Assembly: GCA_028724265.1 (NCBI GenBank)
Contig: JAQYDG010000008.1
Coordinates: 62,001 to 126,000 of the forward strand
DNA: 64,000 nt
From: Actinomycetaceae bacterium
GTDB taxonomy: Bacteria > Actinomycetota > Actinomycetes > Actinomycetales > Actinomycetaceae
Reading direction: 5' to 3'
The notes beneath the pieces were generated by a model that made no database searches, was not told the DNA's origin, and saw only the letters and a program-made list of their open reading frames with translations. Positions 1 through 64,000 of the stretch are shown here, one piece after another. The first letter of the stretch is position 1; each line of letters starts with the position of its first letter. Made by a program: the position numbers and the translations under genes.

Positions 1-78
1 ATCGCAACAGCATTCCTCGGCGGAATCGTGCCAGCAATCAAAGCCTCGCGGCTCCAACCCGCGCTTGCACTCCGGTGA
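1..78 (+). CDS. C-terminal end of an FtsX/MacB-type ABC transporter permease (partial)
   Basis: Only the last 25 codons lie in the window, ending with TGA at 76-78. The peptide ends in IVPAIKASRLQPALALR. This is the usual cytoplasmic tail of FtsX/MacB-type permeases: the last membrane helix runs into a P-A-x-x-A-S-x-L-x-P-x-x-A-L-R motif. The family moves lipoproteins, antimicrobial peptides or cell-division signals with a partner ATPase, but nothing here shows the substrate. The next gene, 100 bases downstream on the same strand, is a lipoprotein, so the two could be functionally linked; that is inference. Confidence 0.6.
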   Translation: MATAFLGGIVPAIKASRLQPALALR

Positions 79-178
79 TCGTATGTTCCGTGTCGCTACC
101 TGAACCCTGCCGCGTCATCGCGCCAACTGTTCGTCCTCCAGAGCCAACACATCAAACAGACACAAGAAAGGAAAAATC

Positions 179-673
179 ATGAAAATAAGAAAGTACATTC
201 TTGCTGCTCTCGCTGCCAGTACAGCACTCACACTCGGCGCATGTTCGGGAGGATCACCATCGTCCTCTGATTCGTCGGGACCAGGTAACGAGAGGCCGAA
301 CGTGTCATTTGACGACATACAACGGGAGTATCAAAACTCAATCGCACAGCTTTCGTGGCCCAAAGGCTTTAACCCACCGGCAACACTTGAGGGTGAAGAT
401 AAGTCTGCACACTTTCAGACTGGATACGGTGACACGCGCGCCTCTATGGTTTTCGAATGCGCATGGTCACAGACGTGGCTCGACACGTACGCAACGGACA
501 AAGCCACAGCCGATACAGCACTCAAAGAGCTCGAAAAGGTACCGAGTATGGGATACATGAGCAAGGAGCATGCCGACGACAACACCCGCCGTATCTTCAA
601 AGAAAATCTTGACAAGGCGAAGCTCGGGGATCCCTCTGGCATTCAAGACAACGTTTCAGTCAACTGCGACTGA
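179..673 (+). CDS. Putative lipoprotein of unknown function
   Basis: 164 residues. The N-terminus has a charged MKIRK stretch, a hydrophobic core and a lipobox LGAC with Cys at about residue 22. It is followed by a Ser/Gly/Pro-rich linker typical of a lipoprotein tethered outside the membrane. The remaining ~120 residues are hydrophilic, with two further Cys (one in FECAWSQTW, one at the C-terminus) that could form a disulfide. I recognise no domain. The start is supported by an AAGAAAGGA-like ribosome site just upstream. It follows the tail of an FtsX-type permease and may be an accessory lipoprotein of that transporter. Confidence 0.75.
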   Translation: MKIRKYILAALAASTALTLGACSGGSPSSSDSSGPGNERPNVSFDDIQREYQNSIAQLSWPKGFNPPATLEGEDKSAHFQTGYGDTRASMVFECAWSQTWLDTYATDKATADTALKELEKVPSMGYMSKEHADDNTRRIFKENLDKAKLGDPSGIQDNVSVNCD

Positions 674-974
674 CGCGAAGGCGGGAGGTGAAGTGCGCCA
701 TACCCGCAAAAGTGAAGCACACAACGGAATTATTCGAGAGTTCTGCCTGTTATATAGAGCAGCTGCAAAGCTGGGGTGTGGGCGCAGGTGGAAGATGTTT
801 GTCTCTACCCTGGTGTGGAAGCAGATATATGTTGATATATAGTTGACGTATCGCAGGTAGAACATCTGTAGATACCTGTAGATTGGTCAGCGAGGCAAGT
901 AACGTCGTCGCAGCACGGGCGCCGGGCGCGGTCGTGTTGTGGATGTCGTGTTGCGAATTGTGAGGAGGGACTTG

Positions 975-1061
975 ATGACGCGCTACGCATCATTCGTTGC
1001 TGCTCATCAGTCATGCCTCAATCGGAATTTGTGTCTGTGTTTGGCGGGCGCTCGGCTATAG
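975..1061 (+). CDS. Cysteine-rich leader peptide upstream of cysK
   Basis: A 28-codon ORF begins with ATG six bases after a strong GAGGAGG site (962-968) and ends with TAG 166 bases before cysK. The peptide is MTRYASFVAAHQSC followed by LNRNLCLCLAGARL, with Cys codons at positions 14, 20 and 22. A strong Shine-Dalgarno in front of a tiny Cys-containing ORF, directly upstream of cysteine synthase, is the layout of a cysteine-responsive attenuator. Cys-codon-rich short ORFs are known upstream of sulfur genes in mycobacteria and other actinobacteria. I infer that ribosome stalling at low Cys-tRNA changes expression of cysK. No U-tract terminator is visible, so the mechanism is open. Confidence 0.75.
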   Translation: MTRYASFVAAHQSCLNRNLCLCLAGARL

Positions 1062-1164
1062 TTTCTGTACTTGGCCTGTGAGTTCGGGTCGGTATGCCAA
1101 GCGTCCGCGATTGTGCCGCGCGTAGGGTATGCGCGCGCATCAGTGTCGATATTCATTCTCCACG

Positions 1165-1189
1165 CGCCATGATGCTGCGTTTCATGGCG
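1165..1189 (+). promoter_or_regulatory. Hairpin in the cysK leader
   Basis: CGCCATGA (1165-1172) and TCATGGCG (1182-1189) form a perfect 8-bp stem with a 9-base loop in the cysK 5' region, 38 bases before the start codon. A weaker stem (CTTGGC/GCCAAG) lies between it and the leader peptide. There is no poly-U run, so it is not a classical terminator; it may be one state of the leader-controlled switch. Confidence 0.4.
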
Positions 1190-1227
1190 GAACTCACCCA
1201 GATGAAACCCTATGAAAGGATAATCAC

Positions 1228-2160
1228 ATGGCTTTGTACACTTCTATGACGCAAATTACCGGCAATACCCCGCTGCTCCAGCTGCAGCGAATCACCGATG
1301 ACGCTCAAGCACACGTCTTCGGAAAGCTCGAGTTCTACAACCCCGCAAGCTCGGTCAAGGATCGTGTGGGCGTGGCTATTGTGGACGCAGCAGAAAAGTC
1401 CGGCAAGCTGCAGCCTGGTGGCACAATCGTCGAAGCAACGTCAGGTAACACGGGCATCGCTCTCGCCTGGGTTGGTGCCGCACGCGGCTATAAGGTTATT
1501 CTGACGATGCCCTCCTCGATGAGCACCGAGCGCCGTGCACTCCTGCGCAGTTTTGGCGCCGAGCTTGTTCTGACCGAGCCGGCAGCGGGCATGCAAGGTG
1601 CTGTGGACAAAGCGAATGAGATCGTGGCCAACACGCCGAACGCCATTCTCGCTTCCCAATTCGCCAACGAAGCGAACCCAGCCATCCACGAGGCCACCAC
1701 AGGACCGGAAATCTGGAAGGATCTTGACGGCAAGGTGGACGTCCTCGTCGCGGGCATCGGTACTGGTGGCACACTCACCGGAGCTGGACATTACCTGCGT
1801 TCGCAGAACCCCGATATCCAGATTGTTGCTGTAGAGCCAGCAGATTCGCCGCTGCTTTCTACCGGCAAGGCAGGATCCCACAAGATTCAGGGAATCGGCG
1901 CGAATTTCGTCCCGGAGGTGCTGGATACCAAACTCTATAACGAGGTCATCACAGTCGAATTCGATGACGCGGTGAAAACGGCTCGTCGTGCCGCCCATGA
2001 AGAAGGCCTATTAGCAGGGCTCTCCGGCGGCGCAGCACTCTGGGCAGCAATCCAGGTCGCACAGCGGCCAGAGAACAGCGGTAAGAATGTAGTTGCTATC
2101 GTTCCAGACTTTGGCGAGCGCTATATTTCTACAGCGCTGTTCGCCGGTTTGACTGACTAG
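1228..2160 (+). CDS. cysK: Cysteine synthase A (O-acetylserine sulfhydrylase)
   Basis: 310 residues, the normal length for CysK. The enzyme replaces the acetyl group of O-acetylserine with sulfide to make cysteine, using PLP in the cytoplasm. The PLP lysine lies in SSVKDRVG (about residue 44). The substrate loop TSGNTG is at about 71-76, and the glycine-rich phosphate site is GIGTGGT. The C-terminal half carries the usual GLSGG stretch. The start is supported by GAAAGGA nine bases upstream. The next gene, cysE, supplies O-acetylserine, so both steps of cysteine synthesis sit together. Expression is probably controlled by the Cys-rich leader ORF at 975-1061. Confidence 0.96.
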   Translation: MALYTSMTQITGNTPLLQLQRITDDAQAHVFGKLEFYNPASSVKDRVGVAIVDAAEKSGKLQPGGTIVEATSGNTGIALAWVGAARGYKVILTMPSSMSTERRALLRSFGAELVLTEPAAGMQGAVDKANEIVANTPNAILASQFANEANPAIHEATTGPEIWKDLDGKVDVLVAGIGTGGTLTGAGHYLRSQNPDIQIVAVEPADSPLLSTGKAGSHKIQGIGANFVPEVLDTKLYNEVITVEFDDAVKTARRAAHEEGLLAGLSGGAALWAAIQVAQRPENSGKNVVAIVPDFGERYISTALFAGLTD

Positions 2161-2229
2161 CCAGATAGTTTGTCTTACTGGGCAGCACGCTAGGGCAATA
2201 GGTTGATAGGCGCGCAGGAATCGGCTTAA

Positions 2230-2262
2230 ATGAGGGTGTGTACGCACTGTACACACCCTCAT
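2230..2262. repeat. Perfect 14-bp inverted repeat between cysK and cysE
   Basis: ATGAGGGTGTGTAC (2230-2243) and its exact complement (2249-2262) are separated by five bases. It lies 69 bases after the cysK stop and 24 bases before the cysE start. No T-run follows on either strand, so it is either a terminator-like or RNA-stabilising hairpin that tunes cysE relative to cysK, or a protein-binding palindrome. Confidence 0.75.
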
Positions 2263-2286
2263 CCGTCTCCGAGAGGACTTCGATCA

Positions 2287-2901
2287 ATGGCGCATCTGAA
2301 CCGTGTGAAGGCTCTGTTAAATCCGGTGATCCAACGCTCGCAACTTCTGGGAGAAATGAAAGAAGATCTGCTCGCCGCTGTCCAACACGATCCGGCAGCA
2401 CGCAATATGCTCGAAGTAGCGCTTGTCTATCCTGGCGTGCACGCCGTATGGGTATACAGGCTCGCCCATCGAATGTGGAACAAATCAGAACACCTCAAGC
2501 TACCGGCGCGCATCATTTCTCAAACCGCACGCGCCGTCACAGGTGTGGAGATTCATCCCGCTGCCAGGATCGGTCGGCGCCTCTTTATTGACCACGGGAT
2601 GGGCGTCGTTATTGGCGAAACAGCGGAAGTGGGCGAAGACGTCACGATTTACCACGGAACAACGCTGGGCGGCACGTCGCTCCACCACGGAAAACGTCAC
2701 CCAACCGTTGGTTCGCGCGTTGTGATCGGATCGGGAGCAAAAGTCCTCGGCAATATTACGATCGGTGACGACGTTCAGATCGGCGCAAATGCGGTTGTTG
2801 TCAAAAATGTTCCGAGCGGCAATGTTGCAGTCGGGATTCCCGCACACAACCGTCCAGTGAAAGGTGCCGAACCCCAGATCGATCCTGCGATCTATATCTA
2901 A
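2287..2901 (+). CDS. cysE: Serine O-acetyltransferase
   Basis: 204 residues from the chosen ATG, which follows GAGAGGA by a normal distance. An in-frame ATG 57 bases earlier falls inside a palindrome and gives an unlikely Cys/His/Pro-rich extension. The enzyme transfers acetyl from acetyl-CoA to serine, giving the substrate of CysK. It has the short actinobacterial/plasmid-type N-terminal helical part, then a left-handed beta-helix of hexapeptide repeats with the catalytic signature [14 protein letters not shown] and the CoA-loop stretch [15 protein letters not shown]. It ends with [11 protein letters not shown]. It lies directly downstream of cysK and is probably co-transcribed through or past the hairpin between them. 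Confidence 0.95.
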
Positions 2902-3032
2902 ATCGGCCGCGAAGGCAACCTCCATGAAGCTATCCTTGAGGCAGCGTACAGATAGTCACTGATACGAGAGCTAGGAAATTGATACGAAAAGAAGCCGCGA
3001 GTAGCCAAAATCGACAGCTCAAGCCGAACTGG

Positions 3033-3911
3033 CTAGCCAAATACCCTGGCGTTTTCCCGACTTCCGACACGGCTCAAGGCCTGATCGAGAAGCTCGATCA
3101 TCCGCGTCTTGTCGGAGCCAAGTTTTCCACGCAGCGGAACAGAATCGAGCGCATGCCCGGCCAGAAAATAAGCGTCCGGCACGTCGATATGTTCGAGGAA
3201 GGTTTTTTCTTCCTCAAGGATCTCGTATTCCGGAGCCATCTGGAAACGACCCTCTTTGACGTCATCCAGTAGCTGTGTTCCAGGGTATGCGGCCATCGTC
3301 GTAAAAGCGACCATCTCCGGCTGAACAACATTCATCATCTGAGCCGACGCAATCGCGTTTTCCACGCCTTTCCCTTTGCCTGCCGCTCCCAACATAAACA
3401 GGCAGCGATGATGAATTCCGGCCTCGTTCAGTCGCAGCAGCTGGGCGGTGGTCTCCTCCGCGCTCGACTCCTTATTCAAGTACGTCAATGCTGAATCGAG
3501 ACCAGTCTCCACGCCAATGTAGAGATCGTCGATGCCGCGCTCGTGTAGATGGACAAGCTGTTCGTCAGTCTTGGACGCAATATTCGGCGTCGCAGCATAC
3601 ATGCTCACCGTTGTGACGTTGGGAAAATATTTATAAATCAGATCAAGAAGGTTATCGAGCCGCCTGGCGGACAGCGCGAAGGGATCCCCACCAACGAGGT
3701 AGACGCGATCGAGATACATGGATTCGAGTGGACTCTGATAGGCCGCATTCGCTAAAAACTCCTCGATCGCATCCATGGGAACCATGCGAAAAGGCACACC
3801 CTTATACATGCTGCAATAGTTGCATTTATTGTACGTGCAGCCTTCAGTCACGGGTATCAGGAAAGTACTGGCTTCAATTGGTGGCCGGTAGACAGTGCCG
3901 TGATACTGCAT
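3033..3911 (-). CDS. Radical SAM protein
   Basis: 292 residues. Near the N-terminus the motif GCTYNKCNYCSMYKGVPFR carries three Cys for a [4Fe-4S] cluster in a C-x4-C-x2-C spacing rather than the canonical C-x3-C-x2-C. This is a pattern I associate with the COG1032-like subgroup having the MYK-x-VPFR stretch. GGDPFAL matches the SAM-binding GGE/GGD motif, and YIGVETGLDSAL the later barrel motif. The specific reaction is not known to me. Start: ATG after GGAGG with five bases between. It converges on cysE and has no evident operon partner. Confidence 0.85.
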   Translation of the reverse strand: MQYHGTVYRPPIEASTFLIPVTEGCTYNKCNYCSMYKGVPFRMVPMDAIEEFLANAAYQSPLESMYLDRVYLVGGDPFALSARRLDNLLDLIYKYFPNVTTVSMYAATPNIASKTDEQLVHLHERGIDDLYIGVETGLDSALTYLNKESSAEETTAQLLRLNEAGIHHRCLFMLGAAGKGKGVENAIASAQMMNVVQPEMVAFTTMAAYPGTQLLDDVKEGRFQMAPEYEILEEEKTFLEHIDVPDAYFLAGHALDSVPLRGKLGSDKTRMIELLDQALSRVGSRENARVFG

Positions 3912-4269
3912 AGTTCCTCCACATCATCGCATTTCGATCCCCGTACCCCTGCTCAACGCAGGGATCAGCCGACCATGTATCGCCACGCCACACCAGAAGG
4001 ATCCTGCTTGCCGCGCGCAACGTGACGATACTACACGCCGGAGTGAAGGCTGTATAGAGCACCCCGATGTCGGGGCTACATAGAGTTTTGTATAGAGCTG
4101 TGCTGCACAGACTTTTGTATAGAGCTATAGAGGGACGCCTCACGAGTCAGCCGCGCCGCTCGCATCTCTTCCCTCTTCCCTAGCGCTATCTTTCGGCTTC
4201 TCTAGCGCTATCTTCCAGCGCCGCTCGCATCTCTTCCCACGCGCGTGACATGTTCTCTTTCCACGATGC
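3912..4269. other. Intergenic region with short direct repeats and palindromes
   Basis: No gene seen in 358 bases. The 10-mer TGTATAGAGC occurs three times (4051-4060, 4089-4098, 4116-4125); the last two are part of a shared 14-mer. Small palindromes (CCCCGATGTCGGGG; CTGTGCTGCACAG) lie between the copies. Further on, a 21-base direct repeat occurs at 4153-4173 and 4218-4238, enclosing a second repeat pair (CTAGCGCTATCTT at 4180-4192 and 4202-4214). This is a nested duplication just past the 3' end of ilvE. Confidence 0.7.
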
Positions 4270-5409
4270 TTACATGATCCTGTAGCACCAGCCGAACTTA
4301 TCCTCGACGCGTCCCAGCTGAATCCCCGTGAGCTCGTCATAAATGTGTTTCGTCATCGGGCCGACTGGCACCTGAACATCGAAGTCGTCGCAGGCGAGGC
4401 GCCCGATCGAGGTCACCACAGCTGCCGTCCCACAGGCGAACATCTCAGTCACTGCTCCAGAGGCGACGCCTCGAACAACGTCATCGATCGCAAGGGGCTC
4501 CTCCCGCACCCACGTCCCCTCGGATTCAAGGAGGCGAATAATTGAGGAACGCGTACAGCCGGGAAGGATACTGCCGTTCAGCTCAGGTGTGATGACGGAG
4601 CCGTCGCGCATCACTACAAACACGTTCATACCGCCGAGCTCGTCGATCGTCGTATTCGTTCTAGCGTCCAGGAACATGACCTCGTCAAAGCCCTCGTCGT
4701 GAGCCTTCACTTTCGGCAGTAGCGAACTCGCATAGTTACCGCCGGTCTTGGCGTCACCCATACCGCCTGGACCCGCACGGTGGTATGTGCGCTCTACCCA
4801 CACGTCGATGGGCTGGAAACCGTGCGTGAAATATGGACCTGACGGCGAGGCAGCAACGATGTATTCATAACGCGCCGACGCACGAACCCCGAGGAAACTC
4901 TCTGAAGCAAAAATAAAAGGTCGCAGATACAGTGAGCTGCCCTCCCCTTCAGGCACCCACCGCTGATCGGCACGGACAAGCCCAACGATCGAGGCCATAA
5001 AATCGTCAAACGACAGAGGAGGTATCGCAAGCCGCGCGCCAGAGCGATTGAGCCGAGCGGCATTGTAGAGCGGACGGAACGTCCAAATCGAACCGTCGTC
5101 GTGCCGATAGGCCTTCAAACCTTCAAAAATCTCTTGACCATAATGAAGAACAGCAGTTCCAGGATCAAAAGACAACGGAGCATATGGCTCGATGACTTTG
5201 CGATGCCACCCCAACTCGTTCGTAAACGTGGCATGTGCCATGTGGTCGGAAAAATCAACGCCAAAACCAAGAGCCGACATCTGCTCAGCGTATTGTTCCT
5301 CGGACTTCGGGTGCGGATGCGGCAAGGTTTCAAATCCCGACGCCACCGCGTCAGCTGGCGGTACCGGTCGATCTGCTTCTCGTTCCAACTCTGTCGTTTC
5401 GTGAGCCAT
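4270..5409 (-). CDS. ilvE: Branched-chain amino acid aminotransferase
   Basis: 379 residues, the size of the long actinobacterial/eukaryotic type of class IV PLP aminotransferase. It interconverts Leu, Ile and Val with their 2-oxo acids using glutamate/2-oxoglutarate. The early FEGLKAYR motif (about 95-102) and the PLP lysine in GDAKTGGNYASS (about K221) are present, as is the later LDGARTN-type loop as LDARTNTTIDELGGMN. The C-terminus ends in GWCYRIM. There is no clear Shine-Dalgarno before the ATG. The gene diverges from dcd across a 278-base gap and has no co-directional partner close by. Confidence 0.95.
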   Translation of the reverse strand: MAHETTELEREADRPVPPADAVASGFETLPHPHPKSEEQYAEQMSALGFGVDFSDHMAHATFTNELGWHRKVIEPYAPLSFDPGTAVLHYGQEIFEGLKAYRHDDGSIWTFRPLYNAARLNRSGARLAIPPLSFDDFMASIVGLVRADQRWVPEGEGSSLYLRPFIFASESFLGVRASARYEYIVAASPSGPYFTHGFQPIDVWVERTYHRAGPGGMGDAKTGGNYASSLLPKVKAHDEGFDEVMFLDARTNTTIDELGGMNVFVVMRDGSVITPELNGSILPGCTRSSIIRLLESEGTWVREEPLAIDDVVRGVASGAVTEMFACGTAAVVTSIGRLACDDFDVQVPVGPMTKHIYDELTGIQLGRVEDKFGWCYRIM

Positions 5410-5687
5410 GATTAAATAATGGGCTCACGGTGGAGATTTGTTACGACAATCTCACCATTCGAGACTCTCACCCATTTAATCCCCCACGGTTTTCATCCCT
5501 TTTTGTCTCCCTTGCCCCGCGCACGGTTCTTCTTTCCCCAACGCCGCGTACGGTTGGTTTTAAGCCCGCACGGTGCGAATGCGAGACGCGTGCCACAGGG
5601 AGCACGGACATGCGTGAGCCAACGGTGAGCACTGGGGGGGGGAGCACGGGCATGAAACAACCGGTTCAAGCGTGAAACAATAAGACC
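5410..5687. other. Divergent ilvE/dcd intergenic region with a G9 tract
   Basis: Contains promoters for both genes by position. A run of nine G occurs at 5634-5642, 45 bases before the dcd start. It lies between two related blocks, GGGAGCACGGACATG and GGGAGCACGGGCATG, that look like a degenerate tandem duplication. A broken inverted repeat (GAGATT...AATCTC) is about 25 bases upstream of ilvE. Confidence 0.55.
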
Positions 5688-6287
5688 ATGCTGCTTTCAG
5701 ACCACGATATTCACGCTTACCACGCGCGCGGCGACATCAGCGTCACGCCATGGGATCCCGCGATGGTACAGCCGTCCTCCGTGGACATTCACCTCGACCG
5801 CTTTTTCCGTTTGTTCGATAATCACCGCTATCCCATGATCGATCCTGCCGCCGCTCAGGATAATCTGACGCATATGATTGACGTCGGCGCTGAGGGACGC
5901 TTCGTCCTCCACCCCGGAGAGTTCGTCTTGGGTTCCACCTACGAACTCGTCACCCTCGGATCAATGGTTGCGGCACGGCTCGAAGGAAAATCTTCCCTGG
6001 GGCGGCTCGGGTTGCTGACACATTCCACCGCAGGATTTATCGATCCTGGTTTTTCTGGCCATGTGACGTTGGAGCTTTCAAACACTGCCACGATGCCGAT
6101 TCTGCTCTACCCAGGTATGAAAATCGGCCAGCTGTGTTTCTTTCAATTATCGACTCCAGCGGACTCGCCGTACGGCTCCGAAAACGCTGGATCACACTAC
6201 CAAGGGCAGCGCGGACCCACAGCCTCACGGAGCCATGTGAATTTCCAACGCATCAACGTTGGTTCCAGCGCTCTACCTCCCCAGTGA
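5688..6287 (+). CDS. dcd: dCTP deaminase
   Basis: 199 residues. Converts dCTP to dUTP, the source of dUMP for thymidylate. It has the N-terminal LLSDHDI, the [10 protein letters not shown] motif, EFVLGSTYE and the catalytic block [17 protein letters not shown] with its Arg-Ser and Glu-Lys residues. [15 protein letters not shown] and the C-terminal [12 protein letters not shown] lid over the substrate follow. Some actinobacterial homologues (M. tuberculosis) are bifunctional and go on to dUMP; the sequence alone does not settle that here. No strong ribosome site is seen; the upstream region has a G9 run that might affect expression. Confidence 0.94.
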
Positions 6288-6633
6288 GGAGCATGCCGTG
6301 CGTCACGGTCACGGAATGACGCTGCCCATGCATACGTGACCCACGCATACGTGCACCGCACGCACAACCTGTACTCCCACGCGCCTTATGAGCTTTGTGC
6401 GCCCATGCGCCTCAGAACTTTGCACCCCTAAGCCCAGCGTGATTGCATCCAAAGGGAAGAATCACGCACGAAAGTGCGTTGCAAGAATACGTAGATGGGA
6501 AACTACCGGCTTATTCTGGTCATAAAGGCATAAAGAATGTGGATATGAAGGTGCGTACAACCACCTGATATAGCAGGATAACGACATAGGTATCACGAAT
6601 GCGGTCAGCATTCAGATCCTGAAAGGGTGAAAG
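6288..6633. other. Intergenic region between dcd and the DUF4235 gene
   Basis: No gene seen in 346 bases. ACGCAC-GAAA-GTGCGT (6464-6479) forms a 6-bp stem closed by a GNRA tetraloop. A direct repeat ACGCATACGTG-like block lies just after dcd. The promoter of the DUF4235 gene is presumably in the AT-richer second half. Confidence 0.4.
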
Positions 6634-6918
6634 ATGGATATTGGATGGAAACTTGTAAGCGCAGCTACCGGCGCCGTGTCTGGGTTTGTTGCCAACAAAG
6701 TCGTCGATCTCATTTGGAATGGCGCACTGGGGAAAAACACGCCAGGAAATGATCCCACCGAACCGCTACGCGATACCGTCGTGTTCGCTGTTGTGTCTGC
6801 AATGGTCGGGAGCTTCGTCAACACCCTCACAACCCGCAAGGCCGCGCAGTGGTATGGCGCCGAAGGCTTGACGAAAAGCAAGAACAGTAAAAACACAGCC
6901 GACCACGCGCTGAAGTAA
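6634..6918 (+). CDS. DUF4235 family small membrane-associated protein
   Basis: 94 residues. It matches the DUF4235 pattern as I know it: an N-terminal hydrophobic helix (WKLVSAATGAVSGFVANKVVD), a W-x-x-A-L-G-K linker with a short NDPTEPLRD segment, a second hydrophobic helix (VFAVVSAMVGSFVNTL) and a basic end. Function of the family is unknown; two membrane-interacting helices are likely. Start: ATG after GAAAGGGTG. It stands alone and converges on the DUF4921 gene. Confidence 0.8.
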   Translation: MDIGWKLVSAATGAVSGFVANKVVDLIWNGALGKNTPGNDPTEPLRDTVVFAVVSAMVGSFVNTLTTRKAAQWYGAEGLTKSKNSKNTADHALK

Positions 6919-7134
6919 GCGAAAGTCAGCAAAGCTTCTTCGCCGATCGAGTCCCAATGACGAGGTGCTGAGTTTGGCTATTCTCTGTTCAGTATTCCCT
7001 GGTTGGATATTTTCTGTTCGAGCAAGCCGACCCGCATACTCCCTGTGAGGTTTTCCCAGCTCAGCACCCTCAGTACTGCCATGTCGGCATCGTTCTTCTG
7101 CCGGCAACGTCAGCAACGTCATTGGAAATGAGCG

Positions 7135-8457
7135 TTATTGAAGAGCACGGTTATATTTCAGCGAATTGACGCGGCATGTGCATTCGGTCGCAATAGAAAT
7201 ATCCTGCGCTATTTTGCCGTCCGCACGTAACTGAAGCAGCTCAGGGACTACTCGATCCCTCACATGGTACGGGTCGAGCGTATTGACATAAATCTTTGTG
7301 CCTCCCTCAAATCCCGCCACGTTTGAGACGCGCCACTTAATCGCCACATGCCAGGGCATCCGCACATCGGTGTCAATCGGGGCGCAGTACCATTCCTCAT
7401 TCGAGGGCATATGCGGTCCGCTGGCCGCATGGATTGCGTGCACCATATTCGACATATCGCGCTGTTCAGCCAACGAGTGTTCCCACGGCTGCAGCGCCTC
7501 TGATCGACTCCATATTTCGATTGTCGGATACCTGTGGCCGAACCCCGCGATTGCAACAGCGTTCGTGTTCTCCGCAATCACCAAGTTGTGGTATCCCGCG
7601 TAGTCCACTTCGTCTTCGTTATAAATATTCGGATTCTGACGAACCTTAGGTATTTCCAGATCGGCGTTCACCGACCGCTCATCAATAGCAACGAGCTGCT
7701 TATGAAGATGGTCGAACGATGCGCCGGAGGGCTTCAGCCAGTTCTGGAACACTTGCACGTAACGCGCATAGCGATTTTGCGCGTACAAATCCCGCATAGC
7801 ATCGATCGTCAGCTGCATGTACCAAAAATGCTCCATCGGGGTGAGCGTGCCAGCGCTCGCCAGTTGGGAGTCGTCCGTTGCTCCGTCAACGAAATGCCTG
7901 CGTGAAACCACCACATCATGCCCGCCGCCAAAGAATGCTTCAGCTTCGCGCAGCTGGTCACGCTCTTCCATACCGTCCCAGTCGGTTCGCTGCCCCGCGC
8001 GAGCTTTTGCGCCCAGAACCGAAAGCAGATGCGCCTTGCCAGCTGGATCTGCGATGTATCCTTCCATCCGCGCGCGCATCGACGGCGACATATCGTAGCC
8101 ATAGTTCTTTTGCCAGTACGTATACGAAACGATTTCAAAAAGGTTCGGGATTCTCCGAAACTCCCACGGATCTGCCAGATCGTCCACAGGCGCATTCCGG
8201 ACGATATGCACCTCGCCTTTCGACTTGTCGTTATCGCGGACGATACGCGCCTTTTCTGGCGGTGTTTCGAGTACCCGATTCCAACAAAAAGCGCAGTCGT
8301 CTCCACGGTTTGTTTTCAGAGGCTGAGGATTTTTGGGAGGCATTCCTATCGGGCGGTTCGCGCGCCCAGGCACAGTCCACACCTCGGTACCGCTGAACGG
8401 ATTAATCTGCTTCATCGTTCCGTCAGGCATGCGCCTGATAAATTCCGTGTGGCTCAT
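7135..8457 (-). CDS. DUF4921 protein, galactose-1-phosphate uridylyltransferase-like
   Basis: 440 residues. Two features are those of GalT in the HIT superfamily: a CxxC pair (C55, C58 in CAFCW) that could bind metal, and an H-x-H-x-Q active-site motif (H250-L-H-K-Q254, in GASFDHLHKQ). I know the actinobacterial version as DUF4921. By analogy it may transfer or hydrolyse a nucleotide sugar or phosphate, with a His as nucleophile; the substrate is unknown. Start: ATG after AAGGAGCCCC. It is not next to any sugar operon here. Confidence 0.8.
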   Translation of the reverse strand: MSHTEFIRRMPDGTMKQINPFSGTEVWTVPGRANRPIGMPPKNPQPLKTNRGDDCAFCWNRVLETPPEKARIVRDNDKSKGEVHIVRNAPVDDLADPWEFRRIPNLFEIVSYTYWQKNYGYDMSPSMRARMEGYIADPAGKAHLLSVLGAKARAGQRTDWDGMEERDQLREAEAFFGGGHDVVVSRRHFVDGATDDSQLASAGTLTPMEHFWYMQLTIDAMRDLYAQNRYARYVQVFQNWLKPSGASFDHLHKQLVAIDERSVNADLEIPKVRQNPNIYNEDEVDYAGYHNLVIAENTNAVAIAGFGHRYPTIEIWSRSEALQPWEHSLAEQRDMSNMVHAIHAASGPHMPSNEEWYCAPIDTDVRMPWHVAIKWRVSNVAGFEGGTKIYVNTLDPYHVRDRVVPELLQLRADGKIAQDISIATECTCRVNSLKYNRALQ

Positions 8458-8620
8458 TGGGGCTCCTTCATCCCATGCATCGGCACCATTGATGCCAGCA
8501 ACAACCTTATGGACAAACTTACGTTTACGGACAACCTGATGTCTGCGATTTTCTGGTTTCTGCGATAATGCCTGCTTTGATGACGATCATCATCTTCGCA
8601 GCATCAACCGTTCATCGCAT

Positions 8621-9838
8621 CTACGCCTGCGGCATCGACACTGTTACTCGCTTCGAATGACGGCCACGACGCTCCTGCTCTGCAACAGTCGTCGACGCAC
8701 TGCGCACACGGTGCCTCGCAGCGCGCACCTGCGCATGAGCCTGAGCTCTCCTCGTTGGCCTGGCTGTGACGCTGCGCTCGCTACTCGATGCGGAGGGCGC
8801 GTCAGAACGCGATACCGGATTAGACGTGGAAGGTGCGGAAGGAGCCTCCTTCACGTGGGATCCATCTGCCACCGCGTGAGCCGCATGGGCAGAGCGCACA
8901 GACCTGGTTGCGGCAGGCGTAACGGGGCTGGTACGAGTGGCGGCACGAGCAGGCTTCACGGCAGGGGTTGCTCTAGCTGCTGTGACTGCTGGGGCTGCTG
9001 TGACTGCTGGCGTGGGCGCCTTGGAAGCATTCCGCTGTGCCTTGCGCATCTCGTAGACTCGCTGAACAACGTCAGGCGACGCAAGCGATGCGCCAGCCTG
9101 ACCGTTACTCGCCACCGTATCGAGCTGCGACACACCTGCGCTCGCGCGATCAGTCCTGTTTCGTTTCGCCGAAACAACAGGCCGAGAAGTCTGAGATTCG
9201 TTTGCCCGCAGTTCCTGTGTTCGCAGTTCCTGTGTTCCCTGCACTCGCTGTGCCTTCTGCACCTGCTGTGCTTGTTGAGACGTCGCTTGTTGAGGCATCG
9301 AACCGTCCGGAACAAGTGGCTTCCATGCCGGTGCGGGCGGTTGAGGCTGAGCAGCGGATTTTCGATCAACTGGTCCTGTCGGAATGCCTGCTTGCCTCAA
9401 GATCTCCAGCGCTGCAGCAAGATCCGCCGCCGCCACCTGGACTTCGTACGCAGCAGCACGAATTGAACGAAGCGACCGGAAACTGTGCTGCCTCGTGAAC
9501 AATCGGCCGACCGCATTCCCTATCATGCCAAGAACCGCGCCGGCAGAAAAGCCGAGCATCAGATTCTGCACAATCGTGGAATGTGACCCTAAAACAGGGA
9601 AAATAAAGAAAATAAGAGCGCCAACGATGCCGCCTCCGAAGATGCCCGACACAAGAGACTGGATGAGCGTTGACCTTCCGAAAATCTGCTCCACACTTTC
9701 CAGATTCGTCCCCACAATACGGGTTTTGCGGATCGGGAAATGCGCCAACATCAATGTTGTGATGAGGCGCTGCGCATCCTCGTACGTGCGAACTTCGCGC
9801 AGTACTCGAAAATCTTGCTGTGGCATCTGGCGATTCAT
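8621..9838 (-). CDS. Membrane protein with general-stress (YflT/17M-like) N-terminal domain and long A/R/S/T-rich tail
   Basis: 405 residues. The first ~75 (YEDAQRLITTLMLAHFPIRK, then IVGTNLESVEQIFGR) resemble the 17M-like general stress domain common in actinobacteria. Two hydrophobic helices with many glycines follow (IFGGGIVGALIFFIFPVLG; LMLGFSAGAVLGMIGNAVG), and a helix rich in Ala (VQVAAADLAAALEILRQAG). From about residue 160 the protein is low complexity: Gln/Thr repeats, then Ala/Thr/Pro and finally Arg-rich. The tail is probably disordered and cytoplasmic. Function is unknown. The start is leaderless-like, with TAGAAT six bases upstream. Confidence 0.7.
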   Translation of the reverse strand: MNRQMPQQDFRVLREVRTYEDAQRLITTLMLAHFPIRKTRIVGTNLESVEQIFGRSTLIQSLVSGIFGGGIVGALIFFIFPVLGSHSTIVQNLMLGFSAGAVLGMIGNAVGRLFTRQHSFRSLRSIRAAAYEVQVAAADLAAALEILRQAGIPTGPVDRKSAAQPQPPAPAWKPLVPDGSMPQQATSQQAQQVQKAQRVQGTQELRTQELRANESQTSRPVVSAKRNRTDRASAGVSQLDTVASNGQAGASLASPDVVQRVYEMRKAQRNASKAPTPAVTAAPAVTAARATPAVKPARAATRTSPVTPAATRSVRSAHAAHAVADGSHVKEAPSAPSTSNPVSRSDAPSASSSERSVTARPTRRAQAHAQVRAARHRVRSASTTVAEQERRGRHSKRVTVSMPQA

Positions 9839-9844
9839 GTGTCT

Positions 9845-9850
9845 ATTCTA
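9845..9850 (-). promoter_or_regulatory. -10 box of a leaderless promoter (gene 8621-9838)
   Basis: TAGAAT on the minus strand, six bases before the ATG at 9838, with no ribosome site. Transcription would start at or next to the start codon. Confidence 0.6.
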
Positions 9851-10108
9851 TGCAAAGGCACTGCATCGCAGTCTGTGGTTCGTCAGGAGGCTAACACCTC
9901 CTTAACCCACCGAACCCGAGAACCTACAAAATCTGAAAACCCGGCAGCCTTTCCACACCCGACAGCCTACCAAAACCAACAGTCTGCCAAACCCGACTGG
10001 CAAGAAACGTTGGAAGCTACAAACCTCAGAACCGACAAAGACTGCACCAACGGACTCAGGCACACCCAACGCAATGTCTCCACGTTTCACAGTGAGTGAC
10101 GTCTTCTT
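9851..10108. other. Intergenic region upstream of ffs
   Basis: No gene seen. A small hairpin AGGAGG-CTAACA-CCTCCT lies at 9885-9902. After it comes an A/C-rich stretch with loosely repeated CCCGACAGCC/CCGGCAGCC-like words, of the same degenerate-repeat kind seen in other gaps of this window. Confidence 0.4.
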
Positions 10109-10138
10109 TTGCGCCAACCTCACTGGATGCCGTACACT
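10109..10138 (+). promoter_or_regulatory. Promoter of the SRP RNA gene
   Basis: TTGCGC (10109-10114) and TACACT (10133-10138) are 18 bases apart. The -10 is six to seven bases before the first base of the predicted RNA at 10145. Confidence 0.55.
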
Positions 10139-10144
10139 CGTTGT

Positions 10145-10232
10145 GGCTTCCCATGTGGCGTTGCCGCGCAAAACTCCCCCAGGGCTGGAAGGCAGCAAGG
10201 GTATGCTTCACGCAGCGGGTACGTGGGAAGTC
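10145..10232 (+). ncRNA. ffs: Signal recognition particle RNA, small bacterial type
   Basis: The region 10171-10206 contains the conserved SRP helix 8 core: CCCCCAGGGCTGGAAGGCAG followed by CAAGGGT, with the GGAA-type tetraloop and asymmetric internal loop that bind Ffh. The ends pair: CTTCCCATGT near the 5' end with ACGTGGGAAG near the 3' end, including one G-U. The RNA of about 88-90 nucleotides joins Ffh to target membrane and secreted proteins. Its position directly upstream of dnaX is conserved in many bacteria. Exact ends are estimated from the terminal stem. Confidence 0.9.
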
Positions 10233-10244
10233 TTCATTTCCAAT

Positions 10245-10256
10245 TACACTTATAAT
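10245..10256 (+). promoter_or_regulatory. Possible leaderless promoter of dnaX
   Basis: TACACT (10245-10250) is directly followed by TATAAT (10251-10256), just before the GTG at 10259. There is no Shine-Dalgarno. With the first box, transcription would begin about at the GTG. Read-through from ffs is the alternative. Confidence 0.4.
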
Positions 10257-10258
10257 CT

Positions 10259-12682
10259 GTGAGCATCGCACTGTACCGGCGTTACCGCCCCCAGAAATTT
10301 CAAGACGTCATCGGCCAGGATCAAGTCACCGTGCCGCTGATGAGGGCTTTGCGCTCCGAGAAGACGGCTCATGCCTATCTTTTCTCCGGCCCGCGCGGAT
10401 GCGGGAAAACGACGAGTGCCCGCATCCTTGCCAAGTGCCTCAACTGTGTGGAATACCCAACGGATACCCCATGTGGAAAATGTCCGTCATGCCTCGATCT
10501 TGCTGTGGACGGGCCAGGATCACTCGACGTCGTGGAATTGGATGCGGCCAGCCACGGCTCCGTTGACGATGCACGCGATCTGGTGGAACGAGCCAGTTTT
10601 ATGCCTGTGCGCGACCGCTTCAAGATTTTCATTATTGACGAAGCCCATATGGTGTCCAACCAGGGATTCAACGCTCTCCTGAAGCTCGTCGAGGAGCCAC
10701 CGGAACACATCCGCTTCATCTTCGCCACCACAGAACCAGAAAAGGTTATCCCCACCATCCGATCCCGCACGCATCACTACCCGTTCCACCTCGTTGCCCC
10801 ACAGGTGCTGGAGAGTTATTTGGCACGTATATGCGCTCGGGAAGGCATAGCAGCCGAACAGGGCGTACTCCCGCTTGTGGTTCGCGCCGCCGCAGGCTCG
10901 GTGCGCGATTCGCTCTCCGTGCTCGACCAGTTAATCGGGGGTGCGGAGGGCACAACGCTCTCCTACGACTCCGCTATCAGCCTTCTGGGATACACCAGCG
11001 GGAAGCTCTTGGACGATTTCGTCACCGCACTGGCGGATCGAGACGGGACTCAGCTTTTCGCTCTGGTTGACTCGATGATCGTTGCAGGTCAGGATCCTCG
11101 GCGCTTTGTGGAGGATCTGCTTCAACGCCTCCGCGATATTCTGCTGATTGCCCTGGCGGGTGACGAAGCAAGCACCGTCTTGAACTCCGTTCCCGAAGAC
11201 CAGTATGCGCACCTCGTCCAGCAGGCTCAAGCGCTCGGATCGATTCGCATCTCCCGATCCGCCGATGCCACGAATGACGCACTCAACCAGATGGTGGGAG
11301 CAACTGCACCTCGACTCCAATTGGAGTTGTTGTGTGCGCGGCTGCTGTTACTGGGTGACGATGATCGTACCCAGGCTTCCCACACCGATTCTTCGTCAGG
11401 TTCTGCCCGCCCCCACACCGGTATGCCTGGCCTACCCGCTGCCGATACGCACCACGCGCCATGGCAACAGAATAACCCCGCACACCAAGCGCAGAAGAAC
11501 GCGGACGTCAACGAATTTGGCGAAGCGTATGTGCGGCCAGCACCACGCACGCGTGGAACTCAACGGAATAGCGAAATTCAACAGGATACGCGTACACCGC
11601 AGGCACAAGCTGAGAACGCACAGGGAACAGCTGACAACGGGCAGAGTGCAGCGCAATCACCCGCCACACAGGCTCACGTCGCACAGTCACCCGCCACACA
11701 GGCTCACATCACGCCCTCGCACGCCATGCCAGCATCGTCACTGATCCGAGACCAGTGGCCGAAAGTGCTCTCTGCACTCTCCACGAAAGGGCGTTCAACG
11801 TATACGCTCGTCTCGGAAAACGCGCAGCCTGGCGACTATGACGGAACAACGGCAACAATTCTGATGCCCAATGCAGGGCTCGCGCGCGCTTTGAACAATC
11901 CACGTCATACTGAACCGCTGGCACAGGCCATCACCGAGGCGCTTGGCGTTCCCGTTCATGTGAACGTGGACGTTGGCACAGGCACCGCGACGCACGCCGA
12001 GCACGCCGCGCACGTGGAGCACGTGGAGCCCAGGACTGCTGAGTCCAGGACTGCTGAGCCCAGGCGCGCACCCGTCGAACCTCCTGCCAGCGAGCCGTTC
12101 TACAAACAAACAATGCCGAGCGTGGATACTTCGCAGGCAGGACACAGTCCAGCCAATTCAGCGACCTTTGCCCATATTGCCGCCATTATGGCACATACCA
12201 CACAGCCAACTTCGGCGCGTGCCACGAGTGCGACTCGTGATTCAAGCGATTCAGCAGGCGAATCTGCAGCGCACCCCACGCAACCCGTAGGTACATCAGG
12301 CGGGCCCGGAAGGGGTAGTACACCAGGCGTGCCTAGAAGCAACCCATCAGGTATGCCCGGAGGGAGTACGCCAAGCACGCACGGAGCACCAGAAGGCGCC
12401 ACTGCACACACCGCCGGGTCAGTTTCTGGGCCGGTTTCCACCTCATCCCTGTCAGCCTCCTCGGCTCCTTCGGCTTCGTCAGCCTCCTCAGCCCCGTCAG
12501 CCCCGTCACCGGCATCCTCCACGTCCCCGCTAGCACCGGATCTCGGCGACGACGCTGACGACTCTGAAGGTGCCTCTGCTGATGACCCTGCATTCGAAGA
12601 CTCGCCGGATGTGGGAATTCCTGTGATCAAAGAAATGCTGGGCGCGCACGTGATCCAAGAAATCAAGGAGGATGAACAGTAA
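10259..12682 (+). CDS. dnaX: DNA polymerase III subunit gamma/tau
   Basis: 807 residues. AAA+ clamp-loader subunit of the replisome. The N-terminal ~370 residues hold YRRYRP-x-x-F, Walker A GPRGCGKT (44-51), the zinc-binding Cys set (C63, C72, C75, C78), Walker B with DEAH (127-130) and the SRT sensor stretch. The rest is a long low-complexity tail rich in Ala, Ser, Pro, Thr and His. It has near-perfect duplications (QSPATQAH twice; ESRTAEPR-like units) and ends in an acidic segment. The GTG start keeps the conserved N-terminus and has no ribosome site; the next ATG would cut into the fold. The stop overlaps the recR start (TAATG). Confidence 0.95.
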
Positions 12683-13347
12683 TGGCCAGTCTCTACGATG
12701 GTGCTGTCCAAAATCTTATTGACGAACTTTCCCGCCTTCCGGGGATCGGCCCCAAGAGTGCACAGCGAATCGCCTTCTATATTCTTGAAGAATCCAAGGA
12801 TGACGCCCAAGCGCTTATCGAGGCCGTGAAAGCCGTCAAGGAGCATGTGCATTTCTGTTCCATCTGCGGGAACGTCACAGAAAACGATATTTGCTCAATC
12901 TGCGCAGACCCGCGCAGAAGCAACAACGTTATTTGTGTTGTTGAGGAAGCAAAAGATATCGCGGCAATTGAAAAAACGCATGAGTATCGCGGAAAATACC
13001 ATGTGCTTGGTGGTGCCATCAACCCTATTCAGGGGATTGGCCCCGATGATCTGCGTATCCGCAGCCTCCTGGAGCGCATTGGTAACGGCTCAGTGCACGA
13101 GGTTATCCTCGCCACCGATCCGAATATCGAAGGCGAAGCAACCGCCGCCTACATTTCTCGGCTGCTCACCCCATTCGATATTGTCGTATCCCGACTCGCG
13201 TCCGGCCTGCCGATGGGCGGAGACCTGGAATACGCTGACGAAATGACCCTCTCGCGAGCCTTTGAAGGACGGCGTCGTATTCAGGGAAACAGTCAGCACG
13301 CGATTATTGAGCCTGACCAGACTGCGCAGCGCCAGCATCTGGCGTAG
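12682..13347 (+). CDS. recR: Recombination protein RecR
   Basis: 221 residues against about 200 in most relatives. Acts with RecF and RecO to load RecA at gaps. It has the N-terminal helix-hairpin-helix [17 protein letters not shown], a Cys4 zinc finger (CSICGN...CSICADPRR), a Toprim domain ([17 protein letters not shown]) and the Walker-like [23 protein letters not shown]. The extra C-terminal ~20 residues run 44 bases into the convergent DUF4032 gene. The ATG overlaps the dnaX stop by one base, so the two are translationally coupled, as in many bacteria. Confidence 0.96.
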
Positions 13348-14668
13348 AGATCACGGGAATCTCCTGTGTGGGCGTATCAACGATAGCGACCTCGTCACGC
13401 CGCATGGGCAGAACATTCTTGATATACGACTGGACGGCCTCACCCATGGGGATATCTCGGCCTGCCTGCTCCGAAATAAACCATCGGTGATCCAACACTT
13501 GATGGAAAATCTCCGGACCTTCGAGTTTCCCAGCGAGATTGCGCGGCACAGCAGATACGGTCGGTTCAAATACCCTCGTCAACCACGCATGCGCCACAAC
13601 AGAATCGGGCATGTTTTCCATTCCGCTCGCCACCTGAAATTGCTTCATATCATTGACCATGCGACGCGCCTGATTTTCCTGCACCTCCATACCCGTCAAA
13701 CGCATCACTTGATGTGTGTAGTGGCCGGCATCCACCACTTTCGGCTGGATCATAATATGGGTTCCATCCACATCCTGGCGCATATTCATTTCGCCAACCT
13801 CAAAACCCAAATCGTTCAATCGGCGAATACGTTCAGCAATCTTCCATTTCGCATTCGATTCAATCGCCGTCTCTGCCGTCAATTCGTTCCACAATGCGTG
13901 ATAGCGCTGCACCAGCAGATCACCCACGCCGATCACGTCGATCTCGTCCGGAAGAATATCGCCAGCACGCAGATCCATCAGTTCGCCGATAATGTTGATC
14001 CGCGCATTGTCAACATCGTATTCGCGTTTTCCGTCACCGAGGGTCGCCGTCAGCTCACCCGTCTCAGCATCCACTAAATATGCGGCGAACATGCCTGCAT
14101 CCCTGCGAAAAAGCGTGTTGGAAAGCGACACGTCACCCCAATAGAAACCGAGCAGGTGCAGCCGCACCAGCAGCACCGAGAGCGCATCCACCAGCTTGCG
14201 TACGGTGTCCATTCTGTGATGAGAACCAAACACCGCGCGATAAGGCAGCGAATACGGCAAATGTTCGGTAATCAAACACGCGGCTAGTGGTTCTCCGTTC
14301 TTATCGATCCGGCCAGTCACGACTGCTACTGCCTGCACCGACGGCGCATTCAACCGGTCGAGATCGCGCAAAAGCTCGTATTCGTGCTTGGCAACCTCGC
14401 GCCCGATCTCCTTCACGGCCAGCAGTCGATCACCAGCGCGGACAAATCGCACCACATGGCGTGAAATGCCACGGGGAAGAGCCACAATCAGATCCTGCGG
14501 CCAATCCTCTATGGGAGTATCCCAGGGTAAATCCCATAAATTGGGGTCAGGGGTTCCTGCCGTGATCTGCAAAACACGGTCTTCTGGATCCGGCACCAGG
14601 TGTGCAAGCCACTGTGCAACATGCTCGCTGACGTAGGAGGGGTTCTGGCTATAGTTTGTTTCGCTCAT
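13304..14668 (-). CDS. DUF4032 protein, kinase-like fold
   Basis: 454 residues from the second of two adjacent ATG codons (the first is three bases upstream); GAAAG lies before them. It matches the actinobacterial DUF4032 family. The N-terminal half resembles lipopolysaccharide-kinase-like folds: [28 protein letters not shown] gives a lysine and glutamate arrangement, and [16 protein letters not shown] resembles a catalytic loop D-x-S-x-x-N. The substrate is unknown. Its 3' end overlaps recR tail-to-tail by 44 bases. Confidence 0.85.
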
Positions 14669-14958
14669 CATCTTTCACACTCTTGTTGGCGGGCATCACA
14701 ACGACAGGCCAGGCGCAGCCCAAAGGTGTAGCCGAGGAATGCACCAGACAAAGACGGCAGTGGGTATCCGCCCACCACCGTCTTCTTCCACCTCGCATAA
14801 GCCACAGCACAGCTAATACAACGGGAGCATCGGCCTCGCAGCATACAAAGCTTGCGGCACACGGCCTCAACCGCAGCGATAGAGCAACGGACACGCGCCG
14901 AGCCACGGGCGCGCATACAGGTTTGAGGCGCCGCGAGGCCATGCACATTCAGTGGCGA

Positions 14959-16086
14959 TCAGTCTCCCAAACGCTTACCCGTGCTCGCCGAGAAGAAGTG
15001 CACATGCTCCACCTCGGGAACCAGATGCAGCACATCACCAACTGACGCCGAATGTGTTGGTTCAAGACGCACCGTCACCTGATCCGAATCGTCACCCGAA
15101 CCGAACTTCTCCGATTCAACGTCAGACCCGGCAATAGAACCGTACACATACACGTCCGAACCAAGCCCCTCCACGTAGTTCACGTTCACGGGCACATCGT
15201 TCTCGGTAGGCTCGCCCGACACATCGAGAGCCTCCGGGCGGATACCCACCACAATCTTTCCGTTATCTTCAGGAGCCACAGCGTTCACGATATCGGCTGG
15301 AACACGCACGTGCGCATCACCAAAGTGGGCAACGTCGCCCACAAGATTCCACTTGCCCAGGTTCATCGCAGGAGAGCCAATAAAACCGGCCACGAACGCA
15401 TTAGCTGGATGAGCGTACATCTGTTCAGGCGTGCCCACCTGCTGCAGAATACCGAAATTCAACACAGCGATGCGGTCGCCCATCGTCAGAGCCTCAGTTT
15501 GGTCGTGGGTCACGTACAGTGTGGTAATACCAAGACGACGCTGGAGGGATGCAATCTGCGTACGCGTCTGTACACGTAGCTTCGCATCCAAGTTCGACAG
15601 CGGTTCGTCCATCAAGAACACATGAGGTTCACGCACGATTGCGCGCCCCATTGCCACACGCTGACGCTGCCCGCCGGAGAGTGCCTTCGGTTTGCGATCC
15701 AAATATGGCATCAGATCCAGAATCTTGGCAGCTTCTTCCACCCGCGCGCGAATCTGATCTTTAGGAACGCCGGCGATTTTCAACGCAAAACCCATGTTGT
15801 CCGCCACGGTCATATGCGGATACAGCGCGTAGTTCTGGAACACCATTGCGATATCACGGTCTTTGGGCGAAACGTCAGTCACATCACGGTCGCCGATGAA
15901 AATACGACCTGAATTGACGTCTTCCAGCCCTGCGAGCATACGCAGAGTCGTAGATTTACCACAGCCCGAAGGGCCGACGAGAACAAGAAACTCGCCGTCG
16001 TTAATGTGCAGGTCTAGCTGATCGACGGATGGCTTGTCCGATCCAGGATAGATGCGCGTTGCTTTATCGAATGTTACCGTTGCCAT
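14959..16086 (-). CDS. ugpC: ABC transporter ATP-binding protein of the MsmK/UgpC/SugC sugar family
   Basis: 375 residues from the ATG after GGAGGGA; a longer reading frame upstream adds 28 unlikely residues. Walker A is GPSGCGKST, the Q-loop [10 protein letters not shown], the signature [14 protein letters not shown], Walker [14 protein letters not shown] and the switch His THDQTEAL. The C-terminal ~130 residues form the OB/TOBE regulatory domain typical of carbohydrate importers ([10 protein letters not shown]). Such ATPases power one or several CUT1 sugar importers. No permease or binding protein is adjacent, so it may be a shared orphan ATPase like MsiK/MsmK. Confidence 0.92.
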
Positions 16087-16259
16087 TTCTGGTCCCTCCA
16101 CCGGCAGGTACGTGCCGGACGATCCGAGTGAAAGGTGCCGAGTTAGTGTGTCAACTCTGACACAGCACACGTTTTATGTGCCGAAATTATTATTCCACAC
16201 TGCACCCTCAACTTCCAGCCATATGCCGCCCCGATAAGCAGAGCATCGTCACACTTGGA

Positions 16260-16265
16260 TACGCT
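16260..16265 (+). promoter_or_regulatory. -10 box of a leaderless promoter (kinase gene)
   Basis: TACGCT six bases before the ATG at 16272; no ribosome site between. Confidence 0.55.
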
Positions 16266-16271
16266 TAGCGT

Positions 16272-18023
16272 ATGCAGTCCAGTTCCTTTGTACACCGCGA
16301 ACCTTCCACTACACCGCGTCCGGGGAGTGACGCCGCTGTACCTCCTGGGTTCCAACCTGGGCTTTTCCCGCTTGCTGCAGGCGCGGATTTCGGTGGATAC
16401 ACGATTGTGCGTCAAATCGGGGCGGGCGGAATGTCCGTGGTATACGAGGCTCGCGACGGAAACGGAACCCATGTTGCGTTGAAAGTATTGAACCCCTCGA
16501 CGGTAGCTGTGGCTGGTGGCCGTGAAAGACTTGCCCGCGAGGTTCGGATGCTTCAGAAAGTCCATGGTCCCTTCGTTGCTGAGGTACTTGACGCCGAGCT
16601 CGACGAGGGCGCGTTTATCGTCACTGAGTTGATCGACGGCCAGACGCTTGCAGCCGACGTTGCGGAGAACGGCGTGTATTCAGCCCATGAACTCAACGAC
16701 CTGGCATCTATGCTCGCTCAAGCACTCGATTCGATTCATGCAGCGGGCGTTCTGCATCGGGACGTCAAACCCTCAAACGTGATGATGAGCGAGCATGGGC
16801 CGGTGCTCATCGATTTTGGGATCGCCCAACTCGGCGGCGACGAGCGTCTGACGCGCACTGGACTTGTTGCCCAAACACCAGGCTACGGAGATCCTCGGCT
16901 CCTGGATGGAACACCGCCTGACGAAGAGGCGGACTGGTGGGCGTTTGCTGCGGTGATTCTGTACGCTGCTATCGGACGTGATCCCTTTGGCAGCTCAAAT
17001 GTGGCAACGATTGTTCAACGTGTGACGCTCGGCCGCGCTGACGTGGACGGACTGCCACCGGCGGTAGGCAGCCTATTCCTTGCCGCCCTTGCTCCCCGAT
17101 TAGAAGAACGGTTGGACCACAGCGATTTTGTGGATGCGATTGCGCGCTACGCCGAGAGCCCAGATACCTTCGATTTTGGAGTCCCGCTGCCTGCACAAAC
17201 GATTGCACTGGCTGCACCGCCTGTTGAGCTACCTACACCCGCTGCAGAGACACAACAGGCAGATTCATCAGCCACTCAGACAATCACACCGCCCACACAG
17301 GTATATGGACTGCCCACGCAGCTCATCGAGGATAGCCCTGCTGGCGTTACGCCTATTCCTCTGCGTGCCTACGCACTCTCACCCGAATTGGCGTATCAGC
17401 GTGGCGAGCGCGGCGCCGTCGCAGATGAAACCCCGCCACAGCCCTTGCCGGACTGGCTGAAGCCTCCGCGAAAGGCGACGATGCTCAGCCTGTTCGTCAG
17501 CATCGTTCTTGCTGCCGCTGCAGGTATGTGGCCAACCGTCACCGCTATCGTGTGGGGTGCTGCCGTGCTGGTTGCTGGCATCGTTGGTGACACGTCACAT
17601 GCCCTAGCCTTGCGCCGCGTCACCAGGAACGGCCCGAGCCGCTCCGACCGCTGGTGGATTCTTGCCCATCTGCCGATTGCAGGGTTTCGATCCCTGTTTT
17701 CCAGCCTCCTGACGATGCTCGCGACGGTTGCCGCCACAGTAGGCGTCAGCATCCTGATGCGGAATACCACAGGATTGCGCCCCAACGAGATCCTGATCGT
17801 CGCCTCATGGTGTGGAATCGTACTGGCATGGTGGATTGCAGCCGGACAATCCACCAAAACTGGCATGAGGCTGTGCGCAAATGCCGCCGCTCCGACACGC
17901 AGCTACTACGTGCTCTGGATTGTGTTTGCAGCACTCCTTGCGGCGATCGGAATCGCACTCAGCTTGCAGGTCTATGCGCCGTCGTGGTCACCGCTCACGG
18001 ACGTTCCGCCGTTTTTGGATTAG
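16272..18023 (+). CDS. Membrane serine/threonine protein kinase
   Basis: 583 residues. Hanks-type kinase: the glycine loop IGAGGMSVVYEA (about 49-60), ATP lysine in VALKVL (K71), catalytic HRDVKPSN (162-169), DFG (181-183), and an activation segment with TRTGLVAQTPGYGDP. After a Pro/Thr-rich linker (about 300-395) the C-terminus has four or five hydrophobic helices and no PASTA repeats. The protein therefore ends in a membrane bundle rather than a peptidoglycan sensor. It probably senses a membrane or transport signal; targets are unknown. The start appears leaderless. Confidence 0.9.
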   Translation: MQSSSFVHREPSTTPRPGSDAAVPPGFQPGLFPLAAGADFGGYTIVRQIGAGGMSVVYEARDGNGTHVALKVLNPSTVAVAGGRERLAREVRMLQKVHGPFVAEVLDAELDEGAFIVTELIDGQTLAADVAENGVYSAHELNDLASMLAQALDSIHAAGVLHRDVKPSNVMMSEHGPVLIDFGIAQLGGDERLTRTGLVAQTPGYGDPRLLDGTPPDEEADWWAFAAVILYAAIGRDPFGSSNVATIVQRVTLGRADVDGLPPAVGSLFLAALAPRLEERLDHSDFVDAIARYAESPDTFDFGVPLPAQTIALAAPPVELPTPAAETQQADSSATQTITPPTQVYGLPTQLIEDSPAGVTPIPLRAYALSPELAYQRGERGAVADETPPQPLPDWLKPPRKATMLSLFVSIVLAAAAGMWPTVTAIVWGAAVLVAGIVGDTSHALALRRVTRNGPSRSDRWWILAHLPIAGFRSLFSSLLTMLATVAATVGVSILMRNTTGLRPNEILIVASWCGIVLAWWIAAGQSTKTGMRLCANAAAPTRSYYVLWIVFAALLAAIGIALSLQVYAPSWSPLTDVPPFLD

Positions 18024-18039
18024 CCTACTTTGCGCCTGT

Positions 18040-18942
18040 CTACTTCCCCTTCACGATGCGTTGAACCTCGGAAAGAACCATCGAGTTCTGGCTCTGATTG
18101 ATGGTCTGAATTTCGGTACCATTCACATACACCGTCGGCGTTCCCTTCAGGCCATTCTTCGTCATCTGCTTCATAATGGAGTCCACATATGGCTTGTAGG
18201 AGTTGGACTCCAGAGCTGACTTCAGATCCGCCACTTGCGAGTCCGTCAAGCCTGCTTTTGTGGCTTGCTCAACGATCTCGGCCACGCCCGGCTTTGTTGC
18301 AGTGGCTGTTTGTTCCAGGTTCACGTTTGAAACGTTGGTGAAAAGATTGTTATGGAATTCTACGAACTTCTCGGGTACGTGTTCAGCAACAAAATATTCT
18401 GCCTGAGCACCGAGTATCGAATATGGCGTGTTGGCAAACATGCCGAGGGAGAGTGGGTGGAATACCAAGGTGATATCGCCCGACTTTGCCATATCTGCTA
18501 GCCCCTCCCCATCCTGCTGTTCAACAATCGTGCAGAATGGGCACATCACATCAAAATAGGTGTCAACCACCGGGGCACCTGCGTTCGAGCTCCCCGCAAC
18601 CAGGGACTTACCAACGGAAATTCCGCCATCTTTACCCACATGGTCAATCTGCTGGGTAATCAGATCGGTAGTGGCTCCCAACGGACTAGTTCCCGTTGTC
18701 GATGACGATCCGGACGAGGCCGCCGACGGTGAGCTTTTCTTCTGCGAGTTGACGACGGCAACCACCACGCCTATCACGATGGCGAGGACAACGAACACCG
18801 CGACGATCGCAATAATCCGGTGACGTTTGGCTCGTTTCAGCTCTTCTTGACGCACCCGTTCCGCCTCTTCACGAGCCTTGGCGCGTCGCTCATTCTTCGT
18901 CATCGCAGACGACGTTGTGCCTGGTGTTATTCGAGAACTCAT
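18040..18942 (-). CDS. Membrane-anchored DsbA-like thioredoxin-fold protein
   Basis: 300 residues. The cytoplasmic N-terminus is charged (KNERRAKAREEAERVRQEEL), followed by one membrane helix (about 43-64) and a Ser/Thr linker. The extracytoplasmic thioredoxin fold carries a CPFC active site (C134, C137) and, near the end, the cis-Pro stretch LKGTPTVYVNG. The family oxidises or isomerises disulfides in exported proteins. The start was chosen because TACACT lies six bases upstream (leaderless); an ATG 18 bases earlier is inside that promoter. It may serve the many Cys-containing exported proteins in this genome. Confidence 0.88.
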   Translation of the reverse strand: MSSRITPGTTSSAMTKNERRAKAREEAERVRQEELKRAKRHRIIAIVAVFVVLAIVIGVVVAVVNSQKKSSPSAASSGSSSTTGTSPLGATTDLITQQIDHVGKDGGISVGKSLVAGSSNAGAPVVDTYFDVMCPFCTIVEQQDGEGLADMAKSGDITLVFHPLSLGMFANTPYSILGAQAEYFVAEHVPEKFVEFHNNLFTNVSNVNLEQTATATKPGVAEIVEQATKAGLTDSQVADLKSALESNSYKPYVDSIMKQMTKNGLKGTPTVYVNGTEIQTINQSQNSMVLSEVQRIVKGK

Positions 18943-18948
18943 ACTGAA

Positions 18949-18954
18949 AGTGTA
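18949..18954 (-). promoter_or_regulatory. -10 box of a leaderless promoter (DsbA-like gene)
   Basis: TACACT on the minus strand, six bases before the ATG at 18942. Confidence 0.55.
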
Positions 18955-19061
18955 CGGCACCAGTTTTCAAAATCCGAGACCGTGTTTCCTACATCTCCCA
19001 GAATTATTCAAGATTCGCCGCACGAATTGCCTGACGTATAAAATGCACCGATAATGAGCCT

Positions 19062-19937
19062 ATGGGACACCACGCCACGCATCAGCAACAAACCTCGTTA
19101 CATGATCTTCTGCGCTGCCAGGGAGGGGACGTTAACGTTGAGCGCGATTACGATCCCGATGGCACGCCAGGCTATCCAGGGGAAGGCCGAAAAGATGCGG
19201 AGGAATACACTCTTGCCGTGTCCGAGGAGCTCTCCGATCTTCAAGAGCGGCTGTATGCGTCAGGCCTGACGGACGCGGAACATGCGCTGTCTGTGCTGGT
19301 CGTCTTGCAGGGACTCGACACAGCAGGCAAGGGCGGCGTGATTCGTCACGCGCTCGGCACCATGGATCCACAGGGTATCCACGTGCACGCGTTTAAGGCG
19401 CCCACGCAAGAGGAAAAGCAACATGATTTTCTCTGGCGGGTTGAAAGGGAGCTGCCACGCCCCGGTCAAATTGCTATTTTCGACCGCTCCCATTACGAAG
19501 ATGTGCTTATTCAGCGTGTTGAGCAGATGGCGGCTCCGGAGGAGATAGAGCGCCGCTACGATGCTATTAATCAGTTCGAAGCCGCGACTGCCGCACGCGG
19601 AACCCGTATCATCAAATGCTTCTTGCACGTCTCACGCGCAGAACAAAAATCGCGCTTGATGGCACGCCTGGAGAATAAGGAAAAATTCTATAAATTCAAC
19701 CCTGACGATGTTGATACCGCTCAGCGGTGGGATCAGTACATGGAGGCGTACTCCCTCGCGTTGACGAGGTGCAATACACCTGTAGCGCCGTGGTATGTGA
19801 TTCCATCCGACCATAAGTGGTATCGCAACTGGGCTGTGGCCACTCTCCTGACCGAGGAGCTGCGCAGTCTCAGCCTGACGTGGCCAGAACCCGATTTTGA
19901 CCTCGCAGCACAGAAAGCTCGCGTTCAAGCGCTCTAG
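19062..19937 (+). CDS. Polyphosphate kinase 2 family protein
   Basis: 291 residues, a single PPK2 domain. Walker A is GLDTAGKGG (about 84-92). The DRSHYEDVL stretch carries the conserved Asp-Arg of the lid and active site, and KCFLHVSRAEQKSRL and WYVIPSDHKWYRN are the later family motifs. The family transfers phosphate between polyphosphate and nucleotides; the class (ADP, AMP or both) is not decided here. No strong ribosome site is seen. It stands alone, facing the convergent ABC cluster. Confidence 0.93.
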   Translation: MGHHATHQQQTSLHDLLRCQGGDVNVERDYDPDGTPGYPGEGRKDAEEYTLAVSEELSDLQERLYASGLTDAEHALSVLVVLQGLDTAGKGGVIRHALGTMDPQGIHVHAFKAPTQEEKQHDFLWRVERELPRPGQIAIFDRSHYEDVLIQRVEQMAAPEEIERRYDAINQFEAATAARGTRIIKCFLHVSRAEQKSRLMARLENKEKFYKFNPDDVDTAQRWDQYMEAYSLALTRCNTPVAPWYVIPSDHKWYRNWAVATLLTEELRSLSLTWPEPDFDLAAQKARVQAL

Positions 19938-19966
19938 ACTCATCGCTGTTCACAGACCTGCACTGT

Positions 19967-20062
19967 TCTGTTGCTGTTCTGCGGGTCTGTTGCTGTTCTG
20001 TTGGCTCATTCTTATTGTTGCTGCGTTGCTCATCCCTTCTTATCATCTGCCTTATCATCTGC
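19967..20062. repeat. Short tandem repeats between convergent genes
   Basis: TCTGTTGCTGTTCTG occurs at 19967-19981 and 19986-20000, a 19-base period. CTTATCATCTGC occurs twice head-to-tail at 20039-20050 and 20051-20062. They fill the gap between the PPK2 gene and the ABC cluster. Confidence 0.8.
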
Positions 20063-20106
20063 CTGATGATCCGCGTCATTTGTCTTCATATTTCGAGTTT
20101 CGAGCG

Positions 20107-20724
20107 TCATTTTTCGCATATCGAGGGGCGAACCGTTAACAAACAGACGACTGCCACGACCCAACATGCCACGATCAGCACCGCCACAGGGGTCGTATGC
20201 CCCATCAGCACGTGGAATGGCCTGGGCGTCGTATCCCGATTAAAACCAAATCCCACACACGTCATGAGTGCGACACCGGGCAATATCAACGTTTTCAAAG
20301 ATGAAAAGAGCACACCAGAAAACATCCCGAGTGCCTGGAAAGCGAGTGTGGACACAAAGAGAGTTGTCAGATCCTGGCTCGTCATCGGAGTTTTGAGAAT
20401 GAGAGCATTAGCTACAAAGTGGAACACATACATGGCGAACCACTGAATGACGCACAAACACACAACAAGCTCAGTTCGGCAACACTTGATGGGTGCCACA
20501 GCAAGCCGTTCCATCTGTGGTGCAGCAGAGTTGACAACCATCACGCACACTGTGCCAAGAATTGGACCCAAGAAATATGACAGCGGCGTGTCCCACGAAT
20601 AGTCAATAGACGGCATTGAAAAGGAACGCGTATAAAAGCTCTCGAAGCACATGGTGAGCGCAACAGACACGGCAACGGCAGTCCAGAACCTGCGCGTTTT
20701 CAGAAATACTCGTGGAGGTAACAT
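20107..20724 (-). CDS. Small ABC-2-type permease or membrane protein of the peptide cluster
   Basis: 205 residues with about six hydrophobic helices, starting with a basic FLKTRRFW segment. The size and pattern fit half of an ABC-2 type exporter permease. Family is not recognised with confidence. It begins ten bases after the stop of the ATPase gene, so the two are surely co-transcribed. Base composition is more AT-rich than most of the window. Likely role: membrane part of an export or self-protection pump for the secreted peptide at 22875-23198 (inference). Confidence 0.7.
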   Translation of the reverse strand: MLPPRVFLKTRRFWTAVAVSVALTMCFESFYTRSFSMPSIDYSWDTPLSYFLGPILGTVCVMVVNSAAPQMERLAVAPIKCCRTELVVCLCVIQWFAMYVFHFVANALILKTPMTSQDLTTLFVSTLAFQALGMFSGVLFSSLKTLILPGVALMTCVGFGFNRDTTPRPFHVLMGHTTPVAVLIVACWVVAVVCLLTVRPSICEK

Positions 20725-20734
20725 GACGGGGTCT

Positions 20735-21475
20735 TCAATCCTTCTTATGCCTCAGTAAAGCAATATACTGCTGTTCGAGTGCCTGTACTGAGCGATCGCC
20801 ATTACGCACGAGAACATCAGGGGATCCATCGTGAACAATGCGCCCGTCAGAGAGAACAAGCAGGTGAGTTGCGACCGATTCGACGTCCTCAATCAGATGG
20901 GTTGAGAGAAGAACCGTTGAATCAAGCTGCCGTAAAATATCACGAAATTGCGAGCGCTGCTCCGGATCCAAACCAGCGGTTGGCTCATCGAGAATGATGA
21001 TACGAGGCTCGCCTGCAATAGCAGCAGCAATACCAGCGCGCTGGCGCATGCCACCGGAGAGCTCTTTGATCTTTTTTTTAGCATCCCCCGTGAGTCCCAC
21101 GCGTTCAATTGCCTGCGTTGCAGCATCCACAGTCTGATCCTTCGGAAAGGTTCGCATCCATAAGTTGTATTCCACAAACTCTTGAACGGTGAGCCACGGG
21201 TCAGCTGAAAAATCTTGAGGAAGAAAACTCAGGTTTGCTAATACTTTTCGCCGTGCTCCCCTCCCTTCCATTGGCTGCCCCATCATCCGAATCGACCCTG
21301 CAGCAGGCTGCAGAATTCCCGTCAGGGTGTGAAGCAGCGTTGTTTTTCCTGCGCCATTAGGCCCTAATAAACCACTCACGCCGCCGCGAGGTATCGAAAA
21401 AGAAAGACCGTCGAGCACAACGTTCTTTCCGTATCTCTGGCTAAGACCCTCTACTTCGATCGCATTGTGGTTCAT
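20735..21475 (-). CDS. ABC transporter ATP-binding protein of the peptide cluster
   Basis: 246 residues from the ATG preceded by AAAGGAGCTGGG. Walker A GPNGAGKTT, Q-loop LPQDFSADP, signature LSGGMRQRAGIAAA, Walker B IIILDEPTAGLDPEQR and the switch His STHLIEDV are all present. It belongs to the group that pairs with ABC-2 permeases (drug, bacteriocin-immunity or signal exporters). Its ATG overlaps the upstream stop as ATGA. It is followed by a small permease, while the upstream gene is a larger membrane protein, so two different membrane partners are available. Confidence 0.9.
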   Translation of the reverse strand: MNHNAIEVEGLSQRYGKNVVLDGLSFSIPRGGVSGLLGPNGAGKTTLLHTLTGILQPAAGSIRMMGQPMEGRGARRKVLANLSFLPQDFSADPWLTVQEFVEYNLWMRTFPKDQTVDAATQAIERVGLTGDAKKKIKELSGGMRQRAGIAAAIAGEPRIIILDEPTAGLDPEQRSQFRDILRQLDSTVLLSTHLIEDVESVATHLLVLSDGRIVHDGSPDVLVRNGDRSVQALEQQYIALLRHKKD

Positions 21476-22770
21476 CCCAGCTCCTTTATAGAACATGTGG
21501 TGCGATACTCTTCCATCAGCTGAGCAATTTTGCCCGCAACATTCTCGTCACTCAGCCCAGCCCATTCTTTCCCAATTCTTGCAACTGCGCTGTCCAGAAC
21601 AGTATCACTCGTTGAATAACCCGTGAACAAAATATCGCCATAAATATAATTAGTAGAGAGATCGAGAAGAAACCAACTATAGTCATTAGGCTGTTCACAA
21701 GCCAATTCTTCCTCAGCGAGCGACGTATATCTGATCGCATAAGCCTGCGCCGCTGACCATGAGCGTTCTTCACCTCCACTGGAAGCGATCATCAAGACAT
21801 CCGTCAACGCAGACTGATTGAAAGGTGGAAGATCCTGGAGCCCTTCAAGACCTTCTTCAACGATAAGGCGAGATTCCTGGGCTATGCCGAACTTCTGTCC
21901 AAGAATTTCAGCACGCCGATACTGCTCAGAATAGGAGGGAATCCGATAATCGCCTTCTTTCCATACGCACAGCTTACTGTTATCGACATCAGTACACAGA
22001 TAGCTGCCACTTGTGATTGGCCGTGCCTGAACCAGCGGAATATCGGAGAAGAGGAGGAAAACAGCAATGCATCCGCCTACTAATACAAACTCAGCAGTAT
22101 GTACACCACTTTGAACATTCTTCGTTCTTGCCAGAACATGCTTCGGAGCATGAATACGCGCAAGAGCACCCCTCACGAGGAGAGCAACGCCAAAGCTCAC
22201 ACTAACCAACGCATAAATGCGAGGGTTGAAGACGAAACTATTATCGATACCACCTCCACCACCCACTGCATACAAGCCAAGAACCGTTCCGACCACAAAT
22301 GCTACGACAATAGCAAGAACGGGTGTAGAAATAATCGAAGCAACAATTTCTCCAACGAGGACATAGGTAGCCCCGAAAAACAACGCAGATAGCGCAAAAG
22401 AAAAATCAAGATATCCGCGATTGGTAGATAATGCAGAAGCCGCCAAAGCCACACCGTAGGAGGCGGTAAACGGCACAAGAACGAGGACAACGTAACTCGC
22501 GAGGGCGTCGAGAATACCAATCGCCAACGTAGAACGAGGTGTTGTATTCGAAATGGCGTGAGCATCCGCCCTCTGATGCATCAAAAAAAACACAGCAGAT
22601 CCGGCAGCGGTAAGCCCACCTAAAAATGTGACATAATCCCACGGTAATTCGGTCACACCGTTGTAAGATTCGAGAATTGTGTTCTTGAACAGTACATCGA
22701 AAATAAAATAAAAAACCGTCATCACCAGCAGTGCGACACCATACATGCGGCGTGGATATCGAAAGTGCAT
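21472..22770 (-). CDS. Polytopic membrane protein with C-terminal external domain (peptide cluster)
   Basis: 432 residues from the ATG following AGAAGGCAAGG; an upstream in-frame extension of 49 residues is unlikely. About six membrane helices in the first ~250 residues (the first at FRYPRRMYGVALLVMTVFYFI minus its basic start), then an outside domain of ~180 residues. That domain has a Cys pair (YLCTDVDNSKLCVWKEGDYR) and two more Cys later. The layout resembles actinobacterial ABC-2-like permeases with an extracellular CxW domain (DUF7224-like), which I suggest only tentatively. Translationally coupled to the ATPase. A 13-bp inverted repeat lies 19 bases upstream. Confidence 0.7.
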   Translation of the reverse strand: MHFRYPRRMYGVALLVMTVFYFIFDVLFKNTILESYNGVTELPWDYVTFLGGLTAAGSAVFFLMHQRADAHAISNTTPRSTLAIGILDALASYVVLVLVPFTASYGVALAASALSTNRGYLDFSFALSALFFGATYVLVGEIVASIISTPVLAIVVAFVVGTVLGLYAVGGGGGIDNSFVFNPRIYALVSVSFGVALLVRGALARIHAPKHVLARTKNVQSGVHTAEFVLVGGCIAVFLLFSDIPLVQARPITSGSYLCTDVDNSKLCVWKEGDYRIPSYSEQYRRAEILGQKFGIAQESRLIVEEGLEGLQDLPPFNQSALTDVLMIASSGGEERSWSAAQAYAIRYTSLAEEELACEQPNDYSWFLLDLSTNYIYGDILFTGYSTSDTVLDSAVARIGKEWAGLSDENVAGKIAQLMEEYRTTCSIKELG

Positions 22771-22789
22771 CCTTGCCTTCTCACTCGCT

Positions 22790-22836
22790 ATAGCCGAGGA
22801 ACAAAAGCCCCCTGAACACTTCCGTTCCTCGGCTAT
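22790..22836. repeat. 13-bp inverted repeat before the membrane protein of the peptide cluster
   Basis: ATAGCCGAGGAAC (22790-22802) and its exact complement (22824-22836) are 21 bases apart. They lie between the peptide gene and the start of the membrane protein. On the minus strand the hairpin ends about 20 bases before the start codon and has no U-tract, so it could limit read-through from the peptide gene or act as an operator. Confidence 0.75.
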
Positions 22837-22874
22837 TCCATCACTTTGATACTTTTGTTCGCTATAAAGACTGA

Positions 22875-23198
22875 CTATTGAACTAGCGTTTGAGCAAAAT
22901 GAGCACTGAATACACAACGGGCTTTGGACACGTTATAAACAGTTTTCCCTTTGCCTACTGTCTGCCATGCACCGTACTTAATTGGTTGAGCCGTGCACCA
23001 CGTTTTTGTCGAGACAGGAGCCGTTTTCTTAGCGGGCATACAGTTAGTCCACGCATCACGTCCCTGAATATACGCACGGCATCCATTCACCGTATTCCCT
23101 CTGTATCCATCACCGGCGTAGGAGATACCACCTATGCCAAAGCCTAGCCCAAGAGTCAATACAGCGGCGCAAAGACCTGCCACTTTTCGTTTAAACAT
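22875..23198 (-). CDS. Small secreted Cys-containing peptide, bacteriocin-like candidate
   Basis: 107 residues with a clear signal peptide: MFKRK, a hydrophobic core, and a cleavage site after SYA at about 28. The mature ~79 residues are basic, with four Cys (40, 53, 68, 95) that could form two disulfides, and no recognisable domain. Size, export and the downstream membrane protein/ATPase/permease resemble bacteriocin-immunity loci such as lactococcin 972. The conserved features of that family are not visible, however. The start codon is 17 bases from a GGGAGG site because of a 10-bp tandem duplication (23193-23212). It is the first gene of the cluster and the most AT-rich. Confidence 0.7.
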   Translation of the reverse strand: MFKRKVAGLCAAVLTLGLGFGIGGISYAGDGYRGNTVNGCRAYIQGRDAWTNCMPAKKTAPVSTKTWCTAQPIKYGAWQTVGKGKTVYNVSKARCVFSAHFAQTLVQ

Positions 23199-23212
23199 TA
23201 GAAAACATTAGA
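23193..23212. repeat. Perfect 10-bp tandem duplication over the peptide start codon
   Basis: AAACATTAGA is present twice head-to-tail (23193-23202 and 23203-23212). On the minus strand this gives two ATG codons ten bases apart. GGGAGG (23216-23221) is spaced seven bases from the first ATG, which opens only a five-codon ORF (M-F-S-N-V), and 17 bases from the real start. Confidence 0.85.
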
Positions 23213-23405
23213 CCGCCTCCCTGAAGCATGTGGAGCGTCAATTTAAGCCCCACTACGCTTCTTCATAGCAGAACCCACAGCACTTATGTTGCTCCGACCA
23301 CATTCTGGACAAACTATACGATTCTTTTGATAATCTACCGATCCAATACAAAGATCCCAGAGCAGTTTGGTTATTGACGAGAACTCTGGCAAGATAAGGG
23401 GGCAG

Positions 23406-23481
23406 GCCAGTTTAGCTCAGTTGGTAGAGCACCCGCCTTGTAAGCGGACGGTCATCAGTTCGAGTCTGATAACTGGCTCCA
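23406..23481 (+). tRNA. tRNA-Thr (UGU)
   Basis: 76 bases with an encoded CCA. The acceptor arm GCCAGTT pairs with AACTGGC, and the D arm has GCTC/GAGC. The anticodon loop CTTGTAA has anticodon TGT at 23439-23441, and the T arm contains GTTCGAGTC. The first anticodon-stem pair (C27-A43) is mismatched; the other four pair. It lies next to the AT-rich peptide cluster. Confidence 0.95.
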
Positions 23482-23487
23482 CTGCCT

Positions 23488-23516
23488 AGGGTGACGAAAC
23501 TCGTTTGTGGCACCCT
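23488..23516 (+). terminator. Possible terminator after tRNA-Thr
   Basis: AGGGTG (23488-23493) pairs with CACCCT (23511-23516), with an inner AAAC/GTTT pairing, seven bases after the tRNA. It ends at the stop codon of the convergent ABC gene. The U-tract is poor. Confidence 0.35.
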
Positions 23517-24289
23517 TATTCCTGCGCCTCCAGTTCCCCCACCATCTCGTAGAGTTCACCGACGCCGAGTTGAGCCTTCTCCTGAGCGTTAAAATCGTGC
23601 ACAATTTTTCCTCTGTTGAGCACAATCATGCGGTTGCCCATGGCCAAAGCATCAGCCAAATGATGGGTCACCATAATCGCGCTCAGCCCTTTTTCCTCGA
23701 TCGTGCGCGTCGTAAAATCCAACACCACACGTGCCGTTTTCGGATCCAGCGCAGCAGTATGTTCATCTAGCAGGAGTATCCTTGGCGTCTTCAGGGTGGC
23801 CATCAACAGTGCGATCGACTGACGCTGCCCGCCGGAAAGTACACCAATCTCAGTGTCCAGCCTGCTTTCCAAGCCGAGGCCGAGAGGAGCAACGAGGCTC
23901 TCGAATTCCTGACGCCTCTGCGGTGTCATAGAAATCTTCAGACCTCGATTCTCGCCGCGCTTGGCCGCGAGCAGAAGATTCTCCGCGACCGTCATGCGTG
24001 GGGCGGTTCCCATCTTCGGGTCTTGGAATACGCGCCCTATTAGCCCAGCCCTATCTTCCTCGCGTCTGCGCGTCACATCGTCACCATCGATCAGTACCGA
24101 CCCGTCGTCAACAGCGATAGCCCCGGAAATAACGTTGAGCAGAGTAGATTTGCCTGCGCCATTTCCGCCCACAACCGTCACGAAATCGCCCTCAGCGACC
24201 TCAAGATTCACATTCGCCAGTGCCTGGTACGCATCGGCGGTGCGCTGATGAAAAAACTTGTTGACGCCCTTGAGTTCCAACACGTTCAT
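23516..24289 (-). CDS. ATP-binding protein of a TrpXYZ-type amino acid importer
   Basis: 257 residues. Walker A GGNGAGKST, Q-loop FQDPKMGTAP, signature LSGGQRQSIALLMA, Walker B ILLLDEHTAALDP (His in place of the usual Pro after Glu) and the switch THHLADAL are present. It is the ATPase of the COG1101/COG2984/COG4120 transporter set, some of which are predicted tryptophan importers (TrpXYZ) in Firmicutes. Its ATG overlaps the permease stop (ATGA). The Trp-rich leader at the head of this operon supports tryptophan or an indole-containing compound as substrate. Confidence 0.88.
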   Translation of the reverse strand: MNVLELKGVNKFFHQRTADAYQALANVNLEVAEGDFVTVVGGNGAGKSTLLNVISGAIAVDDGSVLIDGDDVTRRREEDRAGLIGRVFQDPKMGTAPRMTVAENLLLAAKRGENRGLKISMTPQRRQEFESLVAPLGLGLESRLDTEIGVLSGGQRQSIALLMATLKTPRILLLDEHTAALDPKTARVVLDFTTRTIEEKGLSAIMVTHHLADALAMGNRMIVLNRGKIVHDFNAQEKAQLGVGELYEMVGELEAQE

Positions 24290-25287
24290 TTGCCTGCTCC
24301 TTCTCCGTTACCTGTCTGCACCGACGAGGACTCTGCTCCAGCCGTCACCGCCGTGGAGCCGCCAATGGAATCACGCATATCCTGCGAGGGCGCCGCAGCG
24401 ACCCTGTTGTGGATTGATCGCTTGCGCGATGCATACTGCTGCAGTGTGGGAATCGAGAGGCACAGCCCAAGAACAATTGCGGAAATGAGTTTGAAGTTGT
24501 CGGTGTTGATATTCAGCATCAGTACCACTGCGAGAAGGAGCCGATATATCACGCTACCGATGAAAATGGTCAGCAGCCGCACGCCCAGGCTCACATGCTT
24601 CACCACAACCTCACCGATAATGATTGCTGCCAGGCCAATCACCAGGGACCCCACACCCATCGACAGGTCGGCATAGCCGTTGTCGGTCGCCACTAGATAT
24701 CCCGAGAGCGCAATCAGCCCATTCCCCAGCATGTAGCCCAACATCGTCATTTCCGCGCTCGGAATACCAAGTGCATTCGCCATCACCGGATTATCCCCCG
24801 TCGCGATCAGCGCCTGTCCCATGTCGGTGCGGAAAAACGTCCCAAGCACAAGGTAGACGATCAGTATCACCACAACGCCGATCAGGAGGGTGTCCATATT
24901 ACGCGGCAAACCCAGGCCAGCGAGCGCGCTTTTCAGCGTGCGAACTCCATTGAGGGACAGGTTCGCTTGGCCAAGAAAGACGAGGTTGACCGAGTACAAG
25001 CCGGTCATCGTGATGATCCCAGCCAACAACGAATTAATATGCGCTCGCGTAATCAACAGGGCAGTCACAGCGCCCGCTGAGGCACCAATGAGAAACGCGA
25101 TAACGAGGGCAAGCAGCGGATCCAGCCCCAACACCAGCAGCTGAGCTCCAACAGCTGCACCAAGTGTGAATGACGATTCAGTGGTCAGATCAGCTTCGTT
25201 GAGCACGCGGAACGTCACAAAGACGCCCATGCCCATAATCGTCCAGATCGCACCTTGCGAGAGTGCCGAAAGAAGAATCTCCATCAC
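24286..25287 (-). CDS. Permease of a TrpXYZ-type amino acid importer
   Basis: 333 residues with about eight to nine hydrophobic helices, beginning MMEILLSALSQGAIWTIMGM. It contains the family stretch FVTFRVLNEADLTTESSF, where the ligand path would lie, and GLYSVNLVFLGQANLSL. The C-terminal ~60 residues are hydrophilic and rich in Ser/Ala/Gly, longer than usual, and probably cytoplasmic. It belongs with the binding protein eight bases upstream and the overlapping ATPase downstream. The start could be either of two adjacent ATG codons. Confidence 0.88.
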   Translation of the reverse strand: MMEILLSALSQGAIWTIMGMGVFVTFRVLNEADLTTESSFTLGAAVGAQLLVLGLDPLLALVIAFLIGASAGAVTALLITRAHINSLLAGIITMTGLYSVNLVFLGQANLSLNGVRTLKSALAGLGLPRNMDTLLIGVVVILIVYLVLGTFFRTDMGQALIATGDNPVMANALGIPSAEMTMLGYMLGNGLIALSGYLVATDNGYADLSMGVGSLVIGLAAIIIGEVVVKHVSLGVRLLTIFIGSVIYRLLLAVVLMLNINTDNFKLISAIVLGLCLSIPTLQQYASRKRSIHNRVAAAPSQDMRDSIGGSTAVTAGAESSSVQTGNGEGAGK

Positions 25288-25295
25288 TCAACCCC

Positions 25296-26516
25296 TCAAA
25301 TCCGCTTGCCTGGCTGGTTGTTGGCCACGTCTTTCGCCGCGCCGGCCGAGCCGCCAGTCTGATTACCAGGTTTATCGCCAGCCTGATCGCCAGTCCCTGC
25401 AAGATCAATCGCCGAACGCATGACGTCATCGGGAATCTTGATGCCTAAAATCTTCGCTTCTTTCGAGTTGATAAAGGTTTCGGATGTGTTCGTCTGTTTC
25501 ACTGGATACGAAGCAGGATCTGCACCCTCGATCACGTCAGCGAGCGCATCACCCGAGTCCTTGCCCCACGCATACTGATTGATGCCAACCGTTGCCAGGC
25601 CTCCTGCCTGAACCATCGCATCCACTACGGGGTACACCGGCACCTTATGAGCGTTCGTCACCGAGATCAGCGTCGGCATTGCCGAGGCTACCGTGTTGTC
25701 CTCCGGAACATAGATCGCGTCCACCTGGCCTGCCAGCTGCTCAGCAACCTGTGCCAAGTCGTTCGTCCCTGTGATCGTCATTTCCTTAATGGCCAGTCCA
25801 CGCTGGGCTGCAAGCTGTTTCATCGAGTCGACTTGGCTTGCCACATTCTCCGAGGATGACGAATACAGCACGCCTAAAGTCTTCACGTGTGGCGTCATTT
25901 TCACCATCACGTCGAGTGTCTCATTATCGATATTTGCCATCGTTGCACCCGTGAGGTTCATACCAGGCGCATCCAGACTTTTCGCCAGCCCGGCAGCAAC
26001 CGGATCGGAAATGCCCGCATAAATCACCGGCACCGCCCCGCGCGCAGCATTATTCAAGGCCTGGGCAGCTGGGGTAGCAATCCCCACAACAATATCCTGA
26101 TGTTTCGCAATAAAAGTATCAGAAATCGACTTTAATAAATTCTGATCGCCATTGCCGTTCTGATAATTAATGACAATATTTTTGCCGTCAATATAGCCTC
26201 GATGTGCCAGCTCATCAATAATGCCTTGCCGAATAGCGTCGAGGCTTGGATGGCTCATCATTTGCAACATGCCAATTTTTATCTGCTTCTTGCCGCCTGG
26301 CAACTGTTTCGGGCTCGCTGCGGGCGCGGGGGTCTCACTCGTCGTCGCGCTCCCATCACCAGGAGCTGTGCCCTGAGCCGCAGGTGGGGCCGGTGACGAC
26401 TGCGCGCTCGCACCAGAATTCTCTAGCTGATGCAGCTTAATCAGCGACGGCATCGTGAGGAAAAGGACAAGAAGACACCCGACGAGGAACGCTCCAACGG
26501 TAGAAATCTTTTTCAT
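25296..26516 (-). CDS. Substrate-binding protein of a TrpXYZ-type importer
   Basis: 406 residues from the ATG following AAAGAGAAAGTG; an upstream in-frame ATG adds nine residues. It has an N-terminal signal/anchor helix (STVGAFLVGCLLVLFLTMPS), a Ser/Ala/Pro linker (about 35-75), then a periplasmic-binding fold: IKIGMLQMMSHPSLDAIRQG, FIAKHQDIVVGIATPAAQAL, and PVIYAGISDPVAAGL. It has the COG2984 family pattern. The Gly/Gln/Ala-rich C-terminus is low complexity. It is the first structural gene of the operon; transcription probably has to pass the attenuator at 26605-26702. Confidence 0.9.
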   Translation of the reverse strand: MKKISTVGAFLVGCLLVLFLTMPSLIKLHQLENSGASAQSSPAPPAAQGTAPGDGSATTSETPAPAASPKQLPGGKKQIKIGMLQMMSHPSLDAIRQGIIDELAHRGYIDGKNIVINYQNGNGDQNLLKSISDTFIAKHQDIVVGIATPAAQALNNAARGAVPVIYAGISDPVAAGLAKSLDAPGMNLTGATMANIDNETLDVMVKMTPHVKTLGVLYSSSSENVASQVDSMKQLAAQRGLAIKEMTITGTNDLAQVAEQLAGQVDAIYVPEDNTVASAMPTLISVTNAHKVPVYPVVDAMVQAGGLATVGINQYAWGKDSGDALADVIEGADPASYPVKQTNTSETFINSKEAKILGIKIPDDVMRSAIDLAGTGDQAGDKPGNQTGGSAGAAKDVANNQPGKRI

Positions 26517-26604
26517 CGTTTCACTTTCTCTTTGACGCAGCACGTTCAGACGCCGCGCCTATTTCTGTAGGGTTCACATCTTTCGCCAGAGGGATAGCAG
26601 CGGG

Positions 26605-26640
26605 CACAACAAAAGCCCCCGCCGTGATCGCGGGGGCTTA
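26605..26640 (-). terminator. Rho-independent terminator of the Trp attenuator
   Basis: On the minus strand AAGCCCCCGC, a seven-base loop and GCGGGGGCTT (arms 26630-26639 and 26613-26622) form a strong 10-bp stem, followed by TTGTTGTG. It lies about 90 bases after the leader peptide stop and before the transporter genes, where a conditional terminator should be. Confidence 0.88.
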
Positions 26641-26739
26641 CGGAACTTGAGAATGTCCACGATGATGGCCGCTACACGATCACTACCACTCTGTGCGATC
26701 TGTGCAGCTGCAACGAAGCCGGGCAGCTAGGCAGATCGC
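26624..26739 (-). promoter_or_regulatory. Antiterminator and competing pairings of the Trp attenuator
   Basis: Two alternative pairings are visible. The stretch covering the last Trp codon (26732-26739) is exactly complementary over 8 bp to 26695-26702. Further on, 26675-26683 can pair over 9 bp (one G-U) with 26624-26632, the loop and base of the terminator's 5' arm; that would stop the terminator from forming. This is the layout of ribosome-mediated attenuation. Folding was done by eye. Confidence 0.65.
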
Positions 26740-26789
26740 CAGCTACGCCAGCCGCGCCAACGCGCAACCATCGTGAAATCACGACTCAT
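26727..26789 (-). CDS. Tryptophan-rich leader peptide
   Basis: A 20-codon ORF reads MSRDFTMVARWRGWRSWRSA and ends in TAG. Three Trp codons sit at positions 11, 14 and 17, in alternation with Arg, where Trp is normally the rarest residue. The start follows AAAGGA with eight bases between. About 90 bases downstream is a strong terminator, then the TrpXYZ-type transporter operon. By analogy with trpL, a ribosome stalled for lack of Trp-tRNA would favour the antiterminator and turn on uptake. Confidence 0.88.
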   Translation of the reverse strand: MSRDFTMVARWRGWRSWRSA

Positions 26790-27004
26790 ATCCGTGTCCT
26801 TTCGTTTCCTTATCACGTCAGATGCTCGCACCATCATGTGCCATCACATCATGTGTTCGCACTGTGAACCCCACTCGGGCGTTGATGCCGCCGTCACCAG
26901 CTGGTACACCTGGCACGCCCGCGCAGCGCTCACCTCGAAGAAGTTGCTCATAACATAGCACACCCCGCAGGGCACTCTCAAAATCGCGTCACGATGTGGA
27001 CACG
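26790..27004. other. Upstream region of the Trp leader
   Basis: No gene seen between the leader peptide and the stop of the alcohol dehydrogenase gene. The promoter of the transporter operon should lie here. Repeated CATCATGTG-like words (around 26832-26856) are visible but I cannot assign a -35/-10 pair. Confidence 0.35.
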
Positions 27005-28105
27005 TCAGAAAGACGTGATAACAGATCTGGCAACTTCACCGTGCTTCTGTGCCTGGTATCCCTCGTTGATCTCGTCGATGCTGATCTTGCGCGACACAAG
27101 GTCATCGAGATTCAAACGCCCCTGCTTGTACAGGCGAGCATACATGGGGATATCGTGCTTGATATTCGTTGACCCCATGTACACACCCTGCACCTTCGCT
27201 TGCTTGGTGAGGAGGCCACGAAGCATGGGGATAGAGAACTCCTCCTGCGGCGGGCGCATGCCGATAAAGTAGGCGCCACCACCCACACCCACAGATGCTG
27301 CAGCCTGCTTTTCTGTGACGTCAAGCCCGATCACCTCAAACGCATGATTGACCCCACCACCGGTGATGCCTTGGATAGCCTTCACAGGGTCTTCAGATCC
27401 GGAATTGATCGTGTGCGTCGCACCGAATCGCCGCGAGAGTTCGAGCTTCGAATCAGACAGATCAACAGCGATAATCGTGGAAGCACCCGCAATCTTCGCG
27501 CCTTGGAGAACATTCAGGCCAACACCGCCTGCACCGAAAACTGCGACCGAATCGCCAGGTTGCACATGTGCCGTATTGATTGCGCCGCCTGCACCTGTGA
27601 TCACACCGCAACCCAAGATGGCCGCTTGAGCAAGCGGAATATCCTCCGTGACTTTTACAAGCTGATTCTGGTGAATCACCACATACTCCGAAAACGCACC
27701 CACACCCCATGCCTGGGACACCGGCTCGCCCTTCAACGAGATACGCGGAGGCTGATCTGGAGTCCGCAGCGTATCCTCCGGATGCTGACACTGATAGGTG
27801 CGCCCATCTAAACACGCCTCGCAGTGTCCGCAAAACTGGACGAGGGATCCGACAACGATGTCGCCGACGGCAAAATCCGTGACGTCCGGCCCAACTTCCT
27901 GAACGACGCCAGCAAGTTCATGGCCAGCTACCAGCGGGAATGGATAGATGCCATAGGGATCTTCAACAAGATGGATATCCGAAGCGCACAATCCAGATCC
28001 GAGGGTTTTCACAAGAACTTCTGCGCCGATTGGATCGGCTATATCAACAGTTTCAATTGTGAACGGTTCGCCGAGAGCGTGCACCACTGCTGCTTTTGAT
28101 TTCAC
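27005..28105 (-). CDS. Zinc-dependent alcohol dehydrogenase (MDR family)
   Basis: 366 residues. Catalytic zinc ligands are Cys in GLCASDIH and His-Glu in GHELAGVV. The structural zinc site is the four-Cys loop FCGHCEACLDGRTYQC. The NAD-binding motif is VAVFGAGGVGLN with Asp in IIAVDLSDSKL, indicating NAD rather than NADP. The family oxidises alcohols; closest types are class III-like or mycothiol/aryl-alcohol dehydrogenases, but the substrate is unknown. The start is GTG after AAAGGGAG. It is not coupled to neighbours. Confidence 0.92.
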   Translation of the reverse strand: MKSKAAVVHALGEPFTIETVDIADPIGAEVLVKTLGSGLCASDIHLVEDPYGIYPFPLVAGHELAGVVQEVGPDVTDFAVGDIVVGSLVQFCGHCEACLDGRTYQCQHPEDTLRTPDQPPRISLKGEPVSQAWGVGAFSEYVVIHQNQLVKVTEDIPLAQAAILGCGVITGAGGAINTAHVQPGDSVAVFGAGGVGLNVLQGAKIAGASTIIAVDLSDSKLELSRRFGATHTINSGSEDPVKAIQGITGGGVNHAFEVIGLDVTEKQAAASVGVGGGAYFIGMRPPQEEFSIPMLRGLLTKQAKVQGVYMGSTNIKHDIPMYARLYKQGRLNLDDLVSRKISIDEINEGYQAQKHGEVARSVITSF

Positions 28106-28427
28106 GTTAGTCTCCCTTTCACTATGACGTGGTGGGTCATGTTGCTATTTCCTGCATGCTGCCGTAGAAATCGCTCGCACCACAGGAGCGTATGACCCAA
28201 GCGCCAGCCAGTGAGCGAAAGCGATATGCGCATCGGCGCGTTCGGTCTTCGTCACTCCGATCACACCGAGGAAATATGAGCTAGCTTACACGCCGTCATC
28301 CATAAATAATGTGACGTCCCACACATCGCACTGATGGCGGCTTCCGCCACCGTACGATCACGCCGGTCGGCTACATGCGATCGATTGTTCGTCACACCAT
28401 TCAGCTCAACCAGCGTGACAACCAGTC
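28106..28427. other. Intergenic region between pabAB and the alcohol dehydrogenase gene
   Basis: No gene seen in 322 bases. A small hairpin TGGCGG-CTT-CCGCCA lies at 28335-28349, roughly 80 bases beyond the pabAB stop as read on the other side; it has no T-run. The dehydrogenase promoter is presumably near 28106-28200. Confidence 0.4.
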
Positions 28428-30557
28428 TTATTCGTCCAGCCAACGCAGCGGAGCAGCCATCTTCAACAGCATTTCCTGCCGCTCAGCCGCAGGATCAGAG
28501 TCCAGAACAATAGCGCCGCCGGCGCCCACGCTGAATTCCTCGTGGCAGTACACAGCAGTGCGAATGATGATATTCAGATCCGCGTCACCGTTATCGCCAA
28601 TCCACCCCAGAGCACCAGAATAGATTCCCCGCCCTGCCCCTTCGAGCTGATCGATAATGTTGCATGTACGTTCTTTCGGTGCTCCCGTCATCGAGCCGCC
28701 TGGAAACATAGCCGCCACCACATCCTTGATGGACGTTCCAGGCTTCACGTGCCCGATGACACGCGCCAAGAGCTGATGCACAGTTTCAAAAGACTCCACC
28801 TGCATACCCTCCGGCACCTGCACACTGCCCGGTTCGCACACGCGGGCTAGGTCGTTTCGCAGTAAATCAAGCACCATCAGCAATTCGGCGCGGCTCTTCG
28901 GATCAGTGAGCAGCTGGTGCCGCGCGCGCTGGTCGGTGACGGGATCCGTTCCCCGAGGCAGAGTCCCCTTAATGGGCTTCGTCCGCACCCACCCTTGACG
29001 AATATTCACGAACGACTCCGGAGATGTGCACAAAACAGTTGCTTCCGGCGTTGCGATGTACGCGCTGTACGGAGCTGGATTAGCCGCTCGCATTCGCGCA
29101 TAGATGGCGCTCAACCGATGCGAATCCAGGCTGCACTGCACAGCAGCCTCGGTGGTCAGGCAGACCTCATAAGAATCGCCACTCACCAAATACTCTTTGG
29201 CTTTGCGCACCTTGCGTTCATAGTCGGCGTCGCTTTCTCGCCGGTGGTCGGGCAGGCTGGCGAGCTTCGCACGCAGATCGTCATCGAGTTCGGTCTGCCA
29301 TTCCTGGGATACGTGAGTGCTGTGGAGGGATTGGTGTTGAGGGGAATGGGCAGCAAGCTGTTGTTCCGTTTGACGAATCCACTCGGCGTCCTGGGCGTCT
29401 GCCACCAGCCATGCCTGCTGGTTCTGATGATCGACGGCTAAGAAACGGTCGGCACGCATCCACACGGCTTCCGGCGTGTTGCTTCTCCGGTGAGCAACAC
29501 GGAAACCAAAGTCAGCCCTCGCTTCATATCCGAGGTATCCCACCCAACCTCCTTTGAACGGAGTAGGAACGTCTGCCACCGCGTCACGTGGAGAGTGCAG
29601 CTCTAGCTGATCCATCACCGTTCCCGCTGGAGCACTACCGCGCAGTTCACCGTCGGCTCCCACCCGATGCACCGCGTCCGGCCACGAAACCAGACACTCC
29701 GACACAACAGGCACTCCAATGTAGGAGTATCGCCCTTCCTCGGTCGTTTGCAGGGCCGAATCCAGCCAGAAGCTGTATGCATGCCCTTCAGATATGACGC
29801 GGTAAGCCTCGAACATATCCGGAACGGGAATCTCACGCACTATCGGCTTGCGCTGCAACGGATGCTGCCGAGGCCGATTTTGCGGCGCCGCGTTCTGCAT
29901 TGCAGGGTTGTGAGCTGCCCGCGCGCGCGTTGCTGGCAGACGCGTTACCGAAGATTGCTCTTCCGGCACATACTGGGCAACGCCAGCAGCGCGAGCCCAG
30001 TGCTGAACGATCTGTACTCCATAGTCCGATTCGCACGATTCGGGATGAAACTGCACACCCCACCAGGGCTTATCCGTGGCGTGAAACGCCATCAACACAC
30101 CGTCATCGCTCAACGCATCTGGCACCAAGCGGCGACGTACGTCGGGCTGTGAATAGTCGGTGACGGCGAGCGAATGGTACCGCACCGCCGCAAAATTCTG
30201 CGGGATCCCAGCCCACATGCCTTGACCCGTGTGCGTAATATGGGCGACTTTCCCATGCATCGGTTGGATGCGCTGCACCCTCGCACCCAAGAGTGTCGCT
30301 AGCAGTTGGTGACCCATACACACACCCAGCACAGGACCGCAGTAGGCCTGCACAAGGTCACCCACAACACCGACATCGGCTGCGTTGTACGGACTTCCGG
30401 GGCCTGGCGATAAAATCACTGCGTCATAGCCGTGCAGTGACACCTGAGGATCATCGAACGGAACCACATCCGGCCACATGCCCAGGGCGGTATAACACAA
30501 GTTCGCCACATTGTAGGTGTACGAGTCGTGGAAATCGACAAGGAGGATATGCGTCAT
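28428..30557 (-). CDS. pabAB: Aminodeoxychorismate synthase, fused glutaminase and synthase (PabA-PabB)
   Basis: 709 residues. N-terminal class I glutamine amidotransferase (about 1-205): nucleophile in GVCMGHQ and the His-Glu pair in VQFHPES. A Pro/Arg/Gln linker follows, then a chorismate-binding domain (about 250-705). The latter carries PIKGTLPRG, whose Lys is the hallmark of PabB; anthranilate synthases have Ala there. Further motifs are ELLMVLDLLRNDLARVCE and FPGGSMTGAPKERT. It makes 4-amino-4-deoxychorismate for folate. The ATG overlaps the stop of pabC (ATGA), so lyase and synthase are coupled. Confidence 0.93.
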   Translation of the reverse strand: MTHILLVDFHDSYTYNVANLCYTALGMWPDVVPFDDPQVSLHGYDAVILSPGPGSPYNAADVGVVGDLVQAYCGPVLGVCMGHQLLATLLGARVQRIQPMHGKVAHITHTGQGMWAGIPQNFAAVRYHSLAVTDYSQPDVRRRLVPDALSDDGVLMAFHATDKPWWGVQFHPESCESDYGVQIVQHWARAAGVAQYVPEEQSSVTRLPATRARAAHNPAMQNAAPQNRPRQHPLQRKPIVREIPVPDMFEAYRVISEGHAYSFWLDSALQTTEEGRYSYIGVPVVSECLVSWPDAVHRVGADGELRGSAPAGTVMDQLELHSPRDAVADVPTPFKGGWVGYLGYEARADFGFRVAHRRSNTPEAVWMRADRFLAVDHQNQQAWLVADAQDAEWIRQTEQQLAAHSPQHQSLHSTHVSQEWQTELDDDLRAKLASLPDHRRESDADYERKVRKAKEYLVSGDSYEVCLTTEAAVQCSLDSHRLSAIYARMRAANPAPYSAYIATPEATVLCTSPESFVNIRQGWVRTKPIKGTLPRGTDPVTDQRARHQLLTDPKSRAELLMVLDLLRNDLARVCEPGSVQVPEGMQVESFETVHQLLARVIGHVKPGTSIKDVVAAMFPGGSMTGAPKERTCNIIDQLEGAGRGIYSGALGWIGDNGDADLNIIIRTAVYCHEEFSVGAGGAIVLDSDPAAERQEMLLKMAAPLRWLDE

Positions 30558-31282
30558 GACAGAGGTGTCGCCTCCTGAAGCCACAGCTCGTTGAGCCTGG
30601 ACACGCGGGTGAGCGTATCAGATCCCGGCGCTCCGCCCTCTGGCCTTCCGCTGCCACGCATTGAGGGCGGTGGAGTTGGGGAAAACGTGAGCATCCGAAA
30701 GCCGTGCAAGGCGTTGGCACTCACAGCGCGCCCTGCTCGAACCGCCGCCACGACGTCGGGAAACGACAGCGGCACAGCACGCACCCGAACGTGCAGCTGC
30801 AACCACTGAACCGTTGTGGAGGGCAGGTTGTGGCCTGCACACGTTACAAACTCGCCCTCGTCATCAATCAGCAGCACGGCACTGGTATTTGTTTCTAGCA
30901 CGCAGCCTTCAGAATCGACAATGAAATAGTCAGTGCCGATTTCATGAGCCGTGTCGGTCAGCCACTGAATATCGGGACCTTTTATCCCTGGGAATTGCCG
31001 CTGATCTCGGATCGCAACACCGGCGACGACCTGCCGAATCTGGCGTTGAGGCGCCGGTCTGTCCTGCCACGTGGAGCGCTCAGCATCTACGCGAATCCGG
31101 GGAAATCGACACCCCGGACCCACACCTGAACCAAGACGAGCGTATATATCGTCAAGTTCAGCAGCCCTACGCCACCCGAAATGTGCTTCCACGGCTGTTT
31201 TCAGTCGCGTCTTGTGGCCTTCCACATTGGTGACGCGGCCATCAACACAAAGGAAGGAATCCATCATCGACTGCGGTGTCAT
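30554..31282 (-). CDS. pabC: Aminodeoxychorismate lyase-like class IV aminotransferase
   Basis: 242 residues, rather short and divergent. Class IV PLP fold: the phosphate/PLP lysine is probably in FPGIKGPDIQWL, which matches the position of G-x-K-H-L-N in PabC. Later ETNTSAVLLIDDEGEFVT is the usual E-x-x-x-S-N/A-x-F-like motif. It would split aminodeoxychorismate into p-aminobenzoate and pyruvate. The overlap with pabAB supports this over a branched-chain or D-amino-acid aminotransferase role. The extreme C-terminus is atypical and rich in Pro/Ser/Gly. Confidence 0.82.
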   Translation of the reverse strand: MTPQSMMDSFLCVDGRVTNVEGHKTRLKTAVEAHFGWRRAAELDDIYARLGSGVGPGCRFPRIRVDAERSTWQDRPAPQRQIRQVVAGVAIRDQRQFPGIKGPDIQWLTDTAHEIGTDYFIVDSEGCVLETNTSAVLLIDDEGEFVTCAGHNLPSTTVQWLQLHVRVRAVPLSFPDVVAAVRAGRAVSANALHGFRMLTFSPTPPPSMRGSGRPEGGAPGSDTLTRVSRLNELWLQEATPLS

Positions 31283-31409
31283 ATCACCTATCTTAACCTC
31301 AAGCAGGCGGCTTCTAGCCCATGGCGCTAAGGTACCGCCACCACCTCACAGGAAGCCGATGCACCTCAACACGCACGAAAACCTCCACGCTCAGCTAGCG
31401 CCCACACGC

Positions 31410-32321
31410 TCAACTGGTGCGTAGCTGACGCGCTGAGGAGCCGCGCAACGCAGCACGGCGAGCAGACTGCCGACGCAGACGAGGCGTAATCACACCGTGA
31501 CGTGGAGCAAAAAGCCAGGCGAGCACAAACCCCGCACCGCTGACCAAGACGATCGTTCCCCCAGCAGGCAAATCCAGCGCCCAGGACAGGTAAAGACCGA
31601 GCAATGCGGCGCCCGCACCCAAACTCGCGGAAACGACCATCATTGATGCCAGCCGCTCCGTCAGCAGCCGCGCTGTCGCAGCAGGGGTTACAAGCAGCGC
31701 GAGAACGAGGATATTGCCGATCGAACGCACCGACACCACCACGGCTACCGTCACCAGAACATCCAACGTCACATCGAGCAGGAACACTGGAAGCCCATTC
31801 GCCCTAGCCGTCTCCCGCTCAAAAGCAACAGCCATCAACGAAGGATTGAGAAAAGCAACGACTGTGACGATCAGAGCCGTCACGATTGCTGCGCTCACAA
31901 CATCCGAACGGGAAACCCCCGCAATAGAACCGAAGAGAACCGATGTGAGCGATCCAGAATAGCCAGGAGCCTTAGAAATAATGACAATTCCAGCAGCGAA
32001 GGACGTCGTCATCAAAAATCCAATAATATTTTGTTCGCTGACGCGAGGAAACTGAGCCAAAATTGCAATAAGAATGGCTGTGATGAGGCCTGCAACTAAA
32101 CCTCCGAGCAGTAGCGAGCCACCCATCAGAAACGCAACGGCAATCCCCGGAAAAACCGAATGCGCCACTGCATCGCCTAAAAATGCCATTCCCCGTAGTA
32201 CCACATGTGTTCCCACCACCGCACATACCACGGCACAGAGCACGGCGACGATCAGAGCCCGAGGCAGAAAAGCTAACAAGGGATTTGTGAGGTCAGCAAT
32301 AAATTCCCACGGCGTCAGCAT
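31410..32321 (-). CDS. Permease of the anchored-repeat-type ABC transporter
   Basis: 303 residues from the ATG after GAGGGAG; a 30-residue upstream extension overlaps the ATPase gene and is unlikely. About eight hydrophobic helices. It has the ZnuB/MntB-type (ABC-3) motifs: GMAFLGDAVAHSVFPGIAVAF near helix 2, SIGNILVLALLVTPAATARLL late in the protein. The C-terminus is Arg-rich. This is the metal-type permease of the operon, overlapping the ATPase stop by seven bases. Homologous sets are described in Propionibacterium-type actinobacteria as anchored-repeat ABC transporters. Confidence 0.93.
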   Translation of the reverse strand: MLTPWEFIADLTNPLLAFLPRALIVAVLCAVVCAVVGTHVVLRGMAFLGDAVAHSVFPGIAVAFLMGGSLLLGGLVAGLITAILIAILAQFPRVSEQNIIGFLMTTSFAAGIVIISKAPGYSGSLTSVLFGSIAGVSRSDVVSAAIVTALIVTVVAFLNPSLMAVAFERETARANGLPVFLLDVTLDVLVTVAVVVSVRSIGNILVLALLVTPAATARLLTERLASMMVVSASLGAGAALLGLYLSWALDLPAGGTIVLVSGAGFVLAWLFAPRHGVITPRLRRQSARRAALRGSSARQLRTS

Positions 32322-33091
32322 AGTACTCCCTCTTCTTGTAACGCATCCTGTGCTAGGTTCAGCCCCTGAAGCAACGGCGAATCCGGCCGAACCTGGAACG
32401 TGGCAGACCACGGCTGCGCGTCAATTACATTTTCAGGCGCCCCGTCAGCATAAATACGCTCACGCAGCAAAATAAGGCGGTCACAACAAGCCTGAGCACT
32501 CGGCAGATCGTGCGTAGACATCAAGAGAGTCTCGCCCTCCCGCGCCAAATTTTGAAAGAGCTGAACAAGAACGTCTTGCGTTGGCATATCAAGCCCTATA
32601 AAAGGCTCGTCAAGCAGAAGCACCGATGGTTTTTTCGCCAGCGCACGCGCAATCAACACTCGCTGACGCTGCCCGCCGGAAAGCTCCGATATAGGTCGTT
32701 GAGCAAGGTCAGCCATTCTGACGCGCGCCAGAGCCGCCGCACTCATCTGGTGGTCAACCCGGCGCACTCGCCCAAATCCCGACATGCGCACGCGTCCTCC
32801 CACCACGGCCTCATAGACCGTCATCGGCAGTTCCCAATCCACATCATGCCGCTGTGGAACATAACCGACAGTGCTCCTCCGCGTCCTCACATCATGACGG
32901 CCATCTACCGATACCATCCCGGAATCGACGGGAATGAGGCCAAGAATAGCCCGCATCAATGTGGTTTTCCCTGCACCGTTGGGACCAAGCAGACCCACCA
33001 ATTGCCCACGCGGGAGGGAAAAACTAATATCACGCAGCACGTGCCGTTTCCCGAGCGTCACATTCAGGTGGGACACCTCAACCGGATTCAC
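32315..33091 (-). CDS. ATP-binding protein of the anchored-repeat-type ABC transporter
   Basis: 258 residues from GTG, which overlaps the upstream stop (GTGA) and follows GGGGAGG; a longer frame starting at 33172 lies inside the upstream gene. Walker A GPNGAGKTT, Q-loop VPQRHDVDWELP, signature [14 protein letters not shown], Walker B VLLLDEPFIGLDMP, switch STHDLPSA. The Q-loop with its VPQ-x-x-x-V-D-W-x-x-P pattern is that of ZnuC/MntA metal importers. A C-terminal extension of ~35 residues follows the nucleotide-binding domain. Confidence 0.93.
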   Translation of the reverse strand: MNPVEVSHLNVTLGKRHVLRDISFSLPRGQLVGLLGPNGAGKTTLMRAILGLIPVDSGMVSVDGRHDVRTRRSTVGYVPQRHDVDWELPMTVYEAVVGGRVRMSGFGRVRRVDHQMSAAALARVRMADLAQRPISELSGGQRQRVLIARALAKKPSVLLLDEPFIGLDMPTQDVLVQLFQNLAREGETLLMSTHDLPSAQACCDRLILLRERIYADGAPENVIDAQPWSATFQVRPDSPLLQGLNLAQDALQEEGVLC

Positions 33092-34197
33092 GCCGCCTCC
33101 CCTTCTGCAGTCTGAGCCTGTGCTTCCGCCAATGCTTCGCGGGAAAGACGTGCAGCACGCCGATGCCTCCACGCCAGAACTCCCAGCACAAGGAGAGCAC
33201 CCATAATTACAAGTGCGGTAATGACGATCGACGTCACCGAAAAAGCATTTTCGCGGTTCGCACTCGCGTTATCACTCGCCTGCTGAGCGCCGCCATGAGA
33301 CTGCACTGCATCACCCCCATGCGCTTGTTCACCTGAGGCTTGATGAGATGCCGCTGAATTCGTGGCATTATCCGGCTCTGGAGCCTGACGAACAGCATCG
33401 TCAGTGACGGAGTCCCCCACGGCAAACCGGAGGGTGGCATGAGCATCATGTTCCTGGTGATTCTTGTCTTTCCCCACCACCTGAATAGCAGCGGTGTATG
33501 CACCAGGCTGGGTAAAGACCCAGTTCGCGTGCACATGAGTGTTCGCTTCCATCCACACGTCTTGTGGTTTTCTGGTGCGGGAATCCCACATCGGCAACGG
33601 ATCCCCAAACGCGCCGTCTTGTAAGAACAGTGCCATATCCCCTGAGCCACGCACACCAGTGAGCCGAAGGTTAGCTCCCCGATCCAGTGTTTTCACAATC
33701 GCCGGATCCTGAGTGTTCCAACCGATCCACACCACGCCCGCAGCCTGGACTTGGGGCACCACATATACATCTTGCCCTGCGCGTGAGGGGAGGAACGAAT
33801 ACTTTTCCCCACTGGGAGCCGGCATCTTCGCCTTGTCTGATACGCGAATAATGACGTCCTTGGTATCTCGCCACACCGCAGGCTGCGCGGAATCGTCACG
33901 AATCAGCAGCTCCCATGACCCGTTCACGAGCTTCGGTCCCATATCAAGATGGCCGGCGCTTATCGTCACGCGCTGCCCGCGTACCACTCGCTCGGACTCG
34001 TCAACGCTCTGCGCAAGACCATCGCCACCTTCCATGACGGTGAGCGCGTGTGCAGGCAGTGGGGCGAGCGCCGAAAAACAGGCTAAAACGGAACTCAGGG
34101 CGAGCACCACCATCCGGAGGGCGCCACGGTGAACACCGCTGCAAGCACCGAGAATGCCAGAATAAATACATGTAACGGAAGAAATGTGATTTTTCAT
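33088..34197 (-). CDS. Membrane-anchored surface protein with one anchored-repeat domain
   Basis: 369 residues. A long signal region ends at LPAHA (about 51). One anchored-repeat domain (about 75-262) starts with ISAGHLD (H83) and closes with THVHANWVFTQPGAYT (H221, H223). A Ser/His/Gln/Gly-rich linker is followed by one membrane helix (about 321-343) and a basic cytoplasmic tail. There is no LPxTG motif, so it is held by the helix, not by sortase. The ATG overlaps the stop of the binding-protein gene. It is probably a membrane-level receptor in the same uptake chain. Confidence 0.85.
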   Translation of the reverse strand: MKNHISSVTCIYSGILGACSGVHRGALRMVVLALSSVLACFSALAPLPAHALTVMEGGDGLAQSVDESERVVRGQRVTISAGHLDMGPKLVNGSWELLIRDDSAQPAVWRDTKDVIIRVSDKAKMPAPSGEKYSFLPSRAGQDVYVVPQVQAAGVVWIGWNTQDPAIVKTLDRGANLRLTGVRGSGDMALFLQDGAFGDPLPMWDSRTRKPQDVWMEANTHVHANWVFTQPGAYTAAIQVVGKDKNHQEHDAHATLRFAVGDSVTDDAVRQAPEPDNATNSAASHQASGEQAHGGDAVQSHGGAQQASDNASANRENAFSVTSIVITALVIMGALLVLGVLAWRHRRAARLSREALAEAQAQTAEGEAA

Positions 34198-35843
34198 TGT
34201 AAACAGGTCCTTAAAGACTGCGCATCGAAACGCATCAGTGACGTGTAGGTATCAACATCCTGCGTGAACTCGTCAGAGAGGAGCGGGCACACCTTCACGC
34301 CGACATCCTGAGCAATTTCCACCAGCGGCGTGTGCATCCGAATATCCGTCGGGGACGCAAACACGGCAGGGATCTTCAGGTTTTTCAGCGTCTGTACCAG
34401 GCGCGAACGATCCGCCACGCTCGGTTCCACCGCAGGGTTCGGCGTCACCAAACCCACAACGGGAATCGAATAGGCATGGGCGAGGTATCCGAAGGAGTCA
34501 TAGCTCGTCACAAGTTTGCGTGTGGACGGATCAATCGCTGAGATCGCGCCCGACACATCCTTATCGAGCTTGTCAAGCTCGGCATCATACTGCTGGCATG
34601 CCCGCGAGTATGCGGCTGCTCCCTGCGGATCCAAACGGACTAACTCGTCCCGCAGCAGAGCCGCATACGCTTTCACGTTGCGCACATCCATCCACAGATG
34701 CGGGTCGATTTCACCGTGAATATGGCTGCCTAGCACTGCTTGCGGAAGCTGGTAGACCTCCGTTCCAGGCCGCTCAATAAAACGAAACTCCGGATCTGCG
34801 GGCACCGGCTGTAGTGCTGTCGATGGCACTTCCACGATGACGGAATCCATCGGCAAGGATTCAACGGCAGGCGAGGCAGGAGAGCCTGAACCATCAGTCT
34901 CCTTACCGCGATTGACCTGATCGACACGCATCGTGAATCCGCCGCTCATGTCCACAGTCACGTCAGCATGTTCTTTTGTGAGGACTCTCAGTGGACGCTG
35001 TGCGTTCATCGTCGGTATCGAGCGCGCAGCTTTCACCGGATCCACGCCAACCGCAAAATGCAGCTGCGTGTCACCGAGCCGTTTCGGATGGTCACCTGTG
35101 GTTTGTGCTGTGAGCCGTAGCGTATACACACCGGCCCTGGTAAAAGCCCACGACATATGCGTGTGTGCGTCAACGGGAAGCTCAAACGCATCGCCATCAA
35201 AACCATCGGCGGAATTGACATACACCTTCGGATGCCCGAAAGTCTCCGTAATATATGCGCTGAGCTCGCCCGGCCCCTGAATGCCAGCAGCGATAATCTG
35301 CACGCCAGCCGATCGATCTGGTGCCTTTCCGCTCACACGTACACCGAGCCACGCCGTGTCCAACGCCGTATTCTCGGTGAGTGTGATCACCTGCGCGCCA
35401 TAACGGGACGCGCCCTCAGCAACCGAGACGTGCCGCACATGCTGTCCGATCGTAGAATCGATGGCCTTGATCTGAGAATGCTCTTCGAGCATCAAGTAGT
35501 TGGACACCGCAAGGTCGGCATACGCGATATCGCGGATAGAGCGCAAGCTCGGCTCGTAGGCGTGCGGATCGGCACCCACCGGCACGATTGAACTGACCCG
35601 AACACGGCCAGCCCCTACATTGTTGACGATATCTGCGAGTAACGGTGTTGTTGTGACGACTCGTACCGGCCGAGCTTCCGAAAACGGCCCTACACCCGGC
35701 TCTGTTGCGGCAACGGGGGTACACCCCGCCAGCATCGAAGCCGCGCCAATAGCCGCCACTACAGATGCCAGGAGGCTAAAAAGGGGCAGCCGATACCGTA
35801 CAAACCTCCCACCCACAGGTTGAGTTTGCTGTTGAGTTTCCAT
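34194..35843 (-). CDS. Substrate-binding lipoprotein with an inserted anchored-repeat domain
   Basis: 549 residues against about 300 for simple ZnuA proteins. The lipobox is MLAGC (C41). The two halves of a ZnuA/MntC-type cluster-9 receptor are visible: DPHAYEPS (H94) and, much later, SHIHGEIDPHLWMD (about 373-386), followed by a helix linker and SYDSFGYLAHAY. Between them (about 145-265) is inserted an anchored-repeat domain closing with AHTHMSWAFTRAGVYT (H227, H229). The family is known as the anchored-repeat ABC transporter substrate-binding protein. Metal-type ligands suggest Zn or Mn; the inserted domain suggests hand-over from the surface proteins. Confidence 0.93.
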   Translation of the reverse strand: METQQQTQPVGGRFVRYRLPLFSLLASVVAAIGAASMLAGCTPVAATEPGVGPFSEARPVRVVTTTPLLADIVNNVGAGRVRVSSIVPVGADPHAYEPSLRSIRDIAYADLAVSNYLMLEEHSQIKAIDSTIGQHVRHVSVAEGASRYGAQVITLTENTALDTAWLGVRVSGKAPDRSAGVQIIAAGIQGPGELSAYITETFGHPKVYVNSADGFDGDAFELPVDAHTHMSWAFTRAGVYTLRLTAQTTGDHPKRLGDTQLHFAVGVDPVKAARSIPTMNAQRPLRVLTKEHADVTVDMSGGFTMRVDQVNRGKETDGSGSPASPAVESLPMDSVIVEVPSTALQPVPADPEFRFIERPGTEVYQLPQAVLGSHIHGEIDPHLWMDVRNVKAYAALLRDELVRLDPQGAAAYSRACQQYDAELDKLDKDVSGAISAIDPSTRKLVTSYDSFGYLAHAYSIPVVGLVTPNPAVEPSVADRSRLVQTLKNLKIPAVFASPTDIRMHTPLVEIAQDVGVKVCPLLSDEFTQDVDTYTSLMRFDAQSLRTCLQ

Positions 35844-35864
35844 TCACATGCCTCTACTGCGCCT

Positions 35865-38800
35865 CTACTGCGCGGCCGCTAGTTGACGACGCCGCATGCC
35901 CCAACGGATCAGGAGGATGACGTTCGTCAGCAGCACAGCAGCAAGAAGCCCACTCTGAATCCACCATGCCAGGCCGAACGACGAGCCATGCTGATCCGGT
36001 TGCGCAGTCACATCACCCTCAGCAGTTGGGTGGCTGGTGGCATTCTGCGCCTGTGCCGCGTCACTGTGCGGCGTGCAGGAACCGACAACCATCGTGAGCT
36101 TTCCGTCAGCCATGAGCGTCTTTCCTGGCTTATCGGTCACCTGATGCTGATAGGAGATGACGTACTCGCCAGGAGCGGTGAACGCCCACACCCCGTGCAT
36201 ATGCGTATTGGCAGGGATCACGTAGCTCCGCGGTCCATCCACAGTTGAAAACAACATCGTACCCACGCCCGTTCCGAGTGCTGTGGGCAGGAAGTGCGCG
36301 ACGTTGCCAGGCCCCTGGATGTGCGTGATCGTTGTTCTGACCTCTCCGCTGGTTCCCGCAATAATCGACTCGTGCTGGCTAGATTCCCCGAGCCACGGCA
36401 CACCCTGTTGTTGAACGGAAGAGATCATCCACACCGGATCACCGGGCTCGGCAAGGAAGCTCAGCTCCTGCGGCACTGTGGTACGTGCCTGTTCACCCAG
36501 GCCAAAAGCTATATCGTGAGAAGAGCGCCATTGAGCTGGCTGCTGACGATCATCACGAATCATTGCCAGCAGCTTTCCGTCCTGCAGCTGAGGACCGAGG
36601 TCAAAATGCCCGCTCGTTGCCACGGAGGACGGCAAACCATCCGGACTCCCTGCAGCAGCACAGATACCTGAGTGAATCGGTTCCTTTTCAAGCGGCACCG
36701 AACCACGTGCATCCTTTGCTGAATGAGTCTGCCCGTCAGCAGCTGCGCCAGAGAACGCAGAGGAATGAGTGGTAGCACTTCCGCTCGCCCCCAGAACAGC
36801 TCCACCCGAGCTGCGCACAGTGCGTGCGGCCTGAGCGATCGCAGTATTACCTACCGCAAAGGTATAGGTGGCGGTGCGTGAGCTTCGTCCATCTGCCGAG
36901 GCGCGAACCTGGAACGTGTACACGCCAGGGGCGGAGAAAATCCAGTTGGCATGAACATGCGCGGGCTGCGGCACATGGATCGTACCTGGCAGCGTCAGAC
37001 CTCCACCGCGAAGCACGCTTACTGGCTTGCCGCCCAAGCCGGTTGTAAACACAGATACGGTGCCCGGCCCTGAGACTTTGATGGTGAAATCCGCACTGCC
37101 TTTCACACGCTCCGAACTCCATCCAGGCCACAAGAGCTGTGGATTTTGCACAATCGGCAAAACCCAGGCTTGCTGTCCAGCATTCGGGAATCCCGCAGGA
37201 ACCTGCATTTTCGCATTGTCGCCAACGAGGAAACGCACGTCTTCAGGTGTGCGCAGCACGCCGGAGCCAGTGACGTCTTCGCGCACCACAAGGTTCAGAG
37301 ACGAGGCAGTGGGATTGAGGAAGAACGCATCCACGTGGCCTTTCCCAATGGCAATTTGAGATCCAGATTGACGCTGCGCCTTCTGCGCGGACGCAGGCGA
37401 GGATTTTCCTGTTGGCCGCGCCGCCTGCTTGGTTGACGAACCCTGTCCACCCGGCTTGCGCGTCTCATTCGGCCGCTGCGCGGGCTTCGTGCTCGGTTTC
37501 GGGTCGGGCTTTGCGCTCGGCTTTGACCCGGGTTGTGAGCCAGAATTGTGATCCGATCCGGGCTTCTGGCTCGACCCATCCGCCTGTGACGAGTCATGAT
37601 GAGTCTGGTCGCTCGCGGATCCCTGCGCTGCACCAACAATCCACGTGTAAGTGTGCGTGCTGGTGACGAGGTTCTTTGTGCCCAACATCGCCTGCGCTTT
37701 GACCGTCATCGTGTATGTTCCTGGCTTCGTAAATGCCCAGTAGGCGTGGACATGCGCGGGCTCAGCGACTGAAATTGTTCCAGGAAGCCGCGTTGAGCCA
37801 CCTGAAAGGAGCGGCTGAGGATTCCCGACGAAATCTTGGCTGAAAATATGCACAGCTCCAGGCCCGTGCACGTCGCTGATCTGTATATTGACTGCACCAA
37901 CGCCAGCTTCCCGAGTTTCAAGTGTGCTCCACCCCGGCCAGAGCAGATTTTGATCCTGGTTGAGCGGCAGCACATATGCCTGCGGAGCCGCCGGATACGA
38001 GGCCGGGAGCTTTGTCAGTGCCTGCGGCTTGACGACGAGAGTCACGTCCTCTGGGGCATGCGCAACGTGATAGCCAGTCACATCCTCCTTCAACGCCAAG
38101 ACGAGTTTGCCCTGCTCCATCGACACGTTGAAAATATCGGTGTGTCCAGTATCTAAGGTGAGCTTCTTCCCCGGTTTTCCTCCCTGAGGCTTCTCCCCGG
38201 GCTTATCCGGTGCAGGCGTACTGTCAGCGACAGACGATGTGCCGGTGGTACCAGAGCCCGATGAGGGATGATCCCCCGAATGCTCCCCCGACTGCTCGCC
38301 TGGCTGCGGCTGAGGCGTCGCGTCCGGCTTCAGATCCGGTGTCGCGTCCGGCTGAGGGTCTGACGAGTGGGAGTCTGAGGGTTGGGTGGAGCCTGCGCGC
38401 GCAACGTCTTCGGCACCCGCGATTGCTTCGTCACCCACAAGGAACACAACCGAGCGCTGAACGGGCTCGATTTCTGCGCCATCGGGTGTCTTCGCACTGA
38501 AGTAGAACAGAACCTCATACCGCCCTGGTTTCGTAAATGCCCATCCGGTATGAACGTGTACTGGACCTGGAACAGACAAGGACGATTCGTCATTCTGAGA
38601 ACTATCGAATAAAAGCGTCGGCTTCCCGAGGTTCGTTTGGAACAGTTTCACGTCTCCTGGGCCGTCAAGCAGCCCAATGTGCAGCCGCTGGGAGGAATAG
38701 TCTACTTTTTCTGCAAGAGCCTCAGTTGAATAACCGGGCCAGATGAGTCCCGATTTTTCTGTTTCAGGCAAGACGTACGCACTCGAACCAGCATCCCCTA

Positions 38801-40871
38801 AGAAGGAAAATCCTTGACGAATGCGCTTCGGGGTGTTGACCTCGCGCGCATGGTTACGAACCCCCAAGGCCACCGTATGTGGAAGGCGAAGAACTGATTT
38901 TTTATGCACAAGCCCCGTGTCATCTTTGACCCGAAGGTCAAGCTCGCCATCAACCATCTGGGCAGCCAAATCCACATGGCCAGCATCCAGGAGCACCCGC
39001 TTGCCATCAACCGGATCAGTGGAAGACCCCTCCTGCGCATCATGCTTGCTATGGTGATCAGGAGTTTCGTCTGCATCGTCTGCACCGTCTGCATCGTGAT
39101 CGTTCTGATCTGTCGGCGAGGCCGACTCCGATTCGCTAGGCTCAGCGTCCGTTGTGGGTTGTTCACCAGGCGTTGGCTGCACCTCAGGCGTTAGCCGCGC
39201 CTGAGTAGTCGGCTCAGCACCAGGCGTTGGCGCAGTGCCGGGCGTTGGTTGAGTATCCGGTGTTGGTTTGGCATCAGACGACTCACCGCTGCCAGCATTC
39301 TGACCCGAGGCCGAGCTCCCGCCGTGATGTGCAGCGTTGAGCGATATCGTCGCTTCGGACGTTGCTGCAGGATCAAAATCAGTGGTGACAAGGCTCGTCA
39401 CCTTGTGAAGATTGCGCATACTCGAATGCGGCATGAACGTCATGCGCACGTCCAGCCCAGCCGTATAGTCAAGATCCTCGATCTGATCTACCCACTTGCC
39501 TTGCGTGAGCGTACCAGCATAGGACACCTCTGGATAGGCAGTGTGCCCGCTTTCAAAGAAGTCCAGCATCACGTCGCCGCGCACCCGCGGGTCAGACATC
39601 CGTACATCGACGCTGAACGTGCTGTTGAATTTCCCTGGACTCAGTTTCACACTGGCGTGGACGTCGGCAGGCAGGTCGACGTCAGCAAAATCGACCGTTG
39701 ACGCGCCCGCAGGATCGTGAACAGGAAGGCTGCCCCCTTTATCGGTGGAAACTGTGGATGCTCCCGGAGAATATGTGAGAGGTGCGCTCACCCATCGAGC
39801 GCTGGTACCGGTTGGGAAAAACACCGCCTGATACTGTGCATCACCCACCGCTGGAATCTGCGTCAAAGATCCATGTCCATCCTTCACATCGAGCGTGCTC
39901 ATCAGATGGCCATTGATATAGATTTCAGCCGTACCGTTGACGTGACGTGGAGCAGAAAAACTCCATGATGCGAGCTGCATGCCGTACTGTGCAGCTTGTT
40001 CGTCATGCACAGGACTCACGGAGAAGCTGTATCCAGAGGTGTTGCCTTGCGGCGCCTGATCGTAGCGCTGCGCGAGCGGCAGCTGCCGAACACCTGACGG
40101 CTCCGAGCCTCCAACCCTCCAGTGTTGTTGCGTCGGCTTGGACGTGACAATCGTACCGTCATTCTTCCGAGCACTCACCTGCCACACCAGCGTGTAGTCG
40201 CCGGGGGCGGAAAACAGAGTCCAATTGTGCGTGTGTGTGCCTGGCTTGAGGGCTGCAGAACGCAGACCGGGCTCAGTACTTGAAATGATCCGGCGATAGG
40301 TGCCCCACTGTTCGTCCTCAAATTTGTCCCCACGCAGCATCTCCAGCCGACCGGGGCCATCGATACTCAGAAGGTTGAGCCAAAAAGTCCCGTCCGCATC
40401 AGCAGCAGAGACGCCGGAACCATCCCGGAATAGGTTGTATGGAATATCCGTATCCGCTCCGTACCCCTGCCATATCTGCCCACAGGCAATACAGTTTGAC
40501 GGTGCAGCCCACCATGTAGTGCCGCTGCCGAGGAAATCTAGTGCGGGCGAATTCTCGTCAACATGGAATGCATAAAACTGTTGGCCGCCACTGTAAACAT
40601 GTGGACGCAGCCAGCTGATCGTTTTATCCAGATCGTAGAATTTGCCAGCGTTTGCCTTCAGTTCAAAACCGTCGTCACCCCAATACACCTTCGGGGAGTC
40701 AATATGACCTGCGGGAAGAACAACTAAATCATCAGAGCGATTGGCTCCACTCTGGCCGGCAGCAACAACCGCCGGATGCATCAGAAGAGCCCCGGTTGAG
40801 AGGAGCACTCCGAGAAGAAGAGCAACCAACGAACGGCCTTTGTGGGGCAGCCCGCTTCGAGATGACAGCAT
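35865..40871 (-). CDS. Very large surface protein with five anchored-repeat domains
   Basis: 1668 residues with a signal peptide (about 1-39). Five copies of the anchored-repeat domain occur at about 51-255, 625-815, 902-1080, 1171-1341 and 1415-1600. Each begins with a G-H-x-D motif and closes with H-x-H-x-x-W-x-F/L-x-x-P-G-x-Y. Pro/Thr/Ser/Asp-rich linkers that could cross the wall join them. Domain 1 is divergent and has a CxxC (NCIACG, about 127-130), followed by ~250 residues of another, unassigned beta-type region. It ends with one membrane helix (about 1634-1656) and a basic tail; no LPxTG. Start: ATG after AGGAGG. First gene of the transporter operon. Confidence 0.9.
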   Translation of the reverse strand: MLSSRSGLPHKGRSLVALLLGVLLSTGALLMHPAVVAAGQSGANRSDDLVVLPAGHIDSPKVYWGDDGFELKANAGKFYDLDKTISWLRPHVYSGGQQFYAFHVDENSPALDFLGSGTTWWAAPSNCIACGQIWQGYGADTDIPYNLFRDGSGVSAADADGTFWLNLLSIDGPGRLEMLRGDKFEDEQWGTYRRIISSTEPGLRSAALKPGTHTHNWTLFSAPGDYTLVWQVSARKNDGTIVTSKPTQQHWRVGGSEPSGVRQLPLAQRYDQAPQGNTSGYSFSVSPVHDEQAAQYGMQLASWSFSAPRHVNGTAEIYINGHLMSTLDVKDGHGSLTQIPAVGDAQYQAVFFPTGTSARWVSAPLTYSPGASTVSTDKGGSLPVHDPAGASTVDFADVDLPADVHASVKLSPGKFNSTFSVDVRMSDPRVRGDVMLDFFESGHTAYPEVSYAGTLTQGKWVDQIEDLDYTAGLDVRMTFMPHSSMRNLHKVTSLVTTDFDPAATSEATISLNAAHHGGSSASGQNAGSGESSDAKPTPDTQPTPGTAPTPGAEPTTQARLTPEVQPTPGEQPTTDAEPSESESASPTDQNDHDADGADDADETPDHHSKHDAQEGSSTDPVDGKRVLLDAGHVDLAAQMVDGELDLRVKDDTGLVHKKSVLRLPHTVALGVRNHAREVNTPKRIRQGFSFLGDAGSSAYVLPETEKSGLIWPGYSTEALAEKVDYSSQRLHIGLLDGPGDVKLFQTNLGKPTLLFDSSQNDESSLSVPGPVHVHTGWAFTKPGRYEVLFYFSAKTPDGAEIEPVQRSVVFLVGDEAIAGAEDVARAGSTQPSDSHSSDPQPDATPDLKPDATPQPQPGEQSGEHSGDHPSSGSGTTGTSSVADSTPAPDKPGEKPQGGKPGKKLTLDTGHTDIFNVSMEQGKLVLALKEDVTGYHVAHAPEDVTLVVKPQALTKLPASYPAAPQAYVLPLNQDQNLLWPGWSTLETREAGVGAVNIQISDVHGPGAVHIFSQDFVGNPQPLLSGGSTRLPGTISVAEPAHVHAYWAFTKPGTYTMTVKAQAMLGTKNLVTSTHTYTWIVGAAQGSASDQTHHDSSQADGSSQKPGSDHNSGSQPGSKPSAKPDPKPSTKPAQRPNETRKPGGQGSSTKQAARPTGKSSPASAQKAQRQSGSQIAIGKGHVDAFFLNPTASSLNLVVREDVTGSGVLRTPEDVRFLVGDNAKMQVPAGFPNAGQQAWVLPIVQNPQLLWPGWSSERVKGSADFTIKVSGPGTVSVFTTGLGGKPVSVLRGGGLTLPGTIHVPQPAHVHANWIFSAPGVYTFQVRASADGRSSRTATYTFAVGNTAIAQAARTVRSSGGAVLGASGSATTHSSAFSGAAADGQTHSAKDARGSVPLEKEPIHSGICAAAGSPDGLPSSVATSGHFDLGPQLQDGKLLAMIRDDRQQPAQWRSSHDIAFGLGEQARTTVPQELSFLAEPGDPVWMISSVQQQGVPWLGESSQHESIIAGTSGEVRTTITHIQGPGNVAHFLPTALGTGVGTMLFSTVDGPRSYVIPANTHMHGVWAFTAPGEYVISYQHQVTDKPGKTLMADGKLTMVVGSCTPHSDAAQAQNATSHPTAEGDVTAQPDQHGSSFGLAWWIQSGLLAAVLLTNVILLIRWGMRRRQLAAAQ

Positions 40872-40938
40872 GACACAACCTCCTACGATCCAGCATCAGT
40901 ACATGAACACACCACAAATAAGACGTCACAACGATATC

Positions 40939-40959
40939 TGATAATGGTTCTCATTTTCT
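40939..40959 (-). promoter_or_regulatory. Fur/Zur-like operator upstream of the anchored-repeat operon
   Basis: GATAATGGTTCTCATTTTC (40940-40958) is an imperfect palindrome (GATAATG/CATTTTC) that agrees with the classical 19-base Fur box at 14 of 19 positions. It also has the AATG-n5-CATT core of actinobacterial Zur sites. It lies about 70 bases upstream of the first gene, where a repressor would cover the promoter. Metal-dependent repression is inferred. Confidence 0.65.
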
Positions 40960-41149
40960 ATATGCATGAGGTTATGTGCCGCGCATCACCGCGCTGCGCG
41001 ATGGCAGGCCAGCTGCATCCCGTCGGCGCGCCACATGCATCTTTTCCAATTGACCCTATATGTTAACAAGTACCAAGAAATAAACATGAAAGCGGAGCAA
41101 TCCGCAGCAACGTTCCGAAAACTATCTATCACTCACAAAGGAGATGGCT

Positions 41150-41842
41150 ATGGGAAAATCAATCACGTATCGCGCTCTTGCACGAGTCTTGGGCGTTGCA
41201 CTTCTTGTTCTCGGAATTGGCTGCCTCATTGGCGGAAATTTTGCCAATGGATTTATTAGCAGTCAGCTTTCGAAGCAAGAGATCGATATTCCAACCGATA
41301 AGTCTCTTGACAATCAGATCGCAAAAACAGGGCTGAATGCCGACGTTGCCGATGGGCTTCGCAAGTGGGCGGGTCAGACGATGTCCAATGGCGACCAGAC
41401 CCACCCGTATGCAGAATATATTGGCGAGCATATGCGGCTTGCCGCTTCGACTGCAGGCTATCCTGAAGTCAATTTCAAGAAGCTGGCGGGCATGATTTCG
41501 GATCAGAAAGCTGCCCTCACAAAGAAAGTGACAGCGGACAACCCCACTATGAGCGATGAGCAGGTTGCCAAGCAGGTTGCCGCCGAGTCAATCAATCCGC
41601 TCTCAAAGTATGACGAGGCTCTCGCTATCCAGACGCTGACCGACTTGCGTTCCAATACGTTTTTCATGGGCTCAATGTTGCAAGGTACCCTGCTCAACGT
41701 GTGGGGATGGAGCCTGATTGGCAAAATTGCAACGATTGCTGGCTGGATTCTCGTGGTCGGCGGTGTGTTACTCGGCGGCGCAGGATTCTGGCCTGCCAAG
41801 AAGGCAACGCCCGCAACCTCAACGAATCCACAGGAATCGTAG
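41150..41842 (+). CDS. Membrane protein of unknown function
   Basis: 230 residues from the second ATG of an ATGGCTATG pair: AAAGGAG lies six bases before it but touches the first. A helix near the N-terminus (ARVLGVALLVLGIGCLIGG) and one near the C-terminus (KIATIAGWILVVGGVLLGGAGF) flank a hydrophilic ~135-residue domain outside the membrane, with a likely further hydrophobic stretch (TFFMGSMLQGTLLNVWGWSLI). I do not recognise the family. It diverges from the surface-protein operon; the shared 278-base gap holds the Fur-like box, so common control is possible. Confidence 0.75.
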   Translation: MGKSITYRALARVLGVALLVLGIGCLIGGNFANGFISSQLSKQEIDIPTDKSLDNQIAKTGLNADVADGLRKWAGQTMSNGDQTHPYAEYIGEHMRLAASTAGYPEVNFKKLAGMISDQKAALTKKVTADNPTMSDEQVAKQVAAESINPLSKYDEALAIQTLTDLRSNTFFMGSMLQGTLLNVWGWSLIGKIATIAGWILVVGGVLLGGAGFWPAKKATPATSTNPQES

Positions 41843-41864
41843 AGGAATTATAAAAGGAGAAATC

Positions 41865-41903
41865 GTAAAAAATAGGCCTACTCGATCTCACCTCGAGTAG
41901 GCC
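41865..41903 (-). terminator. Terminator of tRNA-Ser
   Basis: GGCCTACTCGA and TCGAGTAGGCC (41875-41885, 41893-41903) form an 11-bp stem with a seven-base loop. Reading on the minus strand it follows the tRNA and ends in TATTTTTTAC. It may also stop transcription from the membrane-protein gene on the other strand. Confidence 0.9.
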
Positions 41904-41906
41904 ATA

Positions 41907-41997
41907 TGGCGGAGAGTGGGAGATTCGAACTCCCGATACGGGGTTACCGTATACCGGTTTTCAAGACCGGCTCATTCGGCCACTCTGACAACTCTCC
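41907..41997 (-). tRNA. tRNA-Ser (UGA)
   Basis: 91 bases including an encoded CCA, with the long variable arm of a class II tRNA. The acceptor GGAGAGT pairs with ACTCTCC, the anticodon loop CTTGAAA has TGA (minus strand, 41961-41963), and the T arm contains GTTCGAATC. serS is encoded 1.4 kb away on the same strand. Confidence 0.97.
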
Positions 41998-42331
41998 ATA
42001 TACGCGACACAGCCACACGCTGAAAATCCGATACACTATCGACGCGTACCGTCATAAATTCAGCCGTAGAAGGATGAAACACATCCGCATCTACATCCAT
42101 CTGCGCACTGCCATTATCATAGCGGACAAGCCATCAATCTAAAACTCTGCGCGCGCCGTCGAAAACTCCGCTAACAACTCGGCAACAACCGACTCAGCAA
42201 AACCATCCCGCAATGCCACTCCGAACGCCCGCTCGGCACCCATGGCAGGAGAAGCACAGGCTCGGCACCCCCGACGCAGGCTAGACACAGGCAGGCACCA
42301 GGCTCTAGGCTCGGCACAGGCAGCGTAGATC
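41998..42331. other. Intergenic region upstream of tRNA-Ser
   Basis: No gene seen in 334 bases. The part nearest the HAD gene stop (about 42255-42325) is made of degenerate CAGGCTCGGCAC-like words repeated four or five times, C/A/G-rich, with no clear fixed period. The tRNA promoter should lie near 42000-42060, where the sequence is AT-richer. Confidence 0.45.
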
Positions 42332-43330
42332 TTAGAGTAACCTTTCGAGCGCGAGAGCTAAACCGTCTTCTTCGACTGACGCAGTTTCCGTCATCGCATG
42401 TGCTTTCACATAGTCGGGAGCCTGCCCCATCACAACACCAAGGTGTGCCCAGGAAAGCATATCGAGATCGTTCCCCGAATCCCCTACTGCGACGGTAGCG
42501 TCAGACGAAATTCCGATATACTGACGCAGTTTTTCCAGTGCAACTGCCTTCGATATCCCCTCCGGAGCAATGTCCAGCCACGCAGTATAGCCAATTGAAA
42601 ACTCCACGCCGTGCAGCCCCACATCGGCTACCACATCGGCCATATCAGCCGGCGTCATATTCATTGCCCGCACGGTGACGCGCGTTGCGTCGTCCACGCA
42701 TAATTCGTCAATCGGAACAACGATGGACTCCCCAATCAGCTCGCCCGGAGGAAAATGGTGGGACACTAACCGCGGTTTGTTTAAGCGTTCAACCGCGATA
42801 TACGCCTGAGGCAGCACGTTGTGAAGAGCCTCAATCTCCACTGTGGGGTTGAAACTATGAGCCTCAAGCACAGAGTAGTGAAAGTCGCCGTCCTGGAACA
42901 CCCCAGGATCTGCATGTGGATAGAGATCCGAAAAACGATACTCGGATTCATCTGCCAAGCTGGCGGCCTGATGTGCGGAACTCCCTGGAGAAAGCTCTGC
43001 TAATCGATCCGATCCAACACGCGCAGCACCACCGGAAATCGAATCGTGAAAAGCAAGAGTCGCGGCACCATTGAGAACAACCGCATGCCCAGCGGGAATA
43101 CCGATGGCATGAATCGCATAATGTGCACCGGGAATATCCCGCCCAGTTGCCACGATTATCTTCGTCCCGGCGGCCAGATGCGCCTGGATCGCCTGCACAA
43201 CACGGGCAGACACACTCATATCAGGATGAAGCGTAGTGCCGTCCATGTCGATCGCAATCATCAGATCCGACCCTGCTTGAGGCAGGCGCGCGTTCGTCAC
43301 TGCCTCGTCGAAGCTCACGAGTGGCGGCAT
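42332..43330 (-). CDS. HAD-superfamily phosphatase, Cof type
   Basis: 332 residues, longer than the usual ~270 of the Cof/YbjI group. Motif I is DMDGTTL (nucleophile Asp in IAIDMDGT), motif II IIVATGRD, and motif III/IV AVGDSGNDLDML. The middle is a type IIB cap domain with the SKAVALEKL lysine just before motif III. Such enzymes dephosphorylate sugar phosphates or cofactors such as FMN; no substrate can be named. Start: ATG after GGGAGGG. It is 111 bases downstream of serS in the same direction. Confidence 0.9.
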   Translation of the reverse strand: MPPLVSFDEAVTNARLPQAGSDLMIAIDMDGTTLHPDMSVSARVVQAIQAHLAAGTKIIVATGRDIPGAHYAIHAIGIPAGHAVVLNGAATLAFHDSISGGAARVGSDRLAELSPGSSAHQAASLADESEYRFSDLYPHADPGVFQDGDFHYSVLEAHSFNPTVEIEALHNVLPQAYIAVERLNKPRLVSHHFPPGELIGESIVVPIDELCVDDATRVTVRAMNMTPADMADVVADVGLHGVEFSIGYTAWLDIAPEGISKAVALEKLRQYIGISSDATVAVGDSGNDLDMLSWAHLGVVMGQAPDYVKAHAMTETASVEEDGLALALERLL

Positions 43331-43441
43331 CTCACCCTCCCCCTAGCACACCAGCACCAGCATTCACCGGCACGAAGCACTGCCCACGCTCGCGGCGTGC
43401 TGCCCCGCGTCACTCTGCTGGCGCTCGTCATCGTGCTGCTG

Positions 43442-44719
43442 CTAAGCCTTCGCAACTGGCTCCACAACCTCGACCCCGCCCAGATAAGGCCGCATTGCCG
43501 CAGGGATCACAACAGAGCCGTCAGCCTGCTGATGATTTTCCCAAAAAGCGACAAGCCAACGCGTTGTAGCCAACGTCCCGTTGAGCGTAGCCACCGCCCG
43601 AGTTTCACCTTCAAAGCGTTCGCGCACGTTCAGACGCCGCGCCTGATACGTGGTGCAGTTGGACGTGCTGGTGACCTCCATAAACCTATTTTGAGTAGGT
43701 AGCCACGCTTCACAGTCGAACTTCTGCGCCGCTGACGAACCCAGATCACCTGCAGCCGTGTTGATCACGCGATAGGGAAGCTCGACTTTCGCAAGCATTT
43801 CTTCTTCCATCGCCAACAGCTTCTGATGTTCCTCAATGGCATCCTCTTCACGGCAGTAGACGAACATTTCTACCTTATTGAACTGGTGAACACGGATAAT
43901 ACCCCTCGTGTCCTTGCCATAACTGCCAGCCTCACGGCGGTAACAGCTGCTCCACCCCGCATAGTGAAGCGGTCCGTTCGTCAAATCCACAATTTCATCT
44001 TTGTGATAGCCAGCCAGAGCCACTTCGGAGGTTCCAACGAGATATTGATCGTCAGCATTCAGATAATAAATCTCGTCCGAGTGCTCGCCAAGAAAACCTG
44101 TGCCCGCCATAATATCCGGGTTGACGATCGTCGGTGTGATCATCAGGGTAAAACCGTGCTGCTGCGCCTGATCCGCCGCCATCGTGAGCAGCGCCAATTC
44201 CAAACGCGCGCCAATACCCTTCAAATAGTAGAAGCGGGATCCTGAAACTTTGGTGCCACGCGCCATATCCACGGCACCGAGGCCTTCAGCGATATCCAAA
44301 TGATCCTTGGGCTCAAAACCTTCTGCAACAAAATCGCGGATTGTTCCCACGTGCTTGACGACCTCATAATCGTCTTCTCCGCCCGCCGGAACACCCGGAA
44401 GAATCAGATTCTCGATCGCACGGTTCGCTTCAAGATACGCCTCGTCAGCTGCATGCGCCTGAGCCTCGAGCTCTTTGACATGTGCAGCCATCGCCTTTGC
44501 CTTCTCAAGGACAGCCGGACGATCCTCCGGTGACGCCTTACCCACTGAACGGGAGAGCGCTTTCTGTTCAGCACGCGCCGATTCGAAAGCTTGCAGTGCC
44601 GCACGGCGCTCATCGTCAGCAGCAAGCAAGGCGTCAACAGTGTCCGGATCGTTCCCACGCTTGCGCTGGCTTTCACGTGCACGCTCCGGATCTTCACGAA
44701 CCAGATGGATATCAATCAT
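43442..44719 (-). CDS. serS: Serine-tRNA ligase
   Basis: 425 residues, normal length. Charges tRNA-Ser (and tRNA-Sec where present). The N-terminal coiled-coil arm (about 30-105, rich in Ala, Glu, Lys) holds the long variable arm of the tRNA. Motif 2 is [18 protein letters not shown] and motif 3 includes [24 protein letters not shown] lies before motif 2. The start has no ribosome site; TATTCT six bases upstream points to a leaderless mRNA. The promoter lies inside one arm of a long inverted repeat (44725-44875). Confidence 0.97.
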
Positions 44720-44724
44720 GGTTT

Positions 44725-44875
44725 AAGAATACGGCTTTCGTGCAGCGCCTGCTGAAATCTCGCACAAATGCTCGACGCATACTCTCATGCTTCAGCTGCT
44801 ACCACCCATAAGCTCCGGCTTTGAGCGAGCAGCAGACGATGGGCGCCGGCCACGAAAGCGTAAGTCCGTATTCTT
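44725..44875. repeat. Long-range inverted repeat around the serS promoter
   Basis: AAGAATACGGCTTTCGTG (44725-44742) is repeated in inverse order at 44851-44875, with every base matched except a seven-base insertion (44860-44866) in the far copy. The near arm holds the serS -10. The far arm holds the same TATTCT facing the other way, six bases before an ATG of a six-codon ORF (ATG at 44882). Confidence 0.8.
44726..44731 (-). promoter_or_regulatory. -10 box of a leaderless promoter (serS)
   Basis: TATTCT on the minus strand, six bases before the serS ATG at 44719. Confidence 0.6.
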
Positions 44876-44896
44876 CGAACATGAGTACGTGCGAAA

Positions 44897-44940
44897 TTTA
44901 GTACTCCCCGCTATTCAGTACTCCTCGCGCTTTAGTACTC
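44897..44940. repeat. 17-base tandem repeats at the yceI 3' end
   Basis: TTTAGTACTC (44897-44906), TTCAGTACTC (44914-44923) and TTTAGTACTC (44931-44940) are spaced exactly 17 bases. The last copy contains the yceI stop codon and its final Glu-Tyr codons, so the end of the gene appears to have been copied downstream. Confidence 0.85.
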
Positions 44941-45486
44941 TTCAGACTGCTGAACTGCCTCGATTTCGATTTCCAGCTTCACCTTGTCCTTGACCATCAC
45001 GCCGCCCGCTTCCAGTGCTGCGTTCCACGTCAACCCCCACTGCTGGCGGCTAATCGTGGTGGCTCCCTCGAAACCAATCCGCAGAACACCATCCGGGCCA
45101 ACCTGAGCCCCACCAAACTCAAACGGGATCGTCACCGGATTCGTCACCCCATGCAGGGTCAACTGGCCGGTCACAGTCAGCTCATCATCATCCACCTCGA
45201 TAGACGTGGATTCAAAGCTGCCGGTCGGGAACTGTTCGGAATCAAAAAAGTCCGCACTCCTCAGGTGTGCGTCGCGTTTCGCATTGCCTGTGTCGATAGA
45301 ATCCGTGCGGAAAGTGACGAAAATTTTGCCGTTTGCTGGATCTGCCACAGAACCCTTCGCCGTGCCCTCAAAGCTACGGAAACTGCCATGGACCTTGGAA
45401 ACCATCGCGTGACGAGCACTAAAACCGAGCAGCGAATGCTCTGGGTCAATGGCAAAAGTACCCTTAATATCTTTCAAATTCGTCAT
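44932..45486 (-). CDS. YceI family lipid-binding protein
   Basis: 184 residues from the ATG after GAAAGG; an in-frame extension of 33 residues is unlikely. A lipocalin-like beta-barrel: FAIDPEHSLLGFSARHAMVSK, then RFRTDSIDTGN-type stretch, RDAHLRSADFFDSEQFP and LTLHGVTNPVTIPFEF, all hallmarks of YceI. The family binds polyisoprenoids or amphiphiles. There is no signal peptide, so it is likely cytoplasmic, as in many actinobacteria. It stands alone. Confidence 0.93.
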   Translation of the reverse strand: MTNLKDIKGTFAIDPEHSLLGFSARHAMVSKVHGSFRSFEGTAKGSVADPANGKIFVTFRTDSIDTGNAKRDAHLRSADFFDSEQFPTGSFESTSIEVDDDELTVTGQLTLHGVTNPVTIPFEFGGAQVGPDGVLRIGFEGATTISRQQWGLTWNAALEAGGVMVKDKVKLEIEIEAVQQSEEY

Positions 45487-45763
45487 GGGAGAGCCTTTCG
45501 TTGATCGGTTGTGCGCACAGCGGCGCTGTAGACATGTACGCCCAACGACGTCCCACACACCTTTGTTCCGTGATACCAGCCACATGCGAAGGCGCTGATT
45601 CTTCTGGGATACAGCTAATAGTTAATACGGCGACCTTGCTAGCGAGCATGATCATTCGCCAGCCCGCACGCTCAGTTGCCCTGACGCTCAGTTACCAGCC
45701 AGCGCGAGTTGCAGCGGCAGCACACACTCGGCAGCACACCCTATCAGCAGATCAGCAGCGCAC

Positions 45764-47128
45764 TCAGTTCTTGAACCAGTGCGCGGGCGCCGGAATCCGT
45801 CCACCCCTGGACGCAAAAACCTGGGAACTAAAGTCGCTCACCTCCATAATGGGCGCAAAACCGAGCAGACCACCAAACTGAGCAGACTCACCCACACCCT
45901 TTCCCGGAACGGGAATGACGCGTGCAGCCGTGGTCTTTCCGGTAGAGAGACCAATCGCGGCCTCGTCAGCAATAAGCCCAGCAATCGTGGCAGGAGCCGT
46001 ATCACCAGGAATAGCGATCATATCCAAGCCAACCGAGCAGATTGCCGTCATCGCTTCTAATTTCTGAATGTTGATGGATCCGCGCTCCACCGCATGAATC
46101 ATGTTGATATCTTCCGAGACAGGAATGAAGCTGCCCGAGAGGCCTCCTACGCTCGAACACGCCATCAGACCGCCCTTTTTCACAGCATCATTGAGCAACG
46201 CCAAGGCTGCGGTCGTACCCGGGGCTCCCACAGACTCCACCCCGAGTTCTTCCAGAATCGCCGCTACCGAATCGCCAACAGCGCTCGTCGGGGCAAGCGA
46301 CAGATCAACAATGCCAAAGTCCACGCCCAGCCGGTCAGCAACCGTCTGGCCAACGAGCTGCCCCATGCGCGTGATCTTGAAAGCCGCCCGCTTGATCACC
46401 TCAGCACACTCGTCAAAACTGCGTCCGCGCACGCCGCGGAGCGCGCGCTCAACAACCCCTGGTCCCGAAATCCCCACACTGACCACAGCATCCGGCATGG
46501 TCACACCGTGAAAAGCACCTGCCATGAACGGATTGTTGCCCACAGCATTGCAGAAAACCACCAGTTTCGCTGCTCCCAGCCCGTCTACAGCAGCCGTCAG
46601 TTCGGCCGCCTGCTTGACCTGCTGACCCATCAGCGCAACGGCGTCCATATTGATCCCCGACCTCGTGGACGCCACATTCACAGACGAACACACAATATCC
46701 GTTTCCGCTAAAGCTTGAGGAATCGCATGCATCAGCGCATCATCGGCTGGGGCAGCACCACCATCGACCAGCGCAGAGAATCCACCCACAAAATCCACAC
46801 CGACGGCTTTGCCTGCGCGATCCAAAGCATGCGCAAACGGCACGAGATCCGTTGTTCGGCACGCGGCGGCAACCAGCGAAATCGGGGTCACAGAAAGGCG
46901 CTTGTTCACAACCGTCACGCCCAGTTCGCCGCCAACCTCATCCGCAGTGTTCACAAGGTCTGCCGCATACGCTGTTATTTTATTTTCGATACGCTCGCAG
47001 GCACGCTGAATATCGTCATCGGCGCAGTCCAGGAGGGAAATGCCCATCGTGACTGTGCGCACATCCAGGTTGTCGAGCGACAGCATCCGAATAACGTCGA
47101 GGATCTCTTCATCAGAATCTTGCATCAT
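45764..47128 (-). CDS. UPF0210 (PFL) family protein
   Basis: 454 residues, full length for UPF0210/PFL. Recognisable stretches are [39 protein letters not shown] and a Gly/Ala-rich C-terminal half ([34 protein letters not shown]). The function is unknown; the fold is related to pyruvate-formate-lyase-like proteins without the radical glycine loop being evident. It begins six bases after an ACT-domain gene. That pairing (UPF0237-UPF0210) is conserved in many bacteria and suggests small-molecule control of, or a complex with, its partner. Confidence 0.92.
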
Positions 47129-47134
47129 GGCACA

Positions 47135-47404
47135 TCACAACCGGTTCATCGCACGGAAAAGGTCTTCTGCCTGCACACGGATCACAAGACGAGCCTCCTC
47201 GCCCGCCTTGGTCATCGACCGCTGGATATCGTGAACTGTGACGTTGGATTCGTCGAACTCAATTTCGACGATCATGGTGAAATACTCGTCCATGATCGTC
47301 TGGGAAATATTCAGCACATTTGCGTGATTCGCCGCAAGCGCATCTGCCACAGCTGCAAGGATACCTGGATGATCCAGCCCGGTGACCGTCATAATCGCCT
47401 TCAT
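47135..47404 (-). CDS. ACT-domain protein UPF0237
   Basis: 89 residues, a single ACT domain: TVTGLDHPGILAAVADALA forms the ligand-facing turn and first helix, NVLNISQTIMDEYFTMIVEI the following strands. Related to the gcvR type regulators. It likely binds an amino acid and acts with the UPF0210 protein encoded directly downstream. The start has TATACT six bases upstream and no ribosome site, so it is leaderless. Confidence 0.93.
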   Translation of the reverse strand: MKAIMTVTGLDHPGILAAVADALAANHANVLNISQTIMDEYFTMIVEIEFDESNVTVHDIQRSMTKAGEEARLVIRVQAEDLFRAMNRL

Positions 47405-47410
47405 GGCTCT

Positions 47411-47416
47411 AGTATA
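47411..47416 (-). promoter_or_regulatory. -10 box of a leaderless promoter (ACT/UPF0210 operon)
   Basis: TATACT on the minus strand, six bases before the ATG at 47404. Confidence 0.65.
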
Positions 47417-47417
47417 A

Positions 47418-48488
<1,071 letters not shown>

Positions 48489-48503
48489 CGTCAGCCTCGG
48501 GAA

Positions 48504-48986
48504 TTAGCAGGACGAGTCAGCACGACCGCCCTGGGAGTCAGCACGACTATCTGGAGCTGAGTCCTCTGCCGCAGGGGCATCGCCGTTAGCCGTACGAGTT
48601 GTATGAGTCGTATCTCTCGCAGCATCTTCCTTAAAAGGGCTCGTCTTCGAGAGGAGATTTTGCGGGTGTGAGCGCGCCACCGACAGCTCCCGCGCAAGCT
48701 CCGAGATACGCCATTCAAGGATGTTAATGCGCCGGAACGTCACCACCGCATAGGACAAAAAGGCGATGACGAGGCAGTACAACAGCAGGTCTGTTCCACG
48801 GCCAACACCCAGGAATCCTGCAACCTTCGTTGTCACGTCCGGAAAAATAATGCTGATCACGGCGAGGAGAACAAAAACGGCGAGCAACAGACGCCGCAGC
48901 GCAACGTTCTTTGATTTTGCCGTTGAACGCACCAAATAGTAAGCGATCACCAAAACTGCTGCAATCAGCAGAATCTTGATCAGCAT
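48504..48986 (-). CDS. DUF2304 membrane protein
   Basis: 160 residues from the ATG after GAGGAGG. Three hydrophobic helices (KILLIAAVLVIAYYLV; LRRLLLAVFVLLAVISIIF; GTDLLLYCLVIAFLSYAVV), then FRRINILEWRISELARELSVA, a coiled-coil-like segment, and a hydrophilic Asp/Ser/Thr tail. The DUF2304 family nearly always sits beside a family 2 glycosyltransferase, as here, and is thought to assist polyprenyl-linked sugar transfer at the membrane. Confidence 0.88.
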   Translation of the reverse strand: MLIKILLIAAVLVIAYYLVRSTAKSKNVALRRLLLAVFVLLAVISIIFPDVTTKVAGFLGVGRGTDLLLYCLVIAFLSYAVVTFRRINILEWRISELARELSVARSHPQNLLSKTSPFKEDAARDTTHTTRTANGDAPAAEDSAPDSRADSQGGRADSSC

Positions 48987-49108
48987 CGAGCCTCCTCTAT
49001 CATTTCCGGTTTCTTCCAGCACACAAAGCAAGCGCCACTCTACCGCCTACCGACACAACCATGCCGATTGACTCCGCCTCCACGCTGGATTTGCCGTCAC
49101 ACCATAGA

Positions 49109-49882
49109 TCATTCATGCTTGGGAGCGAAGAATTCTTCAGTCAGAATATTCACGCCGTTCAAGAGGCTCTGCCCTTTCGCCTTCGAATATTCTGTGTAGT
49201 CAATCGTCACAGCTTCTTCAGCCCACGGCAAGTTCATCGCTGCCAACTGGTTAATGATCTGGCCTGCGTGCGCCATCCGGTTTTGAGTAATGTGCAGCCG
49301 CGCAGCAGCGTCTCTGCGCAGTACTCGCAAACCATTGTGCGAGTCCGTGAGGCGCATTCCCGTTTTCACACGCGTCACGCGGGCAGCAGTGGCAAGCACA
49401 GCATGTTTCACGGCTCCCGCCTGCGCCTTTCCGTTCAAAAACCGCGAACCGAGCACAAACGCGAGATCTTCTTTTTCTGCCCGCTCCACCATTCGGAGCG
49501 CATCCTCCGGCCGATGCTGCCCATCCGCATCGAAGGTGACGAGGTACTTGGCGTCCGTATAGGTCAGTACCCATGTGATCCCTGTTTGCAGCGCCGCACC
49601 CTGGCCGAGATTAAGAGGATGATCGACCACCACAGCCCCTGCCGCACGAGCCGTTGCGGCAGAGTCGTCAGTGGAACCGTCGTTGACCGCCACAACATGC
49701 GGGAACGTCTGCCTCAACCGGCGTATCACGTCGGCCACCACTGCACCCTCGTTGTACAACGGCATGACGATCCACGCGATATCCGTAAGTTCTGCCACAC
49801 CACGCCCGTGCGGCACAGTGTGCTCAGTGGCCTGATCGGGTGAGTCGTGCTCGGAATGATGTTCGTCAGCGGACTGGTGCAT
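49109..49882 (-). CDS. Glycosyltransferase family 2
   Basis: 257 residues from the ATG at 49882; a His/Asp-rich N-terminal tail of ~35 residues precedes the GT-A fold. Motifs: MPLYNEGAVVADVIRRL, VNDGSTDDSA, NLGQGAALQTGI and FDADGQHRPED (metal-binding DxD). This is the dolichyl-phosphate-sugar synthase-like subgroup without membrane helices. The DUF2304 gene downstream is its usual partner. The start is uncertain: CACAAT lies six bases upstream and no ribosome site is seen. Confidence 0.9.
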   Translation of the reverse strand: MHQSADEHHSEHDSPDQATEHTVPHGRGVAELTDIAWIVMPLYNEGAVVADVIRRLRQTFPHVVAVNDGSTDDSAATARAAGAVVVDHPLNLGQGAALQTGITWVLTYTDAKYLVTFDADGQHRPEDALRMVERAEKEDLAFVLGSRFLNGKAQAGAVKHAVLATAARVTRVKTGMRLTDSHNGLRVLRRDAAARLHITQNRMAHAGQIINQLAAMNLPWAEEAVTIDYTEYSKAKGQSLLNGVNILTEEFFAPKHE

Positions 49883-49963
49883 ACCGTCATTGTGCCATAC
49901 GTGCGCAGAAGACCGCACAATCACTGCACCATCAGCGCAGCACAAGCCACACTCACCGTTGAC

Positions 49964-50926
49964 TCATCGCTCCTGATCCGCGCGCTGACGATGCCCGAAG
50001 TACCTCATCGCTTGCAGCTCCCACGATTTTCGATGGTTCTTCGCAACCGTATCGAGCACAAGACCCACACTGTAGGAGAGCAGCCCGGAGAACACGAGAC
50101 CAACAGCCAGGATGGCGCTCGGCACTTTCGACACGTAGTGAGTGGCGAAATACTCCGCGATCACAGGAATCCCCGCAGCTAATCCAAGAAGAAACAGCAG
50201 CAGCGCGATAATCGAAAAGAAAGCCATCGGCCGATAGTCTTTGAACAGTGATGCGATGGTACTAATCACTTTGATGCCGTCGTCAAACGTGGAGAGTTTT
50301 GAATAACTTCCGGCAGGACGATCGCGGTACACAATCGGAACGTTCACAATGCGCCATCGGTTGTCAACGGCGTGAATGCTCATTTCCGTTTCAAGCTGGA
50401 AACCGGAGCTTGTGACGGGGAACGTTTTGACGAACGCGCGCGTAAATCCGCGATAGCCCGTCATCACATCGGAGAAATCGTAATGATACATCACCTTAAT
50501 CAGCCATCGAACAAGGTTATTGCCAAAAGTGTGAAACGACCGCTTATTTTCTACTTCGTAACTCTTGTTGCTCAAACGATCGCCCACCGTCATATCGGCA
50601 AGCCCATGTTCTAACGGCTCAAGCAAGGCATGGGCAGATTCTGCGGGGTACGTATCGTCGCCATCCACCAGAATGTAATAGTCCGCATCGATATCACGAA
50701 ACATCTGGCGGACGGCATTCCCTTTTCCCTGCCGTGTTTCACGCCGTACGATGGCACCTGCCTCACGTGCGACTGAGGCGGTTTTGTCAGTCGAATTATT
50801 GTCGTACACGTAAACCTCAGCGTGGGGTAATGCGGCACGAAAATCGGTCACGACTTTCCCAATCGTCACAGCTTCGTTGTAGCACGGAATCAGAACGGCT
50901 ACTGACGCTTGGCGCTGCTCTTCCAC
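49964..50926 (-). CDS. Membrane glycosyltransferase family 2 (polyprenyl-phosphate sugar synthase-like)
   Basis: 320 residues. GT-A domain: LIPCYNEAVTIGKVV, VYDNNSTDKTA, RQGKGNAVRQMF and VDGDDTYPAE (D-x-D). The middle VMTGYRGFTRAFVKTFP and ETEMSIHA are typical of DPM1/GtrB-like enzymes. Two C-terminal membrane helices (FFSIIALLLFLLGLAAGIPV; ILAVGLVFSGLLSYSVGLVL) anchor it. It probably charges a polyprenyl phosphate with one sugar for transfer outside. Start: GTG after GGGAGG. Confidence 0.93.
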   Translation of the reverse strand: MEEQRQASVAVLIPCYNEAVTIGKVVTDFRAALPHAEVYVYDNNSTDKTASVAREAGAIVRRETRQGKGNAVRQMFRDIDADYYILVDGDDTYPAESAHALLEPLEHGLADMTVGDRLSNKSYEVENKRSFHTFGNNLVRWLIKVMYHYDFSDVMTGYRGFTRAFVKTFPVTSSGFQLETEMSIHAVDNRWRIVNVPIVYRDRPAGSYSKLSTFDDGIKVISTIASLFKDYRPMAFFSIIALLLFLLGLAAGIPVIAEYFATHYVSKVPSAILAVGLVFSGLLSYSVGLVLDTVAKNHRKSWELQAMRYFGHRQRADQER

Positions 50927-51057
50927 GCTGGCATCCTCCCCACCCTCGCATCGGCGTTCTTCACCTTGTTGTCCACCCCTAACATGAGGCTACACCCTGA
51001 TATCACGCTTCCTGCACAGCGGAGCTCCTGATCTTGCCACGCTGAAAACTACCCCGA

Positions 51058-52443
51058 TTACACTGAAGCCTCTACCTGCTCTGGGCTCTGCACGGAGGTG
51101 AAGTATGACGAGGCAAGCGCATAGAGCGCAAACAGCGTCACACCAAGGCTCCTATAGGTGAAAAATGAGTGAATAGCTGAATGATTGAGAATGACCGCGT
51201 ACCACACAAACGGATATGCGGCGATCATCAGGAGCGAAACACGATCTATCCAGTCGCCTGATGGGCGAGTCACTTTCACAACACGAATGAGAAGAAGCAC
51301 GCCGAGTATGACGAGAGAAATCACAATAATCGACCAGAATGCCGAATTGTTGATTTGATGAAGATTGTTCTCAATCCCCTGAAAGCGCGTAAACGAATAA
51401 CGTTTTTCCAGATCTTCGCCCCGGCCAGTACTATCGAGGCGGAAAAGCACGTAATGGCCGACGTCCGACATCGGATGCCCGGCAATGAGGGCAGCGAGAA
51501 CCCATTTCATTGCCCAGAAACCGATATATCCAATCGCCCACGCGCAGGATTTCGTCACAAGCTGGACGATAACGGCCCAGCGCTGCTCCCCGGTGGTCTT
51601 GCTCCCCTCGGAATTCTGCAGGCGAGCCCGCTTCTGGGCTGATATGACCGCATAGACAAGGAGCGGCATGCCCAGCGCAAGGACGGGGAACGTCAACAAA
51701 TCAGTGAACGCAACGCCTGCGCCCAGGAGCAGGAATAGGGGGATCCACCCGTTGTGTTTCTCCAGGCGCTCATACCACCCGCAGACGATAAACACACCCA
51801 CAAGTGCACACAACGTCACGGGATAGTACTGGTAGTTCAGCATGACGGCTGGAGGATTGAGCACAATCAGACCAGCAATATAAGCCACCGATATTCCCGC
51901 TCCACATCGGCGCCAGAGCATCGCGGCGGTGATCGCGCCTAGAGCCGCCAGAATGGCACCACAGGCATAGCGAATTTCAACCGGATTGAGAAGGAGCAGC
52001 AGCGGGCGCAGCACAACTAAATATCCATGCCAATACCTCGCATAGCTGCTGGCCGTATCGACATAATCAGAATCGGTGACGTGCGCTACGGCATACGCAA
52101 GATTGTCCACGCGCATGCTGTATCCCTTCGCCTGCGGATCTCCACCCAGACGTGGTGATTCAAACGCATCATGAAAAGGATGATCGCTGGGATAGATCGC
52201 CATCGTCAGCATAATCGCTTCGGTAAAATTGTCCCGCGCGCCACCAGGAACATTGGGCGTCGCGTTCGGATAGTCGCCCTCGGCCTGATAAACCTTAAGG
52301 CTTTCGCTCACGTGGGACGCGATGCGCCCATGAGGCAATGCATAGGCGGCAGTAAGCGCAGCTATACACAAAATCAACATCGTGACGAACGCAAGAACAG
52401 ATGTGAGAGCTATCCTCCGCCAGCGTGCCCCGCGACTATCCAC
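51058..52443 (-). CDS. Polytopic membrane protein, possible GT-C type transferase
   Basis: 461 residues with about ten membrane helices. The first helix is followed by a long outside loop (about 45-150) containing RDNFTEAIML and many Asp/Tyr/His residues, the usual arrangement of GT-C sugar transferases, where an early external loop bears the catalytic acid. I cannot name the family. Start: GTG after GAGGAG. It lies between the polyprenyl-sugar synthase and the DUF6541 gene, so a role in building or exporting the same glycan is likely. Confidence 0.7.
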   Translation of the reverse strand: MDSRGARWRRIALTSVLAFVTMLILCIAALTAAYALPHGRIASHVSESLKVYQAEGDYPNATPNVPGGARDNFTEAIMLTMAIYPSDHPFHDAFESPRLGGDPQAKGYSMRVDNLAYAVAHVTDSDYVDTASSYARYWHGYLVVLRPLLLLLNPVEIRYACGAILAALGAITAAMLWRRCGAGISVAYIAGLIVLNPPAVMLNYQYYPVTLCALVGVFIVCGWYERLEKHNGWIPLFLLLGAGVAFTDLLTFPVLALGMPLLVYAVISAQKRARLQNSEGSKTTGEQRWAVIVQLVTKSCAWAIGYIGFWAMKWVLAALIAGHPMSDVGHYVLFRLDSTGRGEDLEKRYSFTRFQGIENNLHQINNSAFWSIIVISLVILGVLLLIRVVKVTRPSGDWIDRVSLLMIAAYPFVWYAVILNHSAIHSFFTYRSLGVTLFALYALASSYFTSVQSPEQVEASV

Positions 52444-52646
52444 ACAAACTCCTCATCCCGTACCACTGCACTGTCACATCAAAACCTTCTCAGATTCTAC
52501 GCACGAACCCAACGCATGTATGGGCTTTTACCACGACAACCCCACCAGTGCGGCGGCTGCATCTACGACGCGGAACCTATATCAAAGGTTGCCACGGCTA
52601 CATGACGAAGACCGCGGCGACTGCGGGCTACCTCGAAGACTGGGGG

Positions 52647-54791
52647 CTACTCTAACGGGCAGGCGTCCATCGTGATGCGATACAGCGTAGGCTCTCCACC
52701 TTCGCTTCCGCTGGTGCTAGATCCATTACCGCCACTGCTCTTGTCTCCGCTGCCGTCGCTACCGCTGCCACTACTCCCGCTGCCGGAACTCCCAGGAGCA
52801 GGCACGTCCACACGTTCCAGCATCTGGAGTGGAAACGCGAAACTCACGTCGCTTCTGTGCCATACCCACGAAAATGTGCCGTGTGCTCCCGGCCTGACGC
52901 GCGCGACCTGATACACATAGGAAATACCGCGTTCGCGTATCCATGCACAGCTGCGCTGAGTGAGTTTGCCATCGTAGAGATCGCGCGCGAGTGCTTCGTC
53001 ATCCTCGGCTGGCCAGGAAAGCGACGGCATCTCAACATGGACGCCCTTCAAGATCCACCAAAAAGGAGTGCCAGAGAACGGTTCACCCCACACCACGGCA
53101 TCGGCGGGTAGACGATCTGCAGCGCGTTCAATAAAGTCTTTCTCCTGCTGCGTGATCATCGTGCCACGGCTGGCTTGAGCTGGATCATAGGCACTGTTGA
53201 TCACGTTGAGTCTCCCAGGAAAAGCGCCGGCGCAATTCGTCACAAAAATGACGATGGCACAGGCAAGAGCCCAGAACTGCTGCCGGCAGCGGGTCACCAA
53301 ATGCACAAGCTCCCACGCTGCTACGGGGTATTCGCAGATGAACACAAGTGGTGCAATCCGTGGCGCCTGAACATACCACGGGGCTGTGAGGAAATAGAGC
53401 GGAAAGATTGGTTCAGCCGCCATCGTAAACCACACGAACGACGTTGCGGCTCCGGTAACGAGCCACCTGAGGCGCCGGCCACGCTGACTCCTGACTACGT
53501 TCACAAAGCCTGCAAGAGCCAGGAGCGTGACGATACTCCCTCCAAGCCCAAATCCGGAAATATAGGGACCGGAGGCATAGTCAGTCAGCAGCCTCGCCAG
53601 AGGAGCAAAGCTGAAACTCCGATGCGCCACGAATGTGCTCATTCCAGCTAGACGCGGTACGGCGACTACCCAGAACAGAACGATAGCGACGAGAAATGCA
53701 AGCCCTAGTGCCGCCAGCGTGCGTCGCGCTGCAGCACGACGATGTGGAGAGCTGTCATGGCGTGCCTGATGCATCCAGCCACGGAGAGCACCGGCACCCC
53801 AGCCCACGATCGGCACGCCGAAGATCACTGCAAGGTTGAACAGGGACGTTGGATGCGTGGCAACCACACCTATCACTGCCACCACGCACACTCCGCACAG
53901 GCGATAGGTCTGCGATCGGCACACCTTTGTATCGGGATCCGAATCAGAACCAGTCGAAGCGCCGCGTAAACGCGCCAGAGACGCAACCGACAGCGCCAGA
54001 AGCCCCGGCAATGCAACAAGCGAGAGCGTGTAGGGGGGAGTAGCCAGATTCGCCACGTTATTTGTAGGAAACTGGCTGCCCATTGCCGCAAAAAATGCAG
54101 CGAAACATGCGATCCCCACCTCAGATCGGCGCTGAAGATGCAGCGGCTGCACGACGCACGCTGCAAACGCGCCCATGATTGCCGGCCAGATCAGCAGGAA
54201 CGCCAGCATCACCGCAACGTACGTCTGCACAGGAGTCCCTGGCAGGAGCGCTGCAACGTCATGAAAAACATTCGGATAATATGCCGGCTTACCCCCATAA
54301 AGAGGAGCCAAAGCGATCCGAGGATCTGCCGACGCCAGCTGACGTGTAAAGCGGAGAGCAGAAAGATGAAACACCACGTCCCACGTCTGCGGAACCCGTT
54401 CACCCAGCCGAGAGCCAACCGCATAGGGTAGCGCACACAACAGACCAGCCAACGCGCAAACAGCCGTCACACAGGCACTCGGCGTGACGAAACGCCTCCG
54501 CCCACAACGCCCGCCACGCCCACGACGCAGGCGAGGAGAACCCTGCACGCCACAGAACCAGGCAACCGCGCAGGAGAGCACCAGCACTGTGGTGGTGGCG
54601 ATCCACGGTTTCCATGGCACCTTTGCCACGATAAACCCGAGGATCACCACCACCCATATACCGAGGCTCACTGCAGGAGCCGCAGCACACCGCAACGGCG
54701 TCGGCACATCGAGGCGAGACAGGATAAGCAGTCCCGGCGCCACGAGCACAACGACAGCACACGCTGCTACCAGTAACGTCACCCACGCCAT
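52647..54791 (-). CDS. DUF6541-like polytopic membrane protein
   Basis: 714 residues with about twelve to fourteen membrane helices. After the second helix pair and a basic loop (RLRRGRGGRCGRRR), an external segment includes QTWDVVFHLSALRF and ALAPLYGGKPAYYPNVFHD, the kind of motif seen in actinobacterial DUF6541 wall-glycan proteins. The C-terminal ~150 residues are outside, with a Gly/Ser repeat linker (GSSGSGSSGSGSDGSGDK) just before the last strands. Probably a GT-C transferase or glycan handling protein. Start: ATG after GGAGGG. Confidence 0.75.
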   Translation of the reverse strand: MAWVTLLVAACAVVVLVAPGLLILSRLDVPTPLRCAAAPAVSLGIWVVVILGFIVAKVPWKPWIATTTVLVLSCAVAWFCGVQGSPRLRRGRGGRCGRRRFVTPSACVTAVCALAGLLCALPYAVGSRLGERVPQTWDVVFHLSALRFTRQLASADPRIALAPLYGGKPAYYPNVFHDVAALLPGTPVQTYVAVMLAFLLIWPAIMGAFAACVVQPLHLQRRSEVGIACFAAFFAAMGSQFPTNNVANLATPPYTLSLVALPGLLALSVASLARLRGASTGSDSDPDTKVCRSQTYRLCGVCVVAVIGVVATHPTSLFNLAVIFGVPIVGWGAGALRGWMHQARHDSSPHRRAAARRTLAALGLAFLVAIVLFWVVAVPRLAGMSTFVAHRSFSFAPLARLLTDYASGPYISGFGLGGSIVTLLALAGFVNVVRSQRGRRLRWLVTGAATSFVWFTMAAEPIFPLYFLTAPWYVQAPRIAPLVFICEYPVAAWELVHLVTRCRQQFWALACAIVIFVTNCAGAFPGRLNVINSAYDPAQASRGTMITQQEKDFIERAADRLPADAVVWGEPFSGTPFWWILKGVHVEMPSLSWPAEDDEALARDLYDGKLTQRSCAWIRERGISYVYQVARVRPGAHGTFSWVWHRSDVSFAFPLQMLERVDVPAPGSSGSGSSGSGSDGSGDKSSGGNGSSTSGSEGGEPTLYRITMDACPLE

Positions 54792-54992
54792 GTGCCCTCC
54801 ACAGTGCAGTTAATACGCCTAGATGCCATGGCTCATCACAGGCGCGTCACACCATAAGCACCATGAAGGCGCTCACCTGAGCCGCAGCATCACTCTTCTA
54901 CGCCGATCCTACGCGATCACCATGCGAATAATGAGCACTGGCTGCGCGGGAAAGAGGAATATCCTGCACGCAGCCTTTCGCATCGGCTCAGC

Positions 54993-56381
54993 TCACTCCT
55001 GCTCAGCATCGGTTGCCAGAGCCGCGCGCGCAAACGCCTCGTCTGTCGCTGATTCCGTTGCGGCGTCTTCGTAGTCGCGCCCGAGCCCAATGCGGACGTA
55101 CTTTGCATCAGGGAAGTTCGCAGGATCCATTACTGTGCGTCCATCCAGAATGACGCGAGCGCCTGGAATCTGATCGGCCTTCAGCGTGCGGTATTCCTTA
55201 TGATCGGCCTGCAGAATGGCAGCGTCCACTGGCTCACCATAGTGATAAGCATCAAAGCCGAAATGTGCCAGCTCGTCGTCAGTAAACATCGGATCGTGAA
55301 CGACCACCTTCGCTCCGCGCTTGCGCAGTTCGTCAACGGTAGCAAACACGCCGGAAAATGCTGTTTCTTTCACGCCGCCGCGATAGGCTGCCCCCAACAC
55401 AACCACTGTGGCACCATCCAGCGAGACGCCGTCCCGCGCCAGCACGTCAGCCAGGCGACCCACGGCGTAGGCAGGCATTTCCGAGTTGGCAATGCGGGCG
55501 TTACGCACCACCGTTGCATCCGGATCAGTCGATAAATACAGCCGCGGATACACAGGAATGCAGTGACCGCCCACAGCAATGCCCGGACGGTGAATATGCG
55601 AATAGGGCTGTGAATTGCACGCGTTGATCACCTTCATCACATCAATCCCCGCCTTATCCGCGAAGCGCGCAAACTGGTTTGCGAGGCCGATATTGACGTC
55701 TCGGTACGTCGTTTCGGCCAGCTTCGCCATTTCGGCAGCCTCGGCAGTACCCATATCCCACACGCCGTTGGGCTGAGCGAGCTCTGGACGCTCGTCAAAG
55801 TCGAGAACCGACTGATAGAACGCAATTCCGCGCGCAGTACCGTCGTCCGTCAGCCCTCCCACAAGTTTCGGGTAGGTGCGCAGATCTTGATAAACACGCC
55901 CAGTTAACACGCGCTCCGGCGAGAAGACCATCCAGAAGTCCTTGCTTTCCTCAAGACCAGAGAGCTTTTCGAGCATCGGCTTGAACCGGTTACGCGTTGT
56001 ACCAACTGGAAGCGTTGTTTCGTACGTAATCAACGTCCCCGGCTTCAGGTTTTCACCAACGGATGTTGTTGCCGCATCCATAATGGACAGATCCGGTTCC
56101 CACGTTTGATCATTGACGAACAGCGGCACCACGATGACGACGGCCTCCGCATTCGGGATCGCCTCACTGTAATCCGTCGTCGCCCGCAGCTTACCTGCAG
56201 GCACCAGATCCGCGAGCTTTTCCGCCATGCCGTATTCGCCGGGGAACGGCTCCTTTCCGTCATTAATCTTCGCGACGGTGGTGGGATTAATATCCACACC
56301 AATAACCTCATGACCCTTCGATGCATACTGGGTAGCGAGTGGCAAACCGATCTTGCCCATTCCTACAACGGCAATTCTCAT
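54993..56381 (-). CDS. UDP-N-acetyl-hexosamine 6-dehydrogenase (WbpA/WecC type)
   Basis: 462 residues from the ATG after AAAGAGGAAAA; a 22-residue upstream extension is unlikely. N-terminal NAD fold VVGMGKIGLPLATQYASKGHEV, the substrate-loop SPERVLTGRV, the central LAETTYRDVNIGLANQFA helix and the catalytic Cys in GGHCIPVYP. It oxidises the C6 of UDP-GlcNAc or UDP-ManNAc to the uronic acid in two NAD-dependent steps. With the downstream Gfo/Idh dehydrogenase, aminotransferase, acetyltransferase and epimerases, WbpA-type chemistry (UDP-GlcNAc) is favoured; WecC remains possible. A C-terminal acidic tail is present. Confidence 0.92.
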   Translation of the reverse strand: MRIAVVGMGKIGLPLATQYASKGHEVIGVDINPTTVAKINDGKEPFPGEYGMAEKLADLVPAGKLRATTDYSEAIPNAEAVVIVVPLFVNDQTWEPDLSIMDAATTSVGENLKPGTLITYETTLPVGTTRNRFKPMLEKLSGLEESKDFWMVFSPERVLTGRVYQDLRTYPKLVGGLTDDGTARGIAFYQSVLDFDERPELAQPNGVWDMGTAEAAEMAKLAETTYRDVNIGLANQFARFADKAGIDVMKVINACNSQPYSHIHRPGIAVGGHCIPVYPRLYLSTDPDATVVRNARIANSEMPAYAVGRLADVLARDGVSLDGATVVVLGAAYRGGVKETAFSGVFATVDELRKRGAKVVVHDPMFTDDELAHFGFDAYHYGEPVDAAILQADHKEYRTLKADQIPGARVILDGRTVMDPANFPDAKYVRIGLGRDYEDAATESATDEAFARAALATDAEQE

Positions 56382-56517
56382 TTTTCCTCTTTCCACCATG
56401 GACGCATGTCTCCACTTTTGACACATGAAAACTCTTTTAGGCAGCACTAGTAGGCCGCAATCTCAACGTCAGAAGTCTACCGGCAACTGCATGCAAAGGA
56501 TCAGACTTTCATCTGAG

Positions 56518-56577
56518 TGCTCAACGCCGCCAGCGGATGCTCAACCTCGCCGTTGGATGTTCAACTTCGCCGGCAAA
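56518..56577. repeat. Three 20-base tandem repeats upstream of wecB
   Basis: Units 56518-56537, 56538-56557 and 56558-56577 share the form TG(C/T)TCAAC-n-(C/T)CGCC-n5. They end ten bases before the -10 box of wecB, so they occupy the -35 and upstream region of its promoter. Confidence 0.85.
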
Positions 56578-56586
56578 TGTGCCAGG

Positions 56587-56592
56587 TAGACT
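56587..56592 (+). promoter_or_regulatory. -10 box of a leaderless promoter (wecB)
   Basis: TAGACT seven bases before the ATG at 56600; no ribosome site. Confidence 0.6.
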
Positions 56593-56599
56593 CCACCCT

Positions 56600-57667
56600 A
56601 TGAAGATCATGTCTATTGTTGGGGCAAGACCCCAATTCGTGAAGCTGGCTCCTATTGCGCGCGCGGCGGCACAAGCCAACGTTGACCACATGATTGTCCA
56701 TACCGGGCAGCATTATGATCCTCTGCTTTCCGACGTGTTTTTCTCCGACCTCGGTATCCCGGCTCCAGATGTTCATCTCAACATCGGGTCAGGATCCCAT
56801 GCTCAACAAACAGGCATGATGCTTCAGGCTCTTGAGCCCGTGATTCAGGACGCGCATCCAGACTGGGTTCTGGTGTATGGCGACACGAATTCCACGCTGG
56901 CTGGGGCACTTGCAGCCGTCAAAATTCACCAGAACGTCGCCCATTTAGAGGCTGGCCTACGTTCGTTTAACCGTGCAATGCCCGAAGAAATCAACCGAGT
57001 CCTCACCGACCATGCTTCCGATCTGCTGCTGGCACCCACACGTGTTGCGATGCGTCACCTGGCTGACGAAGGATTAGCCGAGCGTTCAGTGGAGGTTGGC
57101 GATGTGATGACGGACGTCCTTTTTGCCGTTCAACACCGTGTTCAAGAGGGACGCACACCCAACCCCATCGCTGACGAATTCGGTTTTACGCCTCAACAGT
57201 ATGCCTTAGCGACGATCCACCGGGCAGAAAACACCGATGATCCCGTGAGGCTGCGCAGCATCGTTGATGCACTCGCCCGCGTTCCCCTCCCCGTCGTTGT
57301 GCTTGCTCACCCGCGTTTGCGAGCGAAAGCGCACGACGCGGGAATTGATCTGAATGTGGGCTCGATTCGCTTGCACGATGCACTGCCCTATCCGCAACTT
57401 ATTGCTGCCGCGATGCAGTCAGCACATATCGTGACTGATTCGGGAGGACTGCAAAAGGAAGCCTTCCTTCTACGCATTCCCACCACAACAGTCCGCCCAC
57501 AAACTGAGTGGGTGGAAACGGTGGAACTCGGATGGAACCGACTCGTTGAGCCAGAAGGACTTGTGGAATCTGTGACGCGCCAAGCTCCGCCCGCAGTATC
57601 GGATACGCCATATGGCACGGGGGACGCCGCACGCAGGGTCGTCAGCGTCTTGATCGACCGCGCTTAG
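56600..57667 (+). CDS. wecB: UDP-N-acetylglucosamine 2-epimerase (non-hydrolysing)
   Basis: 355 residues from the leaderless ATG; 21 residues of upstream reading frame come from the tandem repeats. Family motifs: VGARPQFVKLAPIARA, HTGQHYD, VYGDTNSTLAGALAA, HLEAGLRSF, MPEEINRVLTDH, and DSGGLQKEAF, with the Asp/Glu/His residues of the epimerase site. It converts UDP-GlcNAc to UDP-ManNAc or, in the diacetamido pathway (WbpI), the 3-acetamido uronic acid to its manno form. A second epimerase lies at the window end. The 3' end overlaps the convergent glycosyltransferase gene by four bases. Confidence 0.94.
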   Translation: MKIMSIVGARPQFVKLAPIARAAAQANVDHMIVHTGQHYDPLLSDVFFSDLGIPAPDVHLNIGSGSHAQQTGMMLQALEPVIQDAHPDWVLVYGDTNSTLAGALAAVKIHQNVAHLEAGLRSFNRAMPEEINRVLTDHASDLLLAPTRVAMRHLADEGLAERSVEVGDVMTDVLFAVQHRVQEGRTPNPIADEFGFTPQQYALATIHRAENTDDPVRLRSIVDALARVPLPVVVLAHPRLRAKAHDAGIDLNVGSIRLHDALPYPQLIAAAMQSAHIVTDSGGLQKEAFLLRIPTTTVRPQTEWVETVELGWNRLVEPEGLVESVTRQAPPAVSDTPYGTGDAARRVVSVLIDRA

Positions 57668-58896
57668 TGCCTGATCGCGTCAAGAATGGCGGTGGCTGCC
57701 TTTTGCGCTGTGGCCGCAACCGAATGATGCTCCACAACCCATTCCCGCATATGGGCATAGGTCAAGGTGCCGTCCAGTATGCTGCGCATTGCATTCGCTA
57801 CCGCCTGCACATCATATGGCGCTGCCACACCAAGCCCATTGCGTTCAATATCCTCCTTCGCAGGCCCTACCCCCGCATAGAGCACAGGCGTGTTGCATGC
57901 GAGCGCAGCAAAAACCTTCGTCGGATAGGCGAAATCGTAACCGTTACCAGGTTTGATGCTCACGAGGCAGGCACGCGCTATGCGCTGCCACCCTGCAGCC
58001 TGGTCAGGTGAAACTTTCCCGAAATAAATGTGTTCCCCGCCCGGCGCATCCGCAATGCGTTGAAGCGCTTCCCGCGAGGTTCCTTGCCCCAAAAACAACA
58101 ACCGTGCCTGCGGATAGTGATCCGCAATGCGGGTGAACGCTTCGGCGAAGATTTCCGCACCCTGCCACTCCGAATACGTCCCGGCATAGACAAACCAATC
58201 GCCATCACGCGGATCCGCGCCGCCCACCGGCTGTGGCATATCGCCACGATCAGTGAATACGTCTGTATCAATACCGTTGGGCACAAGGGTCACATGCTGG
58301 GCACCCAGATCGCGGCATCGAGAAGCGACTGCGTCGGAAATGGCCAGGACGCAGCTCGCACCATGCAAAGCGAAACCTTCAGCGAGGCGAAGAGCTTTCA
58401 CAACGAGTTGTGGAGCATCACTGGCCGCATCCGACCACACGTCCGCCGCGTAGTACGCATATGGACGCCGCTTCAACGCCGAGAGCACTCGAACCATCGC
58501 ACCTGTTGTCGGCGGAGGCTCACTCACATAAATCTGGGGCCGAGGGCTGAACAAGAGCCGAAAAAACGACGGGATATCGAAGCTCATGTAGGGCAGATAA
58601 CCGCGGATATATCCAGTTTCGTCACGCAGTGCTTGTACCCGCTTGACGTAAACACCTGGCAGCTGATCCACATGCGCATGAACGTGTCGTTTTTTCCCGG
58701 GCGCTGGAAGGCTCGTCAACACCGATACGCGCTGCCCGGCTTTTACCAGCGCCTTCACGAGCGCTTCCAGCCGGAATGACGCTGCGGCTGGCTCAGGGGA
58801 GAAAATGCGGGACACTACCTGGACGTCACCCACCGGAAGAACATCACCCACCTCACGTCGATATTCACGATGCAGCCACCGCGGCTTTTTCATCAC
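57664..58896 (-). CDS. Glycosyltransferase family 4
   Basis: 410 residues, GT-B fold. N-terminal part: RIFSPEPAAASFRLEALVKAL, PPPTTGAMVRVLSALKRRPYAYYAADVWSDA minus its ends. The C-terminal nucleotide-sugar domain starts at VLVPNGIDTDVFTDR-like stretch (VTLVPNGIDTDVF) and has FVYAGTYSEWQGAE, LLFLGQGTSREAL and YPTKVFAALACNTPVL. Resembles WcaI/WbuB-type transferases that add an acetamido sugar. Starts at GTG or the directly following ATG. Probably adds one residue to the glycan made by this locus. Confidence 0.9.
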   Translation of the reverse strand: MMKKPRWLHREYRREVGDVLPVGDVQVVSRIFSPEPAAASFRLEALVKALVKAGQRVSVLTSLPAPGKKRHVHAHVDQLPGVYVKRVQALRDETGYIRGYLPYMSFDIPSFFRLLFSPRPQIYVSEPPPTTGAMVRVLSALKRRPYAYYAADVWSDAASDAPQLVVKALRLAEGFALHGASCVLAISDAVASRCRDLGAQHVTLVPNGIDTDVFTDRGDMPQPVGGADPRDGDWFVYAGTYSEWQGAEIFAEAFTRIADHYPQARLLFLGQGTSREALQRIADAPGGEHIYFGKVSPDQAAGWQRIARACLVSIKPGNGYDFAYPTKVFAALACNTPVLYAGVGPAKEDIERNGLGVAAPYDVQAVANAMRSILDGTLTYAHMREWVVEHHSVAATAQKAATAILDAIRH

Positions 58897-58983
58897 TATC
58901 CCGCCCCTTATCCGCTGTACTGGTTCTCGTTATGCCCTGTCTTGTACAGTTTATCGTCACGTTTATCCGGTGTTCTTCGTTCA

Positions 58984-59015
58984 GTGTTTGCTCGCTGCTG
59001 TGTTTGCTCGCTGCG
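58984..59015. repeat. 16-base tandem duplication
   Basis: GTGTTTGCTCGCTGCT and GTGTTTGCTCGCTGCG stand head to tail in the gap between two minus-strand genes (58897-59083), which otherwise shows nothing. Confidence 0.85.
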
Positions 59016-59083
59016 GCGTTCGCTGAGTGGCCTCACGCTTCTGCTGTGCGCATATGCCGAAATGCCTCACGCCCGCGACACGT

Positions 59084-60070
59084 TCAGAGGCTCACCGTTG
59101 TGTTGGTATCGGCCGACTGCAGCATCGCATCCACAACGCGCAGCGTCTGCAGCGCATCAGCGATAGGAACGATATCGCTCGTATCGCCGTTGAGAGCTTT
59201 GACGAAATGCTCATGTTCAACACGCAACGGTTCGCGCACCTCGAGGGCATACTGCTTCACTTCACCGACGCTGACACCACGCACATTCGCAACCTGATCC
59301 CACTCGACTTCCTTGGTGCCGTTCTCGAAAAAGGTCAGTGTTGAATTCATCGTATCGGCAACGAACGTGCCCTTCTCGCCAGACACAACCGTCACGCGCT
59401 CCTTGAACGGACTGAACCAGTTGACGATGTGGTTCACAAGGACTCCGTTTTCGAGCTGGCCAGTGGAAATGAGGAAGTCTTCATGCTGCCTGCCAGAGGT
59501 GCGCGCTGTTTGGGCGGCAACTGACGAGTATCGGGCACCTCCGATCCACTGCGCAACATCCACATCGTGCGTGGCTAAATCCTTGACCACGCCTACATCG
59601 GTGATACGAGCCGGGAACGGCCCCTGCCTACGGCTGCTGATTTGGAAAATCGCACCGAGCTCGCCTGCCGCGATGCGCTTGTGCATTTCCCGCATCGCAG
59701 GGTTGCAGCGCTCCACATAGCCAGCAGCTGCAATGAGCCCTGCTTCGTCAAAAGCGTGAACAAGTGCCTCGCCCTCAGACACCTCGCTCGCCAAAGGCTT
59801 TTCGATCATCACATGAACACCGGCATGTGCAAGCTTCACACCAGTGTCCGCATGTAACGCCGTCGGCACAGCAATAATCGCGGCATCGATACCAGCATCA
59901 ATCAGCGCGTCAACATCGGGGAGGATCGGCAGATCACCCGCCACTGCATACCTATCGCCATCGGCATCAGCAACCGCGACGAGGGTTTCCCCCGGAGTTT
60001 CGCGCACATTGCGTACATGGTGGCGCCCCATAGATCCCAAACCAATGACACCAACACGCAGGTCAGCCAT
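59084..60070 (-). CDS. Gfo/Idh/MocA oxidoreductase, WlbA/WbpB-like
   Basis: 328 residues. NAD fold VGVIGLGSMGRHHVRN, the EKPLA catalytic lysine motif (VMIEKPLASE) and GYVERCNPAMRE, where R and N are typical of WlbA/WbpB. The later GVVKDLATHDVDVAQW has the Asp/His acid-base pair. It would oxidise the C3 hydroxyl of UDP-GlcNAcA. The next enzyme in the pathway, an aminotransferase, is 185 bases upstream on the same strand. Start: ATG after GGGAGAAGAG. Confidence 0.9.
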   Translation of the reverse strand: MADLRVGVIGLGSMGRHHVRNVRETPGETLVAVADADGDRYAVAGDLPILPDVDALIDAGIDAAIIAVPTALHADTGVKLAHAGVHVMIEKPLASEVSEGEALVHAFDEAGLIAAAGYVERCNPAMREMHKRIAAGELGAIFQISSRRQGPFPARITDVGVVKDLATHDVDVAQWIGGARYSSVAAQTARTSGRQHEDFLISTGQLENGVLVNHIVNWFSPFKERVTVVSGEKGTFVADTMNSTLTFFENGTKEVEWDQVANVRGVSVGEVKQYALEVREPLRVEHEHFVKALNGDTSDIVPIADALQTLRVVDAMLQSADTNTTVSL

Positions 60071-60255
60071 GTTTCTCTTCTCCCTACTATCCCTACAGCG
60101 CTATTTCTCCAACACGGGTGTACCGGAACGGGCGCGCGGCTCATCTTCACACACTTCTTCGCACGTTTCTTCTAGTGTTTCGCCTCGTGTACCTCGTCGC
60201 CTGCACATCCCTGTACATCGTTAATCTGTACGCGTTGTCACCTGTACTCGGCCGC

Positions 60256-61356
60256 TTAGGCGCCCGCCTTTGCTAACGCATTGACGGCGGTGACGATACG
60301 ATCCAAATCCTCCTGATCGAGGGAAGGATGCACGGGCAGCGAGAGCACCTCTTCAGACGCCTTGCGCGTGACAGGTAAGTCAAGACCCTCAGCAAAATGA
60401 CGCAGCGACGGCAATTGGTGGTTCGGAATGGGATAGTACACACCACTGCCGATGTTGTACTCTTCCTTCAACGCCTTCTGGAAACCGTCGCGGTCTTCTG
60501 GAACGCGAATCGTGTACTGGTGGTACACGTGGCTGGCTTCGGGTGCGACAGGCGGAACTGTCACGCCTTCCAAATTCTCATCGAAGTATGCGGCATGTGC
60601 TTTGCGCGCCTGCATCCAGCCGTCAATCTTCGTCAGCTGAACGCGCCCAATAGCTGCATGAATATTCGTCATACGAAGGTTGTAGCCAATCACTTCGTTT
60701 TCATACTGCTTTTCCATGCCCTGGTTGCGATACAGGCGGCTCAAGCGCGCATGTTCGTCAGTTTCGGATGTAATCATGCCGCCTTCACCCGACGTCATAT
60801 TCTTTGTGGGATACAAAGAAAAGGCACCGAACACGCCGAATGTGCCGACCGGTTGGCCATTCCAGGTTGCTCCATGCGCCTGGGCAGCATCTTCAAACAG
60901 CATCACACCATGCTTCTCGGCGATCTGAGCCAATGCCGTCATATTGGCCGGATGTCCGTACAGGTGAACCGGCAGGATACCTTTCGTTTTATCCGTGATG
61001 GCGGCTTCTACTGCTGCCGGATCAACGCAGAAATAATCAGGTTCAATGTCAACAAAGACGGGCGTTGCACCGGTCAGCGCAACAGAGTTGGCTGTTGCAG
61101 CAAAGGTGAAGGATGGAACAATGACCTCGTCCCCAGGCCCAACCCCAGCGGAGAGGAGGCCAACAAGCAGCGCGGACGTCCCTGCGTTGACCGCCACCGT
61201 TGGGCGCCCTGCCCCAAAACGCGCGCTGAATTCACGCTCGAATTCCGCGACCTCAGTACCTTGTGCAAGCATACCGGAGGCCAACACATGATCGACCGCT
61301 TTGCGTTCTTCCATGCCAATAATCGGCTTCGCCGCAGGGATAAAACCTGTGCTCAT
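60256..61356 (-). CDS. DegT/DnrJ/EryC1/StrS aminotransferase, WlbC/WbpE-like
   Basis: 366 residues. PLP lysine in FSLYPTKNMTSGEGG; the aspartate of LFEDAAQAHGA stacks on the cofactor; VNAGTSALLVGLL binds phosphate. NLRMTNIHAAIGRVQL and VYYPIPNHQLP are family motifs. It would transfer an amino group from glutamate to C3 of the 3-keto UDP-GlcNAcA. It starts 12 bases after the stop of the acetyltransferase gene, so the two are co-transcribed. Start: ATG after GGAGTAAGTG. Confidence 0.93.
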   Translation of the reverse strand: MSTGFIPAAKPIIGMEERKAVDHVLASGMLAQGTEVAEFEREFSARFGAGRPTVAVNAGTSALLVGLLSAGVGPGDEVIVPSFTFAATANSVALTGATPVFVDIEPDYFCVDPAAVEAAITDKTKGILPVHLYGHPANMTALAQIAEKHGVMLFEDAAQAHGATWNGQPVGTFGVFGAFSLYPTKNMTSGEGGMITSETDEHARLSRLYRNQGMEKQYENEVIGYNLRMTNIHAAIGRVQLTKIDGWMQARKAHAAYFDENLEGVTVPPVAPEASHVYHQYTIRVPEDRDGFQKALKEEYNIGSGVYYPIPNHQLPSLRHFAEGLDLPVTRKASEEVLSLPVHPSLDQEDLDRIVTAVNALAKAGA

Positions 61357-61368
61357 CTCACTTACTCC

Positions 61369-62007
61369 TCAGTCTTTTTCTTTTTCGTACGGGTTACCGG
61401 GTTCGTGCTCATCCGTATCACGCCGAAGCTTCCCATCGCTCTCGGTATATGTTTCCCCCGTGATCGGGCATCTAAACTTTCCTGGCTGGTCAGCGACTGG
61501 TTCTAAGCGAACTCCAGCACGCCCCACCCAGCCGATGTGACGCGCGGGCACGCCGACCATCAGTGCATAGTCGGGAACATCGTGCGTCACCACTGCGCCT
61601 GAACCGATCGTTGCCCATGCACCAATCGTCACCGGGGCAACACAAACCGCGCGCGCACCAACGGCAGACCCTTCATTGATCACAACGCCAACAGCTTCCC
61701 AGTCGGACGCAGATTTCAGCGTGCCATCTGGGTTGACGGCTCGTGGCCACTGGTCATTCGTCAACACTGCCGCAGGGCCGATAAACACACCATCAGCAAG
61801 CTGAGCGGGTTCGTACACCAGCGCATAATTCTGGATCTTGCAGTTGTTGCCTACGTGCACGCCCGAATCGATATATGCTCCCCTGCCAATCACGCAGTTC
61901 TCTCCGAGCACAGCGTTCTCACGAATCTGCGCATAGTCCCAGATGGCACACCCATCTCCGATGCGGGTGTTATCACCGATCTGTGCGCTGTGAACAATCC
62001 GAGTCAT
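61369..62007 (-). CDS. N-acetyltransferase with hexapeptide repeats, WlbB/WbpD-like
   Basis: 212 residues from the ATG with TATGCT seven bases upstream (leaderless). A left-handed beta-helix of hexapeptide repeats (IGDNTRIGDGCAIWDYAQI, then AVLGENCVIGRGAYIDSGV and IGAWATIGSGAVVT), followed by GVPARHIGWVGRAG. WlbB/WbpD acetylates the 3-amino group of UDP-GlcNAc3NA. An extra C-terminal tail of ~30 residues with CPITGETY is hydrophilic. It heads an operon with the aminotransferase and probably the Gfo/Idh gene. Confidence 0.92.
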   Translation of the reverse strand: MTRIVHSAQIGDNTRIGDGCAIWDYAQIRENAVLGENCVIGRGAYIDSGVHVGNNCKIQNYALVYEPAQLADGVFIGPAAVLTNDQWPRAVNPDGTLKSASDWEAVGVVINEGSAVGARAVCVAPVTIGAWATIGSGAVVTHDVPDYALMVGVPARHIGWVGRAGVRLEPVADQPGKFRCPITGETYTESDGKLRRDTDEHEPGNPYEKEKD

Positions 62008-62014
62008 AGTGCCT

Positions 62015-62020
62015 AGCATA
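62015..62020 (-). promoter_or_regulatory. -10 box of a leaderless promoter (acetyltransferase operon)
   Basis: TATGCT on the minus strand, seven bases before the ATG at 62007. Confidence 0.55.
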
Positions 62021-62053
62021 CTGATGTGGAGCATGAGTGTGTTCGATACGTCT

Positions 62054-62136
62054 CATTCAGCATCACGTCATTCAGGATCACGAAGTTCCGTTCGGCATCA
62101 CAGCTTCATTCAGCAGTACTGATTTATTCAGCGGTG
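62054..62136. repeat. Degenerate tandem repeats at a gene 3' end
   Basis: CATTCAGCATCAC, CATTCAGGATCAC, GTTCGGCATCAC, CATTCAGCAGTACTG and TATTCAGCGGTGCTG follow one another with a period of about 15-20 bases. The last copy includes the stop codon and final codons of the glycosyltransferase at 62124. Confidence 0.7.
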
Positions 62137-63293
62137 CTGAGCTCAGCTCCTCCCAGAAGTCGGCTCATAATTCCTTCAATCACCTTGGCCTGCTGATCGA
62201 ATGACAAATCGTAGGCAGCGCGGTCTGCTGCCTCTTTGAAGGCCTGCACATTGTCCGCGTTCAGTTGCGCAATCGTTCCCTCAATGTCGTCGTACTCAAA
62301 GCCGTCAGAGACGAGACCGAGATCGTACTGATGCACAATATCCGCCATTGCCATCGTCGGGCCAATCGCAACACCCAGCCGCGCCTGCGTGTAATCGAAA
62401 ATCTTATTCGGCAATGTATAGATGGCGTTGTCATTATAGGGCGGGAGCCAATGAATACCGATGTCATACTGATTGAGCGTGGCGGAAAGCTCCTTGGGCG
62501 GCACAGACGGGTGGATCGTCACATTGGAGTAATCCTTCCCAGCCTGCTTGAGCTGGCTGAGATATTTCCCGCCGTCATTTCCAGGAACCAGGTAAAGATC
62601 GAGAGTAAAAGGATCGCCTAGCTGCGCAACGGCCTTCATCATATTTTCGATGTTGCGCCCATACACCGCGCCCCCAGCATGAACCAAGCGAATCTTCCCA
62701 TTCGGATCCGGAACGCTCGGTTTGAGCGGAACATATGGCGAGGCATTCCAAATAACGTTGCAATCCACCCCGTAGTTGTCCCAATACAGCCCGGCAAACT
62801 GGGCGCTGACTGTGCTCGTCTCCTGGCATTCCTGTAGGAATGTACGGCAATAAAAATCCATCAACGGCTTGACGAGGATCCTCCACGATGCCACATGCGT
62901 GCGCTCCTCCGGCGCATATTCGTGCATGTCGCCCCACACGGGAGCTCCGTGCGACGCGGCAAAAGCAACCGGAAGGGCACGTGCGTCATTCGCAATCACA
63001 GCATCAAACCGACGCCCCGCCAGAAGCTTCATCGCCTCTTTGAAGGCAGGCGTCGCTTTGGCCGCAGCCACAAACCGATGCAGAGCAAGGTCGATCACTC
63101 CTTCAGGGGTTTGAGGCAACGACTTTGCCGAGTCCGGAAGCTGCAGATGTTCGTCACCGTACATAGGCTTCGGACCGTAACCCAACGTTGTTGTTTCCCC
63201 AAATTTTTCTACCACGCTGATCTCGCGCAGTACTCTGGCGTCAATCGAGATATCAGTGAGGGAAACGACGAGGATTTTTGGTCTATGTTGCAT
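62124..63293 (-). CDS. Glycosyltransferase of the GT-B type (family 4-like)
   Basis: 389 residues from the ATG with TAGGCT seven bases upstream (leaderless); a 47-residue upstream extension is Arg/Ser/Leu-rich and unlikely. N-terminal ILVVSLTDISIDARVLREISV, then RRFDAVIANDARALPVAF and WGDMHEYAPEER. The C-terminal half has RLVHAGGAVYGRNIENMM, PKELSATLNQYDIGIHWLPP and LPNKIFDYTQARLGVAI, where nucleotide-sugar contacts are expected. Donor and acceptor unknown; the locus suggests an acetamido sugar or uronic acid. Confidence 0.88.
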   Translation of the reverse strand: MQHRPKILVVSLTDISIDARVLREISVVEKFGETTTLGYGPKPMYGDEHLQLPDSAKSLPQTPEGVIDLALHRFVAAAKATPAFKEAMKLLAGRRFDAVIANDARALPVAFAASHGAPVWGDMHEYAPEERTHVASWRILVKPLMDFYCRTFLQECQETSTVSAQFAGLYWDNYGVDCNVIWNASPYVPLKPSVPDPNGKIRLVHAGGAVYGRNIENMMKAVAQLGDPFTLDLYLVPGNDGGKYLSQLKQAGKDYSNVTIHPSVPPKELSATLNQYDIGIHWLPPYNDNAIYTLPNKIFDYTQARLGVAIGPTMAMADIVHQYDLGLVSDGFEYDDIEGTIAQLNADNVQAFKEAADRAAYDLSFDQQAKVIEGIMSRLLGGAELSTAE

Positions 63294-63300
63294 ATGCCCA

Positions 63301-63306
63301 AGCCTA
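63301..63306 (-). promoter_or_regulatory. -10 box of a leaderless promoter (glycosyltransferase)
   Basis: TAGGCT on the minus strand, seven bases before the ATG at 63293. Confidence 0.55.
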
Positions 63307-63327
63307 CCAAACGCCCTACGAGAGCTC

Positions 63328-64000
63328 CTACGCCACGCGGGGCACCACGTGCGGAGCAAAATCAGGTTTACGCGTCCCAATGCCGAGCAGCTGCTCAATC
63401 GCGGCAATAGAACGCTCAGTCGCATGTCCGTCACCGTAGGGGTTGACGGCGGTAGCCATCGCCCGGTAGGTATCCGGATTATTTTTAAGCCGCGTCACCT
63501 CAAACACAATCCGCTCAGTATCCGTACCAACAAGCTTGACGGTGCCAGCCGTAATCGCTTCCGGACGCTCTGTGTTGTCCCGCAGAACAAGCACAGGCTT
63601 GCCAAGCGAAGGCGCTTCTTCCTGAACGCCACCGGAATCAGTCAGCACAATATGGGACGCATCGAGTGCGTGGGCAAACTGTGGATAGTCCAAAGGCTCG
63701 GTGAACACCACATTTGGCTTAGGGTCCAGCGCCGGCACGAATATGTCGCGCACCGCAGGATTCTTGTGGATCGGAAACAGGATCACATCCTCGGGGAACA
63801 GATCGGCAATCTGGGCAAGGGCACGCGCCGTATGCTGCATCGGCTCTCCGATCGATTCCCTCCGATGGGACGTGACCAGGAGGATCCTGCGGCCCGAATC
63901 CACCACCTTCTGCACGGAGGGATCTGTAAATGGAACATCTTGGCTGACGGTGTAGTGCAGAGCGTCGATCACGGTGTTGCCTGTGACGGCAATGTTCTCC
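63328..64000 (-). CDS. wecB: UDP-GlcNAc 2-epimerase family, second copy (partial)
   Basis: The C-terminal ~223 residues are present; the start lies beyond the window edge and the frame stays open through 64000. Motifs: TSHRRESIGEPM, FPIHKNPAVRD, DASHIVLTDSGGVQEEAP, GKPVLVLRDNTERPEA and GTVKLVG, all of the non-hydrolysing epimerase. It differs clearly from the copy at 56600: this one is the classical WecB/MnaA form (HRRES, RDNTERPE), whereas the other has HRAEN and VRPQTEW, closer to WbpI-like forms. One enzyme may serve UDP-ManNAc and the other the 2,3-diacetamido uronic acid. Confidence 0.95.
   Translation of the reverse strand, partial: ENIAVTGNTVIDALHYTVSQDVPFTDPSVQKVVDSGRRILLVTSHRRESIGEPMQHTARALAQIADLFPEDVILFPIHKNPAVRDIFVPALDPKPNVVFTEPLDYPQFAHALDASHIVLTDSGGVQEEAPSLGKPVLVLRDNTERPEAITAGTVKLVGTDTERIVFEVTRLKNNPDTYRAMATAVNPYGDGHATERSIAAIEQLLGIGTRKPDFAPHVVPRVA

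Follow-up and report, generated by a model that had tools for sequence, protein, structure and literature searches.

The trp attenuator of Escherichia coli controls biosynthesis, as does the enterobacterial his attenuator, which senses histidine and comprises six RNA segments pairing either as A:B, C:D and E:F or as B:C and D:E. Actinobacterial Trp attenuators are known or predicted in front of trp operons and of certain trpS genes (Seliverstov et al., 2005; PMC1262725), and trpXYZ of Streptococcus suis is controlled by a T-box (PMC9382623). Literature searches turned up no Trp leader in front of trpXYZ; an earlier mention of a leader preceding a transporter is possible, for instance by Korolev et al. 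(2015; cited in PMC4833913), whose subject is Trp attenuators in Actinobacteria.

Analysis of a 64,000-nt stretch of an Actinomycetaceae genome (hereafter, the window) points to a ribosome-mediated transcription attenuator that would sense charged tRNA-Trp and control a TrpXYZ-type importer. We place the probability of this reading at roughly 0.8, and its core, Trp-codon attenuation of the importer, appears very likely. The original prediction of such an element at 26605-26789 had located it correctly; the leader of 20 codons with three Trp codons and a ribosome site, as well as the U-tailed terminator behind it, were all recovered. The control region and the operon comprise the following features:

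26952..26981, minus strand: candidate promoter TTGAGA-18-TATGTT with extended TG, from a consensus scan
26800-26797, minus strand: Shine-Dalgarno-like AGGA, 7 nt 5' of the leader ATG
26789-26727, minus strand: predicted leader ORF of 20 codons, ATG at 26789, peptide MSRDFTMVARWRGWRSWRSA, stop codon TAG at 26729-26727
26639-26613, minus strand: intrinsic terminator with a 10-bp stem and a T-rich tail, from a consensus scan
25296..26516, minus strand: trpX-like substrate-binding protein gene, start MKKISTVGAFLVG, matching NF041285 and PDB 3lft
24286..25287, minus strand: trpY-like permease gene (BPD_transp_2)
23516..24289, minus strand: trpZ-like ATPase gene, overlapping the permease stop codon

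The three Trp codons of the leader (26759-26757, 26750-26748 and 26741-26739) fall in the peptide stretch RWRGWRSWR, such that the predicted ORF combines, as judged from sequence, short length, a ribosome site and clustered regulatory codons. The terminator reads AAGCCCCCGC-GATCACG-GCGGGGGCTT followed by TTGTTG, against a background of 0.3 scan hits per region in shuffles, and an intrinsic terminator likewise stands between leader and first gene in five relatives (L003-L007). When the 488-nt intergenic stretch was dinucleotide-shuffled 2000 times, only 0.1% of the shuffles combined a short ORF having three Trp within seven codons with a terminator of this type. Thermodynamic folding, which the original prediction had put forward as a check, gave -93.1 kcal/mol for the leader stretch; dinucleotide shuffles reached -70.6 +/- 4.65, which corresponds to a z of -4.85. 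The TGCTATGTT element of the candidate promoter also stands 5' of the leader in three relatives; its assignment is uncertain, because the distance to the leader is ~160 nt here versus ~50 nt in the relatives. A scan with Rfam models found no match to a T-box or a Trp leader upstream of the operon in the window or in the relatives tested. Elsewhere in the window, an msiK cis-regulatory RNA motif (RF01747, 57.6 bits) is located at 16086-16143 on the minus strand.

The importer had been assigned to an orphan family, which proved incorrect: the binding protein is closest to TrpX. Its sole NCBIfam match is the TrpX equivalog NF041285, and since the score of 364 bits lies below the cut-off of 390, we refer to the gene as TrpX-like only. 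The nearest solved relative is PDB 3lft (240 bits, E 3.7e-70), the template used for pneumococcal TrpX (PMC9382623). Residue Q273 of S. suis TrpX, which is reported to matter for ligand specificity (PMC9382623), corresponds in our reading of the alignment to Q314, which is invariant in eight orthologues. Streptococcal TrpX is the closest solved relative, with the specificity glutamine kept. The genome encodes another TrpX-like binding protein (G000:C4:726779-727711), 37% identical and with no recognizable Trp leader.

Searches for trpA and trpC, both of which were positive in 14 of 14 control genomes, yielded no match in the window genome, which is 96% complete and assembled in eight contigs; neither gene was found in the related genomes G061, G068, G060 and G073 either. 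With some reserve owing to the assembly in eight contigs, the natural reading is that the window organism is a tryptophan auxotroph dependent on uptake, and with trpA and trpC apparently absent, tryptophan uptake is probably vital here. The leader is not confined to auxotrophs, because trpA is present in some other carriers, namely G074, G076 and most of the genomes of the second family (see below) that were tested. The leader had been taken as direct genetic evidence that the importer carries tryptophan. TrpX homology and the missing trp genes indeed agree with the leader on this substrate; the evidence is, however, circumstantial rather than direct.

Conservation before homologous operons, by which the original prediction stood or fell, extends across three genera of the window's family and into a second family, which its gene content suggests to be bifidobacteria-like; by this token, ribosome-mediated attenuation of an uptake system is supported. 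A degenerate DNA pattern of the leader, ATGGTNGCNCGNTGGCGNNGNTGG, matched 4 of 213 family genomes, each time just upstream of trpX, and its reversed control matched none of the 213. Genus g8 leaders (L003-L005) encode MVRECTMVARWRSWFGWRSA, of the form MVRxxxMVARWRSWFGWRSA, and those of genus g7 (L006, L007) encode MTYxNRQWWWLA, each ending at a stop codon and preceding trpX orthologues that are about 55% identical; like the window leader, they have three Trp codons. In the second family, all 12 genomes having the orthologue carry a Trp-codon leader before it, with at least two Trp codons in 11 and a single one in the remaining genome. These leaders usually end in VWRGWRS and are preceded by AAAGGAG; the outliers end in AWRCWRRYL, LWHGWRD and RFWRS, the last with one Trp.

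A protein tree built from 95 TrpX-like sequences groups all leader-bearing genes in a single clade of 20 (support 0.999), 18 of which have a Trp-codon leader. No Trp leader was found among the 75 genes outside the clade, including distant ones of the order and phylum, and having no leader, these more distant genes were left out as support. No clear leader was found in two clade members, L008 and L009. For L008 (genus g23), a possible leader, MFKPEMKHLLAFRLGFRDYLSQISTRWWTTDQYPR with its stop codon, lies ~40 nt before trpX and contains two adjacent Trp codons; no second genome supports it. Homologue searches in plasmids and genome contigs returned distant homologues only. Separately, in another genome of the window's family (L125 in G132, about 14139-14172), a leader MHANRWLWWR lies directly 5' of trpD in a trp biosynthesis operon and is followed by the inverted repeat GGCGCCGCC/GGCGGCGCC, a candidate classical trp biosynthesis attenuator.

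The mutually exclusive pairings anticipated behind the leader do exist; rather than a single antiterminator, they form a relay of B:C, C:D and D:E. The simple alternative of 1:2, 2:3 and terminator pairings was considered for the window and rejected, because its sign is wrong: if these helices were the only ones, a ribosome stalled over Trp codon 3 would favour termination. The sign becomes correct once the A:B hairpin is included. The proposed segments are:

26718..26754, minus strand: segment A (Trp codons 2-3) and B', around and after the stop codon, forming the default A:B hairpin
26733..26740, minus strand: segment B, GGCGAUCU (third Trp codon and the next), pairing with C if the ribosome stalls earlier
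26695..26707, minus strand: segment C, CUGCACAGAUCGC, partner of B or D
26672..26683, minus strand: segment D, GUGAUCGUGUAG, partner of C or E
26624..26632, minus strand: segment E, CGCGAUCAC, the end of the terminator 5' arm and the loop; D:E is the proposed antiterminator

When tryptophan is sufficient, the ribosome would reach the stop codon or leave, A:B and C:D would form, the terminator would fold and transcription would end before trpX. Under shortage of Trp-tRNA, the ribosome would stall at one of the first two Trp codons, covering A; the freed B could then pair with C and the freed D with E, and because D:E, which engages the terminator arm and loop, would form before the 3' arm is made, the polymerase could read into trpXYZ. 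The two sets of pairings, A:B, C:D and terminator versus B:C and D:E, are his-attenuator-like.

Four sequences, from the window (g1, L001) and genus g8 (L003, L004 and L005), were compared. Without a ribosome, all four fold as A:B, C:D and terminator, with A:B pair probabilities of 0.8-0.92. Standard pairs occupy 55 of 55 cells in B:C and D:E (seven pairs each) and 48 of 48 in C:D (12 pairs), whereas controls with the partner shifted one to three columns retain 10-56% of cells paired; the terminator loop is conserved as the complement of D. Base changes in the relay helices are one-sided (to G-U), and there is no two-sided compensatory change among the four sequences, so that the pattern represents retention, not compensatory proof. 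Covariation in the terminator stem was left uncounted, because in alignment A2 the terminator register is off by one base between the window and its relatives.

In the stall model, in which the footprint masks up to 12 nt from the first Trp codon, a stall at that codon shifts the balance towards B:C and D:E over C:D by ~6-11 kcal/mol relative to the ribosome-free state in all four sequences. The relay state wins outright in the window (by 6.1 kcal/mol) and in L004 (by 8.2), ties in L003 (0.6 short) and loses in L005 (by 3.7). With the ribosome on the stop codon, three sequences favour C:D, and L004 is near balance, slightly favouring D:E. Once the terminator 3' arm is present, the equilibrium fold restores the terminator, and therefore the switch must work kinetically, like that of known attenuators. 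The anatomical support for the relay is thus good and the energetic support moderate, and we consider the exact layout proposed here reasonably probable. It is less likely that stalling at the Trp codons acts by another RNA route, be it other antiterminator segments, Rho or kinetic trapping only: the relay state is clearly favoured at equilibrium in only two of the four sequences and the bifidobacteria-like relatives lack a terminator, yet all relay helices, including the complement of the terminator loop, are kept in the four sequences.

Sister genus g7 (L006 and L007) offers a textbook four-segment attenuator, with Trp-Trp-Trp in the leader and segment 1 overlapping its last codons. In both modelled sequences the 2:3 antiterminator is favoured on stalling, at -18 to -20 kcal/mol with the ribosome at Trp 1-3, and is absent with the ribosome on the stop codon. 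Between L006 and L007, the outer terminator pair changes from C-G to U-A, a compensatory exchange, and the 2:3 pair is kept through G-U.

These results weigh against an arrest peptide comparable to TnaC or the erm leaders, in which the nascent chain together with free Trp or a drug would stall the ribosome and switch a pump on. The peptide ends are indeed alike within a genus and in part between families (WRGWRS), as such a mechanism might have it. Clustered Trp is nevertheless the one constant feature of the three leader types (RWRGWRSWRSA, NRQWWWLA and VWRGWRS), stalling at Trp codons yields the right antiterminator in the sister genus, and induction of an importer by excess tryptophan would be odd in a likely auxotroph; we regard an arrest peptide as very unlikely. 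Less credible still is that the hairpin merely terminates the dehydrogenase gene upstream, with a Trp-rich ORF that arose by chance: that gene (27005-28105) does share the strand of the leader in the window, but leader, hairpin and trpX stay linked in relatives where the neighbours are tRNA genes (L003) or divergent genes (L004-L007 and the second family), so that the hairpin does not serve as terminator to any constant upstream gene, and the Trp codons are kept in 18 genomes. The five Arg codons among or beside the Trp codons of the window leader could point to sensing of arginine or of general translation instead of tryptophan; this is equally hard to credit, for the sister-genus NRQWWWLA has one Arg and three Trp, and the operon is TrpX-like. 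As a side observation, the dehydrogenase gene and the Trp uptake operon lie downstream of a gene pair (28428-31282, minus strand) encoding a fused PabA-PabB protein, aminodeoxychorismate-synthase-like and under all curated NCBIfam cut-offs shown, and a class IV aminotransferase.

Attenuation through Trp codons may take yet another form in the bifidobacteria-like family, where no convincing intrinsic terminator was found behind the 12 leaders. There, a stretch after the stop codon (GCCUUCGCCAAG-like) can pair either with the Trp-codon stretch or with a distal look-alike of it, CUUGGCGUGGGC, which lies some tens of bases upstream of the trpX start (L035, L067-L077). Pairing with the look-alike is better than in shuffles for 7 of 10 sequences (each at p 0.024 or less), the divergent L077 and L035 included, and pairing with the Trp-codon stretch itself is not better than shuffles; we treat this possible switch as a lead only. 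In five genomes of this family (G651, G652, G655, G659 and G660), the trpX-like gene is duplicated in tandem (L078-L082 beside L070-L077); the two G655 copies may be broken, as each matches in separate pieces.

A tentative reading, which we hold slightly less likely than not, is that one importer clade kept its Trp-codon leader across two actinobacterial families and that the RNA switch was rebuilt in at least three ways: a loop-invading his-like relay, a four-segment attenuator and a terminator-less form in which a distal segment mimics the Trp-codon stretch. If so, these leaders would constitute a small natural series in which the RNA logic of the attenuator changes while the sensing step stays constant. 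The leader furthermore supports tryptophan as the substrate of these importers, those of the bifidobacteria-like species included.

Compared with known systems, the sensing principle is known, and the target, an importer, and the relay layout appear new. The attenuators of actinobacterial trp operons (Corynebacterium, Streptomyces; Seliverstov et al., 2005, PMC1262725) come from the same phylum and share with the present element a short leader with two or three UGG codons, a GC-rich, U-tailed terminator and a competing antiterminator; their targets lie in biosynthesis, however (trp operons and, in some cases, trpS), and no case described there precedes an importer. Here, ribosome-mediated Trp attenuation would be wired to uptake rather than synthesis, in genomes apparently without trpA and trpC. 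The streptococcal trpXYZ (PMC9382623) is the same kind of transporter and is likewise turned on when tRNA-Trp is uncharged, but its T-box reads the tRNA directly; the Trp leader would take the place of the T-box in doing the same job. With respect to architecture, the sister-genus elements resemble the E. coli trp attenuator, whereas the window leader has an extra relay, which follows the same six-segment scheme as the his attenuator, with the difference that segment E lies partly in the terminator loop.
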